The position numbers were made by a program, and so were the translations under genes. Of a stretch of 64,000 nucleotides of DNA, positions 1-64,000 are shown in pieces (within the stretch, counting starts at the first letter, position 1; every line of letters starts with the position of its first letter). Origin of the DNA: Niabella agricola (lineage in GTDB: Bacteria > Bacteroidota > Bacteroidia > Chitinophagales > Chitinophagaceae); NCBI RefSeq assembly GCF_021538615.1, contig NZ_JAJHIZ010000003.1:4154001-4218000 (forward strand), in the 5' to 3' direction. The notes below the pieces were generated by a model that was not told where the DNA came from, did no database searches, and saw only the letters and a list, made by a program, of their open reading frames with translations.

Positions 1-1084
1 CGAGGTAGGACATAACTTTTTCCCGATGATCGTAAACAGCGACGAGCGGCAATGGACCTGGATGGATGAAGGACTGAATACCTTTGTACAATATCTTACC
101 GAGGAGTTGTGGGATAATAAATTTCCCAGTAAACGCGGACCAGCCTGGACCATTGTGGATTATATGAAACTGCCGAAAAGCCAGTTGGAGCCCATTATGA
201 CCAACTCCGAAAATATTGTACAGTTTGGTCCGAACGCCTATGCGAAACCAGCCACCGGTTTAAACATTTTAAGGGAAACCATCATGGGACGGAATCTTTT
301 TGATTTTTCCTTTAAGGAATATGCACGCCGCTGGGCATTTAAACATCCCACACCGGCGGATCTGTTCCGTACCATGGAAGATGCCAGCGGCGAGGATTTG
401 GATTGGTTCTGGCGGGGCTGGTTCTATGGCATCAACCCGGTAGATATCTCCCTGGACTCTGTAAATGTGGCGACGGCGGACATTGACAGTCCCATTCCTG
501 CAGGAAAAACGGTTACAAAGAGAATGGATGCACCAATGGTGCCCGAGTTTGATGATATTTCGAAGATCCGCAACCGCGAAAACCGGAAGCTTAGCTTTTA
601 TACCGATACGGATACCGATGCACGTGATTTTTACTGGCGTTACGCCCGTGGACAGGAGCCTTATGATTCCACAAAAACGTTTACGGTAACGCTTGCGCCG
701 GGTATAGAGCCCCTCACTCCGGGTGCCCGGCAGCAATTTGCCGGCAAGTATTTCTACCAACTGAATTTCTCAAATAAGGGCGGCATGGTGATGCCGATTA
801 TTATCGAATGGACGTTTAAAGATGGTACCCGGCAGATCGACCGCATTCCGGCCCAGATCTGGAGACACAATGAAAATACCGTAAACAAATTGTTTGTAAA
901 AAATAAAGAAGTAGCAGGCATCCGGCTGGATCCGTTCCGCGAAACAGCGGATATTGATGAAAGCAATAATGTATGGAATCAAATGCCGGCCCCGACAAGG
1001 TTTAAAGCCTTTGCGCAAAAAACAGGGGCCGCCCGCGGACAAAGTACCGGCTCTAACCCCATGCAGCAGGCTCAGCAGAAATAA
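1..1084 (+). CDS. M1 family metallopeptidase, C-terminal part (cut by window edge)
   Basis: The reading frame is open from the first base, so the gene begins outside the window. The first codons read EVGHNFFPM, and the base before them fits the end of a His codon, giving the HEVGH zinc motif of gluzincins. The third zinc ligand is the Glu of WMDEG (codon 68-70), about 18 residues later, as in family M1 aminopeptidases. The rest is the helical C-terminal region, ending in a Gln- and Pro-rich tail. The Met codon at base 26 lies inside the catalytic domain and is not the start. The likely role is peptide degradation in the periplasm or at the cell surface, but the signal peptide is not visible here. 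Confidence 0.88.
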   Translation, partial: EVGHNFFPMIVNSDERQWTWMDEGLNTFVQYLTEELWDNKFPSKRGPAWTIVDYMKLPKSQLEPIMTNSENIVQFGPNAYAKPATGLNILRETIMGRNLFDFSFKEYARRWAFKHPTPADLFRTMEDASGEDLDWFWRGWFYGINPVDISLDSVNVATADIDSPIPAGKTVTKRMDAPMVPEFDDISKIRNRENRKLSFYTDTDTDARDFYWRYARGQEPYDSTKTFTVTLAPGIEPLTPGARQQFAGKYFYQLNFSNKGGMVMPIIIEWTFKDGTRQIDRIPAQIWRHNENTVNKLFVKNKEVAGIRLDPFRETADIDESNNVWNQMPAPTRFKAFAQKTGAARGQSTGSNPMQQAQQK

Positions 1085-1090
1085 CGGCAG

Positions 1091-1290
1091 TACGTCATAA
1101 AGTCACAGAGGCCCAAAGAAACCCGAAGGTCTTTCTATAGAACTCAGGAAAGTGCTGGGATCTGTGTGCACGGATGGCTTATCGCAGAAGAATGCTTCTT
1201 AATATTAAGCCCATTCTTGTAAATCTGTGCACGCTCTGCGCATTGATTTTGTGAAACGTTGAGTCTTGGTGTCTTTGTGGCCCAAAGTTT
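1091..1290. repeat. Intergenic CACAGAGGC / CTTTGTGGCCC-type repeat
   Basis: No gene is visible in this 200-bp spacer between two convergent genes. It carries the degenerate motif CACAGAGGCCCAAAG near 1104 and its approximate inverse CTTTGTGGCCCAAAG near 1273, so the spacer could fold into a long imperfect hairpin. Similar text recurs near 13.0-13.3 kb and 61.66-61.87 kb in this window. Such repeats are common between genes in Chitinophagaceae genomes. Confidence 0.5.
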
Positions 1291-1830
1291 TTAGTCTTCT
1301 GCCAGCTGGTAAATATCCTTGTAATTCCGGCCCAGTCCATCGTAATCCAGGCCATAGCCTACCACAAATTTGTTGGGGATCACGAAGCCGGTATAATCGA
1401 TCGGTACCTGGTATTTTGTCATTTCCGACTTATGCAGGAGTGCAACGATCTTTAATGAGCTGGGTTGCTGATGCTCCAGTTGTGGAAGAAAATAGTGTAG
1501 TGTTTTCCCGGTGTCGATAATGTCTTCAAGAATCACCACGTGCTTCTCATGCAGGTCTTCTTCCAGCCCGATAGCAGTTGTGACAGCGCCCGAAGATTTT
1601 AATCCTTTATAGGACGCCAGTTTAATAAAGCAGATCTCGCTGTCGATGGTCAGGTATTTGAAAAAATCGGCGGCAAACATAAACGATCCGTTCAGGATTG
1701 CCAGGAAGTATACCTTCTTTCCGGCATAATCCGCGTTGATGGCGTCTGCCAGCTCCTTAATTCTTTTTTGCAATACTGCTTCTGACAGGTAAACCGAAAA
1801 GCGTTTGTTGTGTACCGTAATGTCTGCCAT
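1291..1830 (-). CDS. hpt: Hypoxanthine phosphoribosyltransferase
   Basis: This 179-residue protein matches the usual length of bacterial hypoxanthine phosphoribosyltransferases, which salvage hypoxanthine and guanine to IMP and GMP using PRPP in the cytoplasm. The PRPP-binding signature VVILEDIIDTGKT lies at residues 98-110. The flexible-loop region with SYKGLKSSG (about 73-81) and the C-terminal purine-binding stretch KFVVGYGLDYDG are also present. It is the last gene of a minus-strand run and starts 3 bases after the stop of the glucosaminidase gene, so it is probably co-transcribed with it. Confidence 0.93.
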   Translation of the reverse strand: MADITVHNKRFSVYLSEAVLQKRIKELADAINADYAGKKVYFLAILNGSFMFAADFFKYLTIDSEICFIKLASYKGLKSSGAVTTAIGLEEDLHEKHVVILEDIIDTGKTLHYFLPQLEHQQPSSLKIVALLHKSEMTKYQVPIDYTGFVIPNKFVVGYGLDYDGLGRNYKDIYQLAED

Positions 1831-1833
1831 ATT

Positions 1834-2808
1834 TTAAGGATTTTGCGCCACAGAGTTCTTTCCGGCGCTCATATCCTGCAAATATAGCCTAGACCCGATT
1901 GCCGGGGAGGCAAATTTCGTAAGATTATTGTATTTCAGTAATGATTCCAGGCGTACTCCTTCTTCCTGTGCAATTTCATAAAGGGTTTCTCCCGCTTCTA
2001 CTTCGTGAAAGGTTTTGGGGCTTTCGGTCCTTTTCAACTGTAAAAATACCAGGGCGTCGTTTTGGGGTAGCTGGTTTTCCTGCAGGTCGTTATACAGGAA
2101 GAGCCGGCTTATTGGAATATTGTAACGGGCAGCAATGGCTTCAAAAGCCGTGCCCTGCTTTGCAAAGATCACTTTGGTCTGGTTGATCACAAAATCACCC
2201 TGCGGATACTGTTTGATCTTTTTTACCGCGATCTCTTCGGCCTCCTCTTTTGCTACCGCAAAGGACGCTTTAAGTTCCTGCGGCATTTCTTTTTTGCCCA
2301 GGGCAATCAGTGTATAATCCTCCAGGTTGTAGCGCTCAATTAAACCGATCAAAAGTTGCGGGTATTTGGGATTGGTGGCATACCCCGCTTTCTTCAAACC
2401 GTTCGCCCATGCTTTGTAATCGGTAGGATCCAGTTGAAAAAGAAACGCATACCGGTCGCGGCCTTTCAAAAAATCAGAATGATCCTGGAAGGAAGCTTCG
2501 GGGTGCTCGTATTTGATAAACCGCTCCTGCGGACGATCGTCATCATGTAATACGTAAGGACCGGTATAGCCGGTTTTGCACTTGATGCCAAAATGATTGT
2601 TGGAGCGCAATGCCAGGTCTCCGTCGCCCGCATTGGATTCCAGTATCGCCTGCGCCAGCTTGATGGCTGCCGGCACCCCCGTCCGCTGCATTTCTTTAAT
2701 TGCAATGCCCCGGTATTGTTGAATATATGCCACAACTTTATCTGATTGTTGGGCACTGGCAGTCATCGTTATTAAAAGGGCGGTTGCCAAAAACAATTTC
2801 CGTATCAT
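1834..2808 (-). CDS. Secreted glucosaminidase-domain protein with LysM repeats
   Basis: A signal peptide (MIRKLFLATALLITMTASAQ) is followed by a mannosyl-glycoprotein endo-beta-N-acetylglucosaminidase-type domain at about residues 25-165, with motifs AILESNAGDGDLA and NNHFGIKC. Two LysM-like peptidoglycan-binding segments follow at about 210-255 and 265-315 (VEAGETLYEIAQEEGV). It probably cleaves peptidoglycan glycan strands in the periplasm or at the surface. The ATG at 2808 is preferred over a TTG nine bases upstream because it gives a clean signal peptide. It begins 9 bases after the methyltransferase stop and nearly abuts hpt, which suggests one operon. Confidence 0.87.
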   Translation of the reverse strand: MIRKLFLATALLITMTASAQQSDKVVAYIQQYRGIAIKEMQRTGVPAAIKLAQAILESNAGDGDLALRSNNHFGIKCKTGYTGPYVLHDDDRPQERFIKYEHPEASFQDHSDFLKGRDRYAFLFQLDPTDYKAWANGLKKAGYATNPKYPQLLIGLIERYNLEDYTLIALGKKEMPQELKASFAVAKEEAEEIAVKKIKQYPQGDFVINQTKVIFAKQGTAFEAIAARYNIPISRLFLYNDLQENQLPQNDALVFLQLKRTESPKTFHEVEAGETLYEIAQEEGVRLESLLKYNNLTKFASPAIGSRLYLQDMSAGKNSVAQNP

Positions 2809-2817
2809 CAATATCAA

Positions 2818-3456
2818 TTACAATTTTCGCAATAAATATAGTCCGTCTCTAATGGTCAGAACCAGTTTGTCAATATCTTCTCTATGTTGAATAAAATCGT
2901 TAAACGCCTGGATGGCTTTTGCGCTTTTTCCCTTGGGATTTTCGGTAAAAACCTGCCCGTGGAAAAAAATGTTATCCGCTAAGATAAAGCCATTTTTCTT
3001 AACTGCCGGTAAAACGAGCTTAAAATAGTCCATATAACCCGGTTTGTCTGCATCAATAAAAACCAGGTCCCAGGTTTCATGCAAAGCAGGAATGATATTC
3101 AGCGCGTTACCAACATGCAGTTTTATTCTTGGATATAACGTCGATTTCTGAAAAAAATTGTGGGCGATGGCCGCAGTTTCTTCACGGAATTCGATGGTGT
3201 GTAGCTCACCGTCGTTCGTTAGTCCTTCGGCTAGACACAGGGCGCTGTATCCGGTGAAGGTGCCGATCTCCAGGATGCGCCGGGGGCGGATCATGTGACT
3301 GATCATTTCCAGTAGTTTACCCTGAACCGGGCCACTCAGCATATGCGGTTCGGCGTGTTGCTGTTGGGTAAAGGCTTCCACTTCCTGCCGCAACGGATCG
3401 GGCGGAGTGGAGAAATTAATTGCAAATTGCTCTAATTCAATGGGTAATAATTCCAT
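2818..3456 (-). CDS. SAM-dependent O-methyltransferase (catechol-OMT-like)
   Basis: This 212-residue protein belongs to the class I O-methyltransferases of the caffeoyl-CoA/catechol OMT type (PF01596-like). The SAM-binding motif ILEIGTFTGYSA is at 61-72. The acidic metal and substrate motif FIDADKPGY is at 133-141, and the metal-binding Asp-Asn pair (ADN) is at 160-162. The length is typical of bacterial members. The substrate cannot be told from sequence. The gene lies between a sodium:solute symporter (13-base gap) and a cell-wall hydrolase in a probable four-gene minus-strand operon, a context that does not indicate a pathway. Confidence 0.88.
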   Translation of the reverse strand: MELLPIELEQFAINFSTPPDPLRQEVEAFTQQQHAEPHMLSGPVQGKLLEMISHMIRPRRILEIGTFTGYSALCLAEGLTNDGELHTIEFREETAAIAHNFFQKSTLYPRIKLHVGNALNIIPALHETWDLVFIDADKPGYMDYFKLVLPAVKKNGFILADNIFFHGQVFTENPKGKSAKAIQAFNDFIQHREDIDKLVLTIRDGLYLLRKL

Positions 3457-3469
3457 TTTCGGTAACGCA

Positions 3470-4948
3470 TTAGTGAACGGAATCCTGTTCCAGCTGCGAA
3501 AGATCTGAAACGGGCTTTGAAATGGTCAGCAGACCTATAAACGTTAATGCTGCATTAATAATAATCAGTTCCAGGCCAATCTTAAAGTCGCCGAACAGTA
3601 CAGATTGGTACTTGTCGATAAAAAAACAAATAATCGGGGCAATAAAACATACATAGGGTACCAGGCGGTCTTGGGGGCGGCGCCTGGTGAAAATGCCAAA
3701 GGCAAACAACCCCAGCAGCGGACCATAGGTATACCCGGCCAGCTTCAGGATAATACCGATCATGCTATTGTCATTGATCCAGTAAAACATCAATACCAGC
3801 AGCAGGAAAGAAAGCGCCACCAGCAGGTGTACTTTCTGGCGGAACCGTTTCTTTTGGGTTTCGTTCATATCCGTACGCCGTTGCAACCCGGCGATGTCGA
3901 TGCAAAAGGAAGAAGTTAGTGCCGTCATGGCTCCATCTGCACTGGGAAACAAGGCCGAGATCAGGGCTACGATAAAAATAACCGAGATATAAGGTGGCAT
4001 ATGGTTTACGGCCACATCCGGGAACAGGGCATCTCCTTTAGCGGTTAATTGTTCCTGGGCGGCAAACAGATGCAGCAGGCCCCCGAGGTAGAGGAACAGG
4101 CCAATTACCACTACCATGATAAATGCCAGCGACACCATATTCTTTTGCGAGTCTTTCAGGTTGGTAACCGAAATGCTTTTCTGCATCATTTCCTGGTCAA
4201 TGCCCGTCATGCTCAGCGTAATAAAGGCACCGGCCAGGATCTGTTTGATAAAGAAATCGTTTTTGGAAGGATCGGTTTTAAAGATCTGCGATAAACCGCT
4301 GCTACGCATGGCTTCCAGGCTTTCGCCCACACCCATGTTCATATGGTTTAAAAGATAAATCGTACAGATGATCAACCCCAGCAGCATACAGGTCGTTTGC
4401 AGGGTGTCCGTCCACACAATGGTTTTCACACCGCCTTCAAAGGTATACAGGATGATCATGACAAGGATAATAAGCGTAGAAATCCAAAAGGGAATCCCAA
4501 AGCTATCAAGGATGGTGATTTGTAGGATATGTACTACCAGGTATAACCGGGCTGTGGCACCCACCAGGCGGGAGAGGATAAAGAACCAGGCGCCGGTCTT
4601 ATAAGATAGCATGCCCATCCGGGTTTTCAGATAGCCATATATTGAGGTCAGTTTTAACCGGTAATAGAGTGGCAATAATACATAAGCGATCAGCAGGTAT
4701 CCGATCATATAACCCAGTACTACCTGCATATATCCAAATCCATCCTTACCCACGGCGCCGGGTACGCTTACAAACGTAACGCCGCTCAGGGAAGTGCCGA
4801 TCATCCCGAACGCTACCAGCATCCAGTTGCTGTTCCGGTTGCCGATAAAGAAGGATTCATTATTGCTGTTTTTGCTGGTTTTCCAGGCCACGGCCAGCAA
4901 TAGTATAAAGTAGGCAATTACAATGGAGAACAAAAAACCTGCAGACAT
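3470..4948 (-). CDS. Sodium:solute symporter (SSS family)
   Basis: This 492-residue membrane protein has about 13 hydrophobic segments, in line with the solute:sodium symporter family (TC 2.A.21). It starts with a membrane segment followed by NSNNESFFIGNRNSNW, the usual first loop of the family, and FGMIGTSLSGVTF, the sodium-binding TM1-TM2 region. The substrate (sugar, amino acid, pantothenate or other) is not resolved by motif. It is the first gene of the minus-strand run that continues into the methyltransferase, glucosaminidase and hpt. Confidence 0.88.
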   Translation of the reverse strand: MSAGFLFSIVIAYFILLLAVAWKTSKNSNNESFFIGNRNSNWMLVAFGMIGTSLSGVTFVSVPGAVGKDGFGYMQVVLGYMIGYLLIAYVLLPLYYRLKLTSIYGYLKTRMGMLSYKTGAWFFILSRLVGATARLYLVVHILQITILDSFGIPFWISTLIILVMIILYTFEGGVKTIVWTDTLQTTCMLLGLIICTIYLLNHMNMGVGESLEAMRSSGLSQIFKTDPSKNDFFIKQILAGAFITLSMTGIDQEMMQKSISVTNLKDSQKNMVSLAFIMVVVIGLFLYLGGLLHLFAAQEQLTAKGDALFPDVAVNHMPPYISVIFIVALISALFPSADGAMTALTSSFCIDIAGLQRRTDMNETQKKRFRQKVHLLVALSFLLLVLMFYWINDNSMIGIILKLAGYTYGPLLGLFAFGIFTRRRPQDRLVPYVCFIAPIICFFIDKYQSVLFGDFKIGLELIIINAALTFIGLLTISKPVSDLSQLEQDSVH

Positions 4949-5038
4949 ATTATGTATATATTAAACAATGGTTATCAAGTAAAATAATTTTTGAAGATAG
5001 GGAAAATTGAATTCCTTTTGCAATAAAAGTAGCGAATC

Positions 5039-5581
5039 ATGAGGATAAAAGCGCTTGCGGTTTTTTGCGGGTCGAAAGCGGGCCGGGATCCACTGTTTAC
5101 AATGCATACCGAGGAATTGGGAGCCATGATGGCGGCACGTGGCTTAACATTGGTTTACGGCGGTGGAAATGTGGGACTGATGGGTACGATTGCCAACGCA
5201 GTGCTGGCAGGCGGCGGAACCGCTATCGGAGTAATCCCACAATTGCTGGCCGACCGGGAGCGATCACACAAAGGGTTAACCCAGCTGGAGATCGTACCGG
5301 ATATGCATACCCGTAAAAGAAAGATGTATGAGCTTTGTGATGCGGCCGTCATCCTGCCTGGAGGATATGGTACCCTGGATGAATTTTTTGAAATGATTAC
5401 CTGGAACAATCTGGCCATTCATGACAAAACCCTCTTTGTACTGAATACTAATGATTATTATACACATTTGCTGATGCATATCCGGAAGATGTATGAGGAA
5501 GGATTTCTTTATGAAGACCCCTGGGAGAAGATCCGCGTGCTGGCGTCGCCGCAGGAGCTGGAACGGTATCTTTGGGGCTGA
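5039..5581 (+). CDS. LOG family protein (TIGR00730), putative nucleoside-5'-monophosphate phosphoribohydrolase
   Basis: The protein has 180 residues and the two family signatures: the early GGGNVGLMG nucleotide loop (41-49) and PGGYGTLDE at 107-115, with the conserved Arg92 and Arg94 of TRKRKM. Family members were once annotated as lysine decarboxylases but act as cytokinin riboside 5'-monophosphate phosphoribohydrolases, releasing ribose 5-phosphate from N6-modified AMP. In bacteria the physiological substrate is often unknown. The gene is divergent from the symporter operon and seems monocistronic. Confidence 0.9.
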   Translation: MRIKALAVFCGSKAGRDPLFTMHTEELGAMMAARGLTLVYGGGNVGLMGTIANAVLAGGGTAIGVIPQLLADRERSHKGLTQLEIVPDMHTRKRKMYELCDAAVILPGGYGTLDEFFEMITWNNLAIHDKTLFVLNTNDYYTHLLMHIRKMYEEGFLYEDPWEKIRVLASPQELERYLWG

Positions 5582-5712
5582 AAGCCGTTCCCGGTTCAAT
5601 GGTTAAGGTTCAACGTGCAATGTTAGATCCGTTTGATACTTGATGTGCAATACGGATGACTAATTACGGATAACTGAAAGCTGACGGCTGCAAACAAGAC
5701 ATTTCCCGCGGC

Positions 5713-6390
5713 CTACGCCATCCAATGTGATAGCGTGATCTGGTAAACCCATCTTCCTTTTACTTTTTTGTATACCTGGCACCAGCCCTCCAGGGCGGTT
5801 CGTACCTCGATGATCGCATAGAGCCGGTCTTTTGAAAAAATCGGGGTGGAAATTGCAAAGTATTTTTTATCCTCCGGTCTCAGGCTGTTGGCATAACGTT
5901 CCCGCTCTTTTTGTATGGCTTCGTTTTGCTGAACTTTCGTCCAGGATTCCTTTATTTTTAAAATAACGCCCGAGCTTTTATTGTCACGTCGTTTTCGCTC
6001 CAAAACCGAATCAGGAGTACTCCATGGTAGCAATGTAACAATCCAGACCTGACTTTCATAATGCGGGATTTTTCCATAAGGGTTGATCCGGGCCCGGGGT
6101 ATTTTGAATTTGCGCCAATTTATTTTCTTCGCTTTAGCATTTGCCGCTTTGAATGCTCCCGGGTCAAAATGCGGATTTTCTTTATAAAAGGTCTTAAATT
6201 CCAGCGGGTCAAAATAGGTTGTTGCGTAGCGGGAAATAAAACTGGAATCTACCAGGTGAAAATAAGAAAATTCCGGTGGCACTGCTTTTTCAACTACGGC
6301 CCCTATCAGCTGTCGGATGTCTTTTTTCTGACCGAAGATGGTGCCGGCAATAAAAGGTAGTATGATCAATATCAGGAATCGTTTTGTCAT
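5713..6390 (-). CDS. Secreted protein of unknown function
   Basis: I do not recognise a family. The protein starts with a convincing signal peptide (MTKRFLILIILPFIAGTIFG). The rest is about 200 soluble residues with many Lys, Arg and Tyr. Near the C-terminus is a segment AIIEVRTALEGWCQVYKKV followed by GRWVYQITLSHW, a beta-rich ending seen in many exported Bacteroidota proteins. The ATG at 6390 is chosen because an in-frame ATG 21 bases upstream adds a polar stretch before the signal peptide. It is convergent with the LOG gene and divergent from the GGGP synthase gene, and its role cannot be inferred. Confidence 0.7.
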   Translation of the reverse strand: MTKRFLILIILPFIAGTIFGQKKDIRQLIGAVVEKAVPPEFSYFHLVDSSFISRYATTYFDPLEFKTFYKENPHFDPGAFKAANAKAKKINWRKFKIPRARINPYGKIPHYESQVWIVTLLPWSTPDSVLERKRRDNKSSGVILKIKESWTKVQQNEAIQKERERYANSLRPEDKKYFAISTPIFSKDRLYAIIEVRTALEGWCQVYKKVKGRWVYQITLSHWMA

Positions 6391-6616
6391 ATGTTTAAAA
6401 AATGCAATCATTTACGCTGTTCGTATGGTTAAGATGCAGGATCGGCCAGAAATACATAATTAGCTCCGCATTTAGTTTAACGGCGCGTAAATTTCGCGGT
6501 TTTACAGCCAAATCGGATGCTTTGCGGCTTCATCATTCATGTCTATTCAGTGTTTCAGCAGCCCGGTGGCTTTTTTTGGAAAAACTTTTGCATTTTTGCA
6601 GGAAACCTCCTTCCTG

Positions 6617-7375
6617 ATGAAGATGAATATTTATAGTGGCTTGGTGGAAAAGAAGTTGAATGCCCAAAAATCCTTTGCGGTATTGCTGGACCCGGATGCT
6701 GTGGCGCCTGCTTCATTGCACAGCCTGGTAAACCTTTCGGAAGCAGCCGGAGTGGATTATTTTTTTGTAGGCGGAAGCCTGGTGCTTTCCGCACATTTGG
6801 ATGAAGTGATCAAAAAGATCAAAACGCTCACCCATATTCCGGTGGTATTGTTTCCCGGCAGTCCCTCACAGGTGAGCCCGTTTGCAGATGCGCTGCTGTA
6901 TCTTTCACTGATTTCCGGAAGGAACCCTGAGCTGTTGATCGGGCAGCATGTGGTTTCGGCGCCCTTGGTAAAGCGGAGCGGATTGGAAGTAATACCCACA
7001 GGATATATTGTAGTAGACGGCGGAGCGCCCACTACGGTTTCCTACATCAGCAATGCGGCGCCGGTGCCCTCCGATAAAAATGATATTGCAGTTTGTACAG
7101 CCATGGCCGGGGAAATGCTGGGGATGAAGCTGATCTATATGGATGCCGGAAGCGGCGCCCGGATCCCGATTACCGAATCCATGATCCGTGCTGTATCGCA
7201 AAACGTTGAGATTCCCCTGATCGTGGGCGGAGGAATCAGCAACCCGGAAAAAGCCTACCTGAATTGCAAAGCCGGTGCCGACGTGATCGTAGTGGGCAAT
7301 GCCATTGAAAAATCCACTGCGCTTATCAAGGAGATCAGCGATGCCGTACATTCCGTAAAACGGGAAGCGGTTTAG
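6617..7375 (+). CDS. Geranylgeranylglyceryl phosphate synthase family protein (PcrB-like)
   Basis: This TIM-barrel prenyltransferase joins a polyprenyl diphosphate to sn-glycerol 1-phosphate. Family features are the early LLDPDAV, FVGGSLVLS, the phosphate-binding GYIVVDGGAPTTV and MDAGSGA stretches, and the C-terminal PLIVGGGISNPEKA and GADVIVVGNAIE. Translation from 6617 gives 252 residues, the normal family size. A longer frame reaches 6539 but adds a non-conserved 26-residue extension. Archaea use the enzyme for ether lipids. Bacteroidota carry a group II form whose chain length and role are less clear. The gene stands alone, with no lipid genes beside it. Confidence 0.9.
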   Translation: MKMNIYSGLVEKKLNAQKSFAVLLDPDAVAPASLHSLVNLSEAAGVDYFFVGGSLVLSAHLDEVIKKIKTLTHIPVVLFPGSPSQVSPFADALLYLSLISGRNPELLIGQHVVSAPLVKRSGLEVIPTGYIVVDGGAPTTVSYISNAAPVPSDKNDIAVCTAMAGEMLGMKLIYMDAGSGARIPITESMIRAVSQNVEIPLIVGGGISNPEKAYLNCKAGADVIVVGNAIEKSTALIKEISDAVHSVKREAV

Positions 7376-7544
7376 CCATCAGCCATCAGTATTCAGCAAT
7401 CAGTTATCAGTTTTCAGGGGCTCTCTAGTCTACATGTCCCCCAAAAGCAAGAGCAACAATAAATAGCGGGGATAGATCATCAGGTAACAAGCGGAATCCA
7501 ACCCGCCACTGCGGGCATGCCTGGAACATTGAACCTTAAACCAT
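7376..7544. repeat. Short-period ATCAG repeats in intergenic spacer
   Basis: This non-coding spacer begins with several imperfect copies of a short unit of the form AATCAG / TATCAG / CATCAG between about 7376 and 7418. No gene or clear terminator is visible. A shorter run of the same kind follows the large hydrolase gene near 16374-16400. Confidence 0.4.
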
Positions 7545-8279
7545 TTACAAACTCATCATTTCCTTAAAACGTACCGCCTGCCGCCGGCTGACCTCGATCT
7601 TTTCTCCGTCTTTTAATTCGATCAGCAACCCGTTATTGAAATACGGTTCAATTTTTTCGATCATACGCAAATTGATGATGTGTTTCCGGTTGGCCCGGAA
7701 AAAAGCCTTGGGATCCAGCCGCTCTTCCAGGGCATTGAGCGATTTTAAGATCAGCGGTTTGTTGGGGCCAAAGAACACTTTTGCATAGTTTCCCACGCTC
7801 TCAAAAAGCCGGATATCGCTGAGCTTTACAAACCAGCAACGGTCACCGTCTTTTACAAACACCTGGCTGTTTTCATTAAGCACATCGTGGTTGGTATAGG
7901 AGGCGGCTTCGCTTTCCTCGTAATCCGGCAGGTTGAGTTTTTTGATGGCGTCTTCCAGGCGCTTGGAGTCAATCGGTTTTAAGAGGTAATCCAGCGCATT
8001 CACCTGGAAGGCTTTTAATGCATATTCGTCATAGGCCGTAGTAAAAATCACCAGCGGTGTATAATCCAGCGTTTCCAGCATTTCAAAACCCGACTTTCCC
8101 GGCATCTGGATATCCAGGAAAATCAGGTCCGGCTGTTGCGCATTAATCTTTCGCATTCCTTCTTCCGCATTGCCCGCTTCATCGATGATGGCAATGCCCT
8201 GAAAGCCCTGGAGCAACTTCTTCAGTTCTGAACGGGCCAGCCGTTCGTCGTCTATAATGATGGTGCGTATATGTTTCAT
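7545..8279 (-). CDS. LytTR-family response regulator
   Basis: The N-terminal receiver domain (about 1-120) has the acidic pair Asp10-Asp11, the phosphoacceptor Asp56 in LIFLDIQMPG and the conserved Lys of LLKPID. The C-terminal LytTR DNA-binding domain (about 140-244) contains the typical FFRANRKHIINL and ending VSRRQAVRFKEMM. The 244-residue length is normal for LytR/AlgR-type regulators. It begins 24 bases after the histidine kinase stop, so the two form a two-component pair. The target genes are unknown. Confidence 0.93.
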   Translation of the reverse strand: MKHIRTIIIDDERLARSELKKLLQGFQGIAIIDEAGNAEEGMRKINAQQPDLIFLDIQMPGKSGFEMLETLDYTPLVIFTTAYDEYALKAFQVNALDYLLKPIDSKRLEDAIKKLNLPDYEESEAASYTNHDVLNENSQVFVKDGDRCWFVKLSDIRLFESVGNYAKVFFGPNKPLILKSLNALEERLDPKAFFRANRKHIINLRMIEKIEPYFNNGLLIELKDGEKIEVSRRQAVRFKEMMSL

Positions 8280-8303
8280 CCTCTTTGTTTGATCTGTTTG
8301 TTT

Positions 8304-9368
8304 TTAAACGGGCAATTCGATCCTGGCTTCCACGGTTTCGGCATTCAGCTGCCGGATCTCAAAATCGCTTTTGCCGGGATATAACAGTTTCAGACGGTCG
8401 CGGATGCTGTTGAGTCCAAAACCGGTTCCTCCTTTTTTCTCTGTAAGCCTGCCTGTGTTTTGTACACAAAGTTCGATCAGGTTGTTTCTTAACCGGGCGG
8501 CAATGGAAACGGTGCCTCCCTGCAGCTCCTGGCTGATGCCGTGTTTAATGGCATTTTCCACCAGCATCTGCAACATCATGGGAGGAATTTGTTTTTCCAG
8601 CGCCTGGCTGTCGATCTGGTAGCTTACCGCCAGCCGGTCCTCAAAACGTACCTGTTCCAGGGCCAGGTAGTCTTCAATAATGGCCAGTTCATTTTTCAAT
8701 GCCACCGATTCGGTTTTATGCATGGTAATGCTGCTGCGCAGGATATTGCTCAATTCCGTGATGGCCTCGCGTGCCCGGCCCGGATTTTCATCTACCAGGG
8801 CCCGGATGCTGTTCAGCGCATTAAAAATAAAATGCGGGTTGATATTGGACTTAATGGTTTTAAGCTCCAGCTCGCGCACCAACGATTTTAAGCGGAGGGT
8901 ATCGATCTGTTGCTGCTGGTAATCGCGGGCATAATGATAAATGATATAGATGGCATTCCAGATAAAGATATAAATGAACCAGGAGATCATATTGTTAAAC
9001 GATACCAGCCAGATTCCCCTGCGTTTCAACACCTCAATTTCCCGTTGCGTAAACAGCGCAAAATGTTTATACACCTGCTGTTCAATGATACCGCAAAGGG
9101 ATGCGGTAATGATGGAAAGGAGCAGGAAATTCAACAGCTGTAGTCCCCAGTTGTGTTCCAGCAGGTGCAGCCTCAATATAAACAGGCGCATCAGATGTGT
9201 CAGCAATACCCCGATCACCACAAAACTAAGGGCCCGGGTAAAAAACAGGTTCCGGTCCTCAGGCGTGTCAAACTTGCCGTAGAACCAGGCAAAGAACAAA
9301 TGAATGAGGAAAAGTCCGCCCCATCCGATAAGCTGAAACCACCAGTATCGCTGCTTGCCTGAAAACAT
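8304..9368 (-). CDS. LytS-like sensor histidine kinase
   Basis: About four N-terminal membrane segments (roughly 10-30, 45-65, 78-98 and 122-146) lead into a short coiled linker. The His_kinase domain (PF06580-type) carries NPHFIFNALN at 177-186 with the phosphorylated His179. A GHKL ATPase domain follows, with ENAIKHG (N272) and GTGFGLNSIRDRL. No separate periplasmic sensor domain is present, as is common in this Bacteroidota class. It is the upstream gene of the pair with the LytTR regulator. Confidence 0.93.
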   Translation of the reverse strand: MFSGKQRYWWFQLIGWGGLFLIHLFFAWFYGKFDTPEDRNLFFTRALSFVVIGVLLTHLMRLFILRLHLLEHNWGLQLLNFLLLSIITASLCGIIEQQVYKHFALFTQREIEVLKRRGIWLVSFNNMISWFIYIFIWNAIYIIYHYARDYQQQQIDTLRLKSLVRELELKTIKSNINPHFIFNALNSIRALVDENPGRAREAITELSNILRSSITMHKTESVALKNELAIIEDYLALEQVRFEDRLAVSYQIDSQALEKQIPPMMLQMLVENAIKHGISQELQGGTVSIAARLRNNLIELCVQNTGRLTEKKGGTGFGLNSIRDRLKLLYPGKSDFEIRQLNAETVEARIELPV

Positions 9369-9612
9369 ACCGCAAAACTAAATAATTAATCTGCGGTTTC
9401 TGCCGAAAATAAGCAAATGGCGATTATTGGTTATAAATGGAAAGATTGGTTTGAGAATCCAGATAAGAGAATCCAGATAAGAGAATCGAGATACGAGCAT
9501 ACTGATTTGAGCATTCAGATTGAGAACAGGGAAATCAGTGCCCCCCTTCAGAGTACGAAACATATCTCATATCTGAAATCTCGAATCTCGACGCTCATTC
9601 CCAAACTTCTCC
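9369..9612. repeat. Spacer with GAATCGAGATACGAG-type imperfect inverted repeats
   Basis: This divergent spacer between the kinase gene and the DUF3142-like gene holds repeated text of the form GAGAATC(C/G)AGATA on one side and its approximate complement (ATCTGAAATCTCGAATCTCG) on the other, so it can fold into an imperfect hairpin. No coding gene is supported. Confidence 0.4.
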
Positions 9613-9620
9613 TACATTTG
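9613..9620 (+). promoter_or_regulatory. Candidate Bacteroidota -7 element (TACATTTG)
   Basis: An exact match to the TAnnTTTG -7 consensus lies 17 bases before the ATG at 9638, at the end of the repeat-rich spacer. No good -33 TTTG is visible at the usual distance, so this is only a candidate. Confidence 0.45.
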
Positions 9621-9637
9621 CGGCAACTGTAGCTTAC

Positions 9638-10672
9638 ATGCAGCGATCAACCGCAACTCTTGTTTTCATACTGGCGCTTTTTGTTGGCTCCTGCAACGGT
9701 AATCGTAAACCCCGGGAAACGGAGCGGGCTTTTTATTACTGGAAAAGTGTTTTTGCTCCTACGGTATATGAAAAGCAGCAAGCCGATAGTCTGGGCGTTA
9801 CTACACTTTATATCAAACTGTTTGACGTAGTATGGAACCCGTTGAAAAAAGAACCGGAACCTGCAGCTAAACTGCTGGTAAAAGACTCCGCCTGGTTACT
9901 CCAAAAACGGATCATACCCACCATTTTCATTACCAATGAATGTTTCTATGCGTTGGACAGTACACAGGCTAACCAGCTGGCCATAAATATTACCAGACTG
10001 GCCGATAAGCTTGCAACACAAAACGGTTTTGGCCGTTACGAGGAGTTGCAGATCGATTGCGATTGGTCCGGAACCACCCGCGACCGGTACTTTCAACTGC
10101 TGCGGGCTTTAAAAACTGTTAACAGCAGCCGAACGCTGTCTGCCACCATCCGGCTGCACCAGGTAAAATACAAAGGATCTGCCGGAGTACCTCCTGTAGA
10201 CCGGGGCCTGCTGATGTGTTATAATATGGGAGATCTGCAACAGGTGAACGTAAGAAACTCGATCATTGATGCGCAGGAGTTCCGGCGCTATATTCAGCGG
10301 ATTGCCACCTATCCGCTGCCGCTGGACGCGGGGTTGCCGCTTTTTTCCTGGGTGGTTATTTTTGATAAGGATCGGTTTGCCGGGCTCATCCGCAACACCA
10401 CCTCAGCGTTGGAAAATACCTCCGCGTTTAAAAAATCCGGAGCGGGGTACCGCGTACAAAAAGATACACTGCTGGGAGGACGACCGGTAAAAGGCGGCCA
10501 GTTCCTGAGACCGGAAACCAGCGAGGCGCCGGTAGTAACAGCAGTAGGACGTTTATTGTCTGACCGCCTGCCCGGCCGCCGCTTACGGGTGGCCTTGTAT
10601 CACCTGGATTCTGTAACTTTAAGTAAATATTCGTTTTATGAAATGGAGAGCATCTATAACAGCCTGTATTAG
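9638..10672 (+). CDS. Putative lipoprotein, DUF3142-like
   Basis: A lipoprotein signal with lipobox VGSC (about residues 16-19) anchors this 344-residue protein to a membrane. The body resembles DUF3142 proteins: TIFITNECFY, the acidic barrel strand ELQIDCDWSGTTRDRYFQLL, then SATIRLHQVKY and LLMCYNMGDL, a pattern like a TIM-barrel glycoside-hydrolase fold with strand-end acidic residues. The family call is from memory of the motif layout and no catalytic activity is assured. Its last 35 bases overlap the start of the next gene in another frame, which implies coupled translation. Confidence 0.65.
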   Translation: MQRSTATLVFILALFVGSCNGNRKPRETERAFYYWKSVFAPTVYEKQQADSLGVTTLYIKLFDVVWNPLKKEPEPAAKLLVKDSAWLLQKRIIPTIFITNECFYALDSTQANQLAINITRLADKLATQNGFGRYEELQIDCDWSGTTRDRYFQLLRALKTVNSSRTLSATIRLHQVKYKGSAGVPPVDRGLLMCYNMGDLQQVNVRNSIIDAQEFRRYIQRIATYPLPLDAGLPLFSWVVIFDKDRFAGLIRNTTSALENTSAFKKSGAGYRVQKDTLLGGRPVKGGQFLRPETSEAPVVTAVGRLLSDRLPGRRLRVALYHLDSVTLSKYSFYEMESIYNSLY

Positions 10673-12986
10673 CTGTATCTTCCTTGCCATTCCCAATAAT
10701 ATATTCAGTTGTGCAGATGTAGAAGATGCCTATAGCTCCTTTATATCCTTCTTTAACAAGTATGCGGCGGAAACACCGGTATATGCCCCGTTCTATTTTG
10801 CCGATCTTCAGTTTTTAAGAGATGAGGAGGAGTGGCCCTCTACAGCAGAGGCCCTGGTAAAGGAATGGAGCGTGTTTACAAAAGAGCAGGCTACACAAAA
10901 AGATGCCAACGCTTTTGTGATGAAGTTCAGCCGGAAAGACCTGGTTAGTTTGTATGATCATCTTGAAAATGGAAAATCCCTGGCAGTGCCGGATTCGGTA
11001 AAGAACAACGGGATGACCCGTTTTTTTCTGGAGCATAAGGATCTGGAGGCACTGGGATACCTGATGTATGCAAAGCAGGTGGAACCATATGTTACCCGTG
11101 AATACAATAGCTGGGATGCCACACCAAGAGACAGCATTAAGATGAACGGGTTGCTCAAGAACGGGTTGCAATTATACAGAGCGGCGAAATCGCCGGTATT
11201 CCGGCTGAAATATGGTTACCAGGTGGTGCGTCTGGCGCATTACAATCACCAGTATGCAGATGCGGTACGATATTACGATGAGCTGGTAAGCGGTAATCCA
11301 ACGCCGGGCGTACTGCAGTTAATGAGCCTGGGATTGAAAGCCGGCGCCCTTTACCAGCTGGACCGCAAGCCGGAAGCTGCCTATATTTTTTCACAGGCGT
11401 TTAATGCAACAAACATAAAGAAAATTGCCAATTTCAATAGCTTTGGGTGGGCTGTTCCCAGAGATGAACGGTTTCAAAAGGAATACCTGCCACTTTGTAA
11501 AAACGACCAGGAAAAGGCGGGTATGCTGGCCTTATACAGTTTGGGTAACGACGACCCGGATGTACCGGTATTGGAGGAAATCCACCAGCTCAATCCCGGG
11601 ATGGATATCATGCCCACGTTGGTGGTGCGCGAAATCAATAAGATTGAAATGGCCTTTTTACATGGATTTGGGATGAGCCTGCCGCCTGCAAAGCAAAATG
11701 GGATCTTTGCCACATCGGGAGCCTTATCGGCAGAGGAGACGGCAACGTTGAATGCTTTTGTAAAAACGCTGGAAGCGCTCTCGGTCAACAAGAAGAACGG
11801 GGAGCAGGCCCTGTATCCCATCGGCGCGGCCTATATCTCCTGCATGCTGAAGGATTACAGGAACGCAAACCGTTTTTTGACAGCGGCAAAAAAAATGAAG
11901 CGCTCTCCAAGGCTGGAAGATCAGTGGATGCTGACCAACCTGCTGGTTGCGATCAACGAAAGTACCCGTATGGACGCTGTAGCTGAGCAAAAGATATTGC
12001 CTTCCCTGCAATGGCTTTGGAAAAAGGCAAACGGAGAACAGCGGCGTTCGGAAAGTGATCCGGAACAGGATCAGTGGATCAGCTTTTTTAAAAATGTGAT
12101 GGTAGAAGTGTTGGCCGCACGCTATGCGGCGCAGGGCGATATAAACCGGATGGCGCTGGCATATGGTGCTGCCGACAAAACAAACTGGGTATATCCTACC
12201 GCCATTAATTATGTGCGGGATTCGTTTAGTATTCCACAGGCAACGGCTTTATACGGATTTCTTACCGGTAAACGGTTCTCGTCTTTTGAATCGTTTATCC
12301 TGGGTATTAATACGCTTGACCGCCAGGACGTGGCGGATTATATCGGTACCGCATACCTGCGTGTTTACGACTATAACAAAGCCATCGACTGGCTGAGTAA
12401 AGAAGACAACACGGTTATTGAAAAAGATCCGTTCAAGGAATTATTGTACGATCGTGAAGAGCGGCTGGCGGGTGACGCCGTAACCACCACAAAGCTGGCT
12501 TATGCCAAAAAAATGAAGTCCCTGCTGGCAAAGCAGGATGATCCGGATGCTTTATACCAGCTGGGACTTGGTTACTACAATATCACCTATTACGGCTATG
12601 CATGGGAACTGGCCACCTATTTCAGGAGCGGTTCCGACGGTTATGTAATTCCGCAGCAAGCCAGCGCATTTGAAAAAGATTACTATGGTTGCTTTAAGGC
12701 AAAAAGCTATTTTGAAAAAGCGCTGAGCCGGGCAACGAATGCAGAAATGAAAGCAAAATGCCTGTTTATGATGGCCAGGTGCAGCCAGAAAGAATTGCGG
12801 AAGCCGCAATACGAAGACTTTAATTATAATTATGACCTGTATGATCAAAAAGTTAAAGCCTACTACAAGGCCTTCAAAAAAAATCCGCTTTTTATACAGT
12901 ATCAGAAGGATTATGGCGGAACCCGCTTTTATAAGGAAACCCTTACACGCTGTTCTTATCTTAGGGATTTTGTGAATAAAAAATAG
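10638..12986 (+). CDS. Large secreted protein of unknown function, probably TPR-like
   Basis: This 782-residue protein has a signal peptide (MKWRASITACISCIFLAIPN). The mature N-terminus begins CADVEDAYSSFISFFNKY. The rest looks alpha-helical with repeat-like stretches (AALYQLDRKPEAAYIFSQAF, DYNKAIDWLSKE, KAKSYFEKALSRA), which suggests tetratricopeptide-type helical hairpins. I cannot name a family. It overlaps the DUF3142-like gene by 35 bases and so should be co-expressed and work with it at the cell envelope. Confidence 0.72.
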   Translation: MKWRASITACISCIFLAIPNNIFSCADVEDAYSSFISFFNKYAAETPVYAPFYFADLQFLRDEEEWPSTAEALVKEWSVFTKEQATQKDANAFVMKFSRKDLVSLYDHLENGKSLAVPDSVKNNGMTRFFLEHKDLEALGYLMYAKQVEPYVTREYNSWDATPRDSIKMNGLLKNGLQLYRAAKSPVFRLKYGYQVVRLAHYNHQYADAVRYYDELVSGNPTPGVLQLMSLGLKAGALYQLDRKPEAAYIFSQAFNATNIKKIANFNSFGWAVPRDERFQKEYLPLCKNDQEKAGMLALYSLGNDDPDVPVLEEIHQLNPGMDIMPTLVVREINKIEMAFLHGFGMSLPPAKQNGIFATSGALSAEETATLNAFVKTLEALSVNKKNGEQALYPIGAAYISCMLKDYRNANRFLTAAKKMKRSPRLEDQWMLTNLLVAINESTRMDAVAEQKILPSLQWLWKKANGEQRRSESDPEQDQWISFFKNVMVEVLAARYAAQGDINRMALAYGAADKTNWVYPTAINYVRDSFSIPQATALYGFLTGKRFSSFESFILGINTLDRQDVADYIGTAYLRVYDYNKAIDWLSKEDNTVIEKDPFKELLYDREERLAGDAVTTTKLAYAKKMKSLLAKQDDPDALYQLGLGYYNITYYGYAWELATYFRSGSDGYVIPQQASAFEKDYYGCFKAKSYFEKALSRATNAEMKAKCLFMMARCSQKELRKPQYEDFNYNYDLYDQKVKAYYKAFKKNPLFIQYQKDYGGTRFYKETLTRCSYLRDFVNKK

Positions 12987-13351
12987 ATGACAATGCCACA
13001 GACGCACTGAAGCGCTGAGTGCTTTTAGAACCGCCGAAGCCGGGCAAACTGCGCTGATACAAATAATGCAACGCTCTTCAATTCAATTTTTGTGATGTTG
13101 GGCGCTGAATCTTTAAGACCCTGCCACCAGTCCTTGTTCCAGTGTCACTGTGGCTGCTGTATTTAGGTCTTCGTACCTTCCGGGTCTCCATCGCCAAAAG
13201 ATCTGTGTCTCTGTCCCTCAGTGGCCACTATGTCTAGGTTTTCTTTTTTTGTCGCCCTCCACAGCTGGTCAATCAGTGTTTCATTGCCTCAGTGTCTTTT
13301 CTATACAATCGGTTGCGCAAAAAAGAACCGCAGCCGGTACGCCATTTTTTT
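12987..13351. repeat. Gene-free spacer with degenerate CACxGTGGC-type repeats
   Basis: This spacer contains several degenerate units such as GCCACAGACGCACTGA, CAGTGTCACTGTGGC, TGTGTCTCTGTCCCTCAGTGGCC and TTTCATTGCCTCAGTGTC. They resemble the repeats at 1.1 kb and 61.7 kb. Reading frames across it are short and have no protein-like composition. Confidence 0.5.
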
Positions 13352-13359
13352 TAGATTTG
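13352..13359 (+). promoter_or_regulatory. Candidate Bacteroidota -7 element (TAGATTTG)
   Basis: An exact TAnnTTTG match lies 20 bases before the ATG of the large hydrolase gene. A -33 TTTG at normal spacing is not evident. Confidence 0.45.
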
Positions 13360-13378
13360 CCCGACCAAAGTCATACAA

Positions 13379-16378
13379 ATGAAATCTTGTCTTTTAATAC
13401 TGGCCGTTCTTGCTGTTCATTTACTCCCTGCTCAAACTGTTAAATATACAACCGCGGGCAGCAGTTGGAACACCGATTCCCTGGGCGATCACCGCGTGGT
13501 AGTGCAGTTTAACGGATCCGGGAAAGTGGCGAAAACAGTGGTGGAGTGGAGGCGAAGGGATCCCAACCCAGGGGCAAAAAGGATCATTGTACAGGATGCA
13601 CAGACAGGTGCAAAAATAGACAATGTAAAAATAGCCGCTGTCAGTAACGAAAAAGGAACGGTTCTTTTTGAGCCGGTTTCAGGGAAGGGCCGGTATTACC
13701 TGTATTACCTGGTTTCTAAAAATTCAGGATCGCCTAATTACCCAACAGTGAACTACCTGAAACCTGAAAATACAGCAACAGAAGCCTGGCTGAACACTGT
13801 TCCGGCACAGCTTCCGGTAAATGCGCCGGTGGTAGCCATTGAATCGAGTGATGCATTTAACAGCTTTTACCCGATGGAGGTTACTGCAACAGAAGCTGAA
13901 GCCCATGCGTTGCTTGCAAAATACCAGCGCACCGATTACGTGGTTTTTCCCGAGGACCGTCAGTATCCCGTTAAGATGTTCGGGCAGCTGCCTTATCGCT
14001 GGGTACAGCGGGGCGCGGTAAAAGGATTCAACGGCAGCAGTATGCGCGGTGAAAATTATTCCTTTCAACTGGCCGTATATGCGCTGAAAGACCTGGAAAA
14101 CCTTACGGTCCGTTTCTCAGATCTGGAAGATGGAAAAGGGAATCGCATTCCGGCCGCTGGCATGAGCTGTATCAATACCGGAGGGGTGGATTACACAGGA
14201 AAACCGTTTACCAAAACCATACGTGTAGCAAAGGACAGCCTCCAGCCCTTATGGTGCCTGGCAGACATTCCTGCATCGGTCAAACCGGGCGTTTACAAAG
14301 GGGAGGTAGTGGTGCGTGCTGCAGGTGCAGCAGACACCCGGGTTCCGGTTCAACTGACGGTGTTACCAACGTTGGCGAAAGAGGGCAATATTACAGCTCC
14401 CTGGAACCAGACCCGTTTAAAATGGCTGAACTCAACCATGGCCCAGGAGAATACGGTTATAGCCCCCTATCTACCGCTGGTGCTGAAAAATAATACCATC
14501 GATCTGCTGGGAAGAAGAGTAACAGTGGACCCTTCCGGTTTTCCTGCGCAGCTCCAGACTTTTTTTACAGAAGAAATGACCGGTATAAAGCCCGGGCCCA
14601 ACAATATCATTACGGAGCCTATTCATTTTCATTTTACCGGGGCCGATGGTAAAGACCTGAAATTTAAAAGCGGGTCCCTGCAATATACCGAACAATCGCA
14701 TGGAACCATTGCCTGGAAAACCACGAATGAGCATCCACAACTTCAGATGGAAGTAGCCGCCTCCCTGGAGTTTGACGGGTTTCTTGCTTATAAGGTAAAA
14801 GTAACCGCATTGCAGGATGTGGATTTTAAAAACATCACCCTGCACATTCCCTTTACTCCGGAAGCGGCCACATACCTGATGGGACTGGGAGAAAAAGGAA
14901 GGGCGCGCCCGGACAGCCTTTCCTGGAAATGGGATGTAGCGCATAAAAACCAGGACGGGGTTTGGGTGGGAGCGGTCAATGCCGGTTTACAATATACCCT
15001 GCGGGATGAGCATTATGTGCGCCCGCTGAATACCAATTTCTACCTGCAAAAGCCGCTGTTGCTGCCGGTGTCCTGGGGTAATGACAATAAAGGAGGGATC
15101 ACGATCGCCCAAAAAGGTAAATCGATCCTGGCCGATAATTACACCGGTGCCCGCAGCATGAAAAAAGGAGATACACTTTACTTTAATTTTAACCTGCTGA
15201 TCACCCCTTTTCATCAGCTCAATACCGATTTCCAGTGGGCTACGCGATTCTATCACCGGTACGACAGCATCAGCAAAATAAAAAATACCGGGGCCACAGT
15301 GGTAAACATTCATCATGGCAATGCCATCAACCCCTGGATCAATTACCCGTTTATTGAGTGGCAGCAAATGAAAAGCTATATCAACCAGGCACACCGCAGC
15401 GGGCTGAAAGTAAAAATATACAATACGGTACGGGAGCTGTCCAATCATGCATATGAGCTGTTCCCGTTGCGAAGCCTTGGACATGAAGTGTATTCACCAG
15501 GTAAGGGCGGTGGCTTCCGCTGGTTGCAGGAACATGTGGGGGCAGATTATATCGCAGCCTGGTTTGTACCACAGGTCAAAGACGCCGCCATTATCAATAG
15601 CGGTATGAGCCGTTGGCACAACTATTATGTGGAGGGCATGAACTGGCTTACAAAAAATGTGGGTATCGATGGCATTTACCTCGATGACGTGGCTTTTGAC
15701 CGCATCACCATGAAGCGGATCAAACGGGTATTGACCGCTGATGGTCACCCCGGTATTATCGATCTGCATTCAGCCAACCAGTACAATAAAAGCGACGGCT
15801 TTATAAATAGCGCCAATCTTTACATGGAACATTTTCCTTACCTGAACCGCCTTTGGTTTGGCGAATATTTCGACTATGAAAATAATAGCCCGGATTTCTT
15901 TTTAACGGAAGTAAGTGGTATTCCTTTTGGCCTGATGGGCGAAATGCTGCAGGATGGGGGCAATGCCTGGAGGGGAATGGTATATGGTATGACCTGTCGC
16001 ATTCCCTGGACAGAAAATGCCGATCCTACCGGTATCTGGAAGCTTTGGGACAATTTTGGAATGCAGGGTGCTCAAATGGTTGGGTATTGGGTAGGAAATA
16101 ATCCCGTAAAAACCGATAATTCAAAAGTGAAAGCTACGGTGTACAAAAAGAATGGTAAAGCGCTGGTATCCGTTGCCAGCTGGAATGAAACCGATACAGA
16201 AATCGCACTGGATATCGATTGGAAACAATTGGGGATCGATCCTGCAAAGGCAACCGTAACCGCGCCGGCGGTTAAAAATTTCCAGGAAGCTCGGAACTTT
16301 AAGTTGGGGGAGAAGATACCTGTTGCCAGGAATAAGGGCTGGCTGTTAATCATTCAGCAGGTGGCTGGCCTTCAGTGA
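13379..16378 (+). CDS. Secreted putative glycoside hydrolase (DUF6067-like)
   Basis: The 999-residue protein starts with a signal peptide (MKSCLLILAVLAVHLLPAQ). It shows an N-terminal beta-sandwich region (about 20-330). The central and C-terminal part reads like a TIM-barrel hydrolase: FHFTGADG, WKWDVAHKNQDGVWVGAVN, then VNIHHGNAINPWINYPF, and GIDGIYLDDVAFDR near 765-776, whose two Asp residues sit where many barrel hydrolases keep catalytic acids. A C-terminal beta domain follows. The layout agrees with proteins annotated as glycoside hydrolase domain or DUF6067. The substrate is unknown. The gene is monocistronic. Confidence 0.72.
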   Translation: MKSCLLILAVLAVHLLPAQTVKYTTAGSSWNTDSLGDHRVVVQFNGSGKVAKTVVEWRRRDPNPGAKRIIVQDAQTGAKIDNVKIAAVSNEKGTVLFEPVSGKGRYYLYYLVSKNSGSPNYPTVNYLKPENTATEAWLNTVPAQLPVNAPVVAIESSDAFNSFYPMEVTATEAEAHALLAKYQRTDYVVFPEDRQYPVKMFGQLPYRWVQRGAVKGFNGSSMRGENYSFQLAVYALKDLENLTVRFSDLEDGKGNRIPAAGMSCINTGGVDYTGKPFTKTIRVAKDSLQPLWCLADIPASVKPGVYKGEVVVRAAGAADTRVPVQLTVLPTLAKEGNITAPWNQTRLKWLNSTMAQENTVIAPYLPLVLKNNTIDLLGRRVTVDPSGFPAQLQTFFTEEMTGIKPGPNNIITEPIHFHFTGADGKDLKFKSGSLQYTEQSHGTIAWKTTNEHPQLQMEVAASLEFDGFLAYKVKVTALQDVDFKNITLHIPFTPEAATYLMGLGEKGRARPDSLSWKWDVAHKNQDGVWVGAVNAGLQYTLRDEHYVRPLNTNFYLQKPLLLPVSWGNDNKGGITIAQKGKSILADNYTGARSMKKGDTLYFNFNLLITPFHQLNTDFQWATRFYHRYDSISKIKNTGATVVNIHHGNAINPWINYPFIEWQQMKSYINQAHRSGLKVKIYNTVRELSNHAYELFPLRSLGHEVYSPGKGGGFRWLQEHVGADYIAAWFVPQVKDAAIINSGMSRWHNYYVEGMNWLTKNVGIDGIYLDDVAFDRITMKRIKRVLTADGHPGIIDLHSANQYNKSDGFINSANLYMEHFPYLNRLWFGEYFDYENNSPDFFLTEVSGIPFGLMGEMLQDGGNAWRGMVYGMTCRIPWTENADPTGIWKLWDNFGMQGAQMVGYWVGNNPVKTDNSKVKATVYKKNGKALVSVASWNETDTEIALDIDWKQLGIDPAKATVTAPAVKNFQEARNFKLGEKIPVARNKGWLLIIQQVAGLQ

Positions 16379-16547
16379 TCAGTTTTCGGTAATCAGCCAA
16401 TTACGCCCGGGATCGGAGATTTGGCCTTTCTCAAGGAGTGTCAAACGTAATTAAATCAGGAACGCGGAATCTTAAACCCGAAATAATTCCATAGCCCCCC
16501 GGTCTAATGGTCCCCAAAGCAAGGGCAATAAACAGTGCCAGTGCTGC

Positions 16548-16901
16548 TCAGCGTTGCTCCAACACTTCCCGCAGCACCACCGCCTGGTTATGCTGTTCAT
16601 CCCGTGCGCCAAACAATAAAGTAATCTTCTTAATGCCTTTATGCTGCTTTAAAAATGCTTCCACTGCTGGGTTTTGCTTTAATTCCTCTTTGTACTGTTC
16701 TTGAAACGCAGCCCATTTCTTCGGATCGTGGTTGAACCACTTCCGCAGGTTGGCCGAGGGAGCCAGCGCTTTCAGCCATTCATCAACAGCCGCGGCTTCT
16801 TTTTTGATACCCCTTGGCCACAGGCGGTCTACCAACACGCGGAGCCCGTCGTTTTTGGCGGGCGCCTCATATATTCTTTTAATGGTAATAATTGGACGCA
16901 T
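16548..16901 (-). CDS. DUF488 / YeaO-like protein
   Basis: This compact 117-residue protein matches the DUF488 (YeaO) family: KRIYEAP near the start, LVDRLWPRGIKKE (about 22-34), then LRKWFNHDP and the C-terminal strand ITLLFGARDEQHNQAVVL. The biochemical function of the family is not established. The gene is divergent from the Rrf2 regulator and alone on its strand. Confidence 0.9.
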   Translation of the reverse strand: MRPIITIKRIYEAPAKNDGLRVLVDRLWPRGIKKEAAAVDEWLKALAPSANLRKWFNHDPKKWAAFQEQYKEELKQNPAVEAFLKQHKGIKKITLLFGARDEQHNQAVVLREVLEQR

Positions 16902-17017
16902 GATTTTTATTTAATGGATGGCGGATCTTTTTTGTGCAGGATAGCGCGCGTTAAAAATACAAAAAATAATAAAGGATATTTTTATCTTTTATTTAAAATG
17001 CGTATTTTTACAAACAG

Positions 17018-17473
17018 ATGTTTTCAAAGACCTGCGAATATGCAATACGGGCCATGATCTACATTGCGCAGCAAACCCGCGACGGGAGCCGCGTGGGGAT
17101 CAAACAGATCGCTGCGGGTATCGATTCCCCCGAGCATTTTATTGCCAAGATCCTGCAGGAGCTTAGCCGTAAGGGGCTGGTGGAATCCATGAAAGGTCCT
17201 ACGGGAGGGTTTTACCTGGAAAAGGCATCCCTGAACCGGTCCCTGGCAGATATTGTAACAGCCGTAGATGGGGATCAGTTGTTCCAGGGATGTGGCCTGG
17301 GGCTGAAACAGTGCTCGGAAACCAATCCCTGCCCGATACATTTTAAATTCAAAAAAGTACGGAAAGAAGTGCAGACCATGCTGGAGCAAGCGAAACTGGG
17401 TGCCTTCATCGACAAGCTCGATCGCAATGAAACCTTTCTAAAGCGGAGCGATCTCTTCATGAATAAAAAGTAA
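17018..17473 (+). CDS. Rrf2-family transcriptional regulator, NsrR/IscR-like
   Basis: The winged-helix N-terminus reads MFSKTCEYAIRAMIYIA, with recognition-helix text ISPEHFIAKILQ-like at 36-48 and the wing KGPTGGFYL (59-67). Three cysteines, C92, C99 and C105, in the pattern C-x6-C-x5-C match the iron-sulfur ligands of IscR, NsrR and RsrR proteins. Such regulators sense NO, redox state or Fe-S supply. The next gene, 168 bases downstream on the same strand, is a truncated haemoglobin, which favours an NO-responsive role by inference. Confidence 0.88.
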   Translation: MFSKTCEYAIRAMIYIAQQTRDGSRVGIKQIAAGIDSPEHFIAKILQELSRKGLVESMKGPTGGFYLEKASLNRSLADIVTAVDGDQLFQGCGLGLKQCSETNPCPIHFKFKKVRKEVQTMLEQAKLGAFIDKLDRNETFLKRSDLFMNKK

Positions 17474-17641
17474 AGAGGGTACAAGCATCGCCGCGCAGGG
17501 GGGGCTGCGCGGGTCAGGAAGGTTGTAACAATATTTTTGATCCGTTTCCTCAGCATCATACAACTTCCGTTGTGGATGGGAGCCGTGTTTTTGCAGTCCG
17601 CATCGCTAAGATGCGATTCCATATCTTTCAATGAACTAAAG

Positions 17642-18040
17642 ATGGCAGAACAGAAAAATGACATTACAACAATAGCAGATATACGGTTACTGGTTGACCG
17701 CTTTTACATATCGGTTCGTGAAAACGAGCAGATAGGGCCCATATTTGATGCCGTGATCCGCGACCAGTGGCCACAGCACCTGGGAAAGATGTACCGGTTC
17801 TGGGAAACCGTGCTGCTGGGCAATCATACTTATTTTGGAAGCCCCTTTCCTCCGCATGCAAAACTTCCGGTGACGCGGGAGCATTTTGATACCTGGCTAC
17901 ATATCTGGCAGCAAACCATCGATACCTATTTCCAGGGAGCTAAGGCAGATGAAGCAAAATGGCGGGCAGAGAAAATGGCGGCCATGTTCCTCTCTAAAAT
18001 TGAATACTACCAAAGCACTGGAAAAACGCCGCTGGTGTAG
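17642..18040 (+). CDS. Group III truncated haemoglobin
   Basis: Translation from the ATG at 17642 gives 132 residues, the normal size for this class. A longer frame to 17537 adds a non-conserved extension. Typical features are the early LLVDRFY, the helix text YRFWETVLLG, then YFGSPFPPHAKLP with His72, a likely haem ligand, and EHFDTWLHIWQQTID. Group III truncated globins bind haem and are linked to NO or oxygen chemistry. The upstream iron-sulfur Rrf2 regulator is the obvious candidate controller. Confidence 0.9.
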   Translation: MAEQKNDITTIADIRLLVDRFYISVRENEQIGPIFDAVIRDQWPQHLGKMYRFWETVLLGNHTYFGSPFPPHAKLPVTREHFDTWLHIWQQTIDTYFQGAKADEAKWRAEKMAAMFLSKIEYYQSTGKTPLV

Positions 18041-18169
18041 CATTTCGGGGTTGGTATTTTATGTTTGACGTTCAACGTTGGATCCGTTTTTATACTCAAT
18101 GTAATGTCTCAATCCTCGATTTTCCCGGCTGAAAGCTAATGGCTGGTAGCTCAAGTTAATAGCACAAAT

Positions 18170-18204
18170 AAAAATGGTTGTCCCAAACAGAACAACCATT
18201 TTTT
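18170..18204. terminator. Bidirectional rho-independent terminator
   Basis: A perfect stem AAAAATGGTTGT / ACAACCATTTTT with a roughly 10-base loop is flanked by A- and T-tracts. It lies between the globin and OmpA genes, which converge, and can end both transcripts. Confidence 0.85.
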
Positions 18205-18226
18205 ATAACGCATCTATGTCAGCTTC

Positions 18227-19123
18227 TTAGATTCCCGGAGCCGGATTTTGCGTAGTGTCTTTGCTTTTTTCCGGGGCCTTATCGATCAGTTCCATAAACT
18301 GATCCAGCTTCGGAGTGATAATGATCTGCGTTCTGCGGTTCTTGGATTTGCCCTGTTCTGTATTGTTATCCGCTACCGGATTGTATTCGCCACGCCCACC
18401 GGCGGTAAGGCGTTTGGGGTCGATGCCGTATTGGGTTTGTAACGCCATCACCACAGATGCAGCCCTTAAGGAACTCAGGTCCCAGTTGTTACGGATATTG
18501 GGCCGGTTGATTGGTACGTTATCGGTATTGCCTTCTACCAGCACTTCGTAATCTTTATAATCCTGGATAATCTTGGCAATCTTGCTGAGGATATCGCCTG
18601 CACGATCGGAAATCTCATAGCTGCCCGATTTATACAGCATATTGTCTGCAAGCGAAATGTATACCACACCTTTCAATACTTTTACGTCCACATCCTGGAG
18701 TTCGTCCCGGCTTAAAGAACGGGTAAGGTTATTGGTTAATACGATCAGCAGGGAATCACTCTTGTTTTTGGCATTTACCAGATGCTGGATGTATTTATTG
18801 GAGGCATTGATCTCATCAACCAGTTTGGAGATGTTTACATTGCCTTGCGTATTCTGATTAATACTGTTGTCCAACGTTGCCTGCAATGCTGCCAATGCCT
18901 TTTTAAGCGAGGCATTATTGGCCCGTTCCTGCGCTAATTGTTCTTCAAGACTCTTAACACGTGTCTTGCTTTCGGCCAGATCCACCTGGCTGGCCTGATA
19001 CCGGTCGTTCAGGTTCCGGTAATCGGTTTGCAGGGTGGTGAACTTTTTATTGCTCACACATCCCGAAAAAAATAATGCCATAACAACGGCCCCTATTGGC
19101 CCATAAAATACTCTATTCGTCAT
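18227..19123 (-). CDS. OmpA-family lipoprotein with coiled-coil N-terminus
   Basis: A signal peptide with lipobox FSGC (Cys about 22) leads into a heptad-rich coiled coil (about 25-110: LQTDYRNLNDRYQASQVDLAESK onward in that style). The OmpA C-terminal peptidoglycan-binding domain (about 145-275) contains VLVEGNTDNVPI, NWDLSSLRAASVV and GRGEYNPVADN, with the NxxDLSxxRA pattern of peptidoglycan binding. It probably tethers the outer membrane to the cell wall. The C-terminal tail is Pro- and Asn-rich. It is transcribed away from the threonine operon. Confidence 0.9.
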   Translation of the reverse strand: MTNRVFYGPIGAVVMALFFSGCVSNKKFTTLQTDYRNLNDRYQASQVDLAESKTRVKSLEEQLAQERANNASLKKALAALQATLDNSINQNTQGNVNISKLVDEINASNKYIQHLVNAKNKSDSLLIVLTNNLTRSLSRDELQDVDVKVLKGVVYISLADNMLYKSGSYEISDRAGDILSKIAKIIQDYKDYEVLVEGNTDNVPINRPNIRNNWDLSSLRAASVVMALQTQYGIDPKRLTAGGRGEYNPVADNNTEQGKSKNRRTQIIITPKLDQFMELIDKAPEKSKDTTQNPAPGI

Positions 19124-19512
19124 AATTGATTCTTTTAAATACCGGTTAGTTTAGGGTGCCTCTTTCTATAATAACAAAATGAATGCCTGAATCAGAAAAT
19201 GCGCTACAATTTAAATTGTCTGAGGTCTGCACTTTAATACATCACAATGCTTGTTCAGAAAGAATGGCTGCCATCAAATTATTTGAAAATTAAGACGTTT
19301 GATGCCTCCGTTCCGTTGCAAATGAAAACAAAGTTTTGTTTACGGATTGTTAATCTGGCAGGAGACCGTTGTTGTACATAGTAGTTTTCAGCACTGTAGT
19401 TAGTAACATATCCGCCCTGCATATACACCCCCGGATAGGGCACAAGAAACGTTATAAACAGCCCCCTCCCGGAACCAGCAATAAAACGTATTCAAAAAAA
19501 AATCAGAACGGG
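19124..19512. other. Intergenic region upstream of ompA-like and threonine genes
   Basis: This divergent, AT-rich region should contain the promoter of the OmpA gene on the minus strand. I see no coding gene, no strong hairpin and no repeat of the families found elsewhere in the window. Confidence 0.5.
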
Positions 19513-19544
19513 TTGTATTGTTTTAATAATTCTTCCTTATCTTG
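19513..19544 (+). promoter_or_regulatory. Candidate promoter of the threonine operon
   Basis: A -7-like element TATCTTG at 19538-19544 is preceded by TTG triplets at 19513-19515 and 19518-19520, spaced 22 and 17 bases away. The predicted start near 19551 would place the transcript start just before the leader peptide ATG at 19562, which supports it. The match to TAnnTTTG is imperfect. Confidence 0.4.
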
Positions 19545-19561
19545 CGGTGGTATCTAACAAA

Positions 19562-19645
19562 ATGCAGTACAATTTTCAAAATATTCAATCTGCTGTAAGT
19601 TTCGGCCACGGAACTACCACCACCATTATTACCACAACCCCTTGA
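19562..19645 (+). CDS. Threonine operon leader peptide
   Basis: This 27-codon frame, too short for normal gene calling, starts MQYNFQNIQSAVSFGHG and ends in GTTTTIITTTP. Seven of the last ten residues are Thr and two are Ile, the amino acids made from this pathway. It lies 89 bases before thrA and its stop is inside a hairpin. This is the architecture of ribosome-mediated attenuation known from the enterobacterial thr operon: the ribosome stalls on Thr/Ile codons when the charged tRNAs are scarce and changes leader folding. The function here is inferred from composition and position. Confidence 0.85.
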   Translation: MQYNFQNIQSAVSFGHGTTTTIITTTP

Positions 19646-19690
19646 GGGTTGTACGCTGCTATATCATCCATCGGGCATGTTGCCGTTTTT
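19634..19690 (+). promoter_or_regulatory. Probable threonine attenuator (leader hairpin and terminator)
   Basis: Two hairpins follow the Thr codons. The first has a perfect 7-bp stem ACAACCC (19634-19640) / GGGTTGT (19646-19652) with the leader stop codon in its loop. The second, CGGGCA (19672-19677) / TGCCG (19681-19685) with one bulged G, is followed at once by five T residues, like an intrinsic terminator. A stalled ribosome would cover the first arm of hairpin one. The alternative antiterminator pairing is not obvious by eye. Confidence 0.6.
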
Positions 19691-19734
19691 CTTCCGGGTT
19701 TTATCCTTATTTCTTTTATTACTAAATCGAATTC

Positions 19735-22191
19735 ATGCAGGTCTTTAAGTTTGGGGGCTCTTCTGTAGCCAATGCTGAAAATATAAAAAAAGTTGCGGCC
19801 ATTGTTGATGCTGCCGCAAAGAAAAATTCCATTGTTGTTGTTGTTTCTGCCTTGGGCGGTATTACGGATTTGCTTTTAATGGCCGGTAAAGAAGCCGCCG
19901 AAGGCAATGAAGATTTTCGGTCAAAAGTGGCCGCCATTGAGCAGCGGCATTTTGAAACCATCAAAGAGTTGATCCCGATTGCCTCTCAAAGCTCTTTATT
20001 GAGCCTGGTAAAGAAAACGATGAATGAAATAGAGGAGGTTTGTAACGGTATTTTTTTATTGAGAGAAATTACACCCAAGAACCAGGACCGGCTGGCTGCC
20101 TACGGCGAATGGCTGTCTTCGCAGATCATTGCAGATGCATTTAAGCACCTGGGATTGTTTGTGCAATGGAAAGATGCGCGCCAGTTCATCTTTACGAACA
20201 GCGATTATACGCATGCGGAAGTATATCTGGAAGTAACGGAAAAGGAAATAAAGAAATACTTCAAAGAAAATAAAAGCAATGTATTCGTAATCCCCGGGTT
20301 TATTGGCGTGGATGAGCAGGGGGTAACGACCACATTGGGCAGGGGAGGATCGGATTATACGGCTGCGTTGATTGCCGCGGCCATCGATGCGGAATCGCTC
20401 CAGGTATGGAAGGATGTAAACGGGATGATGACGGCCGACCCGCGCCTGGCGGCGAATGCAAAGGTGATTGATCATATCTCTTACAGCGAGGCGATGGAGC
20501 TTTCGCATTTTGGCGCCAAGGTGCTGTATCCTCCAACCATACAACCGGTAATGAGTAAGAACATACCGCTGTATATAAAAAATACGTTTGCTCCGGAAAT
20601 GCCCGGTACCGTTGTAGGTGGAAAGATAAAAGACACCAAGGTGGTACGGGAGCATATCGTAAGCGGTATTTCCAGTGTAAATAATATTGCATTGCTGAGC
20701 CTGGAAGGCAGCGGTATGATCGGTATCCCGGGCTTCTCCAAACGCTTGTTTGAAGCCCTGAGTAAAGAGCGGATCAATGTGGTATTGATCACTCAAAGTT
20801 CTTCCGAGCATTCTATCTGCGTGGCCATCGATCAGAAATACCTGCCGGCTGCAAGAAAAGTGGTCGACAAAACCTTTGCTGATGAAATTGCACTCAATAA
20901 AGTGGAGCCGCTAAAGGCAGAGACTCACCTTTCGATTGTTGCCCTGGTGGGCGAAAATATGAAAAGCCTTCCCGGTGTCAGCGGCCGAATGTTTGGCGCA
21001 TTGGGCCGCAACGGGATCAATATCCGCGCAATCGCCCAGGGCTCATCAGAAAAGAACATCAGCACGGTCATTGCTACTGATGATGTGCGCAAAGCCATCA
21101 ACGTATTGCACGAAGAGTTTTTTGAAACCATTCAGAAGCAGCTCAACCTGTTTATTGTAGGCTTGGGAAATGTAGGTGCCAAGCTGATGGAACAATTAAA
21201 ACAACAACATGCCTTCCTTATCCAGCATCTGAAATTGAATGTAAGCGTGGTGGGAATCAGTAACAGCCGCAAAATGATCTTTAAGGAACGGGGCATTTCC
21301 CTCAGTGGCTGGAAGGAATCCCTGGCCGGTGGCGAGCCCGCATCCATCACCGAATTTGCAAATGAAGTGATTAAGCGAAATATGCGGAACTCTATTTTCG
21401 TGGATGTTACGGCGAATAAAGAAGTAGCCAAAGTATATGATAAAATGCTGCAGAAGAGTATCTCCGTCGTAGCTTGTAACAAAATTGCAGCAGCTTCCCC
21501 GTTTTCAGAATATAAGAAATTGAAGGAACTGGCGCATGTATTCAATGCCAAATTTTTGTTTGAAACCAATGTGGGGGCCGCGCTTCCGGTAATTGGCACC
21601 CTGAACGATTTGCGGCGCAGCGGGGATGAGATCAAACGCATTGAAGCCGTGCTGAGTGGTACCCTGAACTTTGTGTTTAATCATTACGACGGATCACGCC
21701 CCTTTGCAGCGGTGGTAAAACAAGCCCAGGAGGAGGGATATACCGAACCCGATCCCCGGCTGGACCTGAGTGGCACCGATGTGATGCGCAAGATCCTCAT
21801 CCTTGCCCGGGAAGCTGGTTATGAAATGGAAATGGAGGATATTATCAACCATTCCTTTATGCCGGCATCCTGTATGGAAGGATCTGTGGATGCCTTTTAC
21901 AAAGCAATGGAAAAAGAAGAAGCACATTTTAAGAGCTTGCTGAGCGCCGCACAGGCCGCAAACAGCAAACTGAAATTTGTGGCCACTTTTAACGAAGGCA
22001 AGGCCTCCGTAGGCCTGCAGCATATAAAGCCCGAAAATGATCTCTATCATTTATACGGAAAAGACAATGTGGTGCTGTTTTATACCGCCCGTTACCCAGA
22101 GCAACCCCTTGTTGTAAAGGGGGCCGGTGCCGGTGCAGATGTAACGGCCAGCGGGGTATTTGCCGATATTATGCGTGCGGTAAATGAATAA
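19735..22191 (+). CDS. thrA: Bifunctional aspartate kinase / homoserine dehydrogenase
   Basis: The 818-residue fusion catalyses the first and third steps of threonine and methionine synthesis from aspartate. The kinase domain (about 1-290) opens with VFKFGGSSVANAENI and carries TTLGRGGSDYTAAL. Two ACT regulatory domains (about 310-460; VVLITQSSSEHSICVA and NIRAIAQGSSEKNIS) suggest feedback by threonine. The homoserine dehydrogenase domain (about 465-815) has the NAD(P)-binding FIVGLGNVGAKL and later EAVLSGTLNFVFN. It is the first gene of thrA-thrB-thrC and is probably controlled by the upstream leader. Confidence 0.96.
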   Translation: MQVFKFGGSSVANAENIKKVAAIVDAAAKKNSIVVVVSALGGITDLLLMAGKEAAEGNEDFRSKVAAIEQRHFETIKELIPIASQSSLLSLVKKTMNEIEEVCNGIFLLREITPKNQDRLAAYGEWLSSQIIADAFKHLGLFVQWKDARQFIFTNSDYTHAEVYLEVTEKEIKKYFKENKSNVFVIPGFIGVDEQGVTTTLGRGGSDYTAALIAAAIDAESLQVWKDVNGMMTADPRLAANAKVIDHISYSEAMELSHFGAKVLYPPTIQPVMSKNIPLYIKNTFAPEMPGTVVGGKIKDTKVVREHIVSGISSVNNIALLSLEGSGMIGIPGFSKRLFEALSKERINVVLITQSSSEHSICVAIDQKYLPAARKVVDKTFADEIALNKVEPLKAETHLSIVALVGENMKSLPGVSGRMFGALGRNGINIRAIAQGSSEKNISTVIATDDVRKAINVLHEEFFETIQKQLNLFIVGLGNVGAKLMEQLKQQHAFLIQHLKLNVSVVGISNSRKMIFKERGISLSGWKESLAGGEPASITEFANEVIKRNMRNSIFVDVTANKEVAKVYDKMLQKSISVVACNKIAAASPFSEYKKLKELAHVFNAKFLFETNVGAALPVIGTLNDLRRSGDEIKRIEAVLSGTLNFVFNHYDGSRPFAAVVKQAQEEGYTEPDPRLDLSGTDVMRKILILAREAGYEMEMEDIINHSFMPASCMEGSVDAFYKAMEKEEAHFKSLLSAAQAANSKLKFVATFNEGKASVGLQHIKPENDLYHLYGKDNVVLFYTARYPEQPLVVKGAGAGADVTASGVFADIMRAVNE

Positions 22192-22247
22192 AGAACGCTA
22201 CGCATAGGGATCCCGTCCCATTCACTATTGACCATTCACTTTTCACA

Positions 22248-23174
22248 ATGAAACAAGTAACAATAAAATCGCCGGGCACTGTAGCCAACCTGGTTTGCGG
22301 GTTTGATATCTTAGGGCTTGCCTTAAACGACCCGTATGATATCATGGAATTCCGGCTGCTCAACGAGCCGCGCGTGAGTATACACAATAAAGATCATTTT
22401 GGTTTACCTACCGAACCGGAACAGAATGTAGCGGGAGTGGTATTGCTGGCGGCTATTGAAAAGGCCGGAGGCAATATTGGGTTTGAGGTAACCATTGAAA
22501 AGCGGATCAAACCAGGCAGCGGATTGGGGTCCAGTGCCGCCAGTGCTGCCGGTGCCGCAGTAGGCGCCAATCTGCTGCTCGATAACCGCTTTAATACGGA
22601 AGAACTGGTGCAGCTGGCGATGATCGGCGAAAAGCTGGCCAGCGGGGTAAAACATGCGGATAATATTACCCCTTGTATATTAGGGGGCATCACGCTGATC
22701 CGTTCCATTCATCCGATGGATATTGTACCGCTGGCAGCACCGGAATTATTTGTAACGGTGGTGCATCCCCAGATAGAAGTGCGCACAGCCGATGCCCGGC
22801 AGATCCTGAAACAAAAAGTGCTGTTGAAGGATGCCATTAAACAATGGGGAAATATTGCCGGACTGGTAGCGGGTTTTATGCGGAATGATAAGGCACTCAT
22901 CAGCCGGTCGCTGGAGGATGTGATCATTGAGCCGGTAAGAAGTATTCTTATTCCTGGGTTTGATGAGGTAAAACACCAGTGTAAAGAAGCTGGAGCCCTG
23001 GGCGGGGGTATTTCCGGCTCGGGTCCATCGATCTTTATGCTCAGTGAAACCGAGACGGTGGCACAGGATGTCGCCGGTATTATGAAAGCCATTTATTCAG
23101 GGATCGGTATTGATCATTATGTGTACGTAACTACGATTAATAAGAGGGGTGTGGAAGTAGTGAATAGGGAATAG
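22248..23174 (+). CDS. thrB: Homoserine kinase
   Basis: This 308-residue GHMP-family kinase phosphorylates homoserine for threonine synthesis. The ATP-binding loop PGSGLGSSAAS is at residues 89-99, and the C-terminal GGGISGSGPSIFML matches the conserved third GHMP motif. The length is typical. It starts 56 bases after thrA and precedes thrC, so it is the middle gene of the operon. An N-terminal TVANLVCGFDILGLAL corresponds to the substrate-binding first motif. Confidence 0.95.
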   Translation: MKQVTIKSPGTVANLVCGFDILGLALNDPYDIMEFRLLNEPRVSIHNKDHFGLPTEPEQNVAGVVLLAAIEKAGGNIGFEVTIEKRIKPGSGLGSSAASAAGAAVGANLLLDNRFNTEELVQLAMIGEKLASGVKHADNITPCILGGITLIRSIHPMDIVPLAAPELFVTVVHPQIEVRTADARQILKQKVLLKDAIKQWGNIAGLVAGFMRNDKALISRSLEDVIIEPVRSILIPGFDEVKHQCKEAGALGGGISGSGPSIFMLSETETVAQDVAGIMKAIYSGIGIDHYVYVTTINKRGVEVVNRE

Positions 23175-23242
23175 GAGTGGTCAATGGGGAGCAGGTGCTG
23201 AACAGTAACCTTATTCCGGATCTGTCAGAGCGGAACGTTTAA

Positions 23243-23270
23243 CATCTAATATCTAGCATCTAATATCTAA
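23243..23270. repeat. Two tandem 14-bp units in the thrB-thrC spacer
   Basis: The unit CATCTAATATCTAG occurs at 23243-23256 and again, with one change, at 23257-23270, followed by a third degenerate piece. It occupies the spacer between thrB and thrC and has no clear function. Confidence 0.6.
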
Positions 23271-23283
23271 CGTCTAAAATCGC

Positions 23284-24582
23284 ATGCAATACTATAGTTT
23301 AAACCGCCGGTCGCCGAACGTAAGTTTTAAAGAGGCCGCCGTTATGGGCCAGGCTCCGGATAAGGGACTGTATTTTCCCGAAAGCCTGCCACAGGTGGAA
23401 CCGGATCTGATCCATTATATTGAAACGCTTCCCGAGGCAGAAATCGCATTCCGCGTAATCCGTCCTTATGTGGGGGCTGCCATTCCTGAAGAGATCTTGT
23501 TTGATATTGTATCTCAAACGGTAAATTTTCCGTTCCCCCTGCAACCGGTAACGGATACCATTGCCTCACTGGAATTGTTTCACGGGCCTACACTGGCGTT
23601 TAAGGATGTAGGTGCCCGCTTTATGAGCCGCTGCCTGGAATATTTCCTGAAAGATCAGCGAAAAGAAGTGACCGTGCTGGTGGCTACTTCCGGAGATACC
23701 GGTGGGGCCGTAGCCAGTGGCTTTTACGGTGTGGAAGGTGTAAACGTGGTGATCCTTTATCCCAAAGGGCGCGTAAGCCCGGTGCAGGAGCAGCAGCTGA
23801 CCGCCATGGGAAAGAATATTACGGCGCTTGAGGTAGCCGGCAGTTTCGACGATTGCCAGCGGATGGTGAAACAGGCATTTACCGATGCCGATATACATGC
23901 CAGGCGTTTTCTTACATCGGCCAATTCCATCAATGTAGCCCGCTGGCTGCCCCAGCAGTTTTATTATTTCTTTGCCTATAAACAATGGAAGGAAAAAGCC
24001 ATTGTCCCGGTTGTAGTGGTGCCCAGCGGTAATTTCGGAAATATCTGTGCCGGGCTGCTGGCCAGGGCAACGGGTTTGCCCCTGGGGCATTTTATTGCCG
24101 CCTGTAATGCCAATGATGTAGTACCCTCCTTTTTGCAAACGGAACACTGGCAACCCCAAAAGGCGGTGGCCACCCTTTCCAACGCTATGGATGTGGGCGA
24201 TCCCAGCAATTTTGTTCGTATTCTGGAATTGTTTGATCAGCAGTTCCTGAAACTGAAGGAACATCTTTCTGCAGTAAGCATCTCCGATGCGGATACGATT
24301 GCCACCATCAGCAGGGTATATCGGGAAACCAGTTACACCCTGGACCCTCATGGCGCGGTAGCATATAAAGCCCTGGAAGATTACCAGCAGGCCCACCCCG
24401 GAAGCCGGGGGCTGATCCTTGAAACAGCACATCCGGTCAAATTCCCGGATGCTGTAAAAAAAGCCACCGGTACTGAAGTTGAGATTCCCGCATCATTGCT
24501 GGAGCTCATGCTGCAGCCTAAGCATACGGTGGAGATGCCGCCAGACTATGCGGCCTTCAAAGAATACCTGATGCACCGCTAG
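23284..24582 (+). CDS. thrC: Threonine synthase
   Basis: This 432-residue PLP enzyme converts O-phosphohomoserine to threonine. The Schiff-base lysine is Lys107 in HGPTLAFKDVGARF. The phosphate-binding VATSGDTGGAVASG and VPSGNFGNICAG motifs are intact. Length and motif order fit the bacterial enzyme class. It closes the thr operon, 109 bases after thrB. Its last 26 bases overlap the end of the convergent TPR lipoprotein gene, so the two transcripts share antisense ends. Confidence 0.96.
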   Translation: MQYYSLNRRSPNVSFKEAAVMGQAPDKGLYFPESLPQVEPDLIHYIETLPEAEIAFRVIRPYVGAAIPEEILFDIVSQTVNFPFPLQPVTDTIASLELFHGPTLAFKDVGARFMSRCLEYFLKDQRKEVTVLVATSGDTGGAVASGFYGVEGVNVVILYPKGRVSPVQEQQLTAMGKNITALEVAGSFDDCQRMVKQAFTDADIHARRFLTSANSINVARWLPQQFYYFFAYKQWKEKAIVPVVVVPSGNFGNICAGLLARATGLPLGHFIAACNANDVVPSFLQTEHWQPQKAVATLSNAMDVGDPSNFVRILELFDQQFLKLKEHLSAVSISDADTIATISRVYRETSYTLDPHGAVAYKALEDYQQAHPGSRGLILETAHPVKFPDAVKKATGTEVEIPASLLELMLQPKHTVEMPPDYAAFKEYLMHR

Positions 24583-26275
24583 TCATTGCAGTGGCGGATG
24601 TTGTTTGTGATTGTTTCAGGTAGGTCTTTATCCGCGCTATTTCCGGCCGGGGCGACCGGCCGTTATCTGTGATGGTCAGCAGTTGTTGAAAATAAGCATG
24701 CGCTTTTTCAGTCTTTCCGCATTTCAGGGCCGCCTGTCCGGCTCCGTAAAGCGCATTAAACCGGTTGGGGTGTGTAAGCAGGTCGGCCTCATAGGCTGCC
24801 AGCGCGGCTTCCGGCCGGTTCATTTCCAGGAGCAGATCGCCCAGTAATTCACGGGCCGGCAGCACTTCTCCGGGTGTTACCGGGTGTTTCCCCGTTTTGT
24901 CTTCCATGTCTGCAGCAAGTTGCATCAACGCCAGCGCTGCCTCGCTTTTTCCTTCCTTTAAGGTGATCCACGCTTCAGCGGCTTTTGCCTGGATGGCCAC
25001 CTGGTTGGACGCATACGTATCTTTTTGTGAGATGAGCCGGGCCTGCAGCCGGTTCAGGATATTCAGCTCCTCCCGGGCATTAATAGTTTGCCCTGTATGT
25101 GCGCTGCCAAGCGCGCGGGCAAAATGGACGATCGCCGCCTGCCAGGGGAAATCGCCCCAGGGAATGGTTGCGGATGCCGGTTTTAATGTGGCGGCAGCTT
25201 TCCATTGCCGGTTCTCAAGCACATAACGGGCCGGCATGGCCGCAAATGCATAAGCTACCTTAAAATTTGATGGCTCAACCTTTGTTATCTGCCTGACGTA
25301 TTCGAGTTGCTTTGCAGCTGAATCATTCTGTCCTTTCTGCAGGTATCCATAAATAAGATAATCCAGCCCGTGTAGCTCCTCATCCCAATGTCCTTTTAAA
25401 CCGATGGCATCGGCATAGCAAACAGCAGAGGCTACCGATGCAAGATTGGCCCGGATCATTTCATCCCATAAACCCAACCGGGTAAAGATATGCGAAGGCA
25501 TATGAAGCGCATGGGCAGAGGAAGGAGCGATCGATGCATATTTCCGGGCGGCTGCCAGTCCCCGTTGTGCCAGTTGCGGGTAATCGTAAGTATGGATCAG
25601 GTAATGCACAATGCCCGGGTGTTCCGGCTGCCCGGGATAAAGGGCCTCCAGGATCTGGCCCGCTTTCAGTTGCCGGCGAAACGATTTGTCGGTGGGGTCC
25701 GCTGCTGCATTAAGTGCAAGAGCATAAAAAATAGTTGATTCCCGGTCACGGGGATAACGGTCTGCAAGTGCTTTCATTGCTGTTTCAAAGCGCTGTGCGC
25801 GGATGCGGTGGCCGGTGGTTTCCCATTCGTCATAATAAGCGCCGATGGCTGCGATATAATCTTTTTCCCTGCCGGAGGCTGTAAGTGATCGGGCAAAAGC
25901 AATGGCCCTGGCACCTTTTTTTAAGTCGTCCGGGGTTGGCGGCGCCCATAACGGATGAAAGTTCGACATGGCAATGCCCCAATAGCCCATGGCACACCCG
26001 GGCTCTTTATCAATAATACCGGCAAATACCTTCTCTGCTTCATCGTATTCAAACGAATGCAGCAATTTAATACCAAGGTTGAAATCATCTTGTACAGAGT
26101 GGCAGCTGGTTTCAAATGTGGCGATCCCCAGTTGCATGCCGGGTGGGCCGCAGGAAACGAGCGCGCCTCTTTTTAACTCCAGTAACCGGATCTGTGCAGG
26201 CGTTGGTGGCGCTTGCGTTTGTTTACAGCCCAAAAACAAACAGCATACCAGGATGCAGGCAAGGCTTATGTTCAT
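24557..26275 (-). CDS. TPR-repeat lipoprotein
   Basis: A lipoprotein signal (MNISLACILVCCLFLGC) is followed by a mostly helical 550-residue body. Recognisable tetratricopeptide text includes LGIKLLHSFEYDEAEKVFAG near 65-85 and, near the C-terminus, RPEAALAAYEADLLTHPNRF and KTEKAHAYFQQLL. The middle (about 150-380) is less regular and contains HMPSHIFTRLGLW. The domain order resembles exported TPR proteins of unknown role found in Bacteroidota and Proteobacteria. The C-terminal codons overlap thrC by 26 bases on the opposite strand. Confidence 0.8.
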   Translation of the reverse strand: MNISLACILVCCLFLGCKQTQAPPTPAQIRLLELKRGALVSCGPPGMQLGIATFETSCHSVQDDFNLGIKLLHSFEYDEAEKVFAGIIDKEPGCAMGYWGIAMSNFHPLWAPPTPDDLKKGARAIAFARSLTASGREKDYIAAIGAYYDEWETTGHRIRAQRFETAMKALADRYPRDRESTIFYALALNAAADPTDKSFRRQLKAGQILEALYPGQPEHPGIVHYLIHTYDYPQLAQRGLAAARKYASIAPSSAHALHMPSHIFTRLGLWDEMIRANLASVASAVCYADAIGLKGHWDEELHGLDYLIYGYLQKGQNDSAAKQLEYVRQITKVEPSNFKVAYAFAAMPARYVLENRQWKAAATLKPASATIPWGDFPWQAAIVHFARALGSAHTGQTINAREELNILNRLQARLISQKDTYASNQVAIQAKAAEAWITLKEGKSEAALALMQLAADMEDKTGKHPVTPGEVLPARELLGDLLLEMNRPEAALAAYEADLLTHPNRFNALYGAGQAALKCGKTEKAHAYFQQLLTITDNGRSPRPEIARIKTYLKQSQTTSATAMTSGASGIL

Positions 26276-26430
26276 AACAGGGGGTTTAACGGATTGTGTG
26301 GCCCATCTTCACCAGTCGGATCATTTTATGGCAGTCGGTTTGCAGCAGGTTCCTTTTGCAGCAGTGCCCTCATAAAGTTAAAATAATAATTCAGCAGATT
26401 CAAATTTTTAAAAAACAGTAATTTCGCAGG

Positions 26431-26994
26431 GTGCATGACATAGAACCCTATTACAACTGGCAGCATATTTACCTGAGTGAAGAAGACGAACGATCTCCTT
26501 TTTACGGGGTAGAGCATTCCCAGTTTGAATATAAGGATGCCGTTTATAACTATTATATTCATCCGCAGTGGGATTTTTTCGGAAGTCGTACCCTGTACCT
26601 GAAGGTACTGATGGCAGATTATGAAGAAGAATATGCCATTATAGAGCTGATCGGTGAATGGAATGATGCGGTAGAAAACGATATCATGACCCTGAAGCGG
26701 GATGTGCTGGAAGTATTTATGAATGAGGGAATTTTTAAATTCATCCTGATCGCCGAGAATGTGCTGAATTTTCATAGCGCCGACCGGGATTATTATGAGG
26801 AATTGCACGAAGAACTCAGCGATGCCGACGGATGGATCGTTTGTTTAAACATGCCTTCGCAAACCCAGTATGATTTTAAACAGGCCAAACTAAACCAGTT
26901 CATCGAACTCATGGACATTCATAACTGGAGAGTATATAAGCCGTATCATTTGTATAAAAAAATAAACGACCAGTTGGCGGCCCGGTTAACCTGA
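26431..26994 (+). CDS. Conserved protein of unknown function
   Basis: The 187-residue protein is acidic and soluble, with many Tyr, Glu and Asp: the start reads EPYYNWQHIYLSEEDERSPF and the middle FGSRTLYLKVLMADYEEEYAII. I recognise no family with certainty. The frame opens with GTG at 26431, after an in-frame stop, and a TAATTTCG -7-like element lies only 5 bases upstream. The transcript may therefore be nearly leaderless, or the start may differ. It ends in a TGATG overlap with pssA, which indicates translational coupling with phospholipid synthesis. Confidence 0.75.
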   Translation: MHDIEPYYNWQHIYLSEEDERSPFYGVEHSQFEYKDAVYNYYIHPQWDFFGSRTLYLKVLMADYEEEYAIIELIGEWNDAVENDIMTLKRDVLEVFMNEGIFKFILIAENVLNFHSADRDYYEELHEELSDADGWIVCLNMPSQTQYDFKQAKLNQFIELMDIHNWRVYKPYHLYKKINDQLAARLT

Positions 26995-27743
26995 TGCTTA
27001 TGAAACAGATTCCCAATTTATTTACGCTGTTAAACCTGGTATTTGGCTGCCTGGCTATAAAGGCGATCCTGCAGCCGGAGCCGTTTTTTTTTGCTGCCGG
27101 CGATACCGGCCCCACCACGGGAATGATCGTAGGCAGTTTTTTCCTGTTGCTGGCGGCTATTGTCGACTTTCTGGATGGTTTTGTTGCCCGGCTGTTTAAA
27201 GCTACTTCGGCAATGGGAGAGCAGTTGGATTCCCTGGCCGATGCCGTAAGCTTTGGAGTGGCGCCCGGCATGATCCTGTACCGGTTGCTGGAAACGGGCT
27301 GGTCCGGCCATGCAGACTTTAGCCAGTGGTGGCTGTTGCCGGCCTTTATTTTTCCCTGCGCCGCGGTTTGGCGGCTGGCCAAGTTCAACCTGGATAAAGA
27401 ACAACGCTATTATTTTAAAGGCATTCCTACACCGGCAGCCGGACTTACTGTGGCTTCATTACCGGTGGTTGCCTACTATGGAACGCCTGCGGTCAATACA
27501 CTGGTATTTAACCCCGTGACCGTATATGCCGTAATTCTGGTGGTGAGCGGTCTTATGGTAAGCAACCTGCCGATTATCAGCCTGAAGTTTAAGGCATATA
27601 CATTAAAAGCCAATACTGACAAGCTGTTGCTGGTATTGATCGCCGTTCTTTCGGCCCTCTTTTTTAAATGGATGGCGGTTCCGGTGGTATTTGTAGCCTA
27701 TGTTATTGTATCTTTGATTTTTAAGCCAAACCGAAGGGACTGA
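26994..27743 (+). CDS. pssA: CDP-diacylglycerol-serine O-phosphatidyltransferase
   Basis: This membrane enzyme makes phosphatidylserine, the precursor of phosphatidylethanolamine. The CDP-alcohol phosphatidyltransferase signature DG-x2-AR-x8-G-x3-D-x3-D is exact at about residues 61-83 (DGFVARLF to LDSLAD). About seven hydrophobic segments are visible over 249 residues, normal for the Gram-positive-like integral form. The start overlaps the stop of the preceding unknown gene by one base. A second ATG two codons later could also serve. Confidence 0.92.
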   Translation: MLMKQIPNLFTLLNLVFGCLAIKAILQPEPFFFAAGDTGPTTGMIVGSFFLLLAAIVDFLDGFVARLFKATSAMGEQLDSLADAVSFGVAPGMILYRLLETGWSGHADFSQWWLLPAFIFPCAAVWRLAKFNLDKEQRYYFKGIPTPAAGLTVASLPVVAYYGTPAVNTLVFNPVTVYAVILVVSGLMVSNLPIISLKFKAYTLKANTDKLLLVLIAVLSALFFKWMAVPVVFVAYVIVSLIFKPNRRD

Positions 27744-27842
27744 GTTCATGCCGGAAGGATATTACCAGGCGAGCACAAGACTCCGGGAGGTTTTTGGGGC
27801 AAGCATAATATATTTTACATACTAGAGCAATAAAGAAAACGT

Positions 27843-28088
27843 ATGAGTTATACAGTACAGGTGGTGATCATGCCGTTAAAAGAGTTATTAGATCCACAGG
27901 GTAAGGCCGTTCTGGGCGGATTGGAAAATCTGGGTCTCGGAGCCGTTACCGATGTTCGTGTTGGAAAAAACATCACCTTACAGGTGGATGCCGCTTCAAA
28001 AGAAGAGGCGCTGCGCATTGGAGAAGAAGCTGCTAAAAAACTGCTGGCCAACGCGGTTATGGAATACTTTGAGGTAACAGTGCTGTAA
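27843..28088 (+). CDS. purS: Phosphoribosylformylglycinamidine synthase subunit PurS
   Basis: The 81-residue protein matches the small PurS subunit of the three-part PurLQS complex, which makes formylglycinamidine ribonucleotide in purine synthesis. Typical features are the start YTVQVVIMPLKELLDPQGKA, GLENLG and the central DVRVGKNITLQVDA. PurS bridges PurQ and PurL. No purL or purQ is next to it, so the genes are dispersed. It follows pssA after 99 bases and probably has its own promoter. Confidence 0.92.
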   Translation: MSYTVQVVIMPLKELLDPQGKAVLGGLENLGLGAVTDVRVGKNITLQVDAASKEEALRIGEEAAKKLLANAVMEYFEVTVL

Positions 28089-28177
28089 CGGATCAGAATG
28101 CCGGCATCGGGCATCCGGAATCGGGATCCCGGAACCTGATACCCTTTCCATCTTGGATCTCTTATTTTATATTCCGC

Positions 28178-28319
28178 GTGGCTGTCTCAAAAGTCCGTCA
28201 TTTCGAGCATAACGTAGTGAAGCCGAGAAATCTAGTATATATAATCTCTTAACGATGAGATTTCTTTGTTCCGCTTCGCTTCAGTCGAAATGACGATCGC
28301 GGATTTTTGAGACAACCAC
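28178..28319. repeat. MITE-like inverted repeat, copy A
   Basis: This 142-bp element begins GTGGCTGTCTCAAAAGTCC and ends with the imperfect complement GGATTTTTGAGACAACCAC. Inside it are the paired motifs CGTCATTTCGA and TCGAAATGACG and GAGAAATCT / GAGATTTCT. The whole element can fold into one long hairpin and has no coding frame. Related copies lie at 38850-38982 and, more diverged, at 35993-36122. It ends 14 bases before rsmI. Confidence 0.8.
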
Positions 28320-28333
28320 TTTACAATTTCTGA

Positions 28334-29005
28334 ATGCTGTATCTCGTTCCCACCCCCATCGGTAATTTAAAGGACATCACGTTCCGGGCGTTGGAAGTGC
28401 TGAAGGACGTGGATGTAATCCTTGCGGAAGATACCCGCAACACGGCGCATCTCCTGAACCATTACCAGGTTAGTAAACCGCTTACGCCTTATCACCAGCA
28501 CAATGAACATAAAATAACCGCCCATTTGGTAGACCAGCTGGTAGCGGGGCGAAAGATGGCCCTTGTCACCGATGCGGGGACTCCGGGTATCTCTGATCCT
28601 GCTTTTCTGCTGGTGCGGGCCTGTGTAAAAGCCGGTGTAAAAGTAGAGTCCCTGCCAGGTGCCACTGCATTTGTTCCCGCCCTGGTCAACAGCGGCCTGC
28701 CTACGAACCGGTTCTGTTTCGAAGGATTCCTTCCCCTGAAAAAAGGACGGCATAGTTTGCTGGAAAGCCTGAAAACAGAAGAACGCACCATGATCTTTTA
28801 TGAATCGCCCCTCCGCCTGGTAAAAACACTAAACGACCTGGCCGGTTATTTTGGTGCCAGCCGGGAGTGCAGCGTCAGCAGGGAACTGACCAAACTATAT
28901 GAAGAAACCCAACGGGGAACACTGACTGAAGTTGCAGCCTATTTTTCTCAAAAAACGGTAAAAGGCGAGATTGTGATCGTGGTGAAAGGGATGGATGATA
29001 AATAA
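28334..29005 (+). CDS. rsmI: 16S rRNA (cytidine(1402)-2'-O)-methyltransferase
   Basis: This 223-residue tetrapyrrole-methylase-fold enzyme methylates the 2'-OH of C1402 in 16S rRNA. The N-terminus LYLVPTPIGNLKDITFRALE, then VILAEDTRNTAHLL, LVTDAGTPGISDP and LPGATAFVPAL are the hallmark stretches of the family. The length is slightly short but complete compared with E. coli RsmI, as is usual in this phylum. The start lies right behind a MITE-like element, so its promoter may be inside that element. Confidence 0.93.
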   Translation: MLYLVPTPIGNLKDITFRALEVLKDVDVILAEDTRNTAHLLNHYQVSKPLTPYHQHNEHKITAHLVDQLVAGRKMALVTDAGTPGISDPAFLLVRACVKAGVKVESLPGATAFVPALVNSGLPTNRFCFEGFLPLKKGRHSLLESLKTEERTMIFYESPLRLVKTLNDLAGYFGASRECSVSRELTKLYEETQRGTLTEVAAYFSQKTVKGEIVIVVKGMDDK

Positions 29006-29023
29006 CGGAACCAGTCCATTGCT

Positions 29024-29031
29024 TATTTTTG
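29024..29031 (+). promoter_or_regulatory. Candidate Bacteroidota -7 element (TATTTTTG)
   Basis: An exact TAnnTTTG match lies between rsmI and the M16 peptidase gene, 48 bases before the peptidase ATG. No convincing -33 element is seen. Confidence 0.4.
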
Positions 29032-29079
29032 CTAACAACTGTTTATTTTTAATCTTTTATTTAACCGCAAAGACATTAT

Positions 29080-31902
29080 ATGAAACAAAAACCGATCCTG
29101 GTAAGAGGAATAGCGCTGTTGTTTCTTTTATCAGCTGGCCTTGGTCTGACTGCCCAGTTAAAACTGACCGATTCCATTCCTGTAGATACAAAATTAAAAA
29201 TCGGGAAATTATCCAACGGACTTACCTACTACATCCGGCAAAATAAAAAACCCGAACAAAAAGTAGAGCTGCGGCTGGTGGTGAATGCCGGTTCAATCCT
29301 GGAGGAGGATAGCCAGCAGGGGCTGGCCCATATGGCAGAACATATGGCATTTAACGGTACCCGTAATTTTAAGAAGAACGATATCGTAAGTTTCCTGCAA
29401 AGCATCGGGGTAGGATTTGGAAACGATCTGAATGCCTATACCTCCTTTGATGAAACCGTTTACATGTTGCCCATTCCTACGGATAAGCCTGGGAATCTTG
29501 AAAAAGGGTTCCAGATCCTGGAAGACTGGGCGCACAATGTAACCTACAATACGGAGGATATCAATGACGAACGCAATGTGATCCTGGAAGAAAGCCGGTT
29601 AGGCAAGGGTGCGGAAGACCGTATGTTCCGCCAGATCTATCCCCGGCTGTTTGCGGGAAGCCGCTATGCAGACCGTCTGCCCATTGGCGTGGACTCGATC
29701 ATCCGGAACTATAACCCCGACCTGATCCGTAAGTTTTATAAGGACTGGTATCGTCCGGACCTGATGGCCGTGATGGTAGTGGGAGACGTGGAACCGGCCG
29801 CTGCTGAAGCGCTGATCCAAAAACATTTTAACGGTCTGGTAAACCCGGCAATACCACGAACAAGAACCTATGCCGAAGTAAAACCCTATACCAGGAACGA
29901 AGGCATGGTTGTTACGGATAAAGAAGCCACCAGTTATACGATTGGGATTGCCTACAGCGCATTTCCTTCCAGGGAGGCGCAAACAGTAGGGGAATACGGG
30001 CAGGACCTTATCAAGAATATTTTTTCCAGCATGCTGAACCAGCGGCTGCGTGATCTGACGCAACAGGCAAATCCGCCTTTTTTATATGGGTATTCCTATT
30101 TTGGAAGCTATGCCCGCAATTACGATCAGTTCAATGCCGGGGCGGGTGTGGCTACCGCACCTGATGCAAAAAAAGGTCTCGAAATCCTGGTGGAAGAAAT
30201 TGAGAAAGCAAAACGCTTTGGTTTTACCCAGGCAGAGCTGGACCGCGTAAAAAGGACGATCGAAGCCGGGATGGATAAGGCGTATAATGAGCGGGAAAAA
30301 ACGGAGTCTTCCAATTATGTGGATGAATACATCCGGAACTTCCTTACCAATGAGCCCATTCCCGGTATTGCAAAAGAACGGGAATATACAAAGGAGCTGT
30401 TGCCCCAGATCACCTTAAAAGAGGTAAATGCCTTTGCACAATCCCTTCAGCAGCAACCCAATTATTTTATTACGCTTACCGGCCCGGCAACTACAGACCT
30501 GCCTGCTGCGGCCGACCTGGTGGCGGTGGCAGATAAAGTGATCGCAAGAACGGATATCCGCGCCGATGAAGAAAAACTGGTAGCAACCGACTTGCTGGCC
30601 AGCCGGCCCAAACCGGGAAAGATCCTTAAAGAAACAACGAATCCCAAATTGGGAACCAAAACCTGGGAGCTCAGTAACGGAACCACTGTTACCTTTAAGA
30701 AAACGGATTTTAAAGACGACGAGATCCGGATGGGCGCGCGCCGTTACGGAGGCATCAATGGCTATAGCGTGGCCGATAAATACAATGCCTGGTATGCATT
30801 AAGCGTGGCAGGTGCCATGGGCTATGGTAGCTTTTCGCCTACCGATCTGCAAAAAGCATTAGCGGGAAAAACTGCATCGGTACAAGCTTCACTGGGTGGA
30901 ATTACAGACGAATTGTCGGGCAGTTCCAGTGTGAAAGACCTGGAAACCATGCTGCAGATATTATATCTTAGAGCCACGGCTCCAAGAGTGGATACTGCTT
31001 TGTTCCGGTCCTTTATACAAAAGAGCAAAGCAGGCGTGGCGTATGCCCTTTCCGACCCGCAGACGGTTTTTGTGGATACTTTATTTAAGACGGTTTACCG
31101 CAATAACCCACTGGCACCCGTGGCTGTGCCGCGTCCCGAGTATTTCGACCAGATCGATATGAACCGGGCGCTTCAGATCTATAAAGAGCATTTTGGGGAC
31201 GCCAGCGGCATGCAGTTTGTTTTTGTGGGCAGTATAGATGAAGCGGTGTTAAAGCCCCTGGTAGAAACCTACATCGGCGGGTTGCCGGCTACCAAACGGA
31301 AATTTACATTCACGGATAATGGTGTACGCCCGGTAAAAGGGAAGGTGGATCTTACAGTATATAAAGGTGAAGCGGAAAAAAGCATGATCCTCTCACTGGT
31401 AACAGGCGACCTGGTTTACAACCCGGACCTGGCATTGAACATGCGTGCCGTAAGCGAGGTGCTGAACATCCGGGTGATTGAGGAACTCCGCGAAAAGATA
31501 CAGGGTATTTATGGAGGCGGTACATCTATAAACATCGACCGCTTGCCCTACGCCCATTACGTCTTTTTTACGCAGCTACCCACCGGACCTTCAAAGGTCG
31601 ATACCCTGTTGAAAGCGATGAATACTGAAATAAAAAACATCGAGGCAAAGGGCCCGTCCAAAGAAAACCTGGATAAGGTAAAACAGCAGTGGCTGGAGCA
31701 GAACAAAGTGGCCATGGAGCAAAACGGCTCCTGGCTCGAGTACCTGCTTATAACAAGGCTGGAGAAAAAAGATCCGGACCGGTTCCTGAATGCGGCCAAA
31801 TACATCAATGCCTTAACGCCGGCATCGGTACAGGCTGCGGCAAAGAAGATTTTTTCGAGCGGCAATGTGGTAACGGCTGTATTACAACCCGAAAAGAAAT
31901 AG
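29080..31902 (+). CDS. M16-family zinc peptidase (pitrilysin-like), secreted
   Basis: After a signal-like N-terminus (ILVRGIALLFLLSAGLGLTAQ), this 940-residue protein has the inverted zinc motif HMAEH at residues 84-88, with a downstream Glu in NDERNVILEES as the third ligand. The inactive M16 C-terminal domains follow (about 210-390, 540-700, 720-930), as in two-lobed periplasmic M16 peptidases. It likely degrades peptides in the periplasm. The gene is probably monocistronic and ends before a strong terminator. Confidence 0.9.
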   Translation: MKQKPILVRGIALLFLLSAGLGLTAQLKLTDSIPVDTKLKIGKLSNGLTYYIRQNKKPEQKVELRLVVNAGSILEEDSQQGLAHMAEHMAFNGTRNFKKNDIVSFLQSIGVGFGNDLNAYTSFDETVYMLPIPTDKPGNLEKGFQILEDWAHNVTYNTEDINDERNVILEESRLGKGAEDRMFRQIYPRLFAGSRYADRLPIGVDSIIRNYNPDLIRKFYKDWYRPDLMAVMVVGDVEPAAAEALIQKHFNGLVNPAIPRTRTYAEVKPYTRNEGMVVTDKEATSYTIGIAYSAFPSREAQTVGEYGQDLIKNIFSSMLNQRLRDLTQQANPPFLYGYSYFGSYARNYDQFNAGAGVATAPDAKKGLEILVEEIEKAKRFGFTQAELDRVKRTIEAGMDKAYNEREKTESSNYVDEYIRNFLTNEPIPGIAKEREYTKELLPQITLKEVNAFAQSLQQQPNYFITLTGPATTDLPAAADLVAVADKVIARTDIRADEEKLVATDLLASRPKPGKILKETTNPKLGTKTWELSNGTTVTFKKTDFKDDEIRMGARRYGGINGYSVADKYNAWYALSVAGAMGYGSFSPTDLQKALAGKTASVQASLGGITDELSGSSSVKDLETMLQILYLRATAPRVDTALFRSFIQKSKAGVAYALSDPQTVFVDTLFKTVYRNNPLAPVAVPRPEYFDQIDMNRALQIYKEHFGDASGMQFVFVGSIDEAVLKPLVETYIGGLPATKRKFTFTDNGVRPVKGKVDLTVYKGEAEKSMILSLVTGDLVYNPDLALNMRAVSEVLNIRVIEELREKIQGIYGGGTSINIDRLPYAHYVFFTQLPTGPSKVDTLLKAMNTEIKNIEAKGPSKENLDKVKQQWLEQNKVAMEQNGSWLEYLLITRLEKKDPDRFLNAAKYINALTPASVQAAAKKIFSSGNVVTAVLQPEKK

Positions 31903-31934
31903 CGTACGATATTTTTTGAATCCTAAGAATTGTA

Positions 31935-31969
31935 AAGGAATGACCATAACGGTCGTTCCTTTTTTATTT
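31935..31969 (+). terminator. Rho-independent terminator of the M16 peptidase gene
   Basis: The stem AGGAATGACC / GGTCGTTCCT (one G-U pair) with loop ATAAC is followed by a T-rich run (TTTTTATTTTAT). It lies 33 bases after the peptidase stop. Confidence 0.8.
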
Positions 31970-32010
31970 TATGGCCCCGGGCATTCTCCGATCCTGTTAT
32001 CCCGGCATTC

Positions 32011-32510
32011 CCTTGCGGTTTGTTTTTTACCGCAATGTGCGCAAAGCATCCGCAAGGACCGCAACGATTGCTAGTGGAAGCTTTGTTATTAAATCCCCTG
32101 CGTGCTTTGCGAAAAACCTTGTGCCCCTTGCGGTTTGTTATTTTACCGCAATGGTCGCAAGAAATCCACAAGGACCGCAATGATTGTCCGTGGAAGATCT
32201 GTTATTAAATCCCCTGCGTGCTTTGCGAAAAACGTTGCGTTCCTTGCGGTTCATTTTTTACCGCAATGGTCGCAAGAAATCCGCGAGGACCGCAATGATT
32301 GTCCGTGGAAGATCTGTTATTAAATCCCCTGCGTGCTTTGCGAAAAACGTTGCGTTCCTTGCGGTTCGTTTTTTACCGCAATGGTCGCAAGAAATCCGCG
32401 AGGACCGCAATGATTGTCCGTGGAAGATCTGTTATTAAATCCCCTGCGTGCTTTGCGAAAAACGTTGCGTTCCTTGCGGTTCATTTTTTACCGCAAAGAC
32501 CGCAACGAAG
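32011..32510. repeat. Array of 115-bp tandem repeats
   Basis: The marker CCTTGCGGTT recurs at 32011, 32126, 32242, 32357 and 32472, giving four full units of 115-116 bp and a partial fifth. Units three and four differ at only about one base. Each unit holds the inverted pair TTGCGGT / ACCGCAA, which can form a 7-bp hairpin, then CGCAAG and GTTATTAAATCCCCTGCGTGC. The 115-bp period shifts the frame at every unit, so the overlapping open frames are artefacts. The region from 31970 to 32762 holds no gene. Confidence 0.9.
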
Positions 32511-32721
32511 ACTATTGGATAAATATCCGCCCCCTTACGGTTCATCTTTACCACGGCCTGCACAATCGATTGCGCGATGCACCGGTTTTCCATTGCCCTG
32601 TGCTGTAATGCCCGCTGCTAAAGGGTTTTGTTCATATCCGCCTCCCCGTGAACGGCTGATCTGCCTTCTGCCGTTCATGTATAAATTGCCTCAAATAAAC
32701 CCGGATATTCCCTGCTTTCTC

Positions 32722-32729
32722 TAAATTAG
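32722..32729 (+). promoter_or_regulatory. Possible -7 element of the beta-galactosidase gene (TAAATTAG)
   Basis: This near match to TAnnTTTG (one mismatch) lies 33 bases before the ATG at 32763. It is a weak candidate. Confidence 0.3.
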
Positions 32730-32762
32730 CGCCTTCGGAGATACCAATACTTGTTTATAAAT

Positions 32763-35700
32763 ATGAAGAAGCAGATACTATCATTAACGGGAAGCTTGTT
32801 GCTTGCGGGTTTTGTAAGCGGGCAAACCCTTCCCACTGAATTGCAAACGCCGGAAGTGGTTTCGGTAAACCGGATGCCCATGCGGGCCAACGCCTTTGCC
32901 TTTGAAACAAAAGACCTGGCAGAAAAAAGAGAAAAAGAACGGTCAAAGTATTTCATATCCTTAAACGGAAACTGGCGGTTCAACTGGGTACAGGACCCCA
33001 ATAAACGACCGAAAGATTTTTACAAAACGGATTTCGATGATAGCAAATGGAACAACTTCCCGGTGCCGGCCAACTGGGAGGTAAATGGTTACGGACTGCC
33101 GATCTATGTAAACCATCCCTACGAGTTTACCGGCAGGGCAAAGACCGGCAGCCGGTTAAACCCGCCCTTTGATATACCGGAGGATAATAACCCCGTGGGT
33201 TCTTATCGCAAGAAGGTGACCATTCCCCAGGACTGGGATGGCCGTCAGGTGTTCATCCACCTGGGGGCGGTGAAGTCGGCTTTCTTTATCTGGGTAAACG
33301 GACAGAAAGTGGGCTACAGCGAAGACAGCAAACTTTCTGCTGAATTTGATATTACCAAATATGTAAAACCCGGTGAAAACCTGGTGGCACTGGAAGTATA
33401 CCGCTGGAGCGATGGCAGTTACCTGGAGTGCCAGGATATGTGGCGGATCTCGGGCATTGAACGGGAAGTGTATCTCTACGCAACGCCGCTGCTGGATCTC
33501 CGCGATTTTAAGATCTCGTCTACATTGGAGAACAACTATAAAGACGGTGTTTTTACGTTCCAGGGAGAAGTGAACAGCTATAAAACAGACAAGAAAACGT
33601 TGCATTCAAAAAAAGATACGGCAACGGTGGAACTGGAATTGGTAGATGATAACGGGAAGTCCGTGCTCCGCGAAGCCCTGCCGGCATTTACGGTGCTGGG
33701 ACGGTATAAAACGGATGTGTCGTTTAAAACAACCATACCCGGAGTAAAAGCCTGGACGGCGGAAACCCCCAACCTGTACACTCTGTTGGTGACGCTCAAA
33801 AATAAAGCCGGCGAAACACTGGAAGTAGTGCCCGTTCGGGTGGGGTTCCGGACCATCGAAATCAAAGGACGCGATTTCCTGGTAAATGGCAAACGCGTAT
33901 TCTTTAAAGGCGTAAACCGGCATGAGCACAATGCCCGCACAGGTCATACATTAACCAGGGCCGATATGCGCAAGGATATGGAGATGATGAAAAAGCTCAA
34001 CGTAAACGCCGTGCGGCATTCCCATTATCCGCCGGATCCCTACTGGCTGGAGCTTTGCGATGAATACGGCTTGTACGTAATTGATGAGGCCAACATTGAA
34101 TCGCACGGCCGGTACTACGACCTGGAGTATACCTTTGCCAATGATAAACAATGGCGCATGCCACACCTGGCGCGGATCCAGCGCATGTATGAGCGCGATA
34201 AAAATCATCCCTCCATCATTACCTGGTCATTGGGCAATGAAGCCGGCAACGGCATCAATATGTATGAAGGATACGACTGGCTGAAAAAGAAAGACAGTCG
34301 CCCCGTGCAATACGAGCGCGCAGAATATGATTACAATACCGATGTCATTTGTCCGCAATACCCTTCGCCTTCCTATGTGGCCTGGCAAAAGAATTCAAAA
34401 GACGGCCGCCCTTATATCATGAGCGAGTATGCACATATCATGGGCAACAGTCTGGGTAATTTTAAGGAGTACTGGGATGCCATTGAATCTACCCCCGGTA
34501 CCCAGGGTGGTTATATCTGGGAATGGATCGACCAGGGTATTGATACCGTAAAGAATGGCAAACGGATCCTTGCCTATGGCGGCGATTTTCCGCTGAGCGG
34601 CCCGGTAGACGAAAACTTCAGTGATAATGATTTTTGTGTAAAAGGTGTGGTGACCGCCTACCGCAACCTCACGCCCATGGCTATTGAAATCAAGAAAGTA
34701 CATCAGAACATTAAAACCGTTTACAAGGGCAATAATGAAATTGAAGTGACCAACGGGTTCTTCTTTAAGGATCTTTCCAATGTGCAGCTCGACTGGGAAA
34801 TTACCGAGGATGGCGCCGTAGCGGCAAAAGGCACTATTACCGGGTTAAATGTGGCACCACAATCAAAGGCGCAGCTGGTATTGCCGGTGAAGTTAAAACC
34901 CAAGGCAGGGAAAGAATACCTCCTTAATGTGTACTACCGGTTGAAAAAGGAAGAATCCTTCCTGGAGAAAAATTATGAAGTGGCTGCAGCACAGTTTGCC
35001 TATAACGGAACAACGGTGCCGTATAACTACCAGGGAACCTCCGCGGCCGTTACCGCAACAAAAGACGGCCATCACCTGATGTTGAAGGGCAGCGGCTTTA
35101 CCGCTGAATTTGACCTGGAAAAAGGTACGCTGGAACAATACACGTTAAAAGGTACCCGCGTCATTGCAAAAGGCCCCCGTCCCGCATTTTACCGGGCACC
35201 AACCGATAATGATATTGGTGCCGGTTTAAACCGCTCGCTTCGTAACTGGCGCAATGCGTACGAATCGGCAACCGGTGTTCAGGCAAAAACGGAGCAGGTA
35301 AGCAGGAATGCATACCGGGTTGCTTTTACTGCTACTATATTGGGCGGAACAGCCACTACCGAGCAGATATTTACGGTATATGGTGATGGAAACATCCTGG
35401 TGAAGAATAATTACACGCTTAAGGCCGGCGATTATAAAACGGTGATGCGGATCGGGAACGACCTGGAACTGGAAAAGGAATTTTCAAAAATCCGGTGGTA
35501 TGGCCGCGGGCCCTGGGAGAATTATTGGGATCGGCATACCGCCAGCAATATCGGTACCTACAGTCAAACCATCGATCAGCAATACTTTTCTTATGCCCGC
35601 CCGCAGGAAAGCGGTAATAAAACCGATGTGCGCTGGATCAGCCTGCTGAATGGTAAAGGGCTTGGTGTGCGGTTTGAACTGGCAGACAGCGTGCTTTCTG

Positions 35701-35921
35701 CATCGGCGTTGCCTTACAGCCTGGAGCAGCTGGATCCCGCACCGGAGAAGAAGCAGTTTCACTCCGGGGAGTTAGAAAAAGCCGGCAGGATCTTTATGCA
35801 TATGGACCTGAAGCAGCTGGGGCTGCAGGGTATCGACAGCTGGGGTGCCATGCCGTTAAAGCAATACTGGATCACCCCGGGCACCTATGCCTATAGCTAC
35901 TGGATACGCCCTGTCCGTTAG
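32763..35921 (+). CDS. Secreted GH2 beta-galactosidase
   Basis: The 1052-residue protein begins with a signal peptide (MKKQILSLTGSLLLAGFVSG), so it is exported. Domains in order are the GH2 sugar-binding jelly roll (about 45-225), an Ig-like domain (about 230-340), the TIM barrel (about 345-640) and the C-terminal beta-galactosidase small-chain domain (about 760-1045). The acid/base is Glu493 in WSLGNEAGNG and the nucleophile is Glu555 in IMSEYAHIMGNS. A TTG four codons upstream is rejected in favour of the ATG at 32763. A Gfo/Idh/MocA hydrolase-like gene follows on the same strand. Confidence 0.93.
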   Translation: MKKQILSLTGSLLLAGFVSGQTLPTELQTPEVVSVNRMPMRANAFAFETKDLAEKREKERSKYFISLNGNWRFNWVQDPNKRPKDFYKTDFDDSKWNNFPVPANWEVNGYGLPIYVNHPYEFTGRAKTGSRLNPPFDIPEDNNPVGSYRKKVTIPQDWDGRQVFIHLGAVKSAFFIWVNGQKVGYSEDSKLSAEFDITKYVKPGENLVALEVYRWSDGSYLECQDMWRISGIEREVYLYATPLLDLRDFKISSTLENNYKDGVFTFQGEVNSYKTDKKTLHSKKDTATVELELVDDNGKSVLREALPAFTVLGRYKTDVSFKTTIPGVKAWTAETPNLYTLLVTLKNKAGETLEVVPVRVGFRTIEIKGRDFLVNGKRVFFKGVNRHEHNARTGHTLTRADMRKDMEMMKKLNVNAVRHSHYPPDPYWLELCDEYGLYVIDEANIESHGRYYDLEYTFANDKQWRMPHLARIQRMYERDKNHPSIITWSLGNEAGNGINMYEGYDWLKKKDSRPVQYERAEYDYNTDVICPQYPSPSYVAWQKNSKDGRPYIMSEYAHIMGNSLGNFKEYWDAIESTPGTQGGYIWEWIDQGIDTVKNGKRILAYGGDFPLSGPVDENFSDNDFCVKGVVTAYRNLTPMAIEIKKVHQNIKTVYKGNNEIEVTNGFFFKDLSNVQLDWEITEDGAVAAKGTITGLNVAPQSKAQLVLPVKLKPKAGKEYLLNVYYRLKKEESFLEKNYEVAAAQFAYNGTTVPYNYQGTSAAVTATKDGHHLMLKGSGFTAEFDLEKGTLEQYTLKGTRVIAKGPRPAFYRAPTDNDIGAGLNRSLRNWRNAYESATGVQAKTEQVSRNAYRVAFTATILGGTATTEQIFTVYGDGNILVKNNYTLKAGDYKTVMRIGNDLELEKEFSKIRWYGRGPWENYWDRHTASNIGTYSQTIDQQYFSYARPQESGNKTDVRWISLLNGKGLGVRFELADSVLSASALPYSLEQLDPAPEKKQFHSGELEKAGRIFMHMDLKQLGLQGIDSWGAMPLKQYWITPGTYAYSYWIRPVR

Positions 35922-35992
35922 GGTGCATTCAAATTTTCGCAATCGTCATTTCGAGTTTTTAATTTATGTTGTAAAATCAATGTGCCTATGAC

Positions 35993-36122
35993 ACAATATT
36001 CTTTCGTCGCCCTGACCGCAGCGAAGCAGAACGGAAGGGTCTCTTAATGCCCGGGCAGTCTGACAATAGAGAGATGCCTCGGCTCCACTCTGTTACGCTC
36101 GGCATGACGAAAGTATAATTGT
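35993..36122. repeat. Diverged MITE-like inverted repeat, copy C
   Basis: The ends ACAATATTCTTTCGTC and GACGAAAGTATAATTGT are near-perfect complements and bound about 130 bp of hairpin-prone sequence (AGCGAAGCAGAACGGAAGGGTCTC ... GAGATGCCTCGGCTCC, shortened here). The style is that of the repeats at 28178 and 38850, but the ends differ. A further fragment, TCTTTAAGAGTGAGATTTCT with a TTCGCTTCGAAAGG piece, lies at about 36174-36215. Confidence 0.6.
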
Positions 36123-36470
36123 TGTTCAATGTATCATGTAATCTGTCATTGGCACCAAAGGGCGAGATCGTCTTCTTTAAGAGTGAGATTTCTCGTTTCG
36201 CTTCGAAAGGACGACTAAAGAAAAGGTCGTCAAAACGGAAATTTGAAATGCGCCCGTTCGTTAAGAACGGCGCTGGAGCGCTGCGCAAACGGTTGCTCTT
36301 TAAAAACAGGTACGGATCCTTTTTGATCTGTGTGATTCAGGCTATCTTAGATGCCTGGTTGCCGGATGCCGATGATTGCACCAGGCCGTATCCCGGCCGA
36401 TAAAGACGCGGTATTATATAAAACCCGTTCGACTCCGCGGCAGCGGGGCGGGCATAAAAATAACATACGG
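36123..36470. other. Gene-free spacer with repeat fragments
   Basis: This spacer before the GH109-like gene holds fragments of the CGTCATTTCGA repeat family and a long frame with no protein-like composition. In-frame ATGs occur upstream of 36471 but only add non-conserved residues. No promoter was recognised with confidence. Confidence 0.45.
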
Positions 36471-37826
36471 ATGAAACGTAAAGACTTTGTAAAAAGCGCC
36501 GGGCTGGCCATGGCTTCGGTTGCCATCTTACCATCAGAAGTGGCGTTCAAACCTACGGCGGCTTCCAAACTGAAAGTGGCGATTGTTGGTGTGGGAGCCC
36601 GTGGTATCTGGCACCTGGATCTTTTATTAAAACGCGATGATGTGGAAGTGGTAGGCGTTTGTGATATCGACCCACGTTGCATTGATGCCGCCAAAGAAAA
36701 ATTTTCAAAAGCAGGTAAGAAGGCGCCGGTATATTATTCTAAAGGGCCGGATGACTGGAAAAATATGTATGCAAAGAAGGGGATCGAAGCGGTGGTGATT
36801 GCAACGCCCTGGGAACTGCATAAACCCATGATCATCGGCGCCCTGGAATCGGGTATCAAATATGTAGGTACGGAAGTGATCCTCGGTATTTCTTTGCAGG
36901 ATCATTGGGATGTGGTACGTGCTGCCGAACGGTATAACGGGCATGTCATGATGCTGGAAAATGTTTGCTACCGCCGCGATGTGCTGGCGGTGCTGAACAT
37001 GGTGCGTCAGAACGTATTTGGAGAGCTGATGCACCTGCAGGGCGGCTACCAGCATGATCTGCGCGGCGTAAAATTCAATGATGGTAAAACGCCTTATGGA
37101 AAAGGTGCAGAGTTCGGCCATACGGATGGGTATTCCGAAGCCCGCTGGCGTACGGATCATTCCGTGTGGCGCAACGGGGATCTTTATCCCACACATGGCG
37201 TTGGACCTGTGGCGCAGTATATCAATATCAACCGCGGCAACCGCTTTGTATCACTCAATGCATTTTCAACAAAATCACGCGGCCTGCATAATTATATCGT
37301 GGATGTTGGCGGTCCTACCCATAAGAATGCCAAAGTGAATTTTAAGCTGGGCGATATCGTAACCACGCAGATCAGCTGTGTAAACGGTGAAACGGTAATC
37401 CTGCAGCACGATACCAACCTGCCACGCCCTTACTCACTGGGCTTCCGGGTGCAGGGCACCAAGGGGCTTTGGATGGATGTAAACAGCGGTATTTATGTGG
37501 AAGGGGTATCCAAACCACATACCTGGGATAAAGCCCAGGAGTGGCTGGATAAATATGATCACCCGCTGTGGAAAAAATACGGCAAGGACGCAGAAGGCGC
37601 CGGCCATGGTGGCATGGACTTTTTTGTGATCCATTCATTCATTGAATCGGCAAAACGAAAAGAGCCTACACAGATGGATGTGTATGATGCCGCCACCTGG
37701 AGTGCTATCACACCGCTGAGCGAGCATTCGATCGCGCTGGGGCATCAGACCGTAGAATTTCCGGATTTTACCGGGGGCGACTGGATGTACCGGAAGCCGG
37801 CATTTGCGCTCAATGATGATTATTAA
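36471..37826 (+). CDS. Gfo/Idh/MocA-family protein, probably GH109 alpha-N-acetylgalactosaminidase-like
   Basis: The 451-residue protein starts with a Tat-like export signal (MKRKDFVKSAGLAMASVAIL). The Rossmann NAD-binding motif is VAIVGVGARGIWHL (about 34-47). MMLENVCYRRDVLAVLNMV and GGYQHDLRGV, then YPTHGVGPVAQYIN, are features I associate with GH109, an NAD-dependent glycosidase family. The dehydrogenase EKP motif is replaced by GTEVILG, which agrees with GH109 rather than a plain dehydrogenase. It follows the beta-galactosidase gene, which suggests a glycan-degrading role. Confidence 0.82.
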   Translation: MKRKDFVKSAGLAMASVAILPSEVAFKPTAASKLKVAIVGVGARGIWHLDLLLKRDDVEVVGVCDIDPRCIDAAKEKFSKAGKKAPVYYSKGPDDWKNMYAKKGIEAVVIATPWELHKPMIIGALESGIKYVGTEVILGISLQDHWDVVRAAERYNGHVMMLENVCYRRDVLAVLNMVRQNVFGELMHLQGGYQHDLRGVKFNDGKTPYGKGAEFGHTDGYSEARWRTDHSVWRNGDLYPTHGVGPVAQYININRGNRFVSLNAFSTKSRGLHNYIVDVGGPTHKNAKVNFKLGDIVTTQISCVNGETVILQHDTNLPRPYSLGFRVQGTKGLWMDVNSGIYVEGVSKPHTWDKAQEWLDKYDHPLWKKYGKDAEGAGHGGMDFFVIHSFIESAKRKEPTQMDVYDAATWSAITPLSEHSIALGHQTVEFPDFTGGDWMYRKPAFALNDDY

Positions 37827-37849
37827 ACGACAAACTGTTCATTTAAAAA

Positions 37850-37880
37850 AAATGCCCGCCATTATTGGCGGGTATTTTTT
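37850..37880. terminator. Bidirectional rho-independent terminator
   Basis: The stem ATGCCCGCC (37852-37860) / GGCGGGTAT (37867-37875), with loop ATTATT, is flanked by an A-tract on the left and a T-tract on the right. It serves the convergent GH109-like and esterase genes. Confidence 0.88.
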
Positions 37881-38719
37881 TATGGATTCCTGGTCCCCGC
37901 CTGCCACTGAAGCCCTTTAACAAAAGACGGCAACTGTGTATCCATATGATCCAGGGCGGAATAGATGTCGATCTTTTTTGTGATGCCGGATGGAAGCAAC
38001 AAGGGAAGCTGGCGGCAAAGGCTATCCTGTTTTTCCAGGCCACCAAAGGTGATGTACACATTGAGACTGTCGTGCAGTACCGGAACCGCTTTTTTAAGTT
38101 CATGCAGCAGGAAGTAGTTGTTGTAATGTAAAGAAGGGCTTGCTGCAATATAATTCCGGAACCGGTGCTGTTTGCCGGCCAGCCGCTGCTGCAACGCATA
38201 ACAGGTAAAATAGCCACCCAATGAGTGGCCCATCAATGTTTGTTGTAAGGTGTCGGTCCGGAATTGCCGGTCGAGGGAAGGGGCCAGTTCGTTGGTGATA
38301 AAAGACAGGAATTGAGGGGCGCCTCCGCTTACCGGCATCTCATATTCAGGAATCGCTGTAGGAAATGTATAATCCCTGTTGCGGAGCGAGTCCATTGCAG
38401 GGAAATCTTTGTAACCAATACCTGCCAGTATCACCGGAGGTGTAAGGCCCACCGCTGTATAGTTGTTGAGTATGGTGGCCATAATATCAAAGTAGAGATT
38501 GGCATCCAGCAGATACACGACCGGGAAACGGTTGCTGCTGTCTGCTGAGTAATCGGCAGGAAGATTTACATAGATGGTAAAGGAGTCCTTCACATTTTTT
38601 GAATAAAAATGCAGGGTATCTCTGGCTGAAGGCGGTTTTTTAAAATCCGGAGCGGTAGACCCCGGGGCATTACAGGCTATGACAATTAATGCCAGGGCAA
38701 GTAAAATCGTGTATCTCAT
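37880..38719 (-). CDS. Alpha/beta hydrolase, putative esterase-D-like lipoprotein
   Basis: This 279-residue protein has a lipoprotein signal (lipobox VIAC at about 14-17). The catalytic Ser lies in the elbow GHSLGGYF. A putative catalytic Asp or His is near the C-terminus (DHMDTQLP). The arrangement, with an early FPVVYLLDANLYF, is that of PF00756-type esterases (esterase D, IroE, Fes). The natural ester is unknown, and siderophore or acyl-sugar ester cleavage are both possible. Transcription converges on the GH109-like gene. Confidence 0.85.
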   Translation of the reverse strand: MRYTILLALALIVIACNAPGSTAPDFKKPPSARDTLHFYSKNVKDSFTIYVNLPADYSADSSNRFPVVYLLDANLYFDIMATILNNYTAVGLTPPVILAGIGYKDFPAMDSLRNRDYTFPTAIPEYEMPVSGGAPQFLSFITNELAPSLDRQFRTDTLQQTLMGHSLGGYFTCYALQQRLAGKQHRFRNYIAASPSLHYNNYFLLHELKKAVPVLHDSLNVYITFGGLEKQDSLCRQLPLLLPSGITKKIDIYSALDHMDTQLPSFVKGLQWQAGTRNP

Positions 38720-38849
38720 ACATGTGCATATTTAGGTTTTAGAATAGCAGGAACGTATGAAGTTAACAAAGATGCTGGCACTGCATGCATGCGTAATGCC
38801 GTTCGCGGATCATTTATAAACATTTTAACAGGGCGCTGCAAAAAGTAAA
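38720..38849. other. Spacer upstream of the esterase gene
   Basis: No gene or recognisable regulatory site is seen. The sequence should include the esterase promoter on the minus strand. Confidence 0.4.
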
Positions 38850-38982
38850 GAGGGGGCCTCAAAACACCGAAACCGTCATTTCGAGCGGAACGGAGAAATC
38901 TCATTATCTGGGAGTTAAATACAGGAGATTTCTTGGCTTCACTACGCCATGCTCGAAATGACGGACTTTTGAGGCACCCTCC
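38850..38982. repeat. MITE-like inverted repeat, copy B
   Basis: The left end GAGGGGGCCTCAAAA pairs with the right end TTTTGAGGCACCCTCC. The inner arms CCGTCATTTCGAGC and GCTCGAAATGACGG are perfect complements, and GAGAAATCTC / GAGATTTCTT lie between. It is non-coding, about 133 bp, and clearly related to copy A at 28178-28319. Confidence 0.85.
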
Positions 38983-39164
38983 TGGTTAAGGTAGAGTCAT
39001 TACTGAGTATCAGGATGGCGTTGCAGGGGCTGATTTCCGGTTTCCCAGGTAAAGCACCAGCGCCATCATGCCAAACGTGGTTTCGATGGCAATACGGCGA
39101 TCACCGAAACGCCCACACCGCCATATACGCCCCTGATGGAACTTAATGCATCGGTGTTGTTCAG
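38983..39164. other. Remnant reading-frame pieces next to the insertion sequence
   Basis: On the minus strand two short frames, TDALSSIRGVYGGVG and then, after a frame change, IAIETTFGMMALVLYLGNRK, look like pieces of a small membrane protein, ending with a stop near 39010. This may be the decayed host gene into which the insertion sequence jumped. The evidence is weak. Confidence 0.3.
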
Positions 39165-40030
39165 TGTTATAGGGATAAGATGCCCGGCTTCCCGAAGCTT
39201 TTCGTAAGGGGTTTTACCATTCAGAGAAGAATGGGGTCTTTTGCGATTATAAAATTCCTGCTACTCTATAGCTAGCGCATTTAAATCCAGATTAATATCG
39301 AAAAGGGACCAAAACTCAACTTTATCTGTTTGCTGAGTTCTCTCTACTTTACCGTTTAAATGAGGGGATCTGGGCTTTATTGGCCTGTACTTGATAAAAT
39401 GCTCATGCAATTCATATTGGAAGCCTTCGTTGAAAAATTCCGTTCCCCAGTCGGTTCGGATACGTTGAACTGGGAGATAAAAAGTGTCTAATATTTCACC
39501 CAAGAAGTGAATACTGCTTTCTGCTTTTTTATTAGGATAAACCCGAATGACCTTCATCCTGGTGCAGTCATCTATCGCCGTGAATTGATAGGCTTTACTT
39601 CTAACCTTGGTAACATCCAGTTGAACTCTTTCTCCAGGTATCTCCTTGCTATAGCGTTTGTAATCTGATTTCTTACGCCGTTTTACAATAGGCTTAACCT
39701 TGTGCTTAAACAATACTCGCCAAACCGTCATTGGGGAAAGATGTATATCCTTTCGAAGTAAGTGAATAGAAATTCAGGCCGCTCCCCGATTCTTTTTATT
39801 TCTCAAATTAAGAATCAAATGTTCAAGATCATCCGTAACCTTAGTATTAGCAAGGGTTTTAGGGTGTCTCGACTTATCTGGCAATCCTTGTTTTCCCTCT
39901 TCTTTATCCATCAATGAACGGTGGAACGAGCTATGCCACAACGCAAAGCAGTTCGCGTCACAGAATCTGATTCCGGATAGATCTTAAGCCAATTTTTGCG
40001 GGCCCTGATCTGTTGATCTTCTTTCTTCAT
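39165..40030 (-). pseudogene. IS481-like transposase with several inactivating mutations
   Basis: Reading the minus strand from 40030, the N-terminal helix-turn-helix (KNWLKIYPESDSVTRTALRCG, then ARSTVH) ends at a TGA at 39911-39913. A frame shift follows, and the frame resumes as EEGKQGLPDKSRHPKTLANT. A second TGA occurs at 39774-39776, then the catalytic rve domain is open: VQLDVTKVRSKAYQFTAIDD, RTDWGTEF and GKVERTQQTDKVEFW. A TAG at 39261-39263 interrupts before the C-terminus (FYNRKRPHSSLNGKTPYEKL). At least three stops and one frameshift make it non-functional. Confidence 0.82.
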
Positions 40031-40089
40031 AAAAAGATAGACCCATAAAAATAAGATATTTTTGTAGCGCATCTATTGAATATAGTACA
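39165..40089 (-). mobile_element. Decayed insertion sequence, IS481-like
   Basis: The element holds one degraded DDE transposase. Possible ends are TGTTATAGGGATAAGATGC (inward from 39165) and, on the other strand from 40089, TGTACTATATTCAATAGATGC. The two are partly alike, as expected for imperfect terminal inverted repeats starting TG. No target-site duplication is evident. The boundaries are estimates. Confidence 0.55.
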
Positions 40090-40116
40090 GTCTTACGAGT
40101 CGCCCAATAAAAAGCA

Positions 40117-40446
40117 CTATTTTCCTTTGGTCAACCGCTCAATATGATCATCAATTTCCTGTTCGGTTACGGCATCAAATATGGCTCCAAATTGGGCAAA
40201 GCTATAGCCCAGTGCGCCCAGCAGGCGATAGAGTGTAGAGCCTCTGATATCTGTTTTAGCGGTGATGGTATCAGAAATTGTGCCTTTACGGACTCCGGTG
40301 CTGCTTGATAATTTGTCATAGCTGTCATCTACCCCGGGATGCGGAGAATTACCAGACATACGATTGATTTCCTTATTTGCTGAAATAAGTTTTTGCAATG
40401 CTACCGCATATCTGCACTTAACCCGATACCATCCGTCTTCAACCAT
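40117..40446 (-). CDS. Small XRE-type helix-turn-helix protein
   Basis: The 109-residue protein has a helix-turn-helix-like region at about 50-90 (YDKLSSSTGVRKGTISDTI, then LYRLLGALGYSF). The N-terminus is basic and the C-terminus acidic (EQEIDDHIERL). It resembles the second regulator gene 150 bases upstream in style. A perfect inverted repeat lies 33-50 bases upstream of its start, the usual place for an autoregulatory operator. Horizontal origin is likely, given the adjoining insertion sequence. Confidence 0.65.
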   Translation of the reverse strand: MVEDGWYRVKCRYAVALQKLISANKEINRMSGNSPHPGVDDSYDKLSSSTGVRKGTISDTITAKTDIRGSTLYRLLGALGYSFAQFGAIFDAVTEQEIDDHIERLTKGK

Positions 40447-40478
40447 ATGGAAAAAAACAGCTTTTAAAAATATTTTTT

Positions 40479-40496
40479 GTTACGGTGTAGCGTAAC
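40479..40496. promoter_or_regulatory. Inverted repeat GTTACG-N6-CGTAAC, putative operator
   Basis: Perfect 6-bp arms (40479-40484 and 40491-40496) are separated by six bases. The site ends 33 bases before the start of the minus-strand regulator at 40446, a fitting place for binding by an XRE dimer. Confidence 0.55.
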
Positions 40497-40597
40497 GGAT
40501 AATTTTTCCCTATATTTACATCAGAAACGAAAGGCCTGTTGCTTGTAAAGTGTTAGTTGGCGTCTTAAGTTTCACTATGGCATTCCTGATGCGTTGA

Positions 40598-40918
40598 TTA
40601 GATCTTCTTGTTATGGGCTTTCAGTTCTTGCTGCTTTTTTTGATACTCGATGAATTTTTTTTCATCGGCAGGATTAACATCATCAAAATAAGCAGCCAGT
40701 TGGCTGTATGAAATTCCTAGACCGTCGGCAATCGCAACCTGAGTTGACAATGTGAGGTTCTTTTTACCGTTAGCGATCAGCTGCATATGTGATTTTTCCA
40801 TCCCGATTTCTAGGGCTAGTTTTGTGGGATTGAAATTTGTATCTTCCATTGCTTTATGTAATGCCACTGCAAACTGAAACGTGATCTCTTTTTTTTCTTT
40901 CTTATTGTGCGCTTTCAT
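40598..40918 (-). CDS. XRE-family helix-turn-helix regulator
   Basis: Translation from the ATG at 40918 gives 106 residues. A longer frame to 40972 crosses the palindromic operator and is not believed. The HTH (about 30-75) reads NPTKLALEIGMEKSHMQLIANGKKNLTLS (in pieces: TKLALEIGMEKSHMQLI and GKKNLTLSTQVAIADGLG), the Cro/CI pattern. The tail is Lys-rich and highly charged (KKFIEYQKKQQELKAHNKK). Both this gene and its neighbour are AT-rich compared with the core genes. Confidence 0.8.
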   Translation of the reverse strand: MKAHNKKEKKEITFQFAVALHKAMEDTNFNPTKLALEIGMEKSHMQLIANGKKNLTLSTQVAIADGLGISYSQLAAYFDDVNPADEKKFIEYQKKQQELKAHNKKI

Positions 40919-40952
40919 TATAAGCAAGCTGAAAGAATTTTTAAAAATTTTA

Positions 40953-40970
40953 GACGTATTATAATACGTC
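40953..40970. promoter_or_regulatory. Perfect 18-bp palindrome, putative operator
   Basis: GACGTATTATAATACGTC is a perfect palindrome with no spacer. It lies 35-52 bases before the XRE gene at 40918 and 17 bases before a TAnnTTTG element facing the other way, so one dimer could control both directions. Confidence 0.65.
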
Positions 40971-40986
40971 AATATGGTTTTTTATT

Positions 40987-40994
40987 TATATTTG
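40987..40994 (+). promoter_or_regulatory. Candidate -7 element (TATATTTG) reading into the structured region
   Basis: This exact TAnnTTTG match on the plus strand would start transcription near 41001. The -33 position falls inside the palindromic operator at 40953-40970, where no TTTG is present, so an activator or repressor may replace it. Confidence 0.45.
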
Positions 40995-41058
40995 TGTGAA
41001 GAATACATAAATTCGCGACTACTTCATAAAAGCATTTGAAGCATTCGCTTTGAGTCTT

Positions 41059-41167
41059 GAATAGAAACCTGAGAAATTTCTAATTGGAACGAGACGATAA
41101 GACGAATAGCTCACGACCCGGGCGTGGGCTCTCTTATCCGTTCCATGGCTTCTCAGGGCCTCTATTC
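41059..41167 (+). ncRNA. Candidate structured RNA, long nested hairpin
   Basis: Five nested stems pair in register. GAATAG (41059-41064) pairs with CTATTC (41162-41167) and CCTGAGAA (41068-41075) with TTCTCAGG (41150-41157). GGAACG (41086-41091) pairs with CGTTCC (41139-41144) and ATAAGA (41097-41102) with TCTTAT (41132-41137). AGCTCACG (41108-41115) pairs with CGTGGGCT (41123-41130), with one G-U pair, around the loop ACCCGGG. All but the last stem are perfect. No protein frame spans it. The strand is set by the upstream promoter candidate. I cannot assign it to a known RNA class. Confidence 0.55.
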
Positions 41168-41174
41168 GGTAAGT

Positions 41175-41427
41175 TGAGCACCACGCCTAATTTTTTGCTC
41201 ACCGGCTTGCCGCTAAGAGGGGGGGAAGACTCATCTAACTGTCATTGTTATATGAGATGAGTAAACTGCTTTTATATTATTTATGCCTGCAGGCTGATGC
41301 TGTCAACTTGGGTGGCTTGCACCACGCGTTGTATAATGCACGGTTTGCCAGCAAACCAAAGAACCCGGTGTAACGTATAGCCGGGCGGGAGGCGGTATTC
41401 TCATGTTAAGCCTCCCATCACCCGGCT
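41175..41427 (+). other. Further hairpins in the gene-free stretch before the TlpA-like gene
   Basis: At least four more inverted repeats follow: TGAGC/GCTCA (41175-41201), ACTCATCT/AGATGAGT (41229-41262), GGTTTGC/GCAAACC (41342-41357) and AGCCGGG + GGGAGG / CCTCCC + CCCGGCT (41379-41427). The last one is a strong two-part stem. No protein is encoded. The region could be one long RNA, a transcribed 5' leader of the downstream operon, or a recombination site. Confidence 0.5.
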
Positions 41428-41518
41428 GCCGGGCACAAAAAATACCATTAATGCTAATCCATATCATCTGCCCATGATAACCTGAATAATATTGCTTTAC
41501 GGCCTAAACACTTGTAAT

Positions 41519-42118
41519 ATGAAAAAAATAACGCTTGCCTGCGTAATGGCGATCCTATGCGCCTATAATATGGCTTTTACACAGTCATTTTCATACAATA
41601 TTGCGAAGATCAATTTCCCGCTTTATGTGGGAGATTATGTAAACCGGTTGCAGTCAATAGGTAAGTCTGTTAACTATGTCTCTGACACGATTTCGCTTAA
41701 TCACTTTAAAGATAAGCTGGTCATTGTGGGTTTTTGGTTTACACATTGTGGCGCCTGTATTGCCCGGTTTAAAGATGAAATGGCTTTGCAGAAAAAATAC
41801 GCGAAAGATATTCAGTTGATTATGGTGACATTTGAGGATGCACCTGTTGTAAAACAATTTATAAAAGATTGGGAGCAAAAAAATAATACCCGTTTTACAT
41901 TGCCAGTTATTGTTGCGGATACGGTTTTAAAAAAGGCATTCCGCTCTCTTCACAACCCATATTATGCATGGCTGTTTCCTACGGGGCGGCTGGCGGGACT
42001 AACGAGTCCGGAGCTACTTACGCCTGCAGCTATTGAAGCAATGACTACGGAGTTAAAAAGCGATCGAAAAGCTCGCGCAACCTTTGATAAAGAAGCGGAA
42101 GAAAAAAAGAAACGTTAA
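41519..42118 (+). CDS. TlpA-like thioredoxin-fold protein, secreted
   Basis: A signal peptide (MKKITLACVMAILCAYNMAF) is followed by a thioredoxin-like domain with FWFTHCGACIARF, active-site cysteines C77 and C80. The cis-Pro region appears as LPVIVADT. The C-terminus is Lys- and Glu-rich. It probably acts as a periplasmic thiol-disulfide protein. The start at 41519 is preferred to an upstream ATG at 41492, which would add residues before the signal peptide. It is 18 bases upstream of the SusC gene, so the three genes form an operon with a nutrient-uptake pair. Confidence 0.85.
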   Translation: MKKITLACVMAILCAYNMAFTQSFSYNIAKINFPLYVGDYVNRLQSIGKSVNYVSDTISLNHFKDKLVIVGFWFTHCGACIARFKDEMALQKKYAKDIQLIMVTFEDAPVVKQFIKDWEQKNNTRFTLPVIVADTVLKKAFRSLHNPYYAWLFPTGRLAGLTSPELLTPAAIEAMTTELKSDRKARATFDKEAEEKKKR

Positions 42119-42136
42119 CCACGAAAAACAATTTTT

Positions 42137-45100
42137 ATGCGTTGTATTTATCTTATTGTCTGCGCCTTACTGGCGGCAGGCGGGGCGTGGGCACAAGCGC
42201 CTGTTTCAATGGGTGGTACTGTTATTGATGAAGCTACGGGACTGCCGGTTACAAATGTTACGCTTACGGCTCTAAACAGCAAAAGAACTGTGGCCACAGG
42301 TACTGATGGTAAATTTTCTACCACCATGCTGTTGCCGGATACATTACTTGTATCGCATCTTGGTTATACACTACAAAAAGTACCAGTAACCAATAACACC
42401 CACCTTACGATAATGCTTACGCCAATGGGCAAGGATCTGGATGCGGTAATCATTAATACTGGTTATCAGCAGTTAAAACCAAATGAGGTTAATGGCAGCT
42501 TTGCTGTGATTGACAATGAAAGACTAAATGACCAAAAAGGCGTTTCCATATTAGACAGGCTAAATGGGGTTACACCCGGCCTGTTGTTTAAGTCCGGCAA
42601 GAATACCAGCAATATTAATAATTCTTCCGTTATCTCAATAAGAGGCGAAAGTACGATCAACGGCCCTTTGGATCCTTTGATCATACTGGATAATTTTCCG
42701 TATGACGGGGATATTAATAATATAAACCCGAACGATGTTGAAAGCATTACTGTATTGAAAGATGCTGCCGCTACTTCTATATACGGTGCAAAGGGCGGAA
42801 ATGGCGTTATCGTTATCACCACAAAGAAGGGACGGTACAATTCCCGTACGCAGGTGTCGGTAGCAATGAATACCATCGTACAACCCCGGCCCGATCTTAG
42901 CCTTTATCAGCAACTGAGTTCTGAAGAATTTATTGATGTAGAGGCCTTCTTGTTTAAGAACGGATATTACAACTCGGTTATTAACAATACCGCTAAAACG
43001 GCTATAACCCCTGCGGTTGAAGTTTTCCTTGAGCGCCGGCAAGGTACTATAAGTGCTTCCGATTCAGCGGCCCGCATTGCGTACTTAAAAAACGGAGATT
43101 CCCGCAATGCCTATAATAGTCTTTATAGAACAAGTAGTATAACCCTGCAAAACAGTTTCTCAATTAATGGCGGCAGCCAGAACATAGCCTGGCTATTGGG
43201 AGGTAATTATGATAGAATACAAAATTATGATCATTCAGAAAATAGCCGGATCAATATCCGGTTTAATAACAGTTTTAAGCTGGGAGACCATATTGTGATT
43301 GATGCGGGAGCCAATTATACCGGGTTCAACAGTGCCGGAGGAGCTCCCGCTTTTAACGGTATCCGGTTTGATAACCGGACTGTGCCGTACCTGCGCTTTA
43401 GAGATGAAGCAGGTAGCCCGTTGGCTGTGGCTAAGGATTACCGAAAAGATTATACCGATACAATAGGCCAGGGCCGCCTGCTTAACTGGGATTATTTTCC
43501 AGCAACAGATCACCAGTACCTAAAGGATCGGAATACGAGAAACGATATAATCGGAAGCCTGGGCATAAAAATAAATATTCTTAACGGTCTTATGCTTTCC
43601 GCCAACTATCAATACCAAACGCAAAATACCGAACAAGACAAACGGTATACTCCTGAAAGCTATTATGTACGGAATCTGGTGAACCGTTATACGCAATTGG
43701 GAATAACTCCTGCAACAGATACGTTTCGTATACCCAAGGGCGGTATCGTGTTGGGCAACTTGTCCAAACAGTTTTCCCACAACGGAAGAGCGCAGCTTTC
43801 CTATAACCGGAAATGGCCGGGGATTATAACGGCATTGTCTACTATTGCCGGCATGGAATTGCGAAGTACTACATCCGAAGGCAGCAGTTACAGCGTTTAT
43901 GGGTATGCCGAAGAGCCGATAAGTAACACGCCGGTTAATTATAATATCCGCTATCCGGTAATTATAAACGGATCGAGATTTGTTATTCCTAACGCTCCCA
44001 AAATAAATGCTGTTACCAACAACCGTTATGTATCTGCTTATTGGAATATGGTTGCAACCCTATGCGGACGTTTTTTTGTGAATACCAGCCTGCGCCGTGA
44101 TGCAGCTAATATTTTTGGATTGAGTACCAACGATAAATGGAACCCTTTCTGGTCAGCAGGCCTTGGCTGGGAATTGACCCGTGAGCGTTTTTTTAAAGCT
44201 CCCATTTTTAATTACCTGAAATTAAAAGCGACGTTGGGGACCAGCGGCATCGTCAATCCTAATAAAACAGCAGATGCGATCGTGCTTTTTTCCAATGATA
44301 TCATCACCGATTTTTTGAGAGGCCAGGTTAGTACACTTAACAATCCTCATTTGAAATGGGAGAAGTCGCAGCAACTGAATATAGGTGTTGATTTTGAAAT
44401 GAAGGGCAGCCGTTTGCAGGGTACAGTTGACTATTACAGGAAAAAGGGGACGAACCTTTATGGGCCTGCACCTTTTAATTATACAGCATGGGGCGGAGCA
44501 CAGACGCTTGACATGAATGTAGCAGATATGGAAGGAACGGGTATAGATGCGGCCTTGAATTTTTGGGTTACTGATGGAGCGCTGAAATATAAGATAGGGC
44601 TCATATTTAACTACAATGAAAACAAAACCACGCGGTATTTCGGTCCGCGGGCGGAGGCAATGTCTGCTTTGCTAACAAACGGGAATGCCATTACTCCCAT
44701 TATTGGCAAACCACTTTATGCCATTGCTGCTTATAGATGGGGTGGCTTAAGCGCCAAGGGCGACCCGCAGGGTTATTTAAACGGGGCGCTCAGCACCGAT
44801 TATGCAGCAATGTTAAAGGAGGCGGATGCAAAAGGTGTGGCGGGCAATATTGTTTATGTTGGGCCCGCGAATCCCACATATTATGGGGCCTGGAACCATG
44901 CATTGCGTTGGAAAGGTTTTGAGATGAACTTTAACCTGCTTTTTAAGATGGGATATTATTTCCAGAAAAATGCGCTGAACTATCAGGGTTTATATGTTTC
45001 GGGGGGCGGAAATGCCGAATACGCCAACCGCTGGCAGCAACCAGGCGATGAAATGCGAACAAATGTACCGGCTATGGTGTATACCAATTATCCCCAGTTT

Positions 45101-45358
45101 TTAAGCAGGAATAGCTTTTACCAGGCCTCTGAAATACATGTATTACGGGGAGACCATATACGGCTGCAATATATAAATCTGTCGTATAGGTATCGATTTG
45201 AATCACATTTTATAAAAACGGCAACCATTAGTTTTAACGCTGCTAACCTGGGTATTATCTGGAAACAGAATAAATATGGCCTGGACCCGGATTATAACTA
45301 TACAGCCACTGTGCCCCCAAAACCGCAATTGACCATTGGTGTGCGAGCAGAATTCTAA
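42137..45358 (+). CDS. SusC/RagA-type TonB-linked outer membrane protein
   Basis: The 1073-residue protein has a signal peptide ending AQA. A carboxypeptidase-regulatory-like domain (about 22-110: GTVIDEATGLPVTNVTLTAL) comes next, then the plug domain with ISIRGESTINGPLDPLIILD (shortened: IRGESTINGPLDPLII) and DAAATSIYGAKGGNGVIVITTKKG-type text at about 205-230, and a C-terminal beta barrel. SusC partners form nutrient transporters energised by TonB. There is no N-terminal STN domain. The substrate is unknown: it is linked to a thioredoxin-like protein rather than to glycosidases. Confidence 0.93.
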   Translation: MRCIYLIVCALLAAGGAWAQAPVSMGGTVIDEATGLPVTNVTLTALNSKRTVATGTDGKFSTTMLLPDTLLVSHLGYTLQKVPVTNNTHLTIMLTPMGKDLDAVIINTGYQQLKPNEVNGSFAVIDNERLNDQKGVSILDRLNGVTPGLLFKSGKNTSNINNSSVISIRGESTINGPLDPLIILDNFPYDGDINNINPNDVESITVLKDAAATSIYGAKGGNGVIVITTKKGRYNSRTQVSVAMNTIVQPRPDLSLYQQLSSEEFIDVEAFLFKNGYYNSVINNTAKTAITPAVEVFLERRQGTISASDSAARIAYLKNGDSRNAYNSLYRTSSITLQNSFSINGGSQNIAWLLGGNYDRIQNYDHSENSRINIRFNNSFKLGDHIVIDAGANYTGFNSAGGAPAFNGIRFDNRTVPYLRFRDEAGSPLAVAKDYRKDYTDTIGQGRLLNWDYFPATDHQYLKDRNTRNDIIGSLGIKINILNGLMLSANYQYQTQNTEQDKRYTPESYYVRNLVNRYTQLGITPATDTFRIPKGGIVLGNLSKQFSHNGRAQLSYNRKWPGIITALSTIAGMELRSTTSEGSSYSVYGYAEEPISNTPVNYNIRYPVIINGSRFVIPNAPKINAVTNNRYVSAYWNMVATLCGRFFVNTSLRRDAANIFGLSTNDKWNPFWSAGLGWELTRERFFKAPIFNYLKLKATLGTSGIVNPNKTADAIVLFSNDIITDFLRGQVSTLNNPHLKWEKSQQLNIGVDFEMKGSRLQGTVDYYRKKGTNLYGPAPFNYTAWGGAQTLDMNVADMEGTGIDAALNFWVTDGALKYKIGLIFNYNENKTTRYFGPRAEAMSALLTNGNAITPIIGKPLYAIAAYRWGGLSAKGDPQGYLNGALSTDYAAMLKEADAKGVAGNIVYVGPANPTYYGAWNHALRWKGFEMNFNLLFKMGYYFQKNALNYQGLYVSGGGNAEYANRWQQPGDEMRTNVPAMVYTNYPQFLSRNSFYQASEIHVLRGDHIRLQYINLSYRYRFESHFIKTATISFNAANLGIIWKQNKYGLDPDYNYTATVPPKPQLTIGVRAEF

Positions 45359-45378
45359 AACAAGATAAATAAACAACT

Positions 45379-46734
45379 ATGAAAAGTAAAGTATATATAT
45401 ATGCTGTATCTGCTTTCCTCATATTGACGGCAATGATTGCATGCAGTAAGTTTCTGGATAAAAAAACGAGCAATGGACTTAGCACTCCGAACTCTTTAAA
45501 AACCTTGCAGGCACTGCTTGATAACTCGGATGTTTTTAACATCAGTGTTGCACCCTCGTATGGAGAGGCATCGGCGGATAACTATTTTATTACGGATGCA
45601 GATTACAGCAAACTTTCCGATCAGTCCAAAAATGCTTACAGGTGGGCGCCTGTCACATATAATTATTCTAATGAATGGGCTAAATGCTACACCACTGTTT
45701 ATTATGCCAATTTGTGTCTGGAGGCATTGGGTAAAATTCCTGCAACGCCTGAGAACCGCTCGGATTGGGAATATATAAAGGGGGCGTCCTTATTCCACCG
45801 GGCGTATGCGTTTCTGAATCTGGCATGGACCTTTGCAAAAGCGTATGATAAAATTACGGCTGCAACGGATCTGGGTATTGATCTTCGCCTGCAATCGGAT
45901 TATACGGTGCCTTCAAAGCGCAGTTCTGTAGCGGCCGTTTATTCAAGAATTCTGGAGGATCTTTCGGAAGCGATTACCTATTTGCCGGCTAATACGGCGC
46001 ATGTGTTAAGACCCGGGAAGGCTGCGGGGATGGCGCTGATGGCAAGAGCCTACCTGTCGATGCGGAACTATGATAGCGCCTTTAAGTATGCAGATGAAAG
46101 TCTGAAACTGAATCCGTACCTGATCGATTATAATGCCATTAACAACGCAGTATTGCCGTTTGCGGCACTGGCTTATACACCCGAGGTTTTGTTTTATTCA
46201 ACGGTTTATCCCGGAGATGTTATGCCCTCCAAAAGGGTTATGATAGACACGATTCTTTACAGGATGTATAAAACGGGGGATATGAGGAAAATCTTGTTTT
46301 TTGATCCTAACGGGATGTATTACAATTTTAAGGGTACATATAGTACAAATGTTGGATTGGTTTTCTCAGGAATAACAACCGCCGAAATGTATTTAGTAAA
46401 AGGGGAGTGCCTGGTGCGTATGGGAAAGATAAAGGAAGGATTAGACCAGCTTAATACCTTATTGAGAAAAAGAGGAAGCCCTGTAATACTTGCGCCGGAG
46501 GATGTTGGAACTGAAGCGGAGGCTTTACAGATCATTTTAGAAGAGCGCCGAAAGGAGTTAATTATGCGTGGGGTGCGTTGGAGTGATATAAAACGGCTGA
46601 ATAAAGAAGGCGCCGGTATTTTATTGCAGCGACTCATTAATGGTGCATTGGTAACATTGCCGGCTAACGACAACAGGTACGCGCTTCCGCTGCCACAGGA
46701 TATTTTGATTCGTACAGGAATGGAGCAAAACTAG
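45379..46734 (+). CDS. SusD/RagB-type nutrient-binding lipoprotein
   Basis: The 451-residue protein has a lipobox (MIACSKFLDKK, Cys about 22) and the SusD N-terminal region (NGLSTPNSLKTLQALLDNS). Later come the helical repeats YIKGASLFHRAYAFLNLAWT (about 130-150) and GKAAGMALMARAYLSMRNYD, then IILEERRKELIMRGVRWSDIKRL, the classic C-terminal SusD signature (given here in part). It sits over the SusC barrel to capture substrate. It begins 20 bases after SusC. It is at the short end for the family. Confidence 0.92.
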   Translation: MKSKVYIYAVSAFLILTAMIACSKFLDKKTSNGLSTPNSLKTLQALLDNSDVFNISVAPSYGEASADNYFITDADYSKLSDQSKNAYRWAPVTYNYSNEWAKCYTTVYYANLCLEALGKIPATPENRSDWEYIKGASLFHRAYAFLNLAWTFAKAYDKITAATDLGIDLRLQSDYTVPSKRSSVAAVYSRILEDLSEAITYLPANTAHVLRPGKAAGMALMARAYLSMRNYDSAFKYADESLKLNPYLIDYNAINNAVLPFAALAYTPEVLFYSTVYPGDVMPSKRVMIDTILYRMYKTGDMRKILFFDPNGMYYNFKGTYSTNVGLVFSGITTAEMYLVKGECLVRMGKIKEGLDQLNTLLRKRGSPVILAPEDVGTEAEALQIILEERRKELIMRGVRWSDIKRLNKEGAGILLQRLINGALVTLPANDNRYALPLPQDILIRTGMEQN

Positions 46735-46761
46735 CGGACTGCCCCGGAGAGCAGCCCGCTA
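46732..46761. terminator. Hairpin at the SusD stop codon
   Basis: TAGCGG and CCGCTA, then CTGC and GCAG, form a two-part stem that includes the SusD stop. It lies between convergent genes. No T-run follows, so an intrinsic terminator is only possible, not shown. Confidence 0.4.
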
Positions 46762-46782
46762 AGTGCACTTTAGAATCGCCAA

Positions 46783-47193
46783 TTACGGTGTAACCGGCTG
46801 GTTTGTTGGTGTTGCAGCATAGTCGTCATCTACTGCTTCAATTACCCGGAAGTATCCTGCATTTTTATCGTTGTCTGCAGTGATGGTAAGGTTTGAGCCG
46901 GATAAAGTTGAATTGGCTGCGTGCGCTGCATCTACAAGAATGGTACAAGCCTTTGCGGCGTCAATAGAAAGACAACTGCTGCCTGACGCGTTGTACTGCC
47001 ACCTTGATAAGTCTTCGACCTGGCTTTGAATACTGGCGTCGCCGGTGAATTCATAAACGTAGGTGTTGCTAAAGGCTTTAGCTGGTGCGGCATCAGACTT
47101 GCTTTTGAAGGCAAAGGTGGTTACGGCTACAACGGTTAACGCAAGCAACGGCAAAACGAATTTTAGAGTCCGTGGACTTTTTAAAGTTGACAT
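46783..47193 (-). CDS. Small secreted protein, DUF6520-like
   Basis: A signal-type N-terminus (STLKSPRTLKFVLPLLALTV, then VAVTTFAF) leads a 100-residue mature part with two cysteines (SSCLSIDAAKACTILV) and Thr/Pro-rich ending. The layout, one hydrophobic segment and a pair of Cys about 10 residues apart, matches small Bacteroidota proteins labelled DUF6520. That name is from memory and unverified. Start ATG 47193 is preferred to a TTG nine bases earlier. It is convergent with the SusCD operon and sits between it and the AraC regulator. Confidence 0.7.
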   Translation of the reverse strand: MSTLKSPRTLKFVLPLLALTVVAVTTFAFKSKSDAAPAKAFSNTYVYEFTGDASIQSQVEDLSRWQYNASGSSCLSIDAAKACTILVDAAHAANSTLSGSNLTITADNDKNAGYFRVIEAVDDDYAATPTNQPVTP

Positions 47194-47458
47194 GATTTTC
47201 AAGTTTAATAATAGTTAAAAAATAAATGGTAGTTCGGGCTTGTTTTACTGCGCAGTAGATAAAAGCTGTTGGTTGCTGCATTCAGGTTTATGTAGCAAAC
47301 CGGTTCATGGGAATATTGCCTACTATCTTCTACAGGTGTTCGGCACCGCCTGTTGAACTGTGCTGATGCGGTTAAGGGCCGCAAATCTAAGTTCTTTGAT
47401 GTTTCTGTTCCAAAGATGCAATGCGGAGATGCCTGGGTTGTTATCCAATCGTGGTTTT

Positions 47459-48445
47459 TTATTTACGATAGTAACTGGGCGTAAAATGGTAAATTTTTTT
47501 AAAAGCCTTGGAAAAGTTGGAAACTGCGGAAAAGCCCATGTCAAGTGCAATATCTGTTAGCGGTTCGTTGGTATGTACCACCCGGGTAAATGCCTCATTC
47601 ATCCGATGTTCCTGCCAGTAACTATAGGGCGGCTGATTGAACCGTTTGGCAAAGAGTTTTTTCAGATAGGTTTCATCCATTCTGGCTTGTTGTGACAATG
47701 CCCGGAAGTTAGGTTCTGCCGTCAGATTTTTGAGCAGGACGGTGCTAACGCGGTTGATTTCGCTGATCTTGCTTAGTGGGACAATGCGGCCACCCATCAG
47801 AAGATCTGTTTTGCAGGCCAGTGCAGCATACAGTAACAGCTTCACAGCAAGCTCCAGTGTTAATCCATCAACGATAGGCGCCCGGAGCAGCTGCAGAATC
47901 CAGTTGGCGAGATTTACCATGTTTTGGGTAGCAAACATGTGATGCGGAAATATTTGTGCCGGTAGGCGGCCTGCATCAATAGCATTCAGAAAAGGCTGTA
48001 GAACCTCGGGGTAATAAGGCGCCAGCCGTTGCAGGAATCCGGTCGTGCAGTGCACATCCAGCGTGGTATACCGGAGGCCCGGTTCAAATTGTACTTGGTC
48101 TTCAACAGGGGGAAGATAAAAAATATTGAACTGCGTTTCCTCGACCCAGTTATCGTAGGGTGTGTGTATCCGCTGCGCAATACTATTGTGTATAAGGAAA
48201 CTGAATTCAATGACGGGGGTGTCTGCTCTGACCTTGAACCGCCGCCGCTGTTTTACATGGTAACTGCTAAACCAGATTTCAAACTCTTCCATTCGTTTGT
48301 GTTGGAACAGCATATGGCCCCAACCTCCGAGTAGGGCAAGGCTGTTCATAGAAGGGATAATAAGTGATTGATGCAGGTGGGGTACGGGACCAGACCAGAA
48401 AAATGCATCATTATCGGAGGAGGAGATTTCAAACAGGTTACTCAT
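47459..48445 (-). CDS. AraC-family transcriptional regulator
   Basis: The 328-residue protein has an N-terminal ligand or cofactor domain (about 1-215) and a C-terminal AraC double helix-turn-helix (about 225-328). The latter shows LSQQARMDETYLKKLFAKRF, QPPYSYWQEHRMNEA and the closing signature LTDIALDMGFSAVSNFSKAFKKIY (given in part: ALDMGFSAVSNFSKAFKKI). It is divergent from the hydroxamate cassette (89-base spacer) and lies near the SusCD-TlpA operon, so it is a good candidate for regulating both. Confidence 0.9.
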   Translation of the reverse strand: MSNLFEISSSDNDAFFWSGPVPHLHQSLIIPSMNSLALLGGWGHMLFQHKRMEEFEIWFSSYHVKQRRRFKVRADTPVIEFSFLIHNSIAQRIHTPYDNWVEETQFNIFYLPPVEDQVQFEPGLRYTTLDVHCTTGFLQRLAPYYPEVLQPFLNAIDAGRLPAQIFPHHMFATQNMVNLANWILQLLRAPIVDGLTLELAVKLLLYAALACKTDLLMGGRIVPLSKISEINRVSTVLLKNLTAEPNFRALSQQARMDETYLKKLFAKRFNQPPYSYWQEHRMNEAFTRVVHTNEPLTDIALDMGFSAVSNFSKAFKKIYHFTPSYYRK

Positions 48446-48534
48446 AGAATCAGGTAGGTTGGTTTAAAGATCAGATCTCGGAAATATAGTCTGAAAATGC
48501 ATGGCATCAAATTTATATAAATATAAAAATAAAT

Positions 48535-49155
48535 ATGAATAAAGTTAATAAAAAATCAGTGGCCTCTGGCTTTACGGTAAGGCCGGGAGAATGGTTTCTT
48601 TATCGCGAGCGGCTTAGCGGAGATCAACTTGAGTTGGGTATCCGAAAAGTCGATTTACGTAAAGACCTGGCTCTCATGTATCAGTGGGTAAACCAACCCT
48701 ATGCATACCGTTTCTGGGGAATGCAGGGAACGCTAAAAAAGCTTTACGAATTTTACTACCCAAAGCTTGAGGAGGGGCATCTTCAACTGTTTTTTGCGTG
48801 TATAACAGATATTCCGGTGGCGTTGATCGAAGTATACCCCGTGTTACGTTCGGAGCTGGCTGGTATGTGGAATTTTACAGAAGCAGACTATGGAATTCAT
48901 TTGCTGATGGCACCATACCGTGAAATAAAAACGGTTATTTCTTCAGATATAGATGGCTTGTCGGTATGGGTGCTTAAAGCTGTACAACGGATGTTGTTTG
49001 ACTTTTCTGCGGTCCAGCGTATCGTTGCCGAACCGGACGAACAAAATATCCATGCCTGTCGCCTGGCAGAAAAAGCAGGATTTCATTATTTGAAGACCTT
49101 ACCCCTGGAAGGCAAAGTGGCGCGATTGTACATGATTGCCCGGCACGAAATCTAA
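48535..49155 (+). CDS. Siderophore-type GNAT N-acetyltransferase (IucB/RhbD/AlcB-like)
   Basis: The 206-residue protein resembles acetyltransferases that acylate N-hydroxylysine or N-hydroxycadaverine in hydroxamate siderophore assembly (PF13523-like). Characteristic text is IRKVDLRKDLALMYQWVNQP, then GIHLLMAPYREI and, near the end, VQRIVAEPDEQNIHACRLAEKAGF. A short basic N-terminal extension precedes the domain. The gene opens a three-gene plus-strand cassette with a membrane protein and an amine N-hydroxylase. It is divergent from the AraC regulator. Confidence 0.88.
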   Translation: MNKVNKKSVASGFTVRPGEWFLYRERLSGDQLELGIRKVDLRKDLALMYQWVNQPYAYRFWGMQGTLKKLYEFYYPKLEEGHLQLFFACITDIPVALIEVYPVLRSELAGMWNFTEADYGIHLLMAPYREIKTVISSDIDGLSVWVLKAVQRMLFDFSAVQRIVAEPDEQNIHACRLAEKAGFHYLKTLPLEGKVARLYMIARHEI

Positions 49156-49189
49156 AAATCATTCATCAAATCCTTTAAATCGATTCTAT

Positions 49190-50248
49190 ATGCTAACACC
49201 ATACCAACGAAAAGGTTTTGCATTGGCCCGCGGTTTTGTCGTACTGGTGATGCCAGCCATTCACACTGTGTTGTTATATAGCACATTTGCAGTAAAACGG
49301 GGGCCTATAGGCGCGGTACTCGGCTTTCTTGCAGAAACTTCCGGGGCTCCCTTATTCATGCTTCTAATGGGAATGTTTATTGCCCTGGGGCGAGATAAGA
49401 CATCCGCTTATATTTTAAAGCGGATGTTAATCCTGCTGCTGGCCGGCTACCTGCTCAATGTATTTAAACTGCTCATGCCCTACTATTGGGGATGGATTCC
49501 ACCGCAGTTCTTAAGCGATAATGGAGTAACTGAGCGTGTGGCGATGCATCTGTTTTTAACCGGCGATATTCTCCAGTTTGCAGCCATTGCCTATGCCTGC
49601 TGTGCCTTAATAAAAAAAGGAATACGGAATGTAGTTGGTTTCGCCATTATATTTTTAATTGTATTACTGATCATGCCTCTTACATGGTCGATTCGGGAGG
49701 CGGGGCTATTGACCATTCCTTTGGCATTGCTGAACGGGAAACCGCCTTATACTTTCTTTCCGTTATTTCCCTGGCTGTTATATCCTTTAGCCGGATTGAT
49801 TGTGGGCACACTGCTTTTAAAGCTAGAACATCTACGTTTTAATAAGCTGCTGTTGCTGCTGGTGCCAGGTCTTATGCTGATGGGGTACCTGTTATCATTA
49901 ACCGAACCGGTTGGGTGGCAAGCTGAATTTTACCGGCTGGGAAGAGGAAGAACGTTATTTCACATAGGACTTGCACTGGGGTGGAGCCTGTTATTTATCT
50001 GGCTTGCAAAAAAGATCCGGGGTAATTATCTGTTTCATTTGTTGCAATGGCTGAGCGACAATATCATGCTTGCTTATATACTGCAGTGGATCGTTATTTT
50101 CTGGTGTTTTCCGCTGTTCGGGTATAACCAGCTGAAGACAATTCCGTCACTGTTGGCATTGTGCATGACAACTACTACAAGTTTTCTGATATTGGCAGCT
50201 GTATTGGCAGGCATAAAAAAAATAAAAAGTGTGAACCATGGGAGATAA
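49190..50248 (+). CDS. Multispanning membrane protein, HGSNAT-catalytic-like (DUF1624)
   Basis: About ten hydrophobic segments fill this 352-residue protein. The opening ALARGFVVLVMPAIHTVLLY places a His in the first segment, and TSGAPLFMLLMGMF follows, as in heparan-alpha-glucosaminide N-acetyltransferase (HGSNAT-cat / DUF1624) and related membrane acyltransferases. The start at 49190 follows the previous stop by 34 bases, and the longer frame from 49136 is rejected. It may move an acyl group or act as an exporter for the hydroxamate product. Its end overlaps the next gene by 11 bases. Confidence 0.7.
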   Translation: MLTPYQRKGFALARGFVVLVMPAIHTVLLYSTFAVKRGPIGAVLGFLAETSGAPLFMLLMGMFIALGRDKTSAYILKRMLILLLAGYLLNVFKLLMPYYWGWIPPQFLSDNGVTERVAMHLFLTGDILQFAAIAYACCALIKKGIRNVVGFAIIFLIVLLIMPLTWSIREAGLLTIPLALLNGKPPYTFFPLFPWLLYPLAGLIVGTLLLKLEHLRFNKLLLLLVPGLMLMGYLLSLTEPVGWQAEFYRLGRGRTLFHIGLALGWSLLFIWLAKKIRGNYLFHLLQWLSDNIMLAYILQWIVIFWCFPLFGYNQLKTIPSLLALCMTTTTSFLILAAVLAGIKKIKSVNHGR

Positions 50249-51539
50249 TCGTATTTACGATATTGCCGGTATCGGTATAGGTCCTTTCAATCTCGGTTTG
50301 GCAGCCTTGTGCTCGCCTATCCGCTCGTTACAAACAATTTTCCTGGAAGCACAGCCAGAGTTTAACTGGCACGCAGGAATGCTTTTGCCCGGCAGCACGT
50401 TGCAGGTGTCTTACCTGGCCGACCTGGTAACACTGGCGGACCCTTGCAGTTCATTTACCTATCTCAATTTTTTGAGAAAGCAGGGGCGCTTATTGCAGTT
50501 TGGCATTCATGAGAATAATGTTATCACCCGTCGCGAATACAACCGGTATTGCCGTTGGGTATGCGATCAATTGTCTAACCTGCAGTTTAACTGGCGTGTT
50601 ACGGACATTTGCTACCAGGAAGATCAAAAATGTTACCTGATAATGGGCATCCATCCTCTTGCCGGTACAAAAAGAAGGATATTCGCCCGTTATGTAGTTA
50701 TCGGTGTAGGAACACAGCCGGCGGTTCCTGATTTTGCGGCTCCACTGCAGGGCGATCAGATTTTGCATTCGTCACAATACCTGAAGCATAGGAACGCTTT
50801 ATTAAGCTCAAGAAAAATAGTGGTAGTAGGGTCGGGACAAAGTGCCGCTGAGATTTTTTATGATCTGCTGCAAACAGGCCAGGAAACGGGTCAGCACTTA
50901 TCCTGGATGACACGATCACCAAGGTTTTTTTCAATGGAACATACAAAACTGAGTTTTGAAATGGCAACACCGGCATATATCGATTATTTCTATCGTTTAT
51001 CCGAAAGCCGGAAACCATTTACCATAAAGCAGCAGGACACTTTATACAAGGGTATCAATTATCAGCTTATCAATGCCATTTATGACCGGTTATACGAGTT
51101 GATGACGGAGGGGGTTACTGTCCCCGCAACCTTGATGACGAATGTGACCTTAATGGGAATTGCTTCCTCAAATGGCAAAGACTGGAGGTTGCGGTTTCAT
51201 CATGAAGAGCAGGACCAGGTGTTTGAACTAGGGGCAGATCACGTAGTACTGGCGACCGGATATAAAGCAGCGCCGCCTCCCTTTTTGAAATCGCTGCGGC
51301 ATTTAGTCCGTTTTGACGCTCAGGGTAAGTTTGACATTACGCGTAGATATACCATTGATGAAAATCATACGTTGTTCGTTCAAAATGCAGAAATGCATAC
51401 CCATGGTTTTACTGCTCCGGAATTAGGGTTGGGCCCTTACAGGAATGCAGTGATCATTAACACTATACTAGGAACGACCTATTACCCGGTAGATGAACGA
51501 ACCGTGTTTCAGCAGTTTGGCGTGCCCCCGCAGTCATAA
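50238..51539 (+). CDS. L-lysine / L-ornithine N-monooxygenase-like (IucD/PvdA/SidA family)
   Basis: The 433-residue flavoprotein has the FAD-binding AGIGIGPFNLGLAAL (10-24), FNWHAGMLLPGSTLQVSYLADL-type substrate-loop text near 48-68, the NADPH-binding VVVGSGQSAAEIFYDL (about 195-211) and the C-terminal LATGYK and FTAPELGLGPYRNA. All are typical of NADPH-dependent N-hydroxylating monooxygenases that hydroxylate the side-chain amine of lysine, ornithine or a diamine. It overlaps the membrane protein gene by 11 bases. The next gene is smc, so the cassette ends here without a NIS synthetase. Confidence 0.92.
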   Translation: MGDNRIYDIAGIGIGPFNLGLAALCSPIRSLQTIFLEAQPEFNWHAGMLLPGSTLQVSYLADLVTLADPCSSFTYLNFLRKQGRLLQFGIHENNVITRREYNRYCRWVCDQLSNLQFNWRVTDICYQEDQKCYLIMGIHPLAGTKRRIFARYVVIGVGTQPAVPDFAAPLQGDQILHSSQYLKHRNALLSSRKIVVVGSGQSAAEIFYDLLQTGQETGQHLSWMTRSPRFFSMEHTKLSFEMATPAYIDYFYRLSESRKPFTIKQQDTLYKGINYQLINAIYDRLYELMTEGVTVPATLMTNVTLMGIASSNGKDWRLRFHHEEQDQVFELGADHVVLATGYKAAPPPFLKSLRHLVRFDAQGKFDITRRYTIDENHTLFVQNAEMHTHGFTAPELGLGPYRNAVIINTILGTTYYPVDERTVFQQFGVPPQS

Positions 51540-51706
51540 TTCCCGCCGTTAATTGTATCCCCGGCCCCCTAAAATAACCGCTGCCAACAATTGGCAAATA
51601 CAGCTGTTATACCCTGTAAACCGACGGTTTAGGAGCCCTTTCGCAGGAATTATCCCCTTTGCACGGCCATACGCCGCAGTGCAGGCCCGGCGGGATTGGG
51701 GTGGGG
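51540..51706. other. Spacer with two inverted repeats upstream of smc
   Basis: TGCCAA-CAA-TTGGCA lies near 51582-51596 and TAAACCG-A-CGGTTTA at 51617-51631. They may act as operators or weak hairpins. No gene is seen. Confidence 0.4.
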
Positions 51707-51715
51707 TTATCCACA
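51707..51715 (+). promoter_or_regulatory. DnaA-box-like 9-mer TTATCCACA
   Basis: An exact match to the DnaA-box consensus TTATNCACA lies 110 bases before the smc start, followed by related TTTCCAC pieces. One box does not make an origin, but DnaA could affect smc expression. Confidence 0.35.
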
Positions 51716-51767
51716 GCTTTTCCACGTTTTTACCCTGTTTTCCACCCATTGGTGTGCAAAAACAGGC

Positions 51768-51798
51768 TTTAGCATTGGGGCCGGAACCGTTATTTTCG
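51768..51798 (+). promoter_or_regulatory. Candidate smc promoter
   Basis: TTTA at 51768-51771 and TATTTTCG at 51791-51798 are separated by 19 bases, close to the TTTG-N19-TAnnTTTG pattern, and lie 26 bases before the GTG start. Confidence 0.45.
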
Positions 51799-51824
51799 CC
51801 TATACAATAAAACGGAAAAATACT

Positions 51825-54800
51825 GTGCGTTTAAAAAGTCTTGAAATAAAGGGGTTTAAGAGTTTTGCCGATAAAACGGTCGTTAATTTCGACGACAATA
51901 TTACCGGCATTGTGGGGCCGAATGGGTGTGGAAAATCCAATATTGTGGACAGTATCCGCTGGGTGATTGGCGAACAAAAGATCAGCGCCCTCCGGAGCGA
52001 GAACCTGGACTCCCTGGTGTTTAACGGGTCAAAAACCCGCTCCGCCAGCGGCCTGGCAGAGGTAAGCCTTACCTTTGAAAATACCAAGAACCTCCTGCCC
52101 ACAGAGTTTAGCACCGTACGCATTACCCGAAAGTTTTATAAAAGCGGGGAAAGCGAATACCGCCTCAATGATGTGCAGTGCCGCCTGAAGGACATCCAGA
52201 ACCTGTTTATGGATACCGGGGTAAGCACCGACTCCTACGCCATTATTGCGCTGGATATGGTGGATGACCTGATTAAGGATAAGGACAATAGCCGCCGCCG
52301 CATGCTGGAGCAGGCCGCCGGTATTTCCATTTATAAAACCCGTAAAAAAGAGGCCAAGCAAAAGCTGGATGCTACAGAACAGGACCTGAACCGGATTGAA
52401 GACCTGCTGTTTGAAATAAACAACCAGCTAAAGGCCCTGGAAAGCCAGGCTAAAAAGGCGGAAAAATACCACGAAATTAAAAAAGAATACCGCGAGGTGA
52501 GCATTGAGCTGGCCAAGGCGGCACTGGAAGGGTTTAACCTTACCTATAAAGAACTGAATGAACAACAGCAGGCAGAAACCGATAAATCGGTAAAGCTGGA
52601 GGCGGAAATTGCCACAGCCGAAGCACAGATAGAGCAGGAAAAGCTGGTGTTTATTGAAAAAGAACGGGCCCTGCAAAGCATGCAGGCGGCCTACAATGAG
52701 CTGGTACAACAGGTGCGCACCAAGGAAGGCGATAAAAACCTGGCCGTACAGCGCCTGCAATACCTGAAGGAGCGGGAAACCGGGCTGCAGGAATTTCTTT
52801 CCAAGTCGGACGCCCAACTAAAAGGCATTGAAGAAAGCATTGCTTTTACCCAGCAACAGGTGGGCGATGAGGAAAAAGCACATGAAGGGCTTACGGAACA
52901 ACTGGAAAACTACCGCGATGAGGTAACCCGCCGCCGCAACATACTGGATGAACAGCGCCACGGCGTGGATAGCTTGCGGATGGAATACCAGCAGGTACAG
53001 CGGGAGCAGTTTGAAGCAGAAAAGAAAGTGGCGGTAGCCGATACCTCTGTACAAAACCTGCAGCGCACCATTCAGCAAATGGAAGATGAATCGGCCCAGC
53101 GGGAAGAGCACCTACAAAAAGTGCAGGCCGATCACCAGCAGAAGGAACGCGAACTGGAGGAAAAGAACGCCTCCCTGGAGCAACTGCAGGCACACCACGA
53201 CCATACCAAGGAGCAGATCCTGCAAACACAGGGTATTGTGGAGGAGCTGCGTAATCAGCTGGCAGATGAAAACCGGGTGCTGGATGCCAAGCGTAATGAG
53301 CACGACCTGCTTAAAAGCATGATTGACTCCATGGAAGGCTATCCGGAGAGTGTAAAGTTCCTGCACAATAATAAAGACTGGAATACGCAGGCGCCCATTC
53401 TTTCCGATATCCTGTATGTAAAGGAAGAATACCGTACCGCGCTGGAAAACGTGCTGGAACCCTACCTGAACTACTATGTGGTGGAAGACCTGCAGCAGGG
53501 CTTGCAGGCCGTGCATTTGCTAAGCGACCAGAAAAAAGGAAAGGCGAATTTCTTTTTGTTGAATAAAATTGGCGAAACCGCGGACAACAGCGGCCATCGC
53601 CTGGAAGGCGCCCTGCCGGCACTGGACGTAATAGAGGTGGAAGCCAAATACCGCAAACTGGCAGAGCACCTGCTGGGTAATGTATTTATTGCCGAGGGCG
53701 AAGCGGCCCTGGAGAACAGCAACGGCTCCGTGGTGATTGAAAAGAAAGGAAAGTTTGTAAAAGGCAAATTTACCCTTACCGGCGGTAGTGTGGGCATGAT
53801 TGAGGGAAAGAAGATCGGCCGGGTAAAGAACTTGGAAAAACTGCAGGAGGATATTGCGGCACAGGATGAAGTGGTGCAGCAACTGCGGGCGCAGATACAG
53901 GCCCGGCACAATGAAGTGATTGCCTTTAATGAAGACCTGCGGGAAAACGCCATTAAAGAAACCCAGAAAGAAATACAGGAGCTGACCAATGCCGTTTTTG
54001 CCCTGCAGAACCGATCGGAGAACCTGCAAAGCCAGCAAAGCGCCGCCAAAAACCGGCTGGAAGAGCTGACCGAACAATTACAGCATACCCAAAGCTCCAT
54101 AGCGGGCGTACGCCAGTCGCTGGAAGAGTTTACAGAAATATTGCAGCAGAATGCCAACAAACTGGCAGAGGCGGAAGATACCTTTAAACAGGCCGAAGGC
54201 AGCTACCAGGAGGCTACGGCGCAGTTTAACGAGTTTAACCTGAACGTAACCCGCCAGCAAAGCAAGGTAACCGCGCTGAAACAGGAGCTGAACTTTAAGA
54301 CCAACCAGCTGGAGGAACTGAAGCGCCAGATAGCGCAAAGCACCGTGCAGCTGTCCGATACCGGGGGCGAGATCGTAAGTTCTGAAAACGCGCTGAAGGA
54401 AATTGAGGAAGCCCTGCTGGGTCTGATCCGCAGCCGCGAGCAGGACCAGCAAACGCTGAACGAGGCCGACCAGTCGTACTACAACATGCGGAATGTGCTC
54501 AATGAAAAGGAAAGCGAACTGCGGCATAAGATCCGCGAAAAGGAGCAGGTAGAGCACCTGCTGGCCGCCATAAAAGACAAGCTGAATGAGCTGAAGCTGC
54601 AGCTGGCCGGTACGCGCGAGCGGCTGAATGTGGAGTTCAAGATCCAGATTGAAGACATCCTGGATGACCCACGCAGCAGCGAAACCGCCGTGGAAGAATT
54701 GCAGGAAAAGGCCGACCGGATGAAGAAGCGACTGGAGAACCTGGGCGAGGTAAACCCCACGGCCATAGAAGCCTTTACCGAAATGAAAAAGCGCTACGAG

Positions 54801-55355
54801 TTTATTGTAGAACAGAAGAGCGACCTGGTCAATGCCAAGGAGAGTTTATTAAAGACCATTGAGGAAGTAGAGACTACCGCCAACCAGAAGTTCCTGGATA
54901 CCTTTAACCGGGTGCGGGAAAACTTTATGAAGGTATTTAAATCGCTGTTTACGGAAGACGACCAGTGCGACCTGGTGTTGGAAAACCCGGAGAACCTGGC
55001 AGAAACGGGTATTGATGTAGTGGCCAAGCCCAAGGGCAAACGGCCCACCTCACTAACACAGCTGAGCGGGGGCGAACGTACCCTGACCGCAACGGCGCTG
55101 CTCTTTGCCATCTACCTCATTAAGCCGGCACCCTTCTGTATCCTGGATGAGGTGGATGCGCCGCTGGATGATGCCAACGTGGGCAAGTTTACCAATATGA
55201 TCCGCCAGTTTAGCCAAAACTCCCAGTTCATTATTGTAACGCACAATAAAACCACCATGAGCACCGTGGATGTGATTTACGGGGTTACCATGCAGGAGCC
55301 GGGGGTGAGCAAGCTGGTCAGTGTAGACTTCCGCAGCCTGGCTGCGCAGAATTAG
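51825..55355 (+). CDS. smc: Chromosome segregation protein SMC
   Basis: The GTG start at 51825 (VRLKSLEIKGFKSFADKTV) gives 1176 residues, the usual size. A longer frame from 51696 adds 43 non-conserved residues. The N-terminal ATPase head has Walker A GPNGCGKSN (31-39). A long coiled coil (about 170-500 and 660-1000) flanks the hinge (about 500-660; VEDLQQGLQAVHLL). The C-terminal head has the signature LSGGERTL at about 1080 and Walker B FCILDEVDAPLDD. SMC organises and segregates the chromosome with ScpA/ScpB, which are not in this window. Confidence 0.96.
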   Translation: MRLKSLEIKGFKSFADKTVVNFDDNITGIVGPNGCGKSNIVDSIRWVIGEQKISALRSENLDSLVFNGSKTRSASGLAEVSLTFENTKNLLPTEFSTVRITRKFYKSGESEYRLNDVQCRLKDIQNLFMDTGVSTDSYAIIALDMVDDLIKDKDNSRRRMLEQAAGISIYKTRKKEAKQKLDATEQDLNRIEDLLFEINNQLKALESQAKKAEKYHEIKKEYREVSIELAKAALEGFNLTYKELNEQQQAETDKSVKLEAEIATAEAQIEQEKLVFIEKERALQSMQAAYNELVQQVRTKEGDKNLAVQRLQYLKERETGLQEFLSKSDAQLKGIEESIAFTQQQVGDEEKAHEGLTEQLENYRDEVTRRRNILDEQRHGVDSLRMEYQQVQREQFEAEKKVAVADTSVQNLQRTIQQMEDESAQREEHLQKVQADHQQKERELEEKNASLEQLQAHHDHTKEQILQTQGIVEELRNQLADENRVLDAKRNEHDLLKSMIDSMEGYPESVKFLHNNKDWNTQAPILSDILYVKEEYRTALENVLEPYLNYYVVEDLQQGLQAVHLLSDQKKGKANFFLLNKIGETADNSGHRLEGALPALDVIEVEAKYRKLAEHLLGNVFIAEGEAALENSNGSVVIEKKGKFVKGKFTLTGGSVGMIEGKKIGRVKNLEKLQEDIAAQDEVVQQLRAQIQARHNEVIAFNEDLRENAIKETQKEIQELTNAVFALQNRSENLQSQQSAAKNRLEELTEQLQHTQSSIAGVRQSLEEFTEILQQNANKLAEAEDTFKQAEGSYQEATAQFNEFNLNVTRQQSKVTALKQELNFKTNQLEELKRQIAQSTVQLSDTGGEIVSSENALKEIEEALLGLIRSREQDQQTLNEADQSYYNMRNVLNEKESELRHKIREKEQVEHLLAAIKDKLNELKLQLAGTRERLNVEFKIQIEDILDDPRSSETAVEELQEKADRMKKRLENLGEVNPTAIEAFTEMKKRYEFIVEQKSDLVNAKESLLKTIEEVETTANQKFLDTFNRVRENFMKVFKSLFTEDDQCDLVLENPENLAETGIDVVAKPKGKRPTSLTQLSGGERTLTATALLFAIYLIKPAPFCILDEVDAPLDDANVGKFTNMIRQFSQNSQFIIVTHNKTTMSTVDVIYGVTMQEPGVSKLVSVDFRSLAAQN

Positions 55356-55378
55356 GTTTTTAGTTGTTATTTTAATAG

Positions 55379-55407
55379 GCCGCCTGTTGTACGGGTGGCT
55401 TTTTTTT
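55379..55407 (+). terminator. Rho-independent terminator of smc
   Basis: GCCGCCTG / CGGGTGGC, with two G-U pairs and a five-base loop, is followed by eight T residues. It is 24 bases after the smc stop. Confidence 0.82.
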
Positions 55408-55514
55408 GTGACCATCATACGTGTCAATGCACCTGGCAAAGGCGGCCGGGAATGTGCCTGCAAAAAATTATGCCGGTTGCTGATTTGCATCAGTGTACAA
55501 TAACGGCCGGTCCG

Positions 55515-55522
55515 TAATTTTG
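55515..55522 (+). promoter_or_regulatory. Candidate -7 element (TAATTTTG)
   Basis: An exact TAnnTTTG match lies 38 bases before the CoA-transferase ATG. A TTTG at 55484-55487 is 27 bases upstream, longer than ideal. Confidence 0.5.
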
Positions 55523-55559
55523 CGGTTCGTAAAAATCAATCATTTATAAAACCGGGATC

Positions 55560-57065
55560 ATGTTTAACGAACGCATACGGCTGGAGCGGTTAAAAAGTAA
55601 AATCACCACCGTGGATGAAGCGGTAAAATTATTCAGGGATGGCATGACGGTGGGGGCCAGCGGCTTTACCAAGGCGGGTGATAGTAAGGTGGTATTGCCC
55701 GCATTGGCCGCACGTGCACAAGAGGAACCGTTAAAGATCAACCTGATTACCGGCGCCTCCCTGGGGCATGGTACCGATGGAAAACTGGCGGCCGCCCATG
55801 CCCTAAAAAAGCGGATGCCCTTTCAGGTGGACAAGGTGCTAAGGGATAAGATCAACCAGGGTGAGGTCCTGTTTATTGACCAGCACCTGAGCGAAAGCGC
55901 AGAACAGATCCACAATAAGATCATCGACCCGCTGGACATGGCCGTAATTGAAGTAGCCTTTATTGAGCGCGACGGCAGCCTGGTACCCACCACCTCCGTA
56001 GGCAATTCGGTAACCTTTGCGGCCTTTGCCAAACAGGTGATCATCGAAATCAATACCACCATACCCATGGAGGTATACGGAATCCATGATATTTACCAGG
56101 CGGAAGATTACCCGCACCGGAACGTTATACCCATTGTAGCGCCCTGGAATAAGATCGGCCGTAAATCCATTCCCGTGGATCCGGATAAAATAGCCGCCAT
56201 CGTATTTACAGATATCCCAGACAGCCCTGCAGATATGGCGCCGCCAGATGAAAAAACAACGGCGATGGCCGCGCATATCCTTAACTTTTTTGAGGCGGAG
56301 GTAGCCCTGGGACATCTTACCGACCGGCTCCTGCCCCTGCAGGCCGGCATCGGCCGGGTGGCTAATGCCGTATTAGCGGAGTTCCGGCAGAGCAATTTTT
56401 ATGACCTGACCCTATTTTCCGAAGTACTGCAGGACAGTACGTTTGAACTGATGGATGCCGGTATTCTTTCCTTTGCTTCCGCCTCCTCCCTGGCCGTATC
56501 TGAAGTTTGGCACCGGCGGTTATTTGAAAACCTGCAGCAGTACAAGGAAAAATTTGTGTTGCGGCCGCAGAATATTTCCAATACGCCGGGCCTGATTCGC
56601 CGGCTGGGGGTGATTGCCATCAATACCGCTATCGAATTTGACCTCTATGGCAATGTAAACTCCACTCATATCGGCGGTACACAGATCATGAACGGCATTG
56701 GCGGCTCCGGCGATTTTGCCCGCAATGCCTACCTGAGCATTTTTGTAACACCGTCTGCATCGAAAGAAAATGCCATTTCCCATATTGTGCCCATGGTATC
56801 GCATGTAGACCATACGGAGCATGATGTAGACATACTGGTTACGGAGACCGGTATTGCCGACCTGAGAGGCCTGGCGCCCCGGGAAAGGGCACAGGCCATC
56901 ATTGATCATTGTGTGCACCCGGATTATAAGCAGGCTTTGCAGTCGTATTTTGACCGGGCCTGCCAAAGGGGTGGCCATACCCCGCATATACTGGAAGAAG
57001 CCCTGAGCTGGCATACCCGCCTCCGGGAAACAGGATCGATGAAACCCATACCAGAACAACTTTAA
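55560..57065 (+). CDS. Acetyl-CoA hydrolase/transferase family, probably succinyl-CoA:acetate CoA-transferase
   Basis: The 501-residue protein fits the class I-like acetyl-CoA hydrolase/transferase fold. The C-terminal stretch AINTAIEFDLYGNVNSTHIGG with the catalytic-type Glu, then NGIGGSGDFARNAYLS and ETGIADLRGLAPRERA, matches succinyl-CoA:acetate CoA-transferases (AarC/Cat1-like), which make acetyl-CoA from acetate with succinyl-CoA. The N-terminus (AVKLFRDGMTVGASGFT) is also typical. PBP2 follows after 23 bases, but the two functions are not related. Confidence 0.88.
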   Translation: MFNERIRLERLKSKITTVDEAVKLFRDGMTVGASGFTKAGDSKVVLPALAARAQEEPLKINLITGASLGHGTDGKLAAAHALKKRMPFQVDKVLRDKINQGEVLFIDQHLSESAEQIHNKIIDPLDMAVIEVAFIERDGSLVPTTSVGNSVTFAAFAKQVIIEINTTIPMEVYGIHDIYQAEDYPHRNVIPIVAPWNKIGRKSIPVDPDKIAAIVFTDIPDSPADMAPPDEKTTAMAAHILNFFEAEVALGHLTDRLLPLQAGIGRVANAVLAEFRQSNFYDLTLFSEVLQDSTFELMDAGILSFASASSLAVSEVWHRRLFENLQQYKEKFVLRPQNISNTPGLIRRLGVIAINTAIEFDLYGNVNSTHIGGTQIMNGIGGSGDFARNAYLSIFVTPSASKENAISHIVPMVSHVDHTEHDVDILVTETGIADLRGLAPRERAQAIIDHCVHPDYKQALQSYFDRACQRGGHTPHILEEALSWHTRLRETGSMKPIPEQL

Positions 57066-57088
57066 ACAACAACGCGTTAAGCACCGTT

Positions 57089-59203
57089 ATGCCCGTATTC
57101 AATAAGCCGAGAGGCTATGTGGTAAAGCTGGTTATTTTATGTGTATTTGCGCTGATTGTGGCCCAGTTGGCCAACCTGCAGCTGGTAAACCGCAAGTACC
57201 TGGAGCTGGCAAAAGATAATGCCGTTTTTCAAAAGATCATATACCCGGAACGGGGGATTATTTATGACCGGAAAGGCCGTCCCGTTTTAAATAATACCAT
57301 CATGTTTGACCTGGTGGTAACGCCGGCCGAAGTAAAGCACCTGGATACGGCCGCATTTTGTAAATTGATGGGTATTGATACGGCAACGCTCCGGAGCCGT
57401 ATGGTTAATGCCATTGTAAAAAACACCCGGGTGCGCCCCTCGGTATTTCAGTCGCTGCTGGAGCCAGGTTTGCAGGCGCGCTTTGAGGAAAACAGCTGGC
57501 GCTTTCCTGGTTTTGCGTTGCAGCAGCGCCCGGTACGTACCTATCCGTATAACATAGGGGCCCACTTTCTGGGATATATTGGGGAGGTAGATGAAAAAGA
57601 TATACAAGGATCTGGCAATTTTTACCATATGGGTGACTACAGGGGTAAGAACGGGCTGGAATACCAGTATGAAAACATATTGATGGGGCGGCGGGGCGTG
57701 CAATATATGATCAAAGACCATAGGAACCGCCTGGTAGGGCCCTATGAAAATGGCAGTTTTGATACCACGGCTATTGCGGGCAGGGGACTAAAAACCTACC
57801 TGGATGTGGACCTGCAGGTACTGGCCGAAAAGCTGATGGCCCATAAAGTGGGCGCTGTGGTGGCGCTGGATCCCCAAACCGGCGGCATCCTGGCCATGGC
57901 CTCCGCCCCGGTATTCAATCCCAATGACCTTACCGGTCCGCAAAAAAATGCCAACTACGCAAAAATGGCCTTGGATGTAAGGCGGCCTTTATTAAACCGG
58001 GGCATTAAAGGCCGGTATCCGCCGGGTTCCACCTTTAAACCGCTGGGCGGACTGGTGGCTTTGGATGAAGGAGTCATTACCCCGGCTTCCGGCTATCCCT
58101 GCAGGGGCGGCTATGATGCCTGCGGCCGGAGGGTAGGCTGCCTGGAAGCCTGGGCCGGGCATGCCGATAACCTGCGCGTGGCCATTGCCCAATCCTGCAA
58201 TTCGTTTTTCGTTAATACCTACCGGCTTACGGTAGATAACCCCAAATACGGAGATGTGAAACGGGGCTATGAAAAATGGGAGGAGTATATGCACAAGCTG
58301 GGGCTGGGGGTGCGCCTGGGGGTAGACCTGCCCAGTGAAGACAAAGGCAATATACCCACTGTAGCGGTTTATGACAAGGAGTATAAGGGCCAGTGGACCT
58401 CCTGTACCAATCTGACCCTGGGTATGGGGCAGGATAAGATGCTGGCTACGCCCCTGCAGCTGGCCAATGCTGCCTGCATGATTGCCAACAGGGGTTATTA
58501 CTATATTCCGCATTTTGTAAACAGCGTTGAGCGGGAAACACCGGCAGACGCCCGGCTGTTGCAAAAGTACCGGCAACGGCAGGAACCATTAACGCATATT
58601 TCAATTGCTGCTTATGATGCCATCATTAACGGGATGCAGGATGTAGTGACCCAGGGCACTGCAAAAGTGGCTGCCATCCCCGGCATTGAAGTGTGTGCCA
58701 AAACCGGCACGGCAGAAAATGCTACCATACTGGATGGCCGGCGCATACAGCTGGAGGATAATTCCATGTTCATCTGCTTTGCGCCAAAGAACAATCCTAA
58801 AATTGCGATTGCGGTGGTGGTGGAAAATGCCGGCTATGGAGGTACCTGGGCCGGGCCCATTGCCCGCATCCTGATGGAGCAATACCTGCTGGACAGTTTG
58901 ACCAATAGAAGCAAGGCCGACCTGGAACGGATTGCTAATGCCAACCTGGTGCCCTGGTATTATGACCGGTTGCAATATGTGACGGACTCCATCCGGGCCG
59001 AACAATGGACTCAACTAACAAAGGACAGCACCCGGCTGCGCGGTTTCTTAAAACCTGCAGCACGGCCTGTAGCAAAGAAATCCGGCAACGTTGGTGTTGT
59101 GGTAAAGTCCACGCAGACCCCGGCTTCCGGCAGGGGAAAGCAACCTTTTAGCAACTATGAAACGATAGCACCGGCCTGGGCGGGTAACGGGAAAAGACGG
59201 TAA
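57089..59203 (+). CDS. mrdA: Penicillin-binding protein 2 (transpeptidase of the elongasome)
   Basis: A single N-terminal membrane segment (about 10-28) is followed by the PBP dimerisation domain (GIIYDRKGRPVLNN) and the transpeptidase domain. The SxxK motif is S314-T-F-K317 in PPGSTFKPLG, the SxN motif is in AQSCNSFF, and KTG is at 538-540 (CAKTGTAEN). The 704 residues include a long Pro/Arg/Lys-rich tail. PBP2 cross-links side-wall peptidoglycan. No mreBCD or rodA gene is adjacent in this window, unlike the usual shape-gene cluster. Confidence 0.93.
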   Translation: MPVFNKPRGYVVKLVILCVFALIVAQLANLQLVNRKYLELAKDNAVFQKIIYPERGIIYDRKGRPVLNNTIMFDLVVTPAEVKHLDTAAFCKLMGIDTATLRSRMVNAIVKNTRVRPSVFQSLLEPGLQARFEENSWRFPGFALQQRPVRTYPYNIGAHFLGYIGEVDEKDIQGSGNFYHMGDYRGKNGLEYQYENILMGRRGVQYMIKDHRNRLVGPYENGSFDTTAIAGRGLKTYLDVDLQVLAEKLMAHKVGAVVALDPQTGGILAMASAPVFNPNDLTGPQKNANYAKMALDVRRPLLNRGIKGRYPPGSTFKPLGGLVALDEGVITPASGYPCRGGYDACGRRVGCLEAWAGHADNLRVAIAQSCNSFFVNTYRLTVDNPKYGDVKRGYEKWEEYMHKLGLGVRLGVDLPSEDKGNIPTVAVYDKEYKGQWTSCTNLTLGMGQDKMLATPLQLANAACMIANRGYYYIPHFVNSVERETPADARLLQKYRQRQEPLTHISIAAYDAIINGMQDVVTQGTAKVAAIPGIEVCAKTGTAENATILDGRRIQLEDNSMFICFAPKNNPKIAIAVVVENAGYGGTWAGPIARILMEQYLLDSLTNRSKADLERIANANLVPWYYDRLQYVTDSIRAEQWTQLTKDSTRLRGFLKPAARPVAKKSGNVGVVVKSTQTPASGRGKQPFSNYETIAPAWAGNGKRR

Positions 59204-59318
59204 TGTTCCCGGATGTTTTTAGGGGAAGCTGCCATTTGCAGAGGCGGCCTTCCGGGCGTTTGTACATGCGTAAAATAAATTAAAATACTGCTGACATAAG
59301 GCTGTCACCACTCCGGAA

Positions 59319-59326
59319 TAGCTTTG
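59319..59326 (+). promoter_or_regulatory. Candidate -7 element (TAGCTTTG)
   Basis: An exact TAnnTTTG match lies 28 bases before the ATG at 59355, which supports a separate transcript for the two small genes that follow. Confidence 0.5.
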
Positions 59327-59354
59327 TATTGTTGAATCACTTAAACCAGATGAT

Positions 59355-59573
59355 ATGACAACAATGGCTCAAAGACAGGTAAATGATCTGCAGACCGTAC
59401 TCTACCGGCTGTTGGTAAAAGGAACCACCCGGCAACAGCGGGTTACCGACCATAGCGAGGGAAAGGGGCTTTTTGAAACGGCTTCCGTCGTGGATCCGTT
59501 TGGCGCTATTTTCAGGATGATGTCCGTTAAGGAAGAACAAGCTGAATTGTTTGAAAAAGATAAACCCCTTTAA
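59355..59573 (+). CDS. Small hypothetical protein
   Basis: The 72-residue protein is soluble and charged (MAQRQVNDLQTVLYRLLVKG, then a Glu/Lys-rich end EEQAELFEKDKPL). I recognise no family. A good -7 promoter element precedes it, the next gene starts two bases after its stop, and the codon usage looks coding, so it is likely a real gene in a two-gene unit with the YdeI-like protein. Confidence 0.6.
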   Translation: MTTMAQRQVNDLQTVLYRLLVKGTTRQQRVTDHSEGKGLFETASVVDPFGAIFRMMSVKEEQAELFEKDKPL

Positions 59574-59575
59574 CC

Positions 59576-59950
59576 ATGGAGATAAAAGATGGAAAAATGG
59601 CCGTGTATGCCAAAAACCGCCGCCAGTGGCGTACCTGGCTCCAAAAGCATGCCGGCAAACAGGAACCGGTATGGCTGATCCTTTTTCACAAGGGCTGTAA
59701 AACACCTTCGGTGGACCGCATTGAAGCTACGGAAGAGGCGCTTTGTTTTGGCTGGATCGACAGCCTTTGTAAGAAACGGGACGCGGAAAGCTATTACCTT
59801 ACCTTTTCACCCCGCAACCCGAAGAAAAGCAACTGGAGCGCCCCCAATATCGAAAGGGCGAAACGGATGATCGTGGATGGAAAAATGACCGCGGCAGGGC
59901 TGCGGCTGATCGAAATTGCAAAAATCAAAGGAACCTGGCTCGAGGTGTAA
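59576..59950 (+). CDS. YdeI/OmpD-associated-like protein
   Basis: The 124-residue protein matches the short YdeI-type family: YAKNRRQWRTWLQKHAG, EPVWLILFHKG, the core EEALCFGWIDSLCKKRD, then LTFSPRNPKKSNWSAPNIERAKRM. Family members have been linked to bacteriocin tolerance or oxidative stress, but the molecular role is unclear. It follows the small hypothetical gene by two bases. It ends near a convergent coding-like fragment on the minus strand. Confidence 0.88.
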   Translation: MEIKDGKMAVYAKNRRQWRTWLQKHAGKQEPVWLILFHKGCKTPSVDRIEATEEALCFGWIDSLCKKRDAESYYLTFSPRNPKKSNWSAPNIERAKRMIVDGKMTAAGLRLIEIAKIKGTWLEV

Positions 59951-60139
59951 ACCAGCGCAGGGGCCGTTGTTGATCCCCGTTCCGGTTACCGCTTCAGCCA
60001 ATTTTAACTGTGCTTCCATTTCTTCTTTTGTACTGGCCGGCGAAGCAAGGTGCAGCACCAGGTTTTCCCGGATGACATCTCCGGGGATTTGCACCTTCCG
60101 GAGAAAAACTGCGGGGCGGAGCGGTAAAATGAAGGCCAC
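59951..60139 (-). pseudogene. Possible gene fragment or remnant
   Basis: On the minus strand, the frame from the ATG at 60139 reads LRPAVFLRKVQIPGDVIREN, then LVLHLASPAS and KEEMEAQLKLAEAV, with a protein-like composition and third-base pattern. It has no stop before it runs antisense into the YdeI-like gene. The frame is too short to assign. It is either a decayed gene or a small unrecognised gene convergent with the YdeI-like one. Confidence 0.3.
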
Positions 60140-60203
60140 TCAAAAGCCTGATTTAAAAATTACTCTTCGACTGCATTTCGGATCGACTGAACAAAGCCGG
60201 TGC

Positions 60204-60863
60204 TTATGCCAGTGCAATCTCCGGTATATCACCTTTGATCACCAGCCGGCCCTCGGTTGCTTTTTTGATATCTTCAACCGATACACCGGGCGCGCGCTCC
60301 AGTAATACAAACCCTTCGTCTGTAACTTCAAGCACCGCCAGGTCGGTCACAATTTTTTTGATGCATTTTACACCGGTAAGCGGAAGGGTGCATTGTTTTA
60401 ACAGTTTGGATTGCCCGTCCTTGCTCGTATGCTGCATGGCCACGATGATATTTTTGGCAGCGGCTACCAGGTCCATAGCCCCGCCCATGCCTTTTACCAT
60501 TTTGCCGGGGATTTTCCAGCTGGCAATATCGCCGGTATCGCTTACTTCAAAAGCGCCCAGCACGGTAAGGTCGATATGACCACCGCGGATCATGGCAAAA
60601 CTGGTGGCCGAATCAAAGAACGCTCCCCCGGGCCGGATGGTAACCGTTTGTTTACCGGCGTTGATCAGGTCCGGATCGGCCGTGCCCTTTTTCGGAAACG
60701 GACCCATGCCCAGCATGCCGTTTTCCGACTGCAGCACCACTTCAATACCTTCGGGAATATAATTGGCTACCAGGGTAGGAATGCCGATGCCTAAGTTTAC
60801 ATAGTACCCGTCTTTTAATTCCTGTGCGATGCGTTGTGCGATTTGTTGTTTTGTAAGGCTCAT
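60204..60863 (-). CDS. scoB: 3-oxoacid CoA-transferase subunit B
   Basis: The 219-residue protein is the beta subunit of succinyl-CoA:3-oxoacid CoA-transferase. The catalytic Glu47 lies in VLQSENGMLGMGPFP, the hallmark ENG motif. VNLGIGIPTLVANY (22-35) and ISPGGAFFDS-like TIRPGGAFFDSATSFAMIRGG (in part) are conserved. With scoA, encoded upstream, it transfers CoA from succinyl-CoA to acetoacetate. It starts 86 bases after scoA, with a hairpin-forming repeat between. Confidence 0.95.
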   Translation of the reverse strand: MSLTKQQIAQRIAQELKDGYYVNLGIGIPTLVANYIPEGIEVVLQSENGMLGMGPFPKKGTADPDLINAGKQTVTIRPGGAFFDSATSFAMIRGGHIDLTVLGAFEVSDTGDIASWKIPGKMVKGMGGAMDLVAAAKNIIVAMQHTSKDGQSKLLKQCTLPLTGVKCIKKIVTDLAVLEVTDEGFVLLERAPGVSVEDIKKATEGRLVIKGDIPEIALA

Positions 60864-60869
60864 TTTGTC

Positions 60870-60951
60870 AATTTGAAAATTAGCAGATTTGAAGATTTGA
60901 AAATGAAAGACGCGGCATTTTCAAATTGCCACATCTTCAAATTTTCAAATT
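60870..60951. repeat. Inverted repeat in the scoA-scoB spacer
   Basis: AATTTGAAAAT and, later, GATTTGAAGATTTGAAAATG face the complements CATTTTCAAATTGCC..ATCTTCAAAT and ATTTTCAAATT. The 82-bp block can fold into a long imperfect hairpin and reaches into the scoA stop codon. Such AATTTGAAAAT repeats are common in Bacteroidota. Confidence 0.75.
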
Positions 60952-61639
60952 ATTGCTCCGTCAGTTGCTCAATTCTTTTTTCATAATGCATGCCCTGGAA
61001 GATCCGTTGTACATATACCCCGGGTGTATGGATCTGCATAGGATTCAGTTGCCCCGCCGGTACCAGCTCTTCTACTTCAGCAATGGTGATCTTTCCTGCT
61101 GTGGCCATAGGATGATTGAAGTTGCCGGCGGTTTCTTTATAAATGAGGTTGCCATGGGTATCGCCCTTCCAGGCTTTTACAATGGCGAAATCTGCGGTCA
61201 GCGCATGCTCCAGCAAATGCGGCTTTCCGTTGAACTCCCGTATTTCTTTGCCCTCGGCTACTTCGGTGCCATAACCCGCTGGTACGTAAAAGGCGGGGAT
61301 GCCCGCCCCGCCTGCACGGCAGCGCTCGGCCAGGGTGCCCTGGGGAATCAGCTCCACCTCCAGTTCTCCATGTAACAACTGCCGCTCAAACTCGGCGTTT
61401 TCTCCTACATAGGAGGAGATCATTTTTTTGATCTGTTTTTTCTGCAGCAGGAGGCCCAGGCCAAAACCATCTACACCGGCGTTGTTGGAAATACAGGTAA
61501 GCCCGTTCAGATCGGTTTCGGTAAGCGCCTGAATGCAGTTTTCCGGGATGCCGCAAAGCCCGAAGCCTCCAACCATTAATGTCATGCCGCTTTGAATACC
61601 GGCAATCGCTTCCCTTGCATTTTGTACTACTTTGTTCAT
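60950..61639 (-). CDS. scoA: 3-oxoacid CoA-transferase subunit A
   Basis: The 229-residue alpha subunit has [24 protein letters not shown] (given in part: [14 protein letters not shown]) at about 16-33, then [17 protein letters not shown] and [26 protein letters not shown] text, typical of SCOT alpha chains. It works as a heterodimer or heterotetramer with ScoB in ketone-body or acetoacetate use. Gene order scoA then scoB on the minus strand is standard. Confidence 0.95.
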
Positions 61640-61654
61640 GATATTTGTTTTTTG

Positions 61655-61874
61655 TTACCAGCCACAAAGTCACTAGCCTCCAAGTAACACTAAGACCTGG
61701 TTCGTTGTGATTACCTTTGATGGCCGTGTCCTTTTTTTTGTTACGAAGACATCAATACGCGAAGTATCAACAGGAAGCTTGTTTGCTGCTACTGAATCGC
61801 CGGAATCCCAAGGCTGTTTAACCTTTTATGCTTTGTGTTTCTTTCTGTCTTCGGGCCCCTCGTGGCTCAAGACG
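61655..61874. repeat. Gene-free spacer with CACAAAGTCAC-type repeat
   Basis: The spacer starts with GCCACAAAGTCACTAGCC and ends with CTTTGTGTTTCTTTCTG and CGTGGCTCAAGACGC. These are the same degenerate motif family as at 1.1 kb and 13.0 kb and form a weak inverted repeat. No gene is seen. Confidence 0.5.
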
Positions 61875-62471
61875 CTAAAATTGATAAATCATACCGACAC
61901 CGTTTTCCGTAACCGCAAATTCAGGTGCGGCCTTCTTCCAGTACCGGTTTTGTTTTTGATGGCTCAGGTACATGGTTACATCAAACAACAGCAGGCCGGC
62001 GCCCTGTACGATCAGCGAATGACCGTAGCCCCTGTTTCGCGGCGGGTTTTTTGCACGATCCGCCCTTGCCTTTAAAAACGCACCCGTGCCCATATACAAC
62101 AGGTCCAGCCCGCCATTGACCAGGTATAATTTTTTTACATTCCGGTAAGCCCTGTATTTGCCGGCGTCTGTAACGGACAAGCCTTTTTCTTTGTGGACGC
62201 GCATCAGCCCCAGCACGCCAATACCGGTATTAACCACGCCCCACAGTGCATTCATCGTATGAAAGGCCTTTACTTCCGTGTTGTTGGTGCTCAGCGCTCC
62301 GATGATCCCGCTGCCCATATTGACTACACCCCATCCCGAAAGCAGCCACATGCCCTTCCGGTTGGTTTCGATCCGTTGCTGATGCAGCGCCTCTGTAGTT
62401 GGCCGGCTGCCTTCCTGTGCCTGTAAACAACAGTATGCGCCACATAATAACAGGACTGATAAGTATTTCAT
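61875..62471 (-). CDS. Membrane protein of unknown function (DUF6992-like)
   Basis: The 198-residue protein has a signal peptide (MKYLSVLLLCGAYCCLQAQ) and four hydrophobic segments rich in Gly: GWGVVNMGSGIIGAL, ALWGVVNTGIGVLGLM, NGGLDLLYMGTGAFL and IVQGAGLLLFDVTMYL. This symmetric pattern resembles proteins labelled DUF6992, a name recalled and not verified. The function is unknown. It lies between HMG-CoA lyase and scoA on the same strand and may be in their transcript. Confidence 0.7.
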   Translation of the reverse strand: MKYLSVLLLCGAYCCLQAQEGSRPTTEALHQQRIETNRKGMWLLSGWGVVNMGSGIIGALSTNNTEVKAFHTMNALWGVVNTGIGVLGLMRVHKEKGLSVTDAGKYRAYRNVKKLYLVNGGLDLLYMGTGAFLKARADRAKNPPRNRGYGHSLIVQGAGLLLFDVTMYLSHQKQNRYWKKAAPEFAVTENGVGMIYQF

Positions 62472-62498
62472 TTTTTATCCTAAGTTACATCATCCTAT

Positions 62499-63371
62499 TT
62501 AAGATCGCAGCCCGTCAAAGTTGGGATAAGCTGCAACGATCTGCTCCATACGGTTTTCATTCAGCCCCGTTGCAATGTTTTTATCCCGGCAGTATTGCAG
62601 CAAGGTAAGGGTATTCAGATTGCCCAGCAGCTCGTAGCCTGTAAGCGGGCAGCCACCAAAACCATTAATAACCCCGTCAAAACTGCGGCAGCCGGCCTGC
62701 CAGGCGGCATCAATCTTGCCTATAGCCTCCTGTGGTTGGGTATGCAGGTGCAGGCCCAGTTCCACCTCCGGAAACCGGGGGATCAATGTTTTAAAAAGTT
62801 TGTAAATCACTTCCCGCGTTCCCAGGCCCGTGGTGTCGGAAAGAGTGATGGTTTGAACACCCTTGCCTGCCAGTAAATAAACCGCATCCTGTACGATAAA
62901 TTCAGACCATTCATCTCCATAAGGATTGCCGAAGGCCATACTGATATATACTCTTAATTCTTTTCCGTTGCTTTGACTGATATCGGCAATTTCATGGAGT
63001 GCATGCAGGACTTTGGAGGAATCTGAATGGATATTCCGTTCCAGGAAGGTATTGGAGATGGAATAGGGGAATCCCAGCACATCAACCTTTTGTTGTGCGG
63101 CGGCTTCGGTGGCGCCCCTTGGGTTGCCGATGATCGCCAGTAATTTGGTGGGCGATCCTTCTTTATGAATGCCTTCCAGCACTTTTGCCGATTCCGCCAT
63201 CTGTGGTACCGCTTTGGGCGAAACAAAACTTCCGAAGTCGATCACTTCAAAGCCAACCTGCATCAGCTCGTTGATATAGGCCGCCCGTTTTTCCGGGGGG
63301 ATGGTATAAGGAAGTCCCTGCTGTGCGTCGCGGGGGCATTCGGTGAGGCGAATGCGGTCTAAATTGTTCAT
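62499..63371 (-). CDS. Hydroxymethylglutaryl-CoA lyase
   Basis: The 290-residue TIM-barrel enzyme splits HMG-CoA into acetoacetate and acetyl-CoA, the last step of leucine degradation. The catalytic Arg14-Asp15 lies in LTECPRDAQQG, the metal-binding His pair is HLH (208-210), and the active-site Cys241 is in FGGCPLTGYE. The length is normal. Acetoacetate would feed ScoAB downstream, so the neighbourhood makes metabolic sense. Confidence 0.9.
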   Translation of the reverse strand: MNNLDRIRLTECPRDAQQGLPYTIPPEKRAAYINELMQVGFEVIDFGSFVSPKAVPQMAESAKVLEGIHKEGSPTKLLAIIGNPRGATEAAAQQKVDVLGFPYSISNTFLERNIHSDSSKVLHALHEIADISQSNGKELRVYISMAFGNPYGDEWSEFIVQDAVYLLAGKGVQTITLSDTTGLGTREVIYKLFKTLIPRFPEVELGLHLHTQPQEAIGKIDAAWQAGCRSFDGVINGFGGCPLTGYELLGNLNTLTLLQYCRDKNIATGLNENRMEQIVAAYPNFDGLRS

Positions 63372-63409
63372 GATGAAATGTTTTAGATGCTGTTTAATAT
63401 AAGCACTGG

Positions 63410-63445
63410 CGCTGTTTAAGGTTCAACGTTGAACCTTAAACAGCG
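63410..63445. repeat. Perfect 36-bp palindrome
   Basis: The sequence is its own reverse complement over 36 bases, centred between 63427 and 63428 (core GGTTCAACGTTGAACC, flanks CTGTTTAA and TTAAACAG). It lies between the HMG-CoA lyase and acyl-CoA dehydrogenase genes. Degraded copies of the core appear near 5600, 7530 and 18070. Confidence 0.9.
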
Positions 63446-63449
63446 AACT

Positions 63450-64000
63450 TTAAACGCCTAACTGTTTCGCGATCACCATCCGTTGGATCTCCGATGTGCC
63501 TTCCCCGATCTGTAACAGCCGCTGGTCGCGGTAAAAACGTTCTATATTATATTCCTTCATCAGCCCGTAGCCGCCATGAAGTTGTACGGCGGCGTCTGTT
63601 ACCTCTTTAGCAATTTCTGAGCAATAAAGTTTGGCCATGGCAGCCTCTTTGGTAAAGGGCTGCCCGGTATCCTTTAGCCAGCAGGCTTTATACAAAAACG
63701 TGCGTGCCAGTTCGATCTTCAATGCCATATCTGCCAACTTGAACTGGTTTACCTGGAAGGAGGCAATCGTATTGCCAAACTGCCGCCGTTCCTGCGCATA
63801 GCTTAAGGCCATTTCAAAGGCACCCTGCGCGCAGCCCAGGCCCATGGCCGCGATGCTCAGCCGGCCGGCATCGAGGGTGCGCAGCATGATCTTGGAGCCT
63901 TCACCCACCGGGCCCAGCGTATGCGATTTGGGAACGCGGCAGTCGTCAAAAAACAATTGGGCCGTATCGCTGGCCCGCCACATCATTTTGCCATGCATGG
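63450..64000 (-). CDS. Acyl-CoA dehydrogenase, C-terminal part (cut by window edge)
   Basis: The frame is open to the right edge, so the N-terminal part is outside. The visible C-terminal domain includes RLSIAAMGLGCAQGAFEMAL, YAQERRQFGNTIASFQVNQF, then AVQLHGGYGLMKEYNIERFY and IGEGTSEIQRMVIAKQLG. The Glu in the EGTSE motif is the position of the catalytic base of short- and medium-chain enzymes. Isovaleryl-CoA dehydrogenase has a different residue there, so the substrate is left open. The flavin enzyme desaturates acyl-CoA at C2-C3 and sits next to HMG-CoA lyase. Confidence 0.93.
   Translation of the reverse strand, partial: MHGKMMWRASDTAQLFFDDCRVPKSHTLGPVGEGSKIMLRTLDAGRLSIAAMGLGCAQGAFEMALSYAQERRQFGNTIASFQVNQFKLADMALKIELARTFLYKACWLKDTGQPFTKEAAMAKLYCSEIAKEVTDAAVQLHGGYGLMKEYNIERFYRDQRLLQIGEGTSEIQRMVIAKQLGV

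Follow-up and report, generated by a model that had tools for sequence, protein, structure and literature searches.

A pseudoknotted RNA ahead of a TlpA-SusCD operon in Niabella agricola, probably a new class of cis-acting leader found widely in Bacteroidota

Based on the comparison of related genomes, the segment 41014-41192 (+) of the analysed window (the whole 64,000-nucleotide stretch of N. agricola DNA) appears to be one member of a family of structured RNAs of ~180 nt, and its transcript probably runs from about 41000 to 41196. We consider it likely that this element represents a new class of cis-acting leader RNA, which probably helps to switch the downstream genes on or off and which is widespread in Bacteroidota ahead of unrelated genes. 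The structure and position of the RNA are well supported, and its transcription and switching are predicted from sequence. A new structured regulatory RNA had been suggested in the initial annotation, and this idea is supported by the lack of an Rfam match together with strong covariation, including that of two long-range helices. The genome carries three matches to the covariance model R1, namely the window copy, C3:3369704 and C3:3288489. The features of the region are listed here, with helix positions given as offsets from 41000 where they are short numbers.

40598-40918, minus strand: divergent XRE/Cro-C1-type HTH gene, 106 aa (Pfam HTH_26, E 2.4e-4, 21.7 bits against a cut-off of 22)
40953-40970, no strand: perfect palindrome GACGTATTATAATACGTC, presumed XRE operator, from the sequence
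40987-40994, plus strand: promoter element TATATTTG, taken as a Bacteroidota-type -7 element, from the sequence
41014-41192, plus strand: structured leader RNA, R1 match (188.5 bits, E 1.1e-48), the sole match in the window at E up to 1
41015-41048, plus strand: 5' hairpin P0, helices 15-18/45-48 and 22-26/37-41
41055-41094, plus strand: pseudoknot PK1, 41055-41058 with 41091-41094
41060-41166, plus strand: long arm P1-P5, helices 60-65/161-166, 68-75/150-157, 86-90/140-144, 96-101/133-138 and 109-115/123-129
41121-41187, plus strand: P6, 41121-41127 with 41181-41187, competing with the P5 3' strand and followed by a U-rich tract at 41188-41196
41167-41212, plus strand: P7, conserved CGGUAAGUUGAG with a downstream complement at 41197-41212, from the MFE fold
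41229-41262, plus strand: hairpin ACUCAUC/GAUGAGU enclosing the start codon of the short ORF, from 13 chosen Niabella rows
41257-41373, plus strand: short leader ORF, 38 aa, with the conserved C-terminus FASKPKNPV-stop
41379-41427, plus strand: stem-loop between the leader ORF and tlpA, AGCCGGG/CCCGGCT and GGGAGGC/GCCTCCC, with UUCUCAUG in its loop, from the sequence
41519-42118, plus strand: TlpA-like thioredoxin, the first large gene 3' of the leader (Pfam Redoxin, E 8.9e-8)
42137-45358, plus strand: SusC-like TonB-dependent receptor (Pfam Plug, E 3.3e-14)
45379-46734, plus strand: SusD-like lipoprotein (Pfam SusD-like_3, E 4.9e-25)

The five stems which the initial annotation had placed at 41059-41167 are present there, and all of them are stacked in a single arm. 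Its view that the hairpins exceed chance was borne out by folding: 41056-41172 reached -46.3 kcal/mol against a mean of -28.1 for 200 dinucleotide shuffles (z -4.9), none of which was as good, and 41050-41440 gave z -4.2, with 0/100 shuffles as good. A general search for repeats, for which a 9-nt seed is required, missed the stems: its sole inverted pair in 40700-41700 was 41026-41044/41257-41275, so the case for the stems rests on folding and covariation. R1 was built from 51 sequences and has 178 positions and 40 pairs; loci with identical 110-nt cores had been merged to 52, and exclusion of a partial match (L024) from the alignments A1 and A2 left 51 rows. In A2, aligned with MAFFT without reference to the structure (itself, however, derived from these sequences), 94.7% of cells were paired and 226 double changes were counted, and none of 500 shuffles was as high. 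For the larger alignment A3, 100 loci gave 101 matches and 99 distinct rows, near-identical or further copies being left out, and identity to the window copy is at least 53% with a median of 72%. Over its 44 pairs 97.7% of cells are paired, with 629 double-change cells and again 0/500 shuffles as high, and the pairing falls to 34-52% when the 3' partners are slid. Since A3 was fitted to R1, P0-P5 are favoured in it; PK1 and P6 are absent from R1. With that fit to these helices, 97-100% of cells are paired per helix in P1-P5 and double changes occur at 17 of the 18 pairs of P1-P3. P0 shows 90-95% of cells paired per helix in A3 and double changes at all nine pairs, each of which is broken by 4 to 10 rows. 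The mutual-information scan placed pairs of P3, P1 and P2 highest and ranked the PK1 pair 58-91 24th, and some of its high-ranking column pairs (e.g. 41022-41025) are unable to pair, which indicates a background of relatedness. Unpaired bases kept in at least 95% of rows include 41049-50, 41059, 41066-67, 41077-79, 41167 and 41170-73. The covariation in related genomes, whose absence the initial annotation had named as grounds to abandon its reading, is thus strong, and the RNA has the conserved, covariation-backed fold with long-range helices that is looked for in a riboswitch.

The long-range helices PK1 and P6 were recovered in an alignment whose model contains neither. PK1 is paired in 99.2% of cells, and its pair 58-91 is C-G in 72, U-A in 24 and U-G in 3 of the 99 rows. 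P6 is paired in 96.8% of cells, with 19 double-change cells at five of its seven pairs and 0/500 shuffles as high, as compared to only 33.5-73.9% in slid versions. A P6 complement of at least 7 nt, with G-U allowed, occurs in 101/101 rows; the longest one is in another register in three of them (L065, L162, L176), 15 nt are complementary in L171 (G-U allowed), and the loop reads AAAACCGTGG in L051 and L076, with CCACGGTTTT as its counterpart. The strand CGUGG is common to P5 and P6, and covariation backs both. In six rows the P5 A-U pair of columns 169 and 220 has become G-C, and at the shared column 220 P6 has six C-G replacing U-A, so three strands change together. The competition of P5 with P6 would be the anatomy of a two-state switch, between whose states the RNA may alternate. 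A U-rich tract follows P6 in most rows, as judged by eye, and transcription attenuation with P6 and this tract acting as a terminator was considered. The intrinsic terminator scan, which takes loops of 3-8 only, called none at P6 and this tract, and the P6 loop is about 53 nt, so translational control and a non-standard terminator are both possible. P7 is suggestive only, as a possible alternative to the core fold: Watson-Crick matches of at least 8 nt were found in 10 of 98 loci, modestly above the 1.3 expected by chance, and the longest match in the window itself is just 6 nt without G-U. A pairing of GAGUCU (41052-57) with AGACUC (41229-34) is confounded by locus type; AGACUC lies downstream in 19/101 loci, and GAGUCU is present in 17/19 of these versus 31/82 others. 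The GCUCA-UGAGC pairing was dropped because, by eye, it did not track the sequence changes in the locus types B and C described below.

The promoter element which had been claimed at 40987 was found there as TATATTTG, which fits the consensus of a Bacteroidota-type -7 element. TAnnTTTG occurs at -60 to -8 from the model start in 35/101 loci, while 50 shuffled rounds averaged 6.4 with a maximum of 12, and transcription would begin near 41000. Palindromes with arms of at least 8 nt precede the RNA in 24/101 loci versus 25/505 shuffled sequences; GACGTATTATAATACGTC is operator-like, presumably for XRE binding, and the divergent XRE-type protein is the presumed repressor of the promoter. Nine of the 101 loci have no upstream ORF of 60 aa, and the rest, with identical proteins merged, gave 90 distinct upstream ORFs, among which HTH_3 was matched in 56 and HTH_26 in 52 (E up to 0.01; no figure for the union), and one is CRP-like and one Fur-like (L173 and L190, by sequence). 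These HTH proteins are highly divergent, with a mean column identity of 9%. The window holds another small HTH gene behind the divergent one and likewise on the minus strand (40117-40446; HTH_3 E 0.004, short of its cut-off). Eight left-flank proteins, on the far side of the XRE gene, were also picked by eye: six match defence models (L267, L290, L288, L287, L003, L039), covering Cas9, a type I methyltransferase, Vsr, a ThsB-like TIR, an Old/GajA-like protein and PDC-S32, and those of L225 and L236 match no defence model. The RNA may frequently lie at the border of a variable defence region.

The RNA is found between the promoter element and the first gene, i.e. in the 5'-leader position of a riboswitch as far as sequence alone can tell, and its occurrence there in many loci supports the proposal of the initial annotation that it could be a leader of the TlpA-SusCD operon. 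In type A loci a protein of ~160 aa is encoded downstream (one was tested and had no Pfam match), and most start codons are 26-35 nt past the model end, the exceptions being L132 (52 nt) and L052 (broken frame); this short gap leaves little space for another promoter. Type B loci have a short ORF and then TlpA/SusC/SusD, and type C loci an ECF sigma factor. In Chryseobacterium, Cloacibacterium, Epilithonimonas and Soonwooa the RNA is followed by a sigma factor and then a Cas12f-family protein, and further loci carry small proteins of ~75 aa or response-regulator-like proteins, often without an XRE gene. Pfam matches among 118 first downstream ORFs were Sigma70_r4_2 in 27, Redoxin in 14 and Plug in 7; these ORFs came from 127 loci (101 plus 26 from named records), of which seven lacked an ORF of 68 aa beginning in the first 620 nt downstream, and identical ORFs were merged. 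The context survey took upstream ORFs from the minus strand only and downstream ORFs from the plus strand only, and both strands were listed for 20 and 32 loci. Such a variety of downstream genes leaves no common metabolite, which an ordinary riboswitch would be expected to have.

Several other observations were made on these downstream regions. Atypical downstream proteins at L039:2618-3235, L039:10410-11033 and L042 share the type-A N-terminus (MNNAVATPVQ, MNAVTTPTQ). In several type-A loci the codons around ACCCGCAC are complementary, by eye, to GUGCGGGU just 3' of the RNA, as if the gene start were part of the switch. Small, apparently helical look-alike proteins were noticed by eye behind the RNA at L188:1858-2109, L191:3734-4045, L171:3783-4046 and L003:8447-9004; those of L188, L191 and L171 were within the 118-ORF Pfam scan, which lists one HEPN match with the member unspecified, and a truncated relative has no Pfam match. 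The RNA lies upstream of a sigma factor of ~271 aa and a Cas12f-family protein of ~364 aa at L226, L234, L236, L237, L238, L252, L255, L262, L266, L277, L282, L288, L290, L295, L301 and L304, all in Chryseobacterium and relatives. By eye, and in comparison with the family, this Cas12f-family protein appears to lack the first RuvC aspartate and to end before the usual C-terminal part.

The region had also been described as free of genes, and this holds for ORFs of at least 60 aa in 40973-41491 but not for the 38-aa ORF at 41257-41373 with its conserved C-terminus. ORFs of 25-117 aa ending A-x-KP-[KR]-x-P-x-stop follow the RNA in 27/101 loci, and the same ending occurs in just 28 of the 3904 ORFs of 20-130 aa in the same DNA (one version used the pattern A-x-KP-[KRT]-x-P-x). 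SusC-, SusD- or TlpA-like sequence is present downstream in 27/27 loci with the motif ORF versus 11/74 others, a comparison in which the pattern was framed after the peptides were seen and some loci cover only ~1.5 kb downstream. Near variants missed by the pattern are ACRPKNPV (L051) and FPKKPKNPI (L169). The N-termini vary in length and sequence, and the C-terminus is fixed, as it is in peptides which act inside the ribosome tunnel. The locus thus has the short leader ORF with a conserved end that marks a leader-peptide attenuator, its translation being predicted, and by this analogy the ORF probably encodes a regulatory, stalling-type leader peptide. As for the later inverted repeats reported up to 41427, the hairpin around the start codon is kept in the 13 chosen Niabella loci: its first six pairs are present in 13/13 rows and the seventh in 9/13, with a compensatory U-A for C-G in four. 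The stem-loop at 41379-41427 is plain in the sequence, and its stem and loop are kept, by eye, in several relatives, but RNAalifold on the same 13 rows reported the start hairpin only. This stem-loop has no U-run, and the terminator scan called none at 41379-41427.

These results are consistent with the following mechanism. A promoter, probably under the divergent XRE-type repressor, would start transcription near 41000, and the RNA and the gene behind it would share one transcript. The first ~195 nt would fold into P0, the long arm P1-P5 and PK1. The end of the leader, CCACGCC with the U-rich tract, could form P6 by pairing with the 3' strand and apical loop of P5, and P5 and P6 would be mutually exclusive. 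The choice of P5 or P6, made in response to a ligand or some other trigger, would act as a switch and set the folding of the following region, and through it the reading or translation of the downstream gene. At SusCD-type loci the first gene reached would be the short ORF, with its start codon in a hairpin and its conserved C-terminus, whose product probably acts as a stalling-type leader peptide ahead of tlpA-susC-susD. A wider reading can be offered only tentatively: this may be a phylum-wide sensor RNA adopted by unrelated, locally repressed operons such as SusCD and sigma-Cas12f, so that one cellular signal (a second messenger, the translation state or phage infection) would meet the same fold in front of each, and in the SusCD type the stalling-type leader peptide would add a second checkpoint.

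A blastn search with the element found it in 21/99 sampled relatives and in 14/17 genomes of the genus, both counts including its own genome. R1, again with the own genome counted, matched 155/394 genomes of the family (58/101 genera), 62/298 of the order, 66/295 of the class (43/156 genera) and 24/247 of the phylum, three of these outside the class. Strict filters were used and only 6 to 11 candidates were scored per genome, so R1 copies are undercounted. Specificity was checked with a 19-letter pattern from the conserved 3' part, which matched 83 stretches among genome contigs. R1 matches 78/83 of them at E 2.7e-5 or better, with L246, L267 and L289 weak or partial; those with no clear R1 match are L240, L259, L279 and L298, which by title are Betaproteobacteria, Pyrinomonadaceae, Burkholderiales and Pseudomonas, and L299 (Flavilitoribacter; 13.6 bits, E 0.019). 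No similar DNA was found in the plasmid and phage records searched, and exact matches to the 19-letter pattern were absent from viral contigs. Four Chryseobacterium records (L255, L272, L277, L285) have an identical R1 score of 111.8 bits, and L255 and L272 share the HTH gene and a gene that by eye is metal-efflux-like upstream of the RNA; these identical scores and shared upstream genes hint at recent horizontal transfer.

The element could instead be a trans-acting small RNA which ends at the U-rich tract, is encoded beside its repressor and is only incidentally upstream of operons. Its own promoter element, the U-rich tract seen by eye 3' of P6 in most rows and the several copies in many genomes agree with this, but most type-A start codons are just 26-35 nt beyond the RNA, one locus type has a hairpin at the start codon and a short ORF of shared ending behind the RNA, and the scan for a local terminator hairpin made no call, and we regard a small RNA as unlikely.

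A guide RNA for RNA-guided transcription, or for another Cas12f/TnpB-type effector, is highly doubtful. In Chryseobacterium and relatives the genes immediately 3' of the RNA encode a sigma factor and a Cas12f-family protein (PADLOC Cas12f, E 2.4e-53), Cas12f was matched in 16/319 loci, and Cas12f/TnpB-type guide RNAs are pseudoknotted as well. However, the Cas12f query (PDLC01699) matched 0/17 genomes of the genus, in which the RNA is present in 14/17 by blastn, and the same query matches 6/14 control genomes. Two 20-nt segments 3' of the window copy had, besides themselves, only 3-mismatch matches in their own genome (one copy), and the sequences after the RNA resemble each other by eye among Cas12f loci, unlike guides. 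A guide RNA is therefore not supported for this genus, with no Cas12f match in its 17 genomes and no target below three mismatches.

A recombination site, the third idea of the initial annotation, gained no positive support, and in the form of a folded single-stranded DNA site (integron attC-like or of another kind) that exchanges defence cassettes with XRE genes it is the least probable reading. It would suit the variable left flank, which can hold defence genes in hand-picked examples, the low identity of the HTH proteins (9% per column on average) and covariation as such, which fits folded single-stranded DNA as well as folded RNA, but the element follows the promoter element at similar spacing in many loci and, where both strands were listed, is oriented alike with respect to the HTH gene and the following gene.

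The leader RNA thus remains the preferred reading. No Rfam 15 family reached its gathering cut-off on the element: the window gave 0 matches, and the stretch 40950-41530 gave none even at E up to 5. In 13 further loci the only matches were at L218:429-564, off the element, and 8 loci from other named Bacteroidota gave none. The statement of the initial annotation that no tmRNA is present agrees with ARAGORN, which found 0 tRNA or tmRNA genes in the window. A published description of this RNA was not found in a literature search that covered few subscription papers, so its absence from print is unproven. A pseudoknotted RNA of this size, matched in 66 of the 295 class genomes sampled and absent from Rfam 15, would be a new class of regulatory RNA. 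It would offer a handle on the control of SusCD import operons in environmental Bacteroidota, and in front of the sigma-Cas12f operons of some Flavobacteriia it may also control RNA-guided transcription. With the alignment and the model, its structure, switching and ligand can be tested directly.

As compared to known systems, the locus shows several partial likenesses. C-protein and phage-type XRE autoregulators have a divergent small HTH gene and a palindrome over the promoter, which are both seen here, whereas the promoter here drives a structured leader RNA. RNA-guided transcription by dCas12f-sigma is a known system, and a sigma-Cas12f type operon is right behind the RNA in Chryseobacterium and relatives; it differs in that the 17 genomes of this genus had no Cas12f match and a guide-like 3' end was not seen. 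Leader-peptide attenuators of the type of Bacteroid-trp (RF01692), a trp leader, also have a short ORF in the leader ahead of the operon, but what is conserved here is a C-terminal peptide motif and not a regulatory codon run, and a large structured RNA precedes the ORF. Bacteroid-trp (RF01692) appears in Table 1 of PMC2864571. A cobalamin riboswitch before a TonB-dependent transporter has been reported in Flavobacterium psychrophilum (PMC9723704), and metabolite riboswitches in this position are, like our element, folded 5' leaders of outer-membrane import genes in Bacteroidota. In contrast to them, the leader RNA described here has no Rfam match and no metabolite common to its downstream genes; it is usually located beside a local XRE-type gene and precedes several unrelated types of genes.
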